Shown here: positions 1 through 22,295 of the stretch, one piece after another | How positions within the stretch are numbered: position 1 is the first letter of the stretch | Layout: every line of letters begins with the position of its first letter | DNA from: a virus | Reading direction: 5' to 3' (one strand) | Virus record (IMG/VR): IMGVR_UViG_3300043421_000112 | Coordinates: 1 to 22,295 of that record | Length of the DNA stretch: 22,295 nucleotides | The notes under the pieces: model-generated | The model's input: only the letters and a program-made list of their open reading frames with translations | Database searches by the model: none | What the model was told of the DNA's origin: nothing | Made by a program: the position numbers and the translations under genes

Positions 1-41
1 ATTGGGCCGGCGCGGCGACACTAGCGGCTTGTCGCGCCTCG

Positions 42-410
42 TCAGGTGACGGTGGTGTTGCCGGGGGTCAGCTTGATCACGCCGATGGCATCGCTGGAGC
101 CCGCGGCGAGCCAGGCCACCGCGCCACCGGTAACGTCGCCGGTCTCCGCGGTGCCGCTGCTCGCTTCAAGCTTGCCGTTGGCCACGTGGAAGATCAGCTT
201 CTCGCCCTGCGCCCACGCATTGCCCGTCACTTTGGGCACATCGCGGAACACGCCCTCGATCGCCACACTGCCGGTTTCGCCAGCCGCCAGCGCGACGAGC
301 GCGATCGCGAGCAGGTTGCCGACCTTGACGAGCTGGCCGGATGCCACCGCGGCACCCGTGCCGTTGGTCCACTGGAGGACGTTGCCATCCGATTCGTAGT
401 TCTTTGCCAT
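42..410 (-). CDS. DUF2190-family capsid decoration (cement) protein
   Basis: This 122-aa protein resembles the DUF2190 family, small proteins encoded beside phage major capsid genes and thought to decorate or stabilise the capsid surface. Visible traits are the Gly/Ala/Val-rich beta-type sequence, the early segment 'ASGQLVKVGNLLAIALVALAAGETGSV' pattern (residues 23-49) and a short acidic-to-neutral tail ending in TPGNTTVT. The ATG at 410 is preceded on the minus strand by GGAG six bases upstream. It lies 41 bases downstream of the protease-capsid gene in the same direction, the usual decoration-protein position. There is no signal peptide. The family call rests on sequence style plus position, so the structural role is inferred. 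Bases 1-41 to its left contain no gene I can support. Confidence 0.8.
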   Translation of the reverse strand: MAKNYESDGNVLQWTNGTGAAVASGQLVKVGNLLAIALVALAAGETGSVAIEGVFRDVPKVTGNAWAQGEKLIFHVANGKLEASSGTAETGDVTGGAVAWLAAGSSDAIGVIKLTPGNTTVT

Positions 411-451
411 GTCGATCTCCGAGCGAAGCGAATGTGATGAGCCGGTGCAGC

Positions 452-2437
452 TCAGCCGTTGCGGAACGCGCCGCGGTAATCGATGGCCGCGATGCCGAAG
501 TCCAAGCGGACCTTGAAGCGGGTACCGTCGACCGAGAAGCCTTCCTCCATGTCGAGGAACGGCTGGGCTTCGCCCTCGAGGAACGCGACCTCGATGACCG
601 GCGCCTCGCCCGGATCGGCCAGCAGATACCAGAGGCTGCTCGAGACACGCGGACTGTCGATCACATCGCGCACCATGCCGCGCACGGTGTTCGGTCGCTG
701 CAACTTGTTCACGGCATCGGGGCTGTACTGCGAGTCGTTGACGACACGCGCCGCGCCGCCCTTCGCAACCGGGCCGAGCCAGATCGCCGGCCGCAGATCG
801 AGGTAGTCGTTCCCGCCGACGTCCTTCTGCAGGGCCATCTTCTGGCGGCCCTCATCGAACGAGGCTTCGCTCGGCTCGGACGCGGACGCGGTGTTGCCGT
901 GCTCGGTCGAGAACAGCGCGAAGCCGTCCTGCATGACCGGGTTGCTGGCGAGATACGCGTACGCATCGGATTCGATGGTGCGGGCCGCCGCGCGGCCGCG
1001 CATGAAGGACAGGCCGACGAAGGCCGAGAGATCGTCGTTGATGACGGCCTGTCGGCTGAGGTTGATGATGTTGCCCTTGGTGCCGGCCTTGATCGTGGCC
1101 TTCTCGCCGTCAGGGATCGACTTGTTGCGGAACTCGCCGAGCTCGGTCAGCGCATCGAGGTTGCCGAGGCTGCCGAGGCGATAGCGGTTGTGCGCGCGGA
1201 AGTCTGCGACGGTGCCGGTTGCGCACCAGCGCTGCCAGGTGTCCGCCGCGACGGCGTAGCCGGCCTGCAGCGCCTTGTGCATCGCGTTTTCGAGGATGAC
1301 CGGGAAGTCGCTGCTCGACTGCGTGAACGCACGGCCGACCAGGTCCATCTTCGACATGCCTTCGGTGCGCACGCCGGCGCGCTCGAGGCAGCGGCGGGCC
1401 ATGTCGACCAGCGAATAGCCGCGATACGGGTTCGCCCCTTCCAGCGCGAAGCTGCGCTTGGTCGCCGGGTTGATGATCATCGCGCGCGCCATGATGCTAT
1501 CGACCACCGCACCGCGCTGCTTGTCGGCTTCGTCGGCGCCGGCCTCGACGCGGTTGCGGTGGCCACCGGCGGCTTCGTCGGCGGCGGCGCGCGCATCGAG
1601 GATCAGCGTGCGCACCTGGTCGATGGAGCGGCCTTCGCGCAGCCATCCGGCGGCGCGATCGCCGAAGCCATGGCGCGTGGCCAGCTCGAAAATCTCGGCG
1701 GAGCGCGCGGCATCGCCGGCGACGACGACCTGAGTGCTGGCCGTGTCGTTGGCCGGCGTCTCGGTGGTCGTGGTGGTGGTCGCGCCCTCGTCGGCGCGGT
1801 CAGCGGCGGGCGCCGCAGAGGTGGCGTTCGGCATGTCATTCTCCGGGGTTGTCCGCGACTGCGCGCGGGTAAAGACGCAGGGCAAACTGCCCTGGTCGTG
1901 CTGGTTTGCGGAGCGAACGGTCGCGCCGGCGTCGGCCGGCACGGTGACAAAGCTGATTTCGTGCGGGCGCCATTCGACGGCGCGATAGATCGGGATCTCA
2001 CCGGCCGGCTGGTCGATCTGGTAGCGCTGGACGCTGTAGCCGACGGAGATGTTGCGGATGATGCCGTCGCGGATGTCCGCCACGATGCCGGCCACGTCGT
2101 CACGCGCGCTCAGCCGCACGGTCGCGTGCCCTTCCCCGCCATCGAGCCAGGCGCGGGTGACGACACCGATCTGCGCGCCGACACCGCCATAGACGCGATG
2201 GTTGTCGAGCACCGGAGCGTTGCCGGATTCCATGCGCGTCATGTCGATCGCGGTTGGATCGACGACGAGCTCTTCGTCGTACTGCAGGTCGTTCCAGTAG
2301 TCGTAGCGGCGGACGCGTGCGCCGGTCGTCCACACCACGTCGATGGTGCGAGATTCGGCGTTGAACGTATTCGGCAGCAGGCGCGCTTCGCGCTGCTGCA
2401 AGGGCATGTTGCGGACTTGATCGGGCATGGTCGTCAA
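452..2437 (-). CDS. Prohead protease / major capsid protein fusion
   Basis: A 661-aa protein. Residues ~1-180 form an HK97-type (U35-like) prohead protease, with candidate catalytic His80 (in LDNHR) and Ser131 (in RNISVGYS) and acidic candidates around E160-D169. Residues ~200-240 are a low-complexity Ala/Thr linker with a run of six threonines. The remaining ~420 residues form the major capsid domain. In relatives these are either two adjacent genes or one fused ORF; the protease matures the capsid precursor during head assembly. The start overlaps the portal stop by 4 bases, suggesting coupling. An internal ATG at codon 202 (1834) has a good ribosome-binding site, so a separate ~460-aa capsid product is possible. 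Protease fold: confident. Exact catalytic residues: by family pattern only. Confidence 0.88.
   Translation of the reverse strand: MTTMPDQVRNMPLQQREARLLPNTFNAESRTIDVVWTTGARVRRYDYWNDLQYDEELVVDPTAIDMTRMESGNAPVLDNHRVYGGVGAQIGVVTRAWLDGGEGHATVRLSARDDVAGIVADIRDGIIRNISVGYSVQRYQIDQPAGEIPIYRAVEWRPHEISFVTVPADAGATVRSANQHDQGSLPCVFTRAQSRTTPENDMPNATSAAPAADRADEGATTTTTTETPANDTASTQVVVAGDAARSAEIFELATRHGFGDRAAGWLREGRSIDQVRTLILDARAAADEAAGGHRNRVEAGADEADKQRGAVVDSIMARAMIINPATKRSFALEGANPYRGYSLVDMARRCLERAGVRTEGMSKMDLVGRAFTQSSSDFPVILENAMHKALQAGYAVAADTWQRWCATGTVADFRAHNRYRLGSLGNLDALTELGEFRNKSIPDGEKATIKAGTKGNIINLSRQAVINDDLSAFVGLSFMRGRAAARTIESDAYAYLASNPVMQDGFALFSTEHGNTASASEPSEASFDEGRQKMALQKDVGGNDYLDLRPAIWLGPVAKGGAARVVNDSQYSPDAVNKLQRPNTVRGMVRDVIDSPRVSSSLWYLLADPGEAPVIEVAFLEGEAQPFLDMEEGFSVDGTRFKVRLDFGIAAIDYRGAFRNG
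1832..1844 (-). promoter_or_regulatory. Internal ribosome-binding site and ATG inside the capsid fusion gene
   Basis: On the minus strand GGAG (1841-1844) lies six bases before an in-frame ATG (1832-1834, codon 202). The preceding ~25 residues (around HDQGSLPCVFTRAQSRTTPEN) look like translated spacer, not a folded domain. This would allow the capsid domain to be made independently of, and in excess over, the protease. Confidence 0.45.
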
Positions 2438-3879
2438 CCTGCTGCGGGTACTTGATGGCGGCCGCTGGTGAGCAGCAGCTGCATGAGGTTCAGGGCGCCG
2501 CTGTTCTGCAGGCGCTGGAAGTCCGCGCCGATCTCCGCGAACACCTCGTCAGGCTTGTAGCCGCGCTGGCGCAGAGCCTCGGACGGACTCATCAGCCCGG
2601 CGCCGATGGCTTCGGTTTCCGCGCGCACGTCCTGGTACGGATTGACGTAGTCCCACCGCGGCGTGCTCCAGTCGACACCGACGTTGGCGATGCTGGCTTT
2701 GCCGGACAGGTCGACGGCCTCGAGGAACCATTGCCACAGCGGCTCACCGAGCCGCGGGATGATGACGAGCCATTGCATCTGCTCGCAGTCGTGGCGGAAA
2801 TCCATGCGCCGGATGCGCGCGCTCGAGAAGTTCACCTCGACCATGTCGCCGGTCATCGATTCGTACGGAACGCCCAAACCGGCGGCGATCAGATGCAGGT
2901 TGTGCTTGCAGTACTCGACGAACGCGCCGGCCGGCTTCGGGTCGATCGAGGTGACGTTGAGACCCGGCGGCAGCTGCGTGATTCCGCCACTTGGAAGCTC
3001 GCCGAGGTCGCCGTAGGGGCGATCGCCGGAGGCATACGTCGGCGCATTGGCGAGCGCCGAGACGTCACCGGACACGGCCAGGCCGAGACGCGTTTCGAGG
3101 TTCTTGCGCGCCAGCTCGGCATCTTCGTACAGCATTAGATCGCGGACACGCGCGATGATCGGCGCGAGGCGCGTGATGCCGCGGCCTTGGCCAGGTCGCG
3201 TCGGAGCAAACAGATGAATGATGTCGGCGGCCGGAATCGGCTTGCTGTCAAGGCGTACCGAGGTGCGCGTGGCGTCGCCAGGATGGGCACCGTAGAGCCA
3301 GTACGCGCGCGGCTTTCCGAGCACGTCGTACTCGATGCCGTTGACGATCTGTCCGCCGCCTGCAGCCTGGCCGGACTTCGTGCTATCGAGCCAGTCGATT
3401 TCGAGCAGCTGCACCTGCAGCGGTACCGGCAGCCCGTCTTCGACACGACGGCTGCGGCGGCGGATCAGAACCTCGCCATCCTGCTCCATCGCACGATAGG
3501 CGGCCGCCATCAGGCCATGGATGTCGAAAATCTCATCGGCATCGGCGACCTTCGCCCAATCGGTCCAGAGCGCATTGATGCGCTTGGCGTTGCGGCCGAT
3601 CGCGCGCGGCTCGATGCCGGTACCGATCGTCGCGCTGACGAGGGCCTGCAGGCCGCGGGTGATGTAGGGGACGTTCTGCACGAGCGAGCGGGCGCGGATG
3701 CGCAACTCGCGCGCGTCGGATGCATGATCGGAATTTGCGCTGGCACCGGCGCGGCGCGGGCGCCAGCCATCCGTGCGCGCTGCGCCTTCATAGGCACGAA
3801 CCAGCGCAGCGCGTGCCTGTGCGCGCTGTACGCCGCGGTGCGGCGAGAACCACCCGATGAGGCGATCGAGGACGTTCAC
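2434..3879 (-). CDS. Portal protein, lambda gpB type (phage_portal_2)
   Basis: A 481-aa portal protein, forming the dodecameric ring at the capsid vertex through which DNA enters and leaves. Family traits include an N-terminal segment with LIGWFSPHRG, the region RARSLVQNVPYITRGLQALVS, and the conserved block AAGLGVPYESMTGDMVEVNFSSARI typical of lambda-type portals. Length fits the family (about 480-530 aa). It starts with GTG at 3879, directly after the TAG of the gpW-like gene, and its TGA overlaps the ATG of the protease-capsid gene. The gene order terminase, gpW, portal, protease/capsid matches lambda-type head modules, which supports the call. Confidence 0.92.
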   Translation of the reverse strand: MNVLDRLIGWFSPHRGVQRAQARAALVRAYEGAARTDGWRPRRAGASANSDHASDARELRIRARSLVQNVPYITRGLQALVSATIGTGIEPRAIGRNAKRINALWTDWAKVADADEIFDIHGLMAAAYRAMEQDGEVLIRRRSRRVEDGLPVPLQVQLLEIDWLDSTKSGQAAGGGQIVNGIEYDVLGKPRAYWLYGAHPGDATRTSVRLDSKPIPAADIIHLFAPTRPGQGRGITRLAPIIARVRDLMLYEDAELARKNLETRLGLAVSGDVSALANAPTYASGDRPYGDLGELPSGGITQLPPGLNVTSIDPKPAGAFVEYCKHNLHLIAAGLGVPYESMTGDMVEVNFSSARIRRMDFRHDCEQMQWLVIIPRLGEPLWQWFLEAVDLSGKASIANVGVDWSTPRWDYVNPYQDVRAETEAIGAGLMSPSEALRQRGYKPDEVFAEIGADFQRLQNSGALNLMQLLLTSGRHQVPAAG

Positions 3880-4086
3880 CTAGTCGCCCCGCAACGTGGT
3901 GAACGTGAAGCGGCGCGTGGAACCTGATCCGCTGGCTGCGGCGATCTGCTGCGCGACATGCTGGCGAGCCGTCAGCAGCTCGCTCATGTCGCGGTAGCGC
4001 ACGCGGCGGCCGTCCATCTGCACCTCGAGCTGTTGCGAGGCGATGGCTTGGTCGAGGCGTTCGAGGTCGGCGTGCGTGAGGGCCAT
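3880..4086 (-). CDS. gpW-like head-tail joining protein
   Basis: A 68-aa protein beginning MALTHADLERLDQAIASQQLEVQMDGRRVRYRDMSELL, the pattern of lambda gpW: a short helical protein that binds the portal after packaging and prepares the head for tail attachment. gpW is 68 aa, so length matches exactly. The C-terminus FTFTTLRGD also fits. It sits immediately upstream of the portal gene, as in lambda, with no gap (TAG then GTG). A 55-bp spacer containing a strong hairpin separates it from the Mor-like gene upstream. Confidence 0.88.
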   Translation of the reverse strand: MALTHADLERLDQAIASQQLEVQMDGRRVRYRDMSELLTARQHVAQQIAAASGSGSTRRFTFTTLRGD

Positions 4087-4108
4087 GGATCAGCATCCTG
4101 CCGATCGA

Positions 4109-4140
4109 GTGCGGGCGAGTCTTGGGGAACTCGCCCGCAC
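4109..4140. repeat. 12-bp perfect stem-loop in the late operon
   Basis: GTGCGGGCGAGT (4109-4120) pairs perfectly with ACTCGCCCGCAC (4129-4140) around an 8-base loop. It fills the spacer between the Mor-like gene stop and the gpW start. No T-run follows on either strand, so it is not a canonical intrinsic terminator. It may be an attenuator or an mRNA processing or stability element separating terminase from head-gene expression. Confidence 0.7.
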
Positions 4141-4141
4141 G

Positions 4142-4498
4142 CTATCCCGCGCCGTTGCTCACTCTTTTTTCGCAAGCACCCGCGTCGCCATCGTCATCGA
4201 GCAATCGATAGAGCGTTCGGCGGTCCAGGCGGAAACGCATGCAGGTGGCGCGCACCGACTGGCCGGATGCGATGGCAGCGCGGATCGCGGCGACCGGATA
4301 GTTGACCGACGTCAGGCTGGCCGGGATGTAGAGGTCCTGGGCCGGGTACTCCTCCACCAGGTACGCCACGACCGCGGCGACGACGGGGCGGATATCGTCG
4401 CTGTCGCGGCGAAGGCGCAATGCAGCACCGATCGCAAGCTCCTCGGTGAGCTCATGGATGCGAGCGCGACGGCGGCGCGTGTTGCGGCCGCTCACCAC
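4142..4498 (-). CDS. Mor/C-family transcription regulator-like protein
   Basis: A 118-aa protein resembling the phage Mu Mor/C activator family. The segment DLYIPASLTSVNYPVAAIRAAIASGQSVRATCMRFRLDRRTLYRLLDD follows the Mor pattern: a VYIP-like strand, a short helix, then a C-terminal helix-turn-helix (residues ~75-105). Mor and C activate middle or late promoters. The N-terminus is strongly basic (NTRRRRARI). The GTG at 4498 (or 4495) overlaps the TerL stop, implying translational coupling. A regulator between terminase and gpW is unusual; it might activate the late or head transcript or have been adapted to packaging. The family call is by pattern recognition and the target is unknown. Confidence 0.62.
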   Translation of the reverse strand: MVSGRNTRRRRARIHELTEELAIGAALRLRRDSDDIRPVVAAVVAYLVEEYPAQDLYIPASLTSVNYPVAAIRAAIASGQSVRATCMRFRLDRRTLYRLLDDDGDAGACEKRVSNGAG

Positions 4499-6465
4499 TG
4501 ACGCCTCATTGGCGGCGCTACTCGCGACGCCTGCGGCGGCGGCGGCGGTGGTAGCGGATGGGCCGGATCCGCGCTCTTTGTTTCACGCGGAACACTCGCC
4601 TGCGTTCCACGCGCGGCGGCGTCGCTGAACAGGTCGACGTGCGCGGGTTCGTACACCGCCTCGAGCGCCGTCCAGTCGGCGTCGCGCTTTTTGTGCAGCG
4701 CTACGTGCGGGTGCAGCGCGGCGGCGTAGGCGTAGACCAGGCAGTCGAGCGCTTCGTTGCGGCGGCCTTTGGTCTTCACCCAGCGCTTGCGGCGCTCGTC
4801 GAATTTCTCGGCAGTGAGCTGGTCGAAGAATTCCTCCGGCGTGTCCTCGGCGAAGCGGAAATAGCGCTGGTCCGCCTCGCGCTCGCCGTCGGCGACGAGG
4901 CGGCCGATCAGCGTGTTCTTGGCAGTGTCGGTGCCGACCGGCCACAGCCGCACGCCGTTGCGGATGACGCGGCCGTTCCAACGCACGTCCTGTTCGCTGA
5001 AGCGGTGCACGATCTGCTTGCCGCCCGTGCTGAGGCCCTTGACGGCCATCACCGGATGACGCGTGCGGCGCACGTAGGCGTACACCTCGTGCGTCCAGTT
5101 GCCGGAGTCGATCGCCATCATCATGGGGCGCATCGACACGCCGTAGCGGTTGACGAGGGCGCTCTCCATGACGCCATCGAGCATGTCGTAATCCTCGATC
5201 CTGGTCGGGTCGGCCGGGAGCGCGACGACGTCGACCAGCCAGCAGCGCTCGCCGCGGCCCCAGCCGTAGATGGACACCTCGAACCGGTTGGCCTGGACGT
5301 CGACGCCGACCGTGAGCAGCAGCACGCCAGGTGGCACATGGCCGAGCTGGTAGCCGCTGCCATCGGCGCGGCGAGCGACCTCGGATGCCTCGACGCGCAT
5401 CGTCGCGCTGTCGTATGTCTCGCCGAGGATGGTGTTGTGGAACGTCACCTCGAGGTCTGGATCGCGCTTCGCTTCCTCGCGCATCTGCGCGATCTCGCGC
5501 CACGAGTAGCCGACGCCGAGCGGCGAGTAGGCCGCCCAGATGTGGTAGCTGCGGTGCAGCGGGTCGGCGCTGGTCGCGGTGGCGATCCAGCGGCCGGCGG
5601 CGAGCATCTCGGTTTTGTGGTGCTCGGCGATCAGCGCGTTGCAGGCCTTCGACTCGCAGCGGAACTCACCGTCGTCGGTGAGGTTTTCGATGCGCAGCAC
5701 CTGCTCGTGGCCACAGCACGGGCACGGCACGTGGTAGCGGCGTTGGTCGCCAGCGATGAAGCCGGCTTCGATCTTGCTGTTGCCCTTGACCGTTGGTGTG
5801 CTGACGCGGCCGATCTTGCGGCGAGAGAACGTCGAGGTGCGGCGCTCCGCAAGCTCGAGCGCGCTGCCCTGGTCGTTGAGGTCGTCCTCGTACTCGTCGA
5901 CCTCGTCGGCGAGCAGCACTTTCACCGGCATCGAGCGCAGGCCGCTGGACGAGTTCGCGCCAGTGATCGAGAGTACGCCGCCGGTGAAGCCCTTCAGCAG
6001 CGTGGTGTTGTCGGAGTCGCGCGCGCGGGCCGGCGCGACCTTTCCCTCGAAGCACGGCATCTCTTCGAGCATCGGCGCGAGGCGCTGCTTGCTCCACAGC
6101 TCGGCCAGGCCGAGCGTTGGCATCAGCACCATCATCGGCCCGGGTGCGTGGTCGATGACGTAGCCGGCGACGTTGTTCAGCACCTCGGTACCGCCTACCT
6201 GCGTCGACTTCATGAAGTCGACTTCGCGTATCGGCGAGTGCGCGCTGAAGCAATCCATGATCTCGCGGAGGTACGGGAAGCGATCCGTGCGCCACGGGCC
6301 CGGCTCAGCACCGGCCTTGCGCGAGATGATGCGGTGCGCGTCCGCCCACTCGCTCGGCGTCATCGGCGGCGGCAGCGACCAGCCGCTGCACCACGCGCCG
6401 GCGAACACCTCGCCGCCGTCGACGAGGTGCTCGGCCGGATCGTAGGTGCCGGCGAGCAGCGTCAT
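4492..6465 (-). CDS. Terminase large subunit, lambda gpA type
   Basis: A 657-aa packaging motor and nuclease. The N-terminal ATPase has a Walker A-like KSTQVGGT (residues 86-93) and a Walker B VLLADEVDE (183-191). A zinc-binding insertion has CPCC (248-251) and C270/C275. The C-terminal RNase H-like nuclease begins at TVGVDVQ (385-391), with D389 a likely metal ligand. Length and order match GpA-family terminases, which cut DNA at cos sites in lambda, so cos packaging is possible though no cos site was identified. It overlaps TerS by 4 bases and the Mor-like gene by 7. The proline-rich C-terminus (PLPPPPPPQASRV) is probably a flexible portal-contacting tail. Confidence 0.95.
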   Translation of the reverse strand: MTLLAGTYDPAEHLVDGGEVFAGAWCSGWSLPPPMTPSEWADAHRIISRKAGAEPGPWRTDRFPYLREIMDCFSAHSPIREVDFMKSTQVGGTEVLNNVAGYVIDHAPGPMMVLMPTLGLAELWSKQRLAPMLEEMPCFEGKVAPARARDSDNTTLLKGFTGGVLSITGANSSSGLRSMPVKVLLADEVDEYEDDLNDQGSALELAERRTSTFSRRKIGRVSTPTVKGNSKIEAGFIAGDQRRYHVPCPCCGHEQVLRIENLTDDGEFRCESKACNALIAEHHKTEMLAAGRWIATATSADPLHRSYHIWAAYSPLGVGYSWREIAQMREEAKRDPDLEVTFHNTILGETYDSATMRVEASEVARRADGSGYQLGHVPPGVLLLTVGVDVQANRFEVSIYGWGRGERCWLVDVVALPADPTRIEDYDMLDGVMESALVNRYGVSMRPMMMAIDSGNWTHEVYAYVRRTRHPVMAVKGLSTGGKQIVHRFSEQDVRWNGRVIRNGVRLWPVGTDTAKNTLIGRLVADGEREADQRYFRFAEDTPEEFFDQLTAEKFDERRKRWVKTKGRRNEALDCLVYAYAAALHPHVALHKKRDADWTALEAVYEPAHVDLFSDAAARGTQASVPRETKSADPAHPLPPPPPPQASRVAPPMRRQW

Positions 6466-7022
6466 TCGGCCGCCTGCGCCGGACTGCTGCGCACCGAGAG
6501 TTGCGCGCAGACGTGGCGCACCTCGGCGTCGAGCAGCGCGCGCACCTTGTCGACGTCCACCTCGGCGGCGAGCAGCGGCGCAAGACGATCAGACATCGCG
6601 ACCAGCGCATCGCGGGCCTGCATGGAGCGCGTCTGCGCCTCGCGCTCGACCTGGTCGCGGAACACCAGCTTGCCCTCGAGCTCGAGGCGCTCGAGGCGCA
6701 GGATCGCCGCACGCTCACGCTTCTCGTCGGCCGCGGCATCGTGGTAGTCGCCGCCGCGGTCGCCGCCGGACGTGCGCGCCGCGCTGGCCGGTGGCGGCAG
6801 CGCCGGCCGCGCCGCAGGCTTGCCGGTGCGATCGCCGCCGCGGGCCGGATCCAGCGTGCGCTCGAGCAGCGCGACCGACTCGTCGACGCGCACGCGCAGG
6901 CCGTCGTCGCTCATCACCAGGCGGCCGCGGGATTTCCAGCGCGACACCATCGGCTCGCTCACGCCGCGCAGCGCCGCGAACTCCTTCTGGGTCACCTCGT
7001 TGGATCCGTACTCGCTCACCAT
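6462..7022 (-). CDS. Terminase small subunit, Nu1-like
   Basis: A 186-aa DNA-recognition subunit of the packaging enzyme. The N-terminal ~50 residues form a winged-helix/HTH: EVTQKEFAALRGVSEPMVSRWKSRGRLV, the Nu1-type motif that selects viral DNA. A Pro/Ala/Gly-rich linker (residues ~60-95) leads to a charged helical region (ADEKRERAAILRLERLELEGKLVFRDQVEREAQ), as in Nu1 oligomerisation domains. The start ATG at 7022 is preceded by AGGG. Its TGA overlaps the TerL ATG. It is the first gene of the packaging module; the 128 bp upstream to 7150 show no gene and no promoter I would defend. Confidence 0.88.
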   Translation of the reverse strand: MVSEYGSNEVTQKEFAALRGVSEPMVSRWKSRGRLVMSDDGLRVRVDESVALLERTLDPARGGDRTGKPAARPALPPPASAARTSGGDRGGDYHDAAADEKRERAAILRLERLELEGKLVFRDQVEREAQTRSMQARDALVAMSDRLAPLLAAEVDVDKVRALLDAEVRHVCAQLSVRSSPAQAAE

Positions 7023-7150
7023 TTCACCCTGTTAACTGCACTGGTTTCACATGCAACGCACTGATTAACCAAACCATTCCATCTATCGCTAGCGGAAAAT
7101 TGCGGCCTAGGTACCCGCGTGCTGCGAGGCTGGGGAGGACCCGTGCCCCG

Positions 7151-7366
7151 TCACGCCGCCCGCCTCGCCGCCCGCACGCGCCGGCGCTGATCCGTGTCCA
7201 ACAGCTCCCACACCGCCAGCTGGTACTCGCGCGACAACCGCGGCCAGGTGTCGGCCACCTCGGCGTCCGGCATCGCAGCGATGCGCTCGGCCATGCGCGG
7301 TGCGACGTGCGCGATCCAGGCTTCGCGATCCTGCTGGTACAGCGCGTACTCGTCCGATGGCATCAT
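7151..7366 (-). CDS. Small hypothetical protein next to the iterons
   Basis: A 71-aa protein (MMPSDEYALYQQDREAWIAHVAPRMAERIAAMPDAEVADTWPRLSREYQLAVWELLDTDQRRRVRAARRAA). It is helical and charged with a basic tail; I do not recognise the family. Of the two adjacent ATGs (7366, 7363), either could start; the nearest purine-rich element upstream is AGG inside the first iteron. The reading frame continues upstream through iterons to a non-ATG start, which I reject as repeat-encoded. It lies between the putative origin and TerS in the same orientation, so a role in replication or packaging is possible but unproven. Confidence 0.5.
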   Translation of the reverse strand: MMPSDEYALYQQDREAWIAHVAPRMAERIAAMPDAEVADTWPRLSREYQLAVWELLDTDQRRRVRAARRAA

Positions 7367-7620
7367 TGCCCAACCTGTTCGGCATTGCCCAACCTGTTCG
7401 AACGAGGTTGGGCAGTCGCAACTCATTGATTTGGTCGGCATTGCCCAACCTGCCCAACCTACCCAACCTGTTTACGCGCATATAGGTGTGGATCAGTTCC
7501 GCACTCCGTATATGCGCGAGGCCCGAAAGGTCGGGCAGGTTGGGCAAATGGCATGGGCGCTCGCTCTCCGGGCGGGAGAGGTTGGGCAACAGGTTGGGCA
7601 GAGGTTGGGCAGGTTGGGCA
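7367..7620. repeat. Iteron array, probable phage replication origin
   Basis: Ten perfect copies and two one-mismatch copies of AGGTTGGGCA occur in 254 bp. Read as TGCCCAACCT they start at 7367, 7386, 7442, 7451 and 7460 (variant). Read as AGGTTGGGCA they start at 7405, 7528 (variant), 7537, 7579, 7591, 7602 and 7611. Left copies mostly point one way and right copies the other, around a central hairpin at 7475-7518. Several copies overlap by one base (9-bp step). The array directly follows the primase-helicase genes, as iterons do in P4-like replicons. Origin function is inferred. Confidence 0.65.
7475..7518. repeat. Central hairpin of the iteron region
   Basis: CGCGCATATA (7475-7484) and TATATGCGCG (7509-7518) are perfect 10-bp inverted arms. 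Inside, TGTGGA and TCCGCA extend the pairing with one wobble around a small loop. The arms contain the most AT-rich bases of the region, which is suitable for strand opening. The iterons are arranged roughly symmetrically around it. Confidence 0.65.
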
Positions 7621-7650
7621 ATCCAAGGCGGATCGCCGCGCTGCCAGCGC

Positions 7651-9009
7651 CTAGAACGGCACGGCATCGTCGTCCTCCGATCCTGCGCGCACCCAACGCC
7701 GCTGGCGCTTGCCGGCGGTCATCGTGCGGTCGTGCTCCCATCCGAGGCGCCGCATGATCGGCGCGATGCGCATCTGTTCCTGCCGGCCCTGCTTGGCGAT
7801 CTCCACGCCCAGCGCGTACTCGAGCAGCTCCGTCGTGGTCACCCATTCGATTCGTGGCAGCCCTGGCCGCAGCCTGGGCGGATAGGCCTTCTCGTGGTCG
7901 AGCTTTCCCTCGACCCACGGCCCGATCACCTCCTCCCATGCGTCCTGCACGAACCGCGCCTCCTGCTCCTCGACCGCCTCGGCTGGCAGGTCCCACCACC
8001 GGAAGCCCTCGCGGTACAGCGCCGCCGCCTCCGCCCACAGTTGATCCCGCTGCGCGAGCATGCCCTCGATATCCACGCGCGTGATGCGCACCGGCAGGAA
8101 GCGCCGGCCGCCCGTCGCATCGCGCAGGTATTCGCTCTCATTCGTCGTGCCGATGAACACGCACTCACGCCGGAACGACCGCGTGTTGCGCCCGTAGCTC
8201 GGCCGGTAGGTATCGAAGCGCGAGGTGATCGCCGACTTGACCTTCGTGACGTCGGCCTTGCTGAACGAATCCATCTCGCCGATCTCGACGCCCCACCTGC
8301 CCTTCAGCGCCTGATAGAAATCCTTTCCGCTCGGTGACTCCATCGTCTCCGCGTACCACTGCGCGCCGAACAACGCGCGCACGCTCGACGTCTTGCCCTT
8401 GCCCTGCAAACCCTCCAGCACCAGCATGAAGTCGACCTGCGCGCCGTTGTGCGGCACCTGCGCGTCCACCCACAGGATGCGCGCAACCGCCGACACCATG
8501 AAGCACAGCGCCGCGCGGTGGTTGTAGGTGCGGTCCTCGGCGCCGAACAGATCGATGAACATGCGCTCGATCCGCGGCTTCCCGTCCCACGTCACGCCGC
8601 CCAGGTACTCGCGCACCGGATGCTTCGCCTTGCGGCGCGCCACCGCCTCCACGCAATCCATCACCAGGTCGCGCTTGGCCGAGATGCCGTAGCGATGCGG
8701 TGATCCCAACCACGCCGCCAACTCGGTGCCGTCGAGGTCGGCGAACTCCGTCCGCGAACCTCCCGGCCACGGCGGATCGCGCGTCAGCACCACCGCGTTG
8801 GCGAACACGTCGAGGTAGAACAGGCCGGCGAGCTGCTCGTCGTGCTGCAGGATGTGCGTCAGGTTGTACGTCGACGCCTCGATGCGGCCATCGCGATTGC
8901 GGATCAGGTCGCCGCGCCAATCCTCGGCCTTCGGCGCGCCACCATCGGCGCCGCCACCACGGCGGCGGCCGCCCGAGATCACTGTGATCTTCTCGCGCGC
9001 CACGCTCAC
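7651..9009 (-). CDS. VapE-family replicative helicase/ATPase
   Basis: A 452-aa protein of the virulence-associated E family (PF05272), which in phages and satellites usually partners a primase at the origin. It has a Walker A EGLQGKGKTS (199-208), a Walker B-like GEMDSF (244-249), sensor FIGTTN (285-290) and an arginine-finger-like GGRRFLPV (300-307). The N-terminus includes the conserved LTRDPPW and GVTWDGKPRI blocks (~75-147). I choose GTG at 9009 because it overlaps the primase TGA as GTGA, whereas the upstream frame extension is low-complexity. The iteron array lies just beyond its 3' end, a natural binding target. 'Virulence' in the name is historical. Confidence 0.88.
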   Translation of the reverse strand: MSVAREKITVISGGRRRGGGADGGAPKAEDWRGDLIRNRDGRIEASTYNLTHILQHDEQLAGLFYLDVFANAVVLTRDPPWPGGSRTEFADLDGTELAAWLGSPHRYGISAKRDLVMDCVEAVARRKAKHPVREYLGGVTWDGKPRIERMFIDLFGAEDRTYNHRAALCFMVSAVARILWVDAQVPHNGAQVDFMLVLEGLQGKGKTSSVRALFGAQWYAETMESPSGKDFYQALKGRWGVEIGEMDSFSKADVTKVKSAITSRFDTYRPSYGRNTRSFRRECVFIGTTNESEYLRDATGGRRFLPVRITRVDIEGMLAQRDQLWAEAAALYREGFRWWDLPAEAVEEQEARFVQDAWEEVIGPWVEGKLDHEKAYPPRLRPGLPRIEWVTTTELLEYALGVEIAKQGRQEQMRIAPIMRRLGWEHDRTMTAGKRQRRWVRAGSEDDDAVPF

Positions 9010-10031
9010 GCCGCCCTCGCCTGCACAACCACGTCCTTCACGCGCAGCGCGGCCCACACCGCCAGCTGCCGCGGCGTCCACCCCTCATCGATCGCATCGG
9101 CGATGTCCCAACCCTTCGGCTGACCGCCCGTATCGATGTAGCGAATGCCGCCGCACCCGGCCGCGTGCGCCAGTTGCGCCACGCCGTCGTGCCACAGCCC
9201 GCTGTAATCCTCGTGGCCCAGCATCGCCTCGCGCCCTGGCGCGTCAGCGTCCGGCCACAACACCACGTCACGACTCTGCAGCGGCGACCAGTCCACGTAG
9301 CGCAGCCCCTTGCTGCCGCCCGGCCAGCACACCACCGCGTATTGAGGCAGCGCGCCAGCGCCAGCCGCGCGGCATTTTTCGCCCTCCACCACCAGCACGG
9401 GCGCGCGCGGCTTGCGCGCCAGCTCGTCCAGCCCGCACAGCGGCCGTGGCGTCGGGAACGGCCGCAGCGCCCAGCGCATCGAACCGTCCGGGCCGATGCA
9501 CCACGTCACCTGCGGCGTCACCTTGCTGCCCTTGATCTCCGTCCGCAGCACGTAGCCCATCAGGCGGCCGGCCGCGTCGCGGTACGCGTCCGCGCGCGAC
9601 GGCACGATGCGCCAGTCGCGATTCCGTTTCGGGTTGAACACCGCCACCGCCGCGCCGACCTCGATCACCGGCGCATCCTCCGGCACCGGATACACCGGCA
9701 CCCACATCCCGCCAGGCTCCCCACGATCCCGCTGGCGCGCGGCCGCCTTGATGGTCGCCGGCGCGAAATCGCGCGCGCCCAACTGCTCGCACGCTTCGCG
9801 GAACGTGCAGCCCGTCACGCGCATCACGAACCCGATCACGTCGTGGTGCGCGCCGCATCCGAAGCAATGCACGAACCCCTTGGCCGGCGACACCGTGAAC
9901 GACGGCGTGCGCTCGTCGTGGAACGGGCAGCACGCCTCCCACTCCGCGCCCGCCTTGCGCAGGCCCGGCACGTAACGCTCCACCACCGCCACCAGATCCG
10001 CGTGCTCGCGGATCGCCCCAACGTCGATCAC
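9006..10031 (-). CDS. DNA primase with CHC2 zinc finger and Toprim domain
   Basis: A 341-aa primase that makes RNA primers for phage DNA synthesis. The N-terminal zinc finger has C35 and H38 (CPFH) and C56/C59 (CFGC), in the standard DnaG-type context WEACCPFHDERTPSFTVSPAKGFVHCFGCG. The Toprim domain has VLVVEGEKC (E217) and the DxD of WPDADAPG (D261, D263). It is shorter than DnaG and lacks the DnaB-interaction domain, as is usual where a separate VapE helicase follows. GTG at 10031 overlaps the preceding stop (GTGA) and has a strong AGGGGAGG ribosome site five bases upstream. Confidence 0.93.
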   Translation of the reverse strand: MIDVGAIREHADLVAVVERYVPGLRKAGAEWEACCPFHDERTPSFTVSPAKGFVHCFGCGAHHDVIGFVMRVTGCTFREACEQLGARDFAPATIKAAARQRDRGEPGGMWVPVYPVPEDAPVIEVGAAVAVFNPKRNRDWRIVPSRADAYRDAAGRLMGYVLRTEIKGSKVTPQVTWCIGPDGSMRWALRPFPTPRPLCGLDELARKPRAPVLVVEGEKCRAAGAGALPQYAVVCWPGGSKGLRYVDWSPLQSRDVVLWPDADAPGREAMLGHEDYSGLWHDGVAQLAHAAGCGGIRYIDTGGQPKGWDIADAIDEGWTPRQLAVWAALRVKDVVVQARAA

Positions 10032-10270
10032 AGCAACCTCCCCTGACGATCCCCCGGCGCAACGGCCAGCGCCGCGCGCGCCTCCATCAACTCATCCGGC
10101 GTCGCCGCGCGCTCAACCAGCGCCTGCATCGCCTCCCAATCCGGTCCGCCACCCTCCGGCCGCCGCGCCATCGCGTAACGCTCCAATCGGCGCGACATGA
10201 TCAGCGCCCGTGTCCTCGCCACGCGCTCCGCTGCGCGCATCCCTGCCCGCACAGCGGAGCGCGACGTCAT
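10028..10270 (-). CDS. Small hypothetical basic protein upstream of primase
   Basis: An 80-aa protein, MTSRSAVRAGMRAAERVARTRALIMSRRLERYAMARRPEGGGPDWEAMQALVERAATPDELMEARAALAVAPGDRQGRLL. The N-terminal half is an Arg-rich helix and the C-terminal half an acidic helix. I do not recognise it. It is linked by ATGA/GTGA overlaps to the genes on both sides, so it is co-translated with the primase and probably assists replication or its control. Evidence for coding is the overlap pattern and codon use. Confidence 0.6.
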   Translation of the reverse strand: MTSRSAVRAGMRAAERVARTRALIMSRRLERYAMARRPEGGGPDWEAMQALVERAATPDELMEARAALAVAPGDRQGRLL

Positions 10271-10434
10271 GCCGACCGCGCCTCCCGCGCACGCAGCCGC
10301 TTGCGCCGGCGCGCCTCGCGCTGCAGCGCATCGAGCAACGCACTAAGGCGCGGGATGTCGCGCTCCAACTCACGCCGCAACGACGCCAGCGTGGCGTCGT
10401 CGAGGCCGCGCGCCTGGGCCGTCTCGCGCTTCAT
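10267..10434 (-). CDS. Small coiled-coil protein
   Basis: A 55-aa protein starting MKRETAQARGLDDATLASLRRELERDIPRLSALLDALQREARRRKRLRAREARSA. A single amphipathic helix with leucine spacing (residues ~17-43) and a basic tail suggest a coiled-coil or nucleic-acid-associated peptide. I choose ATG at 10434 over the longer frame because it overlaps the CII-like TGA as ATGA. It overlaps the next gene by 4 bases. No family recognised. Confidence 0.55.
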   Translation of the reverse strand: MKRETAQARGLDDATLASLRRELERDIPRLSALLDALQREARRRKRLRAREARSA

Positions 10435-10880
10435 GCCGCCGGCCTCGTCGCCGCCTGTGCACGCAGCCTGCCGAGCAACACCATCACCGCTTCCTGCACG
10501 CAAAACCCAGCGGCCTCGATCTGGCGCATCTCGTTGTCCGTGATCACGCCGTCGGACAGCGCATCCTGCACCGCCTGCGCGAACGCACCCTCGCGCGCCT
10601 GCGCGCCAAGGATCAGGTCGAGCACCGACTTTCCCGCGTCCGCCGCCGCTGCCTTGCGCAGCACGAACCCATGCTCCGCCGCCAGTGCGTGCAGCATCAG
10701 GTGATCGCCCGACACCCCCATGATCGCGCTCGCCTCATCGATCGCCAGGCGATGCGTGTTCGAATTCGGATTCACCTTGTTGCGCAGCACCGCCGGAGAA
10801 ATCCCCACGCGCGGCCCCAGCGACTCCGCCCCGCCCGGGTAGTTGCGCACCGTCGCGTGCGCGGCATCCATTACGTTCAT
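10431..10880 (-). CDS. Phage regulatory CII-like protein (Phage_CP76 type)
   Basis: A 149-aa protein of the phage regulatory CII family. The N-terminus MDAAHATVRNYPGGAESLGPRVGISPAVLRNKVNPNSNTHRLAIDEASAIMGVSGDHLMLHALAAEHGFVL is the family signature and includes an HTH at ~18-60. Such proteins influence the lysis/lysogeny decision or early transcription in P2-like and mosaic phages. It heads the leftward operon leading to primase and VapE. ATG at 10880 follows GAGG; a second ATG at 10871 is possible. A 43-bp dyad lies 23 bp upstream, a likely operator or leader structure. Confidence 0.8.
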   Translation of the reverse strand: MNVMDAAHATVRNYPGGAESLGPRVGISPAVLRNKVNPNSNTHRLAIDEASAIMGVSGDHLMLHALAAEHGFVLRKAAAADAGKSVLDLILGAQAREGAFAQAVQDALSDGVITDNEMRQIEAAGFCVQEAVMVLLGRLRAQAATRPAA

Positions 10881-10902
10881 GCGGCCCTCACGTGTACGTA
10901 GA

Positions 10903-10945
10903 TCGTTCCCCTCGCGCGCACTACCGTGCGACGCATGGGGAACGA
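10903..10945. promoter_or_regulatory. Dyad upstream of the CII-like gene
   Basis: TCGTTCCCC (10903-10911) and GGGGAACGA (10937-10945) are perfect 9-bp inverted arms, with nested CGCAC (10917-10921) and GTGCG (10926-10930) on nearly the same centre. The position 23 bp before the CII-like start fits an operator or 5'-leader hairpin. Function is inferred. Confidence 0.5.
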
Positions 10946-11019
10946 CACGGAAGAAGAATCGGCCAGCCCAATGCGTCCGCGGCTGTCACGCGGGCCCTGT
11001 GGCAGGCTGGCCGTGCGGA

Positions 11020-11059
11020 AAAGGTGCTGCCCGGCGCGCAGGGGGACGCGCCGGGCAGC
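11020..11059 (-). terminator. 13-bp hairpin with short T-run, probable leftward terminator
   Basis: GCTGCCCGGCGCG (11026-11038) and CGCGCCGGGCAGC (11047-11059) pair perfectly around an 8-base loop. On the minus strand the stem is followed by ACCTTTTCC, a short T-run. It would stop leftward transcripts from the switch region before they enter the CII-like operon. On the plus strand no T-run follows. The surrounding 10881-11152 contains no gene I can support. Confidence 0.55.
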
Positions 11060-11102
11060 GGATCGCGCGCCAGAGGAACGCGCGAAAGAGGTCGCGGCCG
11101 CC

Positions 11103-11112
11103 GGGGTATGCT
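11103..11112 (+). promoter_or_regulatory. Promoter-like GGGGTATGCT motif before the zinc-ribbon gene
   Basis: GGGTATGCT with a TATGCT -10-like core lies about 41 bp before the zinc-ribbon ATG. The same 9 bases recur at 11770-11778 before the next complete plus-strand gene, also followed by a GGAGA ribosome site. No matching -35 is evident. The shared placement suggests related promoters. Confidence 0.4.
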
Positions 11113-11134
11113 GTGGGTGCTTGACGTCCACGAC

Positions 11135-11434
11135 TCACCCCGGAGACCGCGAATGGGAACTGTCACAGTCCGCTGCGGCCAATGCGGCAGCGAACGCTTC
11201 CGAAAGCCCGTCAACCCGAAACCGGATGACCTCATCACCTGCCTCGGCTGCGGCCGGCAGGCGCTCTACCGAGAGGTCCAGGCCGGCGCCGTCGACGCCG
11301 CGAAGAAAGCGCTCGACGACGCGCTTCGCAAAGCCGGATTCAGGCGCCGATAGCTTCGCCACGAGTGCGGAAATTTCCGCCTCGATCCCGGACACATCGA
11401 ACACGAACGAGACCACTTCGGCGCGAGCCGCCAT
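11135..11434 (-). CDS. Possible antisense protein overlapping the zinc-ribbon gene
   Basis: A 99-aa frame beginning MAARAEVVSFVFDVSGIEAEISALVAKLSAPESGFAKRVVERFL. It looks protein-like: a strand-helix start and an alternating hydrophobic pattern, including 27 codons that do not overlap the plus-strand gene. Its ATG lies one base after a TGA in the hairpin repeat copy. A leftward terminator-like hairpin at 11020-11059 lies beyond its 3' end. However, GC-rich genes commonly create long antisense frames, and the zinc-ribbon gene on the other strand is better supported. Treat as a candidate only. Confidence 0.25.
   Translation of the reverse strand: MAARAEVVSFVFDVSGIEAEISALVAKLSAPESGFAKRVVERFLRGVDGAGLDLSVERLPAAAEAGDEVIRFRVDGLSEAFAAALAAADCDSSHSRSPG
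11153..11353 (+). CDS. Small zinc-ribbon protein (ECs_2282-like)
   Basis: A 66-aa protein with two CxxC pairs, CGQCG near residue 8 and CLGCG near residue 30, giving a four-cysteine zinc ribbon. A charged C-terminal helix follows (VDAAKKALDDALRKAGFRRR). This matches the layout of small prophage zinc-binding proteins such as the ECs_2282 family. Function is unknown; nucleic-acid binding is plausible. The ATG at 11153 has GGAGA upstream and a TATGCT promoter-like motif. A long reading frame (11135-11434) runs antisense through the whole gene. Confidence 0.68.
   Translation: MGTVTVRCGQCGSERFRKPVNPKPDDLITCLGCGRQALYREVQAGAVDAAKKALDDALRKAGFRRR
11367..11380. repeat. 14-bp perfect palindrome
   Basis: GCGGAAATTTCCGC is fully self-complementary and AT-centred in otherwise GC-rich DNA, 13 bp after the zinc-ribbon stop. 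It could be a protein-binding site. It also encodes residues in the antisense candidate frame. Confidence 0.4.
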
Positions 11435-11438
11435 CTCA

Positions 11439-11478
11439 CGCTGCCCTTGCCGGCTTCGCGCCGGCGGTCAGATGTTGC
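11439..11478. repeat. Hairpin module repeat, copy A
   Basis: A diverged copy of the 36-bp element found at copies B and C. GCCGGC (11449-11454) pairs with GCCGGC (11460-11465) around a TTCGC loop, keeping a stem despite a substitution in the left arm and a 3-base length change on the right. On the minus strand it reads as a C-terminus QHLTAGAKPARAA and stop, compared with QHLTAAKAARAA in the real regulator gene. Confidence 0.7.
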
Positions 11479-11646
11479 CAATCCGATCCGCTATTCACCG
11501 TCCGCACCCTCATCGACGGCAGCCTGCGCATCTGGCTGCGCAACGACGGCATCGGCTGGCTCGCTTTCACGCTGAGCCCCACGGCAAAACTCGGGCTGAG
11601 CGAGTTCCTCGCGAACAAGCTCGGCCACACGTACACAGCGCACTGA
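11475..11646 (+). pseudogene. 5'-truncated small gene between hairpin repeats
   Basis: The plus-strand frame ending at 11646 encodes a convincing C-terminal ~54 residues: SDPLFTVRTLIDGSLRIWLRN followed by DGIGWLAFTLSPTAKLGLSEFLANKLGHTYTAH. There is no start codon or ribosome site at the natural position. The frame only continues upstream through hairpin repeat copy A to an ATG at 11365, adding Arg/Pro-rich sequence that looks non-native. The promoter-like TATGCT and GGAGA found before the neighbouring modules are absent. I read this as a gene that lost its 5' end by recombination at the repeat. The family is unknown. A chimeric product from 11365 cannot be excluded. Confidence 0.45.
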
Positions 11647-11708
11647 ACGCGGCGACGCAGGCGCGTCGATCGAGAGCGAGCCCTGCGCGAAGTCGATTCG
11701 CATCACGC

Positions 11709-11745
11709 CGCCGCCCTTGCCGCCTTCGCGGCGGTCAGGTGTTGC
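11709..11745. repeat. Hairpin module repeat, copy B
   Basis: Bases 11710-11745 are identical over 36 bp to copy C (12181-12216). GCCGCC (11719-11724) pairs with GGCGGT (11730-11735) around TTCGC. It is a detached copy of the 3' end of the leftward regulator gene, ending in the same QHLTAAKAARAA reading and TGA, here overlapping an ATG as TGATG. Confidence 0.75.
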
Positions 11746-11769
11746 AAAACGTCGCCCATCGGGGGCCTC

Positions 11770-11778
11770 GGGTATGCT
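11770..11778 (+). promoter_or_regulatory. Promoter-like GGGTATGCT motif
   Basis: The same 9-bp sequence as at 11104-11112, 37 bp before the ATG at 11815 and directly downstream of repeat copy B. Its TATGCT could serve as a -10 element. No -35 at standard spacing was seen. Confidence 0.4.
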
Positions 11779-11814
11779 TCATGGTGCGACTCAATCCGCA
11801 TGGAGAACCCCCCG

Positions 11815-12066
11815 ATGAGCGACGACGAAATGAAACAGGCCCGCAAAAACCTTCACCACGCGATCGCCGACATCACCTGCGCGCTGGAGGAAGCGGGCGA
11901 CCTGCTCGCGCAGAAGCACGGGTACAGCGGCCTGTCGGGCCTGGAAGCCGCGCGCTACCACCTCATGCAGAAGCATCACTGGCTCCCGCGCGACTTGAAT
12001 TCGATGAGCAACGAGGATCTGCATTTCGCGCTGAGCCAAGAGCTTTCAGCGTTGCGTACGCGCTAA
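11815..12066 (+). CDS. Small hypothetical protein in the immunity region
   Basis: An 83-aa protein, MSDDEMKQARKNLHHAIADITCALEEAGDLLAQKHGYSGLSGLEAARYHLMQKHHWLPRDLNSMSNEDLHFALSQELSALRTR. It is entirely helical in appearance, His-rich in the middle, and not recognised. ATG at 11815 is favoured over ATG 11800 because GGAGA lies eight bases upstream of it; the shared GGGTATGCT motif precedes both. It is the only gene of a module bounded by hairpin repeat copies B and C. It may be a phage accessory (moron) or regulatory gene; no functional claim is supportable. Confidence 0.65.
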   Translation: MSDDEMKQARKNLHHAIADITCALEEAGDLLAQKHGYSGLSGLEAARYHLMQKHHWLPRDLNSMSNEDLHFALSQELSALRTR

Positions 12067-12176
12067 GGCGCACACGCTCGATTTCCGTAGGAGCGGCGGC
12101 GGCGCGCATCGCGAGCACCTGCGCCTCGGCGAGGCGCAGGTTCCTGACCAATCCATCACTGCCAGGCAGCCGCACG

Positions 12177-12455
12177 TCAAGCCGCCCTTGCCGCCTTCGC
12201 GGCGGTCAGGTGTTGCGGTTGAGCCAGCGTTGGATTCGGGCTGCCTCCGTCGGAGACAGCCCCTTCGTGGTGCGCGACCGGGTTGGCTCGCATGTACGCC
12301 TGCAGCGCCTCGATCTTCGAAAGACCAGGCTCGCCAATGCGTCCCTGAGCGAACTTGGTCAGCCACCAGTACGACAGACCGGTCGCGGCGCAGATCTCGC
12401 GCCAAATTCCGCGGCGGTCCGCGAGCTCTTTCCGAAGTGCCTGGACGGTATCCAT
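12177..12455 (-). CDS. Leftward HTH regulator (Cro/CI-like)
   Basis: A 92-aa protein: MDTVQALRKELADRRGIWREICAATGLSYWWLTKFAQGRIGEPGLSKIEALQAYMRANP gives a compact HTH (~16-55), resembling small prophage regulators with a YSWLSKFARG-type recognition helix. The tail ends QHLTAAKAARAA, encoded by hairpin repeat copy C. It is divergent from the XRE gene at 12529, and the 73-bp gap holds two palindromic operators, so it is one half of the immunity switch. There is no ribosome site before the ATG; a TTGCTC-17-TAAGCT promoter would start transcription near the ATG, as in leaderless repressor mRNAs. Which of the two proteins maintains lysogeny is undecided. Confidence 0.72.
   Translation of the reverse strand: MDTVQALRKELADRRGIWREICAATGLSYWWLTKFAQGRIGEPGLSKIEALQAYMRANPVAHHEGAVSDGGSPNPTLAQPQHLTAAKAARAA
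12181..12216. repeat. Hairpin module repeat, copy C
   Basis: The only copy lying inside an intact gene: it encodes the last residues of the leftward regulator. It is identical to 11710-11745. Bases 12067-12176 between the preceding plus-strand gene and this copy contain only the start of a leftward frame (MRLPGSDGLVRNLRLAEAQVLAMR), too weak to call. Confidence 0.75.
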
Positions 12456-12464
12456 GGCACCAGC

Positions 12465-12505
12465 TTAGCCCTTTAGTGCTAACCGAGCAAGCACCCCAAT
12501 GCTAA
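12465..12505. promoter_or_regulatory. Two palindromic operators between divergent regulators
   Basis: TTAGCCCTTTAGTGCTAA (12465-12482) matches TTAGCACTnnAGTGCTAA at 15 of 16 defined positions. A weaker site at 12488-12505 (AGCA, six bases, TGCTAA) matches 12 of 16. Two more matches lie at 13564 and 13595. Paired 18-bp operators in a divergent regulator gap are characteristic of phage repressors. Confidence 0.7.
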
Positions 12506-12528
12506 CGACTAGCCCCACACTTCCCGGC

Positions 12529-12906
12529 ATGTCCCACGACGTCATGCTCACAGTCGCCACCAACGTGCGCCGCCTGATGGCTCACCGCGGCTGGTCGCAG
12601 CCCACGCTCTCCCAGCGCGCAGGCGTCGGACAGACGACGCTCAGCTCGTTGCTGCGCTACGGGGACGGGTCGGATAAGGTAGCAACGCTAAGCACGGTCG
12701 CGGCCGTCGCGAAGGCATTCGGCGTCGAACCGTGGATGCTGCAGGTGCACGACATGCCGATCGAGGTCATGCTCGACAAGCGCGTTGAGCGCGTGATCGA
12801 CAGCTACATCGAAGCCGGTCAGGAAGGGCGCGATAGCATCTGTCGCGTCGCCGAGAGTGAAGCCCGCTACCAAGCCTTCCGCAGCGGGCAGCAGAAGGCA
12901 GGCTAG
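12529..12906 (+). CDS. XRE-family helix-turn-helix repressor
   Basis: A 125-aa protein with an N-terminal HTH_3 domain: NVRRLMAHRGWSQPTLSQRAGVGQTTLSSLLRYGDGSDKVATLSTVAAVAKAFGVEPWMLQ (~10-70). The C-terminal ~50 residues are helical with no S24 peptidase motif, so RecA-induced self-cleavage of the LexA/CI type is not expected. The start is uncertain: ATGs at 12499, 12529 and 12544 all lack a ribosome site, and I choose 12529. It is divergent from the leftward regulator and probably acts on the shared TTAGCACT operators. It is convergent with the DUF4124 gene, with a small GCCGCA/TGCGGC inverted repeat (12915-12938) between them. Confidence 0.8.
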   Translation: MSHDVMLTVATNVRRLMAHRGWSQPTLSQRAGVGQTTLSSLLRYGDGSDKVATLSTVAAVAKAFGVEPWMLQVHDMPIEVMLDKRVERVIDSYIEAGQEGRDSICRVAESEARYQAFRSGQQKAG

Positions 12907-12938
12907 GACCGCCCGCCGCATTTTGCGTCTACTGCGGC

Positions 12939-13490
12939 TTAGGAACCCGCCTCCTCGCCACCGCTAGACTTCGCATCGCGCTCGGCCTGGCGTTTCTGCT
13001 CCTCGCGCCGCGCGTCATCACACTGGCGTGCCAGCGCCGCCTGCTCCTCGCGTTCGCCGCGCATCAGGTCTGAACGCCGCTGCCCGATACCCGCAAGCTG
13101 CGCCCGGATCCCGTTGTCTCGCGTAGCGCCTGCGAAGTTGTTCGCGGAGATCGACAGCTCGGCATTTAGCCGCGCGATTTCTTGATTGAGACCAGCGTAA
13201 TCAGCGGCATAGCGGTTCGTGATCGCGCGAGAGCGCGACCGGCAATCGCCATCGATGGACGCGACCGCCGCCGCATCGGAAACGCCCTGCACGTTCGGCG
13301 AATCGCCGCGCATCAGCGCGCGTGACGTATCCACCTGGGTTGCGTTTGCACCGCACGGCGTCGGCGAGAACACGACACCGCCATCCTTGACGCACTTGTA
13401 GATCGTCGGCGCACCGTCAGACGCACCGGCCGATCCGGCCGCCGCCAGCAGCGCCAGGGCGATCCACGCCCTCCCCATCGCACCACCCAT
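12939..13490 (-). CDS. Exported DUF4124-like protein with coiled coil
   Basis: A 183-aa protein. Residues 1-24 (MGGAMGRAWIALALLAAAGSAGAS) are a signal peptide with an AxA-type cleavage site. Residues ~28-50 (PTIYKCVKDGGVVFSPTPCGANATQVD) match the DUF4124 start, common in Xanthomonadales envelope proteins. The C-terminal half is a charged coiled coil rich in Arg, Glu and Gln (LNQEIARLNAEL; GEREEQAALARQCDDARREEQKRQAERDAK). ATG 13490 is chosen because AGGGGGG lies seven bases upstream and the signal peptide begins there. A TTGCGG-18-TAGGAT promoter candidate lies at 13529-13558. Sitting alone beside the repressor, it may be a lysogenic-conversion gene acting in the periplasm (inference). Confidence 0.75.
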   Translation of the reverse strand: MGGAMGRAWIALALLAAAGSAGASDGAPTIYKCVKDGGVVFSPTPCGANATQVDTSRALMRGDSPNVQGVSDAAAVASIDGDCRSRSRAITNRYAADYAGLNQEIARLNAELSISANNFAGATRDNGIRAQLAGIGQRRSDLMRGEREEQAALARQCDDARREEQKRQAERDAKSSGGEEAGS

Positions 13491-13563
13491 AGCCAATCCC
13501 CCCTGATTGCTCCATGTGCTGCCCGCCGATCCTACCCGCCCTATGCCCGCTGCCGCAACGTGC

Positions 13564-13612
13564 CTAGCACTAAAGTGCTTGACGGCACAAAAATCTAGCA
13601 CTAGAGTGCTAA
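13564..13612 (+). promoter_or_regulatory. Repressed early promoter with two operators
   Basis: TTGACG (13579-13584) and TAGAGT (13602-13607) are separated by exactly 17 bp. Operator sites at 13564-13581 (13/16 match) and 13595-13612 (15/16 match to TTAGCACTnnAGTGCTAA) overlap the -35 and cover the -10. Repressor binding would block the early operon that starts at 13655. Confidence 0.75.
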
Positions 13613-13654
13613 CAAAGAGCGTACGGACAGCACCAAAGCGGGAGTCATCAACCC

Positions 13655-13948
13655 ATGCAATCCCCCCAATCCCCCACCGCCATCCGCCGCCGCCTCGACG
13701 CACTCGCGCTCGAGCAACTGCGTGCCGAGGCCGCTCGCCTGATCGTCGAAAACGACAAACTCCGCGAGCAGCTCGCCTACGCCGAGGCCGCCGCCGAGTC
13801 GTGGCGCGACGACGCGATGAACCTGGCCCATGAGTTGCACAAGGCCCGTCGACAGGTCGCGCTGACGCGGGACGGTGCACTGGTCGCGATCCCCGAAGCC
13901 ACCACCGCCTGCGTTGCCGGCCTCAGCGACACGGAGGCGCAGGCATGA
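13655..13948 (+). CDS. First early-operon gene, coiled-coil hypothetical protein
   Basis: A 97-aa protein: MQSPQSPTAIRRRLDALALEQLRAEAARLIVENDKLREQLAYAEAAAESWRDDAMNLAHELHKARRQVALT, a long amphipathic coiled coil (~8-70) followed by an Ala/Thr-rich tail. A GGGAG ribosome site lies ten bases before the ATG and the operator-controlled promoter about 48 bp upstream. Its TGA overlaps the next ATG. As first gene of a repressed early operon it could be regulatory or host-interacting; no family is recognised. Confidence 0.7.
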   Translation: MQSPQSPTAIRRRLDALALEQLRAEAARLIVENDKLREQLAYAEAAAESWRDDAMNLAHELHKARRQVALTRDGALVAIPEATTACVAGLSDTEAQA

Positions 13949-14160
13949 TCCAAGCCATCCTCCGCGCGCTGTTCGGGCGCCTGATCGAGATCACTGTCGA
14001 CGGAACGCGCAGCGACCCGTGCGTCACCGTCTGCCTGAGCGGCGGCCTGCTCCGGCTAGCGGTCAATCTGACCCCGGGCGAATGCGACCGCCTGGCTCGC
14101 GCACTCGAGTTCACAGCCGCCGCCGCTCGGCGGCTGCCGCGGACGAGGGTCGCGGCATGA
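13945..14160 (+). CDS. Hypothetical early protein
   Basis: A 71-aa protein, MIQAILRALFGRLIEITVDGTRSDPCVTVCLSGGLLRLAVNLTPGECDRLARALEFTAAAARRLPRTRVAA. An N-terminal amphipathic helix, a beta-rich centre with three cysteines and a C-terminal helix are visible. No family recognised. It has ATGA overlaps with both neighbours. The beta-strand then 'LTPGECDRLARALE' helix pattern resembles small phage proteins that pair a sheet with one helix. Confidence 0.6.
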   Translation: MIQAILRALFGRLIEITVDGTRSDPCVTVCLSGGLLRLAVNLTPGECDRLARALEFTAAAARRLPRTRVAA

Positions 14161-14513
14161 GCGCGCACACGCACACGCATACGCCGGACCCCTGGGCGCT
14201 CGGCGCTGGCTACGGCCTCCACGGCGTTCGCATTGAAGGCCCGGATGGCCAGGTCATATGCAGCATCGCGCATGTCGAAAAGGACGCGCATGGTCCTGAC
14301 GGCCGAGTTATCGGCACGACGCCGATTGCAGAAGGGTGGGCGAATGCGTTCCTGATCACCGCCGCGCCTCAGCTGCTCGCAATCGCCAAGGCATTCGACG
14401 CCTACATGTCGCAAGCCGGCGTGCCAGCCGAGCAAGACAGCCTGAATCCGATCGCGGCGCTTCGGTGGAAGGCGCAGCAGGCGATCGCAAAGGCGACCGG
14501 AGGCGCGCCATGA
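14157..14513 (+). CDS. Hypothetical phage protein with ANAxLIxAAPxLL signature
   Basis: A 118-aa protein. After a His/Thr-rich start (HTHTHTPDPW) it carries GPDGQVICSIAHVEKD and EGWANAFLITAAPQLLAIAKAFDAYM, the pattern common to many phage early proteins with an 'ANAxLIAAAPELLEAL' helix, whose function is not established. The C-terminal RWKAQQAIAKATGG repeats the usual ending of this group. ATG 14157 overlaps the previous stop; the frame extends upstream but that part overlaps the earlier genes and is rejected. Confidence 0.7.
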   Translation: MSAHTHTHTPDPWALGAGYGLHGVRIEGPDGQVICSIAHVEKDAHGPDGRVIGTTPIAEGWANAFLITAAPQLLAIAKAFDAYMSQAGVPAEQDSLNPIAALRWKAQQAIAKATGGAP

Positions 14514-14611
14514 CCCGCGCCGCCCTCATCTTGCGCGACACCGCCGCCGTCCTCCTGGTCGCCGCCATCTACGGCGGCGCCATCGGCCTGTGGCTGAGGG
14601 CGATGCCGTGA
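14510..14611 (+). CDS. 33-aa single-pass membrane peptide
   Basis: MTRAALILRDTAAVLLVAAIYGGAIGLWLRAMP has one hydrophobic helix (residues ~12-28) with basic residues at the N-side. It overlaps the upstream gene as ATGA and the downstream one as GTGA, the same coupling used throughout this operon, which is the main evidence that it is translated. A small inner-membrane phage peptide is likely; its role is unknown. Confidence 0.5.
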   Translation: MTRAALILRDTAAVLLVAAIYGGAIGLWLRAMP

Positions 14612-14799
14612 CCGACCGCCTCGACTACACCCCGCCGCAGCGCCTGGAGGCCGCCGCATTCGGCCGCCGCGTCGTCGTCCGCGTCGGCAATCAGGTCGTC
14701 TACCTCACCCCCGACGAGTCCGCCGCCCACCGCCAGTCCCTGTTCGAGGCCGAGGGCGAAGCGCGCGGCAATGCCATCGCCGGAGGCGCGCATGGCTGA
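14608..14799 (+). CDS. Hypothetical early protein
   Basis: A 63-aa protein with a GTG start overlapping the preceding stop: VTDRLDYTPPQRLEAAAFGRRVVVRVGNQVVYLTPDESAAHRQSLFEAEGEARGNAIAGGAHG. A beta hairpin (RVVVRVGNQVVYLT) precedes an acidic helix. An alternative GTG exists at 14590. Its end overlaps the methyltransferase start by 8 bases and contains that gene's GGAGG ribosome site (14782-14786). No family recognised. Confidence 0.55.
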   Translation: MTDRLDYTPPQRLEAAAFGRRVVVRVGNQVVYLTPDESAAHRQSLFEAEGEARGNAIAGGAHG

Positions 14800-16321
14800 C
14801 GGCGCCTCGCGCGGCCAGCGCGCGTTCAATTTCCCGCGCCGCGCGCACGTTTCCGCGCTGCGCCCGGGCGAGATCGTCGCGGACCTGTTCGCCGGCGGCG
14901 GCGGCGCCAGCGAGGCGCTGCACCAGGCGATCGGCCGCGTCGTGAAGCTCGACGGCAGCATCGCCGCGGCGGGCGAGCGCGTGCCGATCAGCGAGCAGTT
15001 CCTGATCCCGGACAAGCGCCGCGAAGGCCGCGCCTGGCAGCACTTCGTCGCCGCGCTGCGCACGCTCGGCTACGCGGTCGAGTGGCGCAAGTTGCGCGCG
15101 TGCGACTACGGCGCCGGCACCAGCCGCACGCGGTTGTTCATGATCGCGCGCTGCGACGGCGAGGCGATCCGCTGGCCGGCGCCGACGCACGCCTCGAAAC
15201 AGGCAATTTGCGCAAATCCGCAAATTGGTCTGTCGCCGTACGTGACGGCCGCGGACTGCATCGACTGGTCCATCCCGTGCCCGAGCATTTTCGAGCGGCG
15301 CAAGCCGCTGGCCGAGGCGACGATGCGGCGCATCGCGCGCGGCGTCAGGAAATTCGTGCTCGAGGCGGCGGAGCCGTTCATCGTGCCGAACAACACCAAC
15401 AACGCGCCGCAGCCGGTCAGCGATCCGCTGCCTACGCTGACGACGTGCCAAGGGCGAAATCTGCTGGTTGAGCCGGTCTTTGCACCGGTGTTGACCGAGC
15501 ACGCCAACGCCTCGCGTGCGGCAAGCTGGCGCGCCGACGAGCCGCTACGCACGCAATGCGCCCAGGTGAAGGGCGGGCACTTTGCAATGGCAGCAGCCAC
15601 GCTCGTGCAGGCCGCGTACGGCGAAGGCCGCGGGCCGACGAAGCGGCGCGGCAGCGGCGCACATGATGTCGAGCAACCGGTCGGAACGATCCATGCGGGC
15701 GGCGGAAGTTTTGCCATCGCGACCGCATTCCTCGAGCAGGCCGCCGGCGGACCGAACAGCAATACCTCGCCGCCGCGCGGCGCTGACGAGCCGCTCTCCA
15801 CGATCACGCAGTCCGGTAGCCAGCAAAGGCTGGTGACCGCGAACATGGTCACGATGCGCGGCGACAATGTCGGCGCGCCGACTACCGAACCGGTCCGCAC
15901 TCTCACTGCCGGCGGTGAGCATCATGCGGTCGTCGAGTGCACGCTGAGCCCGGAGCACGAAGCCGGCGCGCTGCGCGTCGCCGCCTTCCTCGTCAACTAC
16001 TACGGCAACGGCCAGGCGCTCGACTGCCGCGACCCGCTCGATACCGTCACCACGCGCGACCGCCTCGCGCTGGTCACGGTGCAGGTGCGCGGCGTCCCCT
16101 ACGTGATCGTCGACATCGGCCTGCGCATGCTGCGCCCGGCCGAGCTGTACCGCGCGCAGGGCTTCCCGGCCGACTACATCATCGACCGCACCGCCGACGG
16201 CCGCCCCATCAACGCAACGCGCGCCGTGCGCATGGTCGGCAACAGCGTCAGCCCGCCGCCGCTCGCCGCGATCGCGCGCGCGAACCTCGGCATCGCCATC
16301 GAACAGAGAGCGGCCGCATGA
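14792..16321 (+). CDS. C5-cytosine methyltransferase-like protein lacking the catalytic core
   Basis: A 509-aa member of the phage C5-cytosine DNA methyltransferase family. Present: motif I DLFAGGGGAS (31-40, SAM binding), motif VIII region ACDYGAGTSRTRLFMIAR (103-120), motif IX region RMLRPAELYRAQGFP and motif X VGNSVSPPP near the C-terminus. The sequence jumps from QAIGR (45-49) straight to VVKLDGSIAAAGERVPISEQF, which in relatives follows motif VI (ENV). Motif IV with the catalytic Pro-Cys and motif VI are therefore absent. The centre has repeated EP(L/V)xTxT units, usual for the variable target-recognition part. Strong GGAGG upstream. Probably not an active methylase, perhaps a DNA-binding relic. 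No restriction partner is seen. Confidence 0.85.
   Translation: MADGASRGQRAFNFPRRAHVSALRPGEIVADLFAGGGGASEALHQAIGRVVKLDGSIAAAGERVPISEQFLIPDKRREGRAWQHFVAALRTLGYAVEWRKLRACDYGAGTSRTRLFMIARCDGEAIRWPAPTHASKQAICANPQIGLSPYVTAADCIDWSIPCPSIFERRKPLAEATMRRIARGVRKFVLEAAEPFIVPNNTNNAPQPVSDPLPTLTTCQGRNLLVEPVFAPVLTEHANASRAASWRADEPLRTQCAQVKGGHFAMAAATLVQAAYGEGRGPTKRRGSGAHDVEQPVGTIHAGGGSFAIATAFLEQAAGGPNSNTSPPRGADEPLSTITQSGSQQRLVTANMVTMRGDNVGAPTTEPVRTLTAGGEHHAVVECTLSPEHEAGALRVAAFLVNYYGNGQALDCRDPLDTVTTRDRLALVTVQVRGVPYVIVDIGLRMLRPAELYRAQGFPADYIIDRTADGRPINATRAVRMVGNSVSPPPLAAIARANLGIAIEQRAAA
15204..15227. repeat. 9-bp inverted repeat inside the methyltransferase gene
   Basis: CAATTTGCG (15204-15212) and CGCAAATTG (15219-15227) flank six bases. 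The patch is markedly AT-rich against its surroundings. It may be a protein-binding site or chance; it encodes part of QAICANPQIG. Confidence 0.4.
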
Positions 16322-16602
16322 GCGCCACGCCCGCCCTCGCCACGCTCGACCAGGCCGCCAGCGTCCTCGCGCGCGCCGGCTACCCGAACAGCGCCGCCTC
16401 GATCCGCGAGGCGATCCTGCCGCTCGCCGAGCTGCTCGACGCCGCCGCCGACAAGGTCGCCGAGCTCGACCGGATCAACCCGCCCGGCGCCATCGTTCTG
16501 CTCGCTCCGGGCGAGACGTTCACACCACCGCAGGAATCCCCCGCCGACCGCGCGCTCCGCCGCGCCGTCGCCAACCTGAGGCCCACGTCATGTCCAACGT
16601 GA
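16318..16602 (+). CDS. Hypothetical early protein
   Basis: A 94-aa protein starting MSATPALATLDQAASVLARAGYPNSAASIREAILPLAELLDAAADKVAELDRINPPGAIVLLAPGETF. A helical N-terminal half is followed by a short strand motif. No family recognised. ATGA overlap with the methyltransferase; its end overlaps the next gene by 13 bases. The helix-rich N-terminus could mediate dimerisation. Confidence 0.6.
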   Translation: MSATPALATLDQAASVLARAGYPNSAASIREAILPLAELLDAAADKVAELDRINPPGAIVLLAPGETFTPPQESPADRALRRAVANLRPTSCPT

Positions 16603-16817
16603 TCCCGCTCAACACACACCCGCTCACCCGCGCCAAGCGCGCCGGCGACGTCGCCCTGCGCCTCGCTGAACGCCTCGGCCTCACCGCCCCCGCGCAAACC
16701 CGCCTCGCGGCGGACACGCGCGCCCTGGTCCGCTCCGGCTGCAGCGCCGCCTGGGCCATCCGCACCGCGCGCCGCGCGGCGCGGCGCGCGTCCATCACGC
16801 CGGAGCCTACCGCATGA
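16590..16817 (+). CDS. Small basic hypothetical protein
   Basis: A 75-aa protein, MSNVIPLNTHPLTRAKRAGDVALRLAERLGLTAPAQTRLAADTRALVRSGCSAAWAIRTARRAARRASITPEPTA. It is Arg-rich (predicted strongly basic) with several helices, which suits nucleic-acid binding, but no known domain is visible. The start overlaps the previous gene; the stop overlaps the next ATG as ATGA. Confidence 0.55.
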   Translation: MSNVIPLNTHPLTRAKRAGDVALRLAERLGLTAPAQTRLAADTRALVRSGCSAAWAIRTARRAARRASITPEPTA

Positions 16818-17482
16818 GCAATGCGATCGACCTCACGCGGTTCTGCGGCGATGCCACGCGCGGCATGGGTGAGCCATGCTCCGTCGCTGGCGGCACGTTT
16901 GCGACGAATGGACATGTCGCAGTGTGGATCCCTGCGACATGCGCGAATAAGCCCATGGATAAGTTGGCGCAGCGTTTCGCCGACGTCGTTACCGCTGCTC
17001 AGATCGCAGCTGCGGATACGGCCGGCATCTGGATCCCCGCGACCGAGATTCAGCTGGCGCCAAGATCGTCGTGCTCATCCTGCGATGGCAGCGGCTACTG
17101 CACGTCAGAGCCATGCGACGAGTGCGAAGACGGCGAATTCTGGCACGGCTCGCACACGTATGAATGCAAAGCCTGCGATGGAGCGGGGCGGCACGTTGTC
17201 GCCGCATCGGCCTCTGAAGGCGCTACGCGCTGCGATGACTGCCGCGGCACCGGAACGCGATTCTGCTCTAAAACGGATTTCCCGATCTTGGGCAATCCCG
17301 ACTGGACGGCGAACGCCATGTATGTCGCGCTGCTGCGCGACCTGCCCGACTGCGCTCTACGCACCGAGTTGACCATCGGCAACATGATCCCGTTCCGCTT
17401 TTCCGGCGGCTTCGGCGCGCTGATGCCGCTGGCGCACGCACCGCTGCAGGCCGCAGCACTGCGCTCCGAGAGCTGCTCATGA
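16814..17482 (+). CDS. Phage protein with DnaJ-like cysteine-rich zinc centre
   Basis: A 222-aa protein. Residues 1-80 carry FATNGHVAVWIP (29-40) and a second 'GIWIPATE' block, seen in a group of uncharacterised phage proteins. Residues 87-151 contain three CxxCxGxG-type units: CSSCDGSG (87-94), CKACDGAG (118-125) and CDDCRGTG (140-147), plus C96, C101/C104 and C151. This resembles the DnaJ zinc domain but without a J-domain. The C-terminal ~60 residues (NAMYVALLRDLPDCALRTEL; GNMIPFRFSGGFGALMPL) return to the first fold, so the zinc part looks inserted. Function unknown; codon use is slightly less GC-rich than neighbours. Confidence 0.7.
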   Translation: MSNAIDLTRFCGDATRGMGEPCSVAGGTFATNGHVAVWIPATCANKPMDKLAQRFADVVTAAQIAAADTAGIWIPATEIQLAPRSSCSSCDGSGYCTSEPCDECEDGEFWHGSHTYECKACDGAGRHVVAASASEGATRCDDCRGTGTRFCSKTDFPILGNPDWTANAMYVALLRDLPDCALRTELTIGNMIPFRFSGGFGALMPLAHAPLQAAALRSESCS

Positions 17483-17679
17483 AACCCGACCTCCTCGACC
17501 ACGTCGTCGACAACCGCGCCGAGCGCCGCCGCGAAATCTGGCGCAACGGCCGCATCGTTGCGACCGCGCAAGCCGGCATCGAAACGGCGCTGATGCGCCG
17601 CCTCGGCGCGGGCGGACCCTGGGGCACCTACCCCGATCGTCTGCCCAGCGGAACCAACCCAACCGGAGCCAGCGCATGA
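17479..17679 (+). CDS. Small hypothetical early protein
   Basis: A 66-aa protein, MKPDLLDHVVDNRAERRREIWRNGRIVATAQAGIETALMRRLGAGGPWGTYPDRLPSGTNPTGASA. A basic helix with RRREIWRNGR precedes a Gly/Pro-rich tail. Unrecognised. It has ATGA overlaps with the genes on both sides, and coding is supported mainly by that coupling. Confidence 0.55.
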   Translation: MKPDLLDHVVDNRAERRREIWRNGRIVATAQAGIETALMRRLGAGGPWGTYPDRLPSGTNPTGASA

Positions 17680-17873
17680 GCGCCACCGTCCGCATCCAAC
17701 ACATCGCGACCGCCAACACCGCGGTCATCGTCACCCGCCACCGCCAGGACGTGCCGGCCGGCGAGCCGCACTCGCTCGTCTCGCAGGACATCCTCCGGCC
17801 CGGCGCGGCTGTGTCGCTCTCGCTGCATCCTGGCGAGATCGTCACTGTTCACGAGGAGCGCCCCCATGCATGA
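17676..17873 (+). CDS. Small beta-rich hypothetical protein
   Basis: A 65-aa protein, MSATVRIQHIATANTAVIVTRHRQDVPAGEPHSLVSQDILRPGAAVSLSLHPGEIVTVHEERPHA. Alternating hydrophobic residues predict a small beta barrel or sandwich; phage genomes often carry proteins of this style next to early operon genes. No family named. It overlaps the preceding gene by 4 bases and the next by 8. Confidence 0.6.
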   Translation: MSATVRIQHIATANTAVIVTRHRQDVPAGEPHSLVSQDILRPGAAVSLSLHPGEIVTVHEERPHA

Positions 17874-18471
17874 CGCATCGCCCAAGCACGGCGCGAACGA
17901 AATCCGCGCCGTGCTCGCCGCCGCCACGTGCCCGCTTACCGTGCGCGAGATTTTCGACCTCTGCGACTCCATCAACGACACGACGCAGGTCGCCTCGATG
18001 TTGCACGAGGAGGTGCGCACCGGCCGCGCCGTGCGCAGCGGCGAACCACGCCACTACAGCTACAGCTTGACCGACACCGGCCGTGCCGTCGCCGCCAAAC
18101 CCGAGATTCTGCGCAGCCGGACGAACCGCCGCACCAAAGGCCGCCGGCTGCCGCCCGCGCCCACGCCTGCGGCGGCGAAGCCGATCCAGCCGGACGCCGA
18201 ACCGTTGCCCGCCGCGGTACCGACCGCCGAAGCACCGGCCGCCATCCCGCCACCGCACTACGATCCCGCCGACGTGGCGCTCAGCTCGCTGCCGACCGCA
18301 CTGGCGCCGGTCGCAGCCGCCCTCGCCGAACCGCGCGCCACCTTCACCGCCGACCTCGCCGCGCGCCTCGCCTGCGCCGTCGTCATGCACTGGCGAGGCC
18401 CGCTCGACGGAATGCCGAGCGACCTGCGCAACCTGGTCGACGCTGGTCTGTCGTTGAGGGCCGCCGCATGA
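17866..18471 (+). CDS. Winged-helix-like protein with Pro/Ala linker
   Basis: A 201-aa protein. Residues ~8-70 (ANEIRAVLAAATCPLTVREIFDLCDSINDTTQVASMLHEEVRTGRAVRSGEPRHYSYSLTDTGRAVAA) look like a winged helix with a wing ending in a 'YSLTDTGR' strand, the arrangement of small phage DNA-binding proteins. A basic RTNRRTKGRR stretch and a long Pro/Ala linker (~95-145) lead to a C-terminal helical region. A transcription or replication regulator is plausible. DNA binding is inferred from the fold pattern only. Confidence 0.62.
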   Translation: MHDASPKHGANEIRAVLAAATCPLTVREIFDLCDSINDTTQVASMLHEEVRTGRAVRSGEPRHYSYSLTDTGRAVAAKPEILRSRTNRRTKGRRLPPAPTPAAAKPIQPDAEPLPAAVPTAEAPAAIPPPHYDPADVALSSLPTALAPVAAALAEPRATFTADLAARLACAVVMHWRGPLDGMPSDLRNLVDAGLSLRAAA

Positions 18472-19079
18472 AAGAGCGCCCCATCCTTTTCAGCGCGCCG
18501 ATGGTGCGCGCGATCCTCGAAGACCGGAAGTCGCAGACGCGGAGAATCGTGGAGATGCAGCCGCGAACCAAGGCAGATATCGGCACCCATGGCGTCGGGA
18601 TGCCTTTCATTCGCAACCAGGACCCGATGAAACGCAACCTGATGTGCCCCTACGGCCAGCCAGGCGACCGGCTGTGGGTGCGGGAGGCGTGGAAGACGCA
18701 CTCAACTTTCGACCATTTGCCACCACGCGAGGTGCCGCGCAGCAACCTGTTCTATGCGGCCGACGAACGCTACAGCCCCAGCGGGTCGCGATGGCGGCCA
18801 AGCATCCATATGCCCCGCTGGGCCTCGCGCATCCTGCTCGAGATCACCGGCGTGCGCGTCGAGCGGCTGAATGCGATCAGCGAAGCGGATGCCCTCGCTG
18901 AGGGCTACAGCGCGACGCCTGTGACGTGGGATGACGCCGTGGAGGGCGCGGAGCCTGTCCATGATGACCCGCGCTATGCGTTTAGCGCCCTGTGGGATTC
19001 GATCAACGGTTCCGGATCATGGGCTACCAACCCGTGGGTCTGGGCGATCGAGTTCCGCCGACTGGAGACCGCCGCATGA
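18468..19079 (+). CDS. ASCH-domain phage protein
   Basis: A 203-aa protein with the typical phage opening KERPILFSAPMVRAILEDRKSQTRRIV (2-28) and CPYGQPGDRLWVREAWK (~59-75), then SIHMPRWASRILLEITGVRVERLNAISEADALAEGY (~111-146) and a C-terminal NPWVWAIEFRR. This is the widespread prophage ASCH-like family; ASCH domains have a PUA-like RNA-binding fold. The precise function in phages is not settled. It is complete in length. ATGA overlaps at both ends place it in the early operon. Confidence 0.85.
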   Translation: MKERPILFSAPMVRAILEDRKSQTRRIVEMQPRTKADIGTHGVGMPFIRNQDPMKRNLMCPYGQPGDRLWVREAWKTHSTFDHLPPREVPRSNLFYAADERYSPSGSRWRPSIHMPRWASRILLEITGVRVERLNAISEADALAEGYSATPVTWDDAVEGAEPVHDDPRYAFSALWDSINGSGSWATNPWVWAIEFRRLETAA

Positions 19080-19360
19080 TGCAGCGCCACCACCCCCACC
19101 CGCCCGGCACGTTCCTGCGCTGCTCGTGCTGCATGCGAGAGCCGCACCACATCGTCTCGCATGGCCCTGGCCGGTCGCACGCCACTAACCCGACCGCGCC
19201 CCACGTCGGCGAGCGTCACCACCTCGAGTGCGCCCGCTGCGGCCGCGTCACCAGCCGCCACGCCACGCTCGTCGAGGCCGAGGCCGAATGGGGCATCGCC
19301 TACGCGCAGCAGCAACTGCCGCTGCGCGTGGTCCCCACCCGCCGCCAGGCCGCGGCGTAA
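19076..19360 (+). CDS. Small CxxC zinc-ribbon protein, last gene of the early operon
   Basis: A 94-aa protein. C16/C18/C19 and C52/C55 (CARCGR), with several histidines between, suggest one zinc site. The central block ERHHLECARCGRVTSRHATLVEAEAEW is typical of small phage zinc ribbons. ATG 19076 (ATGATG) overlaps the ASCH gene stop; the longer upstream frame is out of place. A large inverted repeat follows 9 bases after its stop, suggesting the operon ends or is attenuated there. Confidence 0.65.
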   Translation: MMQRHHPHPPGTFLRCSCCMREPHHIVSHGPGRSHATNPTAPHVGERHHLECARCGRVTSRHATLVEAEAEWGIAYAQQQLPLRVVPTRRQAAA

Positions 19361-19368
19361 CCGTTCAC

Positions 19369-19427
19369 GCCGCGCCGGCGGCAATCCCACCAACAGCCGT
19401 GAGATTTCAGCGAACCGCCGGCGCGGC
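19369..19427. repeat. 13-bp inverted repeat between early operon and DUF1566 genes
   Basis: GCCGCGCCGGCGG (19369-19381) pairs perfectly with CCGCCGGCGCGGC (19415-19427) across a 33-base loop. TCACG (19365-19369) and CGTGA (19398-19402) form a smaller alternative pairing sharing base 19369. No T-run follows. It fills the 96-bp gap before the DUF1566 gene and may act as an attenuator or leader structure. Confidence 0.6.
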
Positions 19428-19456
19428 ATCCACCACCACCTGAAGGAGAAGGCCCG

Positions 19457-20131
19457 ATGGCCAGCAAGCCGACGAAGAGCACCAAGCCGAAGCCGAAACC
19501 CGCTCCGACCCGCGCGCGCCGCACCACCCGCACGCGCTCCGCAGCCACCGAGCAGCGCAGGTTCCTCGCCGCTGACATCGCCGCCGCGACGCTCGTCGGC
19601 TACCGTGAGGGCCGCGCCGCCACGCTCGCCGAGTCGATCACCGCGACATTGAGCGCGAGCCCGCTGGCGCTCGAGCTCGCCGCGCCGTCCGCGCCGATCA
19701 AGATCATCGCTGACGGCACGCACTGCGCCGCCGGCGACCCTCGTACCGACCACGTCGCCGTACTGCTGCCGGACATCGGCCTCATGATCCACCCCGTCTC
19801 GCTCGGCAACGGCAACCAGCCGTGGTCCTCGTGCGACGCACTCTGCCGCGACCTGCGCGTGCTCGGCCACGCCGACTGGCAGCTCGCCAGCCGCGAGCAT
19901 TGGAACCACATCCTCGACCTCACCCGCCACTCGCCCGCCGTCGACACCAGCCTCTATCCGGGCATCAAGCCAGGATGGCACTGGACCAGCACGCCATGCG
20001 CCTGGTCGAGCAAGGACGCGGCGGGCGTGTCGGCCGCCGCGTGGTACGTCGATACCCACGGCGGCAGCGTCTTCAGCAGCCACCGCGACGACTACGGGTT
20101 CGCGTTGGCCGTCCGCCGCGTCGGTCAGTAG
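19457..20131 (+). CDS. DUF1566/Lcl_C-domain protein, paralog 1
   Basis: A 224-aa protein. The N-terminal ~35 residues are Lys/Pro/Arg-rich and probably disordered. Residues ~135-224 form a DUF1566 (Lcl C-terminal-like) domain: DWQLASREHWNHILDLTRHSPAVDTSLYP, then WHWTSTPCAWSSKDAAG, AAAWYV and a C-terminal FALAVRRVGQ. Such domains resemble C-type-lectin-like surface or ligand-binding folds. Codons 199-213 (20051-20095) differ sharply from the paralog at 20162 while both flanks are near-identical. GGAG lies before the ATG. The position between early operon and excisionase suggests a phage accessory protein; its ligand is unknown. Confidence 0.8.
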   Translation: MASKPTKSTKPKPKPAPTRARRTTRTRSAATEQRRFLAADIAAATLVGYREGRAATLAESITATLSASPLALELAAPSAPIKIIADGTHCAAGDPRTDHVAVLLPDIGLMIHPVSLGNGNQPWSSCDALCRDLRVLGHADWQLASREHWNHILDLTRHSPAVDTSLYPGIKPGWHWTSTPCAWSSKDAAGVSAAAWYVDTHGGSVFSSHRDDYGFALAVRRVGQ

Positions 20132-20752
20132 TTAGCCATTTGCCAACCCAGGGAGAACACGATGCGCACCATCACCATGATCAAGATCGGCGCCGACGGC
20201 CAGCACCTGCCCGCGGACGCCACCGACCACGCCGCCGTGCTGCTGCCCGACCACGGGCTGATGTTCACCGCGCGCGTCATCAACGCCGAGGAGGCGCCGC
20301 AGCTCGACCTCGAGCAGCAGTGCACTCAGCTCACCTGCGCCGGCTTCACCGACTGGACGATGCCGGAGATCGACCAGCTCGAGCTCATCATCGATCGCAC
20401 GCGCCACTCGCCCGCGCTGAACACCGATTTCTTCCTCGACATCCCGCTCGACTGGCTGTGGAGCAAGACGCCGTGCGCCTGGTCGAGCAAGGACGCGGCG
20501 GGCGTGTCGGCCGCCGCGTGGTACGTCTCTTCCCACTACGGCCACGTCGGCAGCTACCACCGCGGCAACGGGTTCGCGTTGGCCGTCCGCCGCGTCGGTC
20601 AGTAGTTAGCCATTTGCCAACCAGGGAGAACACGATGCGCACCATCACCATGATCAAGATCGGCGCCGACGGCCAGCACCTGCCCGCGGACGCCACCGAC
20701 CACGCCGCCGTGCTGCTGCCCGACCACGGGCTGATGTTCACCGCGCGCGTCA
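19997..20752 (+). repeat. ~474-bp tandem duplication with a hypervariable core
   Basis: Block 19997-20050 equals 20474-20527 (54 bp identical), and 20096-20279 equals 20570-20752 apart from one base (CCC against CC in the spacer). Between them lie the variable segments 20051-20095 (45 bp) and 20528-20569 (42 bp). The second repeat unit is cut at 20752. The unit joins the 3' end of one DUF1566 gene to the 5' end of the next, as produced by unequal crossing-over. Confidence 0.85.
20162..20605 (+). CDS. DUF1566/Lcl_C-domain protein, paralog 2
   Basis: A 147-aa protein without the basic N-terminal tail. It starts MRTITMIKIGADGQHLPADATDHAAVLLPDHGLMFTARV and ends in the same DUF1566 block: FTDWTMPEIDQLELIIDRTRHSPALNTDFF, WLWSKTPCAWSSKDAAG, AAAWYV, FALAVRRVGQ. 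Codons 123-136 (20528-20569) form the variable segment. The 54 bases before and 36 coding bases after this segment match paralog 1 exactly. GGGAG ribosome site upstream. Its own 5' end is duplicated again downstream at 20635. A short N-terminal beta domain in front of the lectin-like part is a common arrangement for this family. Confidence 0.8.
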   Translation: MRTITMIKIGADGQHLPADATDHAAVLLPDHGLMFTARVINAEEAPQLDLEQQCTQLTCAGFTDWTMPEIDQLELIIDRTRHSPALNTDFFLDIPLDWLWSKTPCAWSSKDAAGVSAAAWYVSSHYGHVGSYHRGNGFALAVRRVGQ

Positions 20753-20778
20753 GCGAGTGCGGAGTGGCGGAGGGGTAA
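20635..20778 (+). pseudogene. Truncated third DUF1566 paralog
   Basis: A 47-codon remnant identical to the first 39 codons of paralog 2, then diverging into SECGVAEG and a TAA. The whole DUF1566 domain is missing. The ribosome site and ATG are intact, so a short peptide may still be made. Its TAA overlaps the excisionase ATG (TAATG), so its main present role may be translational coupling of excisionase. It is the broken end of the tandem duplication. Confidence 0.75.
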
Positions 20779-20975
20779 TGCAACTGATCACCCCGCCAGC
20801 CTGGGCCGAAAAATACTTCGCCGAAGGCAGCCGGCCGGCGGAAACGACCCTGCGCCGTTGGATGCAGACCGGCGCAGTGCCGGCGCGCAAGATCGGCGGA
20901 AGCTGGTTCATCGACGAACACGCCTGGCTGTCCGGCGGGGATGATCTGGTGGCGCGCGTACTGCAGGCGGGGTAG
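20778..20975 (+). CDS. xis: Excisionase / helix-turn-helix directionality factor
   Basis: A 65-aa protein, MQLITPPAWAEKYFAEGSRPAETTLRRWMQTGAVPARKIGGSWFIDEHAWLSGGDDLVARVLQAG. This is the MerR-like winged-helix of lambda-type excisionases: helix AEKYF, recognition helix ETTLRRWMQTGAVPARKIGG and wing SWFIDEHAWL. It would bend att DNA and push recombination toward excision. The ATG at 20778 shares a base with the preceding TAA and has a GGAGGGG ribosome site. It ends 3 bases before the integrase start, as in a xis-int pair. Confidence 0.85.
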   Translation: MQLITPPAWAEKYFAEGSRPAETTLRRWMQTGAVPARKIGGSWFIDEHAWLSGGDDLVARVLQAG

Positions 20976-20978
20976 CGT

Positions 20979-22097
20979 ATGGGCATCATGGGGCGACCAC
21001 GATCGAGCGCGCGGGCCGGCTGGCCGGACAACCTCTACACGTGCAAGGACGGCTACAAGTACCGGCATCCGATCAGCCGCAAGGACACGTGGATGGGCAA
21101 GGATCGCGCGCGCGCGTTCGAAGCCGCGCGCAAGCTCAACGCGCTGCTGACGCCCGGCAACGACCTCGTCGGCCGCGTCGTGGCGAAGTCGGAAACGATC
21201 GCCGACGCGATCAAGGTGTTCCGCACCGACGACATGCCGGGCCGCAAGTGGGCGGCGAAAACGGCCGATCTGTACGGCAACATCCTCAAGCGCATCGAGG
21301 CGCACATCGGCGAACGCGAAGTCGCCGGCGTCACCGTGCGCGACTGCGCCACCTTCGTGCGCGAAGTCACCACCTCGCAGCGCGCGCGGCAGCAGTTCCG
21401 CCTCGCGCTCACGTGGGTGCTCGCGTGCGCGGTCGAGGAGGGCTGGATCGACACCAACCCGGCCCTGCAGACGCGCAAGGCAAACTACGAGCGCCAGCGC
21501 GAGCGATTGTTGAAACCGGTCTACGACGCCATCTGGCAGCACGCGCCGGGCTGGCTGCGCAACGCGATGGACCTCAGCCTGCTCACGCTGCTGCGCCGCG
21601 AAGACGTCGTTTGCGCGCGCTTCGAGGACGTGCGCGAGAACAAGCTGCACGTGATCCCCGGCAAGACTGAGGGCACCACCGGCGCGCGCCTGCGCATCGC
21701 GCTCGACGGCGACCTAGCCGCGGTCATCGCCCGCTGCCGCGACAACATCGTCTCGCCCTACCTGATCCACCGCCTGCCGGAAAAGGCGCGCCCCACGAAC
21801 ATGCGTGCGAAGACGCGGCTACACCACACCCAAGTGCTGCCAGAGCAACTCTCCCGCGCGTTCGCCGACACCCGTGACGCCGCGCTGGCCGCGCACCCCG
21901 GCCTGGTCGGCGACAACCCGCCCACGTTCCACGAAATCCGCAGCCTCGGCGGTGCCCTGCTGCGCGACGCCGGCTGGACCGACGTCCAGGTGCAAGCGCT
22001 GATGGCGCACTCCGACGTCGACATGACCCGGCACTATCTCGAAGGCCATGAAGCCCCGTGGACCGACGTCAAGACCGGCCTGTCGCTGCAGCGATAG
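20979..22097 (+). CDS. int: Tyrosine-family site-specific integrase
   Basis: A 372-aa integrase that recombines attP with attB. It has an N-terminal arm-binding region (~1-60, GRPRSSARAGWPDNLY and a basic patch), a SAM-like core-binding domain (~70-165) and a catalytic domain with R206/R207 (LLRRED), K229, H318 and R321 (HEIR), H344 and nucleophile Y353 (MAHSDVDMTRHYL). Length is typical. ATG 20979 is chosen; ATG 20988 is possible. The tRNA-Pro 3' fragment lies 73 bases after the stop, the usual int-att arrangement. It appears intact and likely active. Confidence 0.95.
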   Translation: MGIMGRPRSSARAGWPDNLYTCKDGYKYRHPISRKDTWMGKDRARAFEAARKLNALLTPGNDLVGRVVAKSETIADAIKVFRTDDMPGRKWAAKTADLYGNILKRIEAHIGEREVAGVTVRDCATFVREVTTSQRARQQFRLALTWVLACAVEEGWIDTNPALQTRKANYERQRERLLKPVYDAIWQHAPGWLRNAMDLSLLTLLRREDVVCARFEDVRENKLHVIPGKTEGTTGARLRIALDGDLAAVIARCRDNIVSPYLIHRLPEKARPTNMRAKTRLHHTQVLPEQLSRAFADTRDAALAAHPGLVGDNPPTFHEIRSLGGALLRDAGWTDVQVQALMAHSDVDMTRHYLEGHEAPWTDVKTGLSLQR

Positions 22098-22123
22098 GGA
22101 GGAAATAGGGAGGAATAGGGAGG
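22094..22123. repeat. Three tandem ATAGGGAGG repeats after integrase
   Basis: ATAGGGAGG begins at 22094, 22105 and 22115, so the spacing is 11 and 10 bases, about one helical turn. The first copy overlaps the integrase stop. Helically phased repeats next to att suggest binding sites for excisionase or integrase arm contacts, but this is inference. Confidence 0.55.
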
Positions 22124-22142
22124 CGCGGAAAACGGCACGCGC

Positions 22143-22244
22143 GCAAGCTATTGAAGTACAAGCGTAAAATGGTCGGGGCGGCGGGATTCGAACCCACGAC
22201 CCCCTGCCCCCCAGGCACCGGCCGTCACAAACGCAAACTATTGA
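22143..22244. other. attP: Phage attachment site (attP-like) with flanking arm repeats
   Basis: The core 22170-22217 is the minus-strand 3' part of a tRNA-Pro(GGG) gene: CCA end, acceptor 3' strand, full T arm (GTGGG TTCGAAT CCCGC), variable loop, 3' anticodon stem GCAGG and loop with GGG. Flanking it are direct repeats GCAAGCTATTGA (22143-22154) and GCAAACTATTGA (22233-22244), one mismatch apart, resembling integrase arm sites. The D arm and 5' acceptor strand are absent to the right. Phage-like sequence on both sides favours attP over a host junction. Confidence 0.65.
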
Positions 22245-22295
22245 TTAGGCTGGAATTTGCCACGCCACGGCTGGGCAAACAAACCGCCGATGGCG

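Follow-up and report, generated by a model that had tools for sequence, protein, structure and literature searches.

The DNA analyzed in this work (the window) corresponds to an entire virus record of 22,295 bases, with a GC content of 68%; it is a fragment of a phage genome that carries head and packaging genes on its left side and the excisionase (xis) and integrase (int) genes on its right side, and no tail genes were seen in it. Adjoining the excisionase and integrase genes, and far from the structural genes, there are two consecutive genes, here called a and b, whose products carry the Lcl_C (DUF1566) domain; both score above the curated cut-off of this Pfam family (PF07603, 34.9 bits). 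Each gene ends in a variable repeat (VR1 in a, VR2 in b), and b is followed by the cut beginning of a third copy, b'. The coordinates of these features are collected in Table 1. Just beyond the integrase gene, the minus strand at 22168-22215 resembles a tRNA-Pro gene of which only the 3' half is present; ARAGORN finds no whole tRNA near this right end, and the 48-mer is absent from four related genomes. This stretch may be the attP core of a phage in its non-integrated state.

Table 1. Features of the target locus and of the adjoining integration genes in the window.
Feature	Position	Strand	Basis
Target gene a, 224 aa, C-terminal Lcl_C (DUF1566) domain with variable repeat 1	19457..20131	+	Pfam PF07603, 50.2 bits
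5' flank of VR1	19997..20050	+	54 bases, the same as 20474-20527; in relatives (e.g. L007) template and VRs likewise share the sequence directly before the variable codons
VR1 variable segment (15 codons, almost all of them NNC)	20051..20095	+	alignment, template comparison
3' constant end of VR1, IMH-like, ends GGTCAG	20096..20131	+	exact 23-mer in both VRs and in the TR of L007
Target gene b, 147 aa, Lcl_C protein with variable repeat 2	20162..20605	+	Pfam PF07603, 56.6 bits
5' flank of VR2	20474..20527	+	same bases as 19997-20050
VR2 variable segment (14 codons, short of VR1 by one in the AAC run)	20528..20569	+	alignment, template comparison
3' constant end of VR2, likewise ending GGTCAG	20570..20605	+	flank search, family CAG/GAG comparison
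Third target copy b', cut after its first 118 bases	20635..20752	+	matches the beginning of gene b without a difference; ends at 20752/20753
Junction and presumed xis ribosome-binding region	20753..20777	+	site of Avd-TR-RT in L058, L158, L162 (gene order)
Excisionase (HTH) gene	20778..20975	+	PHROG 629 excisionase, E 2.6e-10; 49-63% identical to xis of relatives
Tyrosine integrase gene	20979..22097	+	Pfam PF00589, PHROG 1

When genes a and b were aligned within the window, the 5' flanks showed no difference over their 54 bases, and the 45- and 42-bp segments that follow differ by one codon indel, placed within a run of AAC codons, and by 13 substitutions. Identity resumes at the 3' constant ends and runs for 184 and 183 bases with a 1-base indel, to 20279 and 20752 respectively; this stretch takes in 36 coding bases and the stop codons, crosses the intergenic region and enters the next gene copy at its start. 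The counts given in the initial annotation, including the more than 230 bp of flanking duplicate that differ by a single base, were exact on realignment. The substitutions fall at codon positions 1, 2 and 3 in the proportion 7/6/0, and the variable codons are all NNC with GAT/TCT as the sole exception, as that annotation had also stated. In contrast, the differences between both paralogues upstream of 19997 are distributed as 48/45/44, with none in the 54-bp flank; the skew of the variable segment against the upstream part of the pair is significant (Fisher p = 0.011). Gene conversion is common between tandem paralogues, and the same picture could in principle be reached with no retroelement if conversion had homogenised the flanks and diversifying selection had altered the binding residues, more so given that a third-position C is favoured in DNA of such GC content; however, third-position changes are completely missing from the segment when 44 are present upstream.

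The initial annotation had proposed that a and b are targets of a diversity-generating retroelement (DGR) in which AAC codons of the template give rise to NNC codons, and this proposal is borne out by the relatives of the locus, which have the template, an adjacent reverse transcriptase (RT) and Avd, and mutation restricted to A. A search with the target protein gave three phage contigs at 51-54% identity, and no match among annotated phages; the exact 23-mer of the constant 3' flank gave a fourth contig (L007) with three copies of it, and all four contigs encode a reverse transcriptase. Two of the three copies in L007 are within target genes, and the third is the template repeat (TR), located between Avd and RT at 7029-7109 (AACGTCAATTTCAACAACGGCAACGTCAACAACAACCACCGCAACAACAAC...) and read as GCGTGG AAC GTC AAT TTC AAC AAC GGC AAC GTC AAC AAC AAC CAC CGC AAC AAC AAC GGGTTCGCG... 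A degenerate pattern of the template found 46 viral contigs, and close relatives in genome contigs, missed by the single-protein query, were recovered only by a query made from an alignment. In this way, 40-odd phages and prophages of Lysobacteraceae (Stenotrophomonas/Xanthomonas group) were found to have the same target pair, with Avd, an AAC-rich template repeat and a DGR-type RT downstream of it. Gene a is homologous to the first target gene of these relatives, and the product of gene b is 51-61% identical to the targets directly upstream of Avd-RT. Their RTs show the DGR motif IGNLSSQ together with YVDD, and their Avd matches bAvd (PF22296) with an E value of 4e-6, a match that is nevertheless under the Pfam cut-off. 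Given that the named hosts are Stenotrophomonas, Xanthomonas melonis and an unclassified Lysobacteraceae MAG, the host of the window phage probably belongs to the Lysobacteraceae as well.

When each locus was aligned to its own template, the 88 distinct VRs of the relatives had changes at 1280 of 2010 template adenines (64%) and at 3 of 3534 other bases (0.08%), an adenine-restricted pattern that is the signature of mutagenic retrohoming. Throughout the family the VRs end in GGTCAG and the TRs in GGTGAG, and the VRs reach the 3' end of the gene at the stop codon. A 5-bp GGTCA/TGGCC hairpin can be drawn past the VR in many relatives and is weak in the window, and its energies are no better than those of shuffled sequences. 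The family also shows other arrangements. In L001 (10889-12238) and most of the template-bearing relatives, the template repeat lies upstream of the RT coding sequence and in frame with it; the RT open reading frame continues through the template and could bear a template-encoded N-terminal extension. In several relatives (L010, L018, L022, L031, L051, L129 and others) an extra Lcl_C target that is not part of the tandem pair is found upstream of the template, at a distance of around 5-6 kb, and these extra targets show A-specific changes from the same template.

The segments of the window were compared with the templates of these relatives, from which the actual template of the window was inferred. 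Over 90 bases, VR1 departs from the template of L007 at just 4 of the 66 positions that are not A, and one of the four is the expected TR/VR-specific base of GAG/CAG. The differences between VR1 and VR2 coincide with adenines of the consensus template, the usual one in the family, in 12 of 13 cases (p = 5e-4); the thirteenth is located in codon 4, and if this codon is read as ACC, as it is in the template of L032, all 13 fall on adenines (p = 6e-5). The first codon of both window VRs is TAC, and the template of another relative, L221, likewise starts TAC GTC AAC. The flank of the window VRs includes an insertion of 7 codons (SKDAAGV), and no template with this insertion was seen among those of the relatives. 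Two reservations of the initial annotation could be answered: the bias to C at third positions does not weaken the argument, given that the non-A positions of the window VRs, third-position C included, match the template, and the codon indel, regarded as atypical of DGRs, agrees with the slippage on AAC repeats by multiples of three that has been proposed for DGR RTs (PMC12875486). Ordinary divergence combined with codon bias was rejected on the third-position and adenine tests. The placement of the differences on the adenines of the family template, and the strong preference for A seen in relatives that have both template and RT, also make gene conversion and selection acting with no retroelement extremely improbable.

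The structure model of the b protein (pLDDT 94.7) has a C-type-lectin fold; it aligns with the C-terminal domain of Legionella Lcl with a Z of 12.1 (rmsd 2.4 over 111) and with variants of Mtd, the target of the BPP-1 DGR, with Z values of 7.6-8.0. The variable residues lie near the C-terminus of the predicted C-type-lectin-fold products, and a and b may be binding proteins with a variable ligand surface. No signal peptide was evident on reading the sequences of both targets.

The initial annotation reported neither an RT nor a template repeat in the window, and this was confirmed: in the 22.3-kb record there is no match to RVT_1 or to an HMM of the RTs of the relatives, the [LIVMFY]GxxxSQ motif with RT context is absent, and the constant 3' flank, searched with up to 3 mismatches, occurs just twice, at both VRs. 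An HMM of the Avd of the relatives likewise gave no match in the record. The initial annotation had named a lack of RT and template from the whole genome as what would speak against a retroelement; both are missing from the record, itself a fragment, and both are present in the relatives. Since the record is incomplete and has a deletion-like junction at the site of the cassette, their absence bears on the present activity of the system and not on the origin of the segments.

This junction becomes apparent from the gene order. Among the close relatives, wherever the contig extends beyond gene b, Avd is found within a few hundred bases and is followed by RT. In three relatives (L058, L158 and L162, two of which were recovered via the integrase of the window) the order is a-b-Avd-RT-xis-int, with 0.2-2.5 kb from RT to xis, whereas the order in the window is a-b-b'(cut)-xis-int. 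The 65-bp block upstream of b' is also identical to that of gene b except for 1 base, and a tblastn search with gene b matched 20635-20751 at 100%. The integrase of the window is 64-69% identical to 17 phage integrases, and two of these belong to phages with a complete DGR at the same place. In L221 (genome G359), positions 2470-5691 cover a tandem of three Lcl_C targets followed by Avd, the template and RT; the existence of this three-target array with an intact cassette indicates that a third target copy is natural.

We consider it likely that the VRs of the window were written by a DGR, that its Avd-template-RT block was lost recently, most probably by deletion, and that a and b are diversified targets now orphaned in cis. 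In the proposed mechanism, the RT together with Avd would copy an AAC-rich template RNA, misincorporating opposite its adenines, and the cDNA would replace the 3' ends of both target genes, bringing the shared flank along. In the most parsimonious scenario, a single deletion from a three-target array, with endpoints inside the third tandem target and just upstream of the excisionase gene, would then have removed the 3' part of this target, Avd, the template and RT. Homing, and likewise the loss of the cassette, would be recent because the flanks of the VRs are still perfectly identical, and the system would be inactive at present. What the sequences show directly is the mutation pattern, its agreement with the template family, the presence of the cassette in relatives, its absence from the window and the truncated copy at its site; deletion as the cause, its recency, present inactivity and a binding function are inferred. 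The mechanism itself is already known, and the RT-less state is the one unusual part of this locus.

Two other readings of the missing cassette were weighed. An intact Avd-template-RT block could be located in the unsequenced part of the phage and act on the targets from a distance: the record, a fragment of 22.3 kb, lacks tail genes, further targets are often 3-6 kb from the template in this family, so that distance action within one genome does occur, and the perfect identity of the flanks suggests recent activity. However, wherever the context is intact in a close relative, gene b is directly followed by the cassette, a second, distant cassette was not seen in them, and the window has a truncated target exactly at the usual place of the cassette; we regard this possibility as unlikely. 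The cassette could also have been dropped from the contig by an assembler jump across a repeat, the true order being a-b-c-Avd-TR-RT-...-xis-int. The 184-bp block 20096-20279 is repeated at 20570-20752 with one 1-base indel, and the break at 20752 coincides with the end of this near-identical repeat, the kind of place at which a short-read assembly may jump; four contigs of the family (L056, L064, L069 and L090) show that assemblies do break at these repeats, three of them ending right at or after gene b and the fourth inside gene b before the VR. Nevertheless, the sequence from 20753 on is unique in the window, an artefact of this kind requires a second truncated copy of the block just upstream of xis, and at the junction xis retains a plausible ribosome-binding region and its start codon, which together make an assembly error decidedly unlikely.

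Under the favored deletion, the orphaned targets would either be frozen or be rewritable only by a related DGR acting in trans in the same cell, and for now the former seems the more likely. It has been reported that the BPP-1 DGR functions in E. coli when supplied on a separate plasmid (PMC12875486). A more elaborate proposal, that the phage discarded its mutator and behaves as a retroelement cheater whose targets are re-diversified by DGRs that related prophages carry within the same host, appears highly improbable. Targets without an RT were also found elsewhere. Related targets are present in 18 of 395 Lysobacteraceae genomes, and in two of these 18 (G212 and G251, searched as whole genomes) there is no match to an L007-like RT; they hold single DGR-type Lcl_C targets (L219 and L220), one of which adjoins a DNA methyltransferase. 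In a 66-kb phage record (L108, 4755-5772) two adjacent Lcl_C genes have shared flanks and VR-like NNC/NNT differences. Next to them come a CsrA-like gene and a helicase, and a search of that record gave no RT. Another phage contig (L093), considered as a second RT-less phage relative, was dropped given that it has no VR-type repeat nearby. If the cheater proposal were true, the RT-less targets of both Lysobacteraceae genomes and of the 66-kb phage record would be further cases of it.

In this locus the codon positions of two genes alone pointed to retroelement mutagenesis with no retroelement present, and footprints of this kind could be used to find orphaned targets that are missed by RT-based surveys. 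The family offers a set of natural experiments, with two or three targets, with and without the cassette, and placed beside the integrase rather than the tail genes; it bears on the ligands of non-tail DGR targets in temperate phages and on the fate of these targets once diversification stops.

Among the known systems, the DGR of Stenotrophomonas sp. SKA14 has been reported to include two TRs and six VRs, five of which are in DUF1566 proteins (PMC6642488). The prophage DGRs of the Stenotrophomonas/Xanthomonas group (L007 and L128-L130 in this work) have in common with the window multiple DUF1566/Lcl_C targets, the AAC-rich template family and the A-specific changes. In contrast to the a-b-Avd-TR-RT order of the loci examined in this group, the window has no Avd, template or RT beside its targets and has a truncated third target adjoining xis-int; the 7-codon insertion in the VR flank is a further difference. 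In Thiohalocapsa PB-PSB1, incomplete DGR loci and remote targets have been described, some of them argued to be diversified in trans (PMC10907252). The targets of the window are similar in that they lack a complete cassette of their own; nonetheless, PB-PSB1 is a bacterial chromosome with other DGRs, whereas the window is a phage fragment for which no donor template is known. Finally, the DGR of the Bordetella phage BPP-1, with its target Mtd, resembles that of the window in its mechanism, in the C-terminal location of the VR, in the IMH/IMH*-like 3' end and in the C-type-lectin fold of the target; in contrast, Mtd is a tail receptor-binding protein, and the targets of the window lie beside the integrase, distant from the structural genes.
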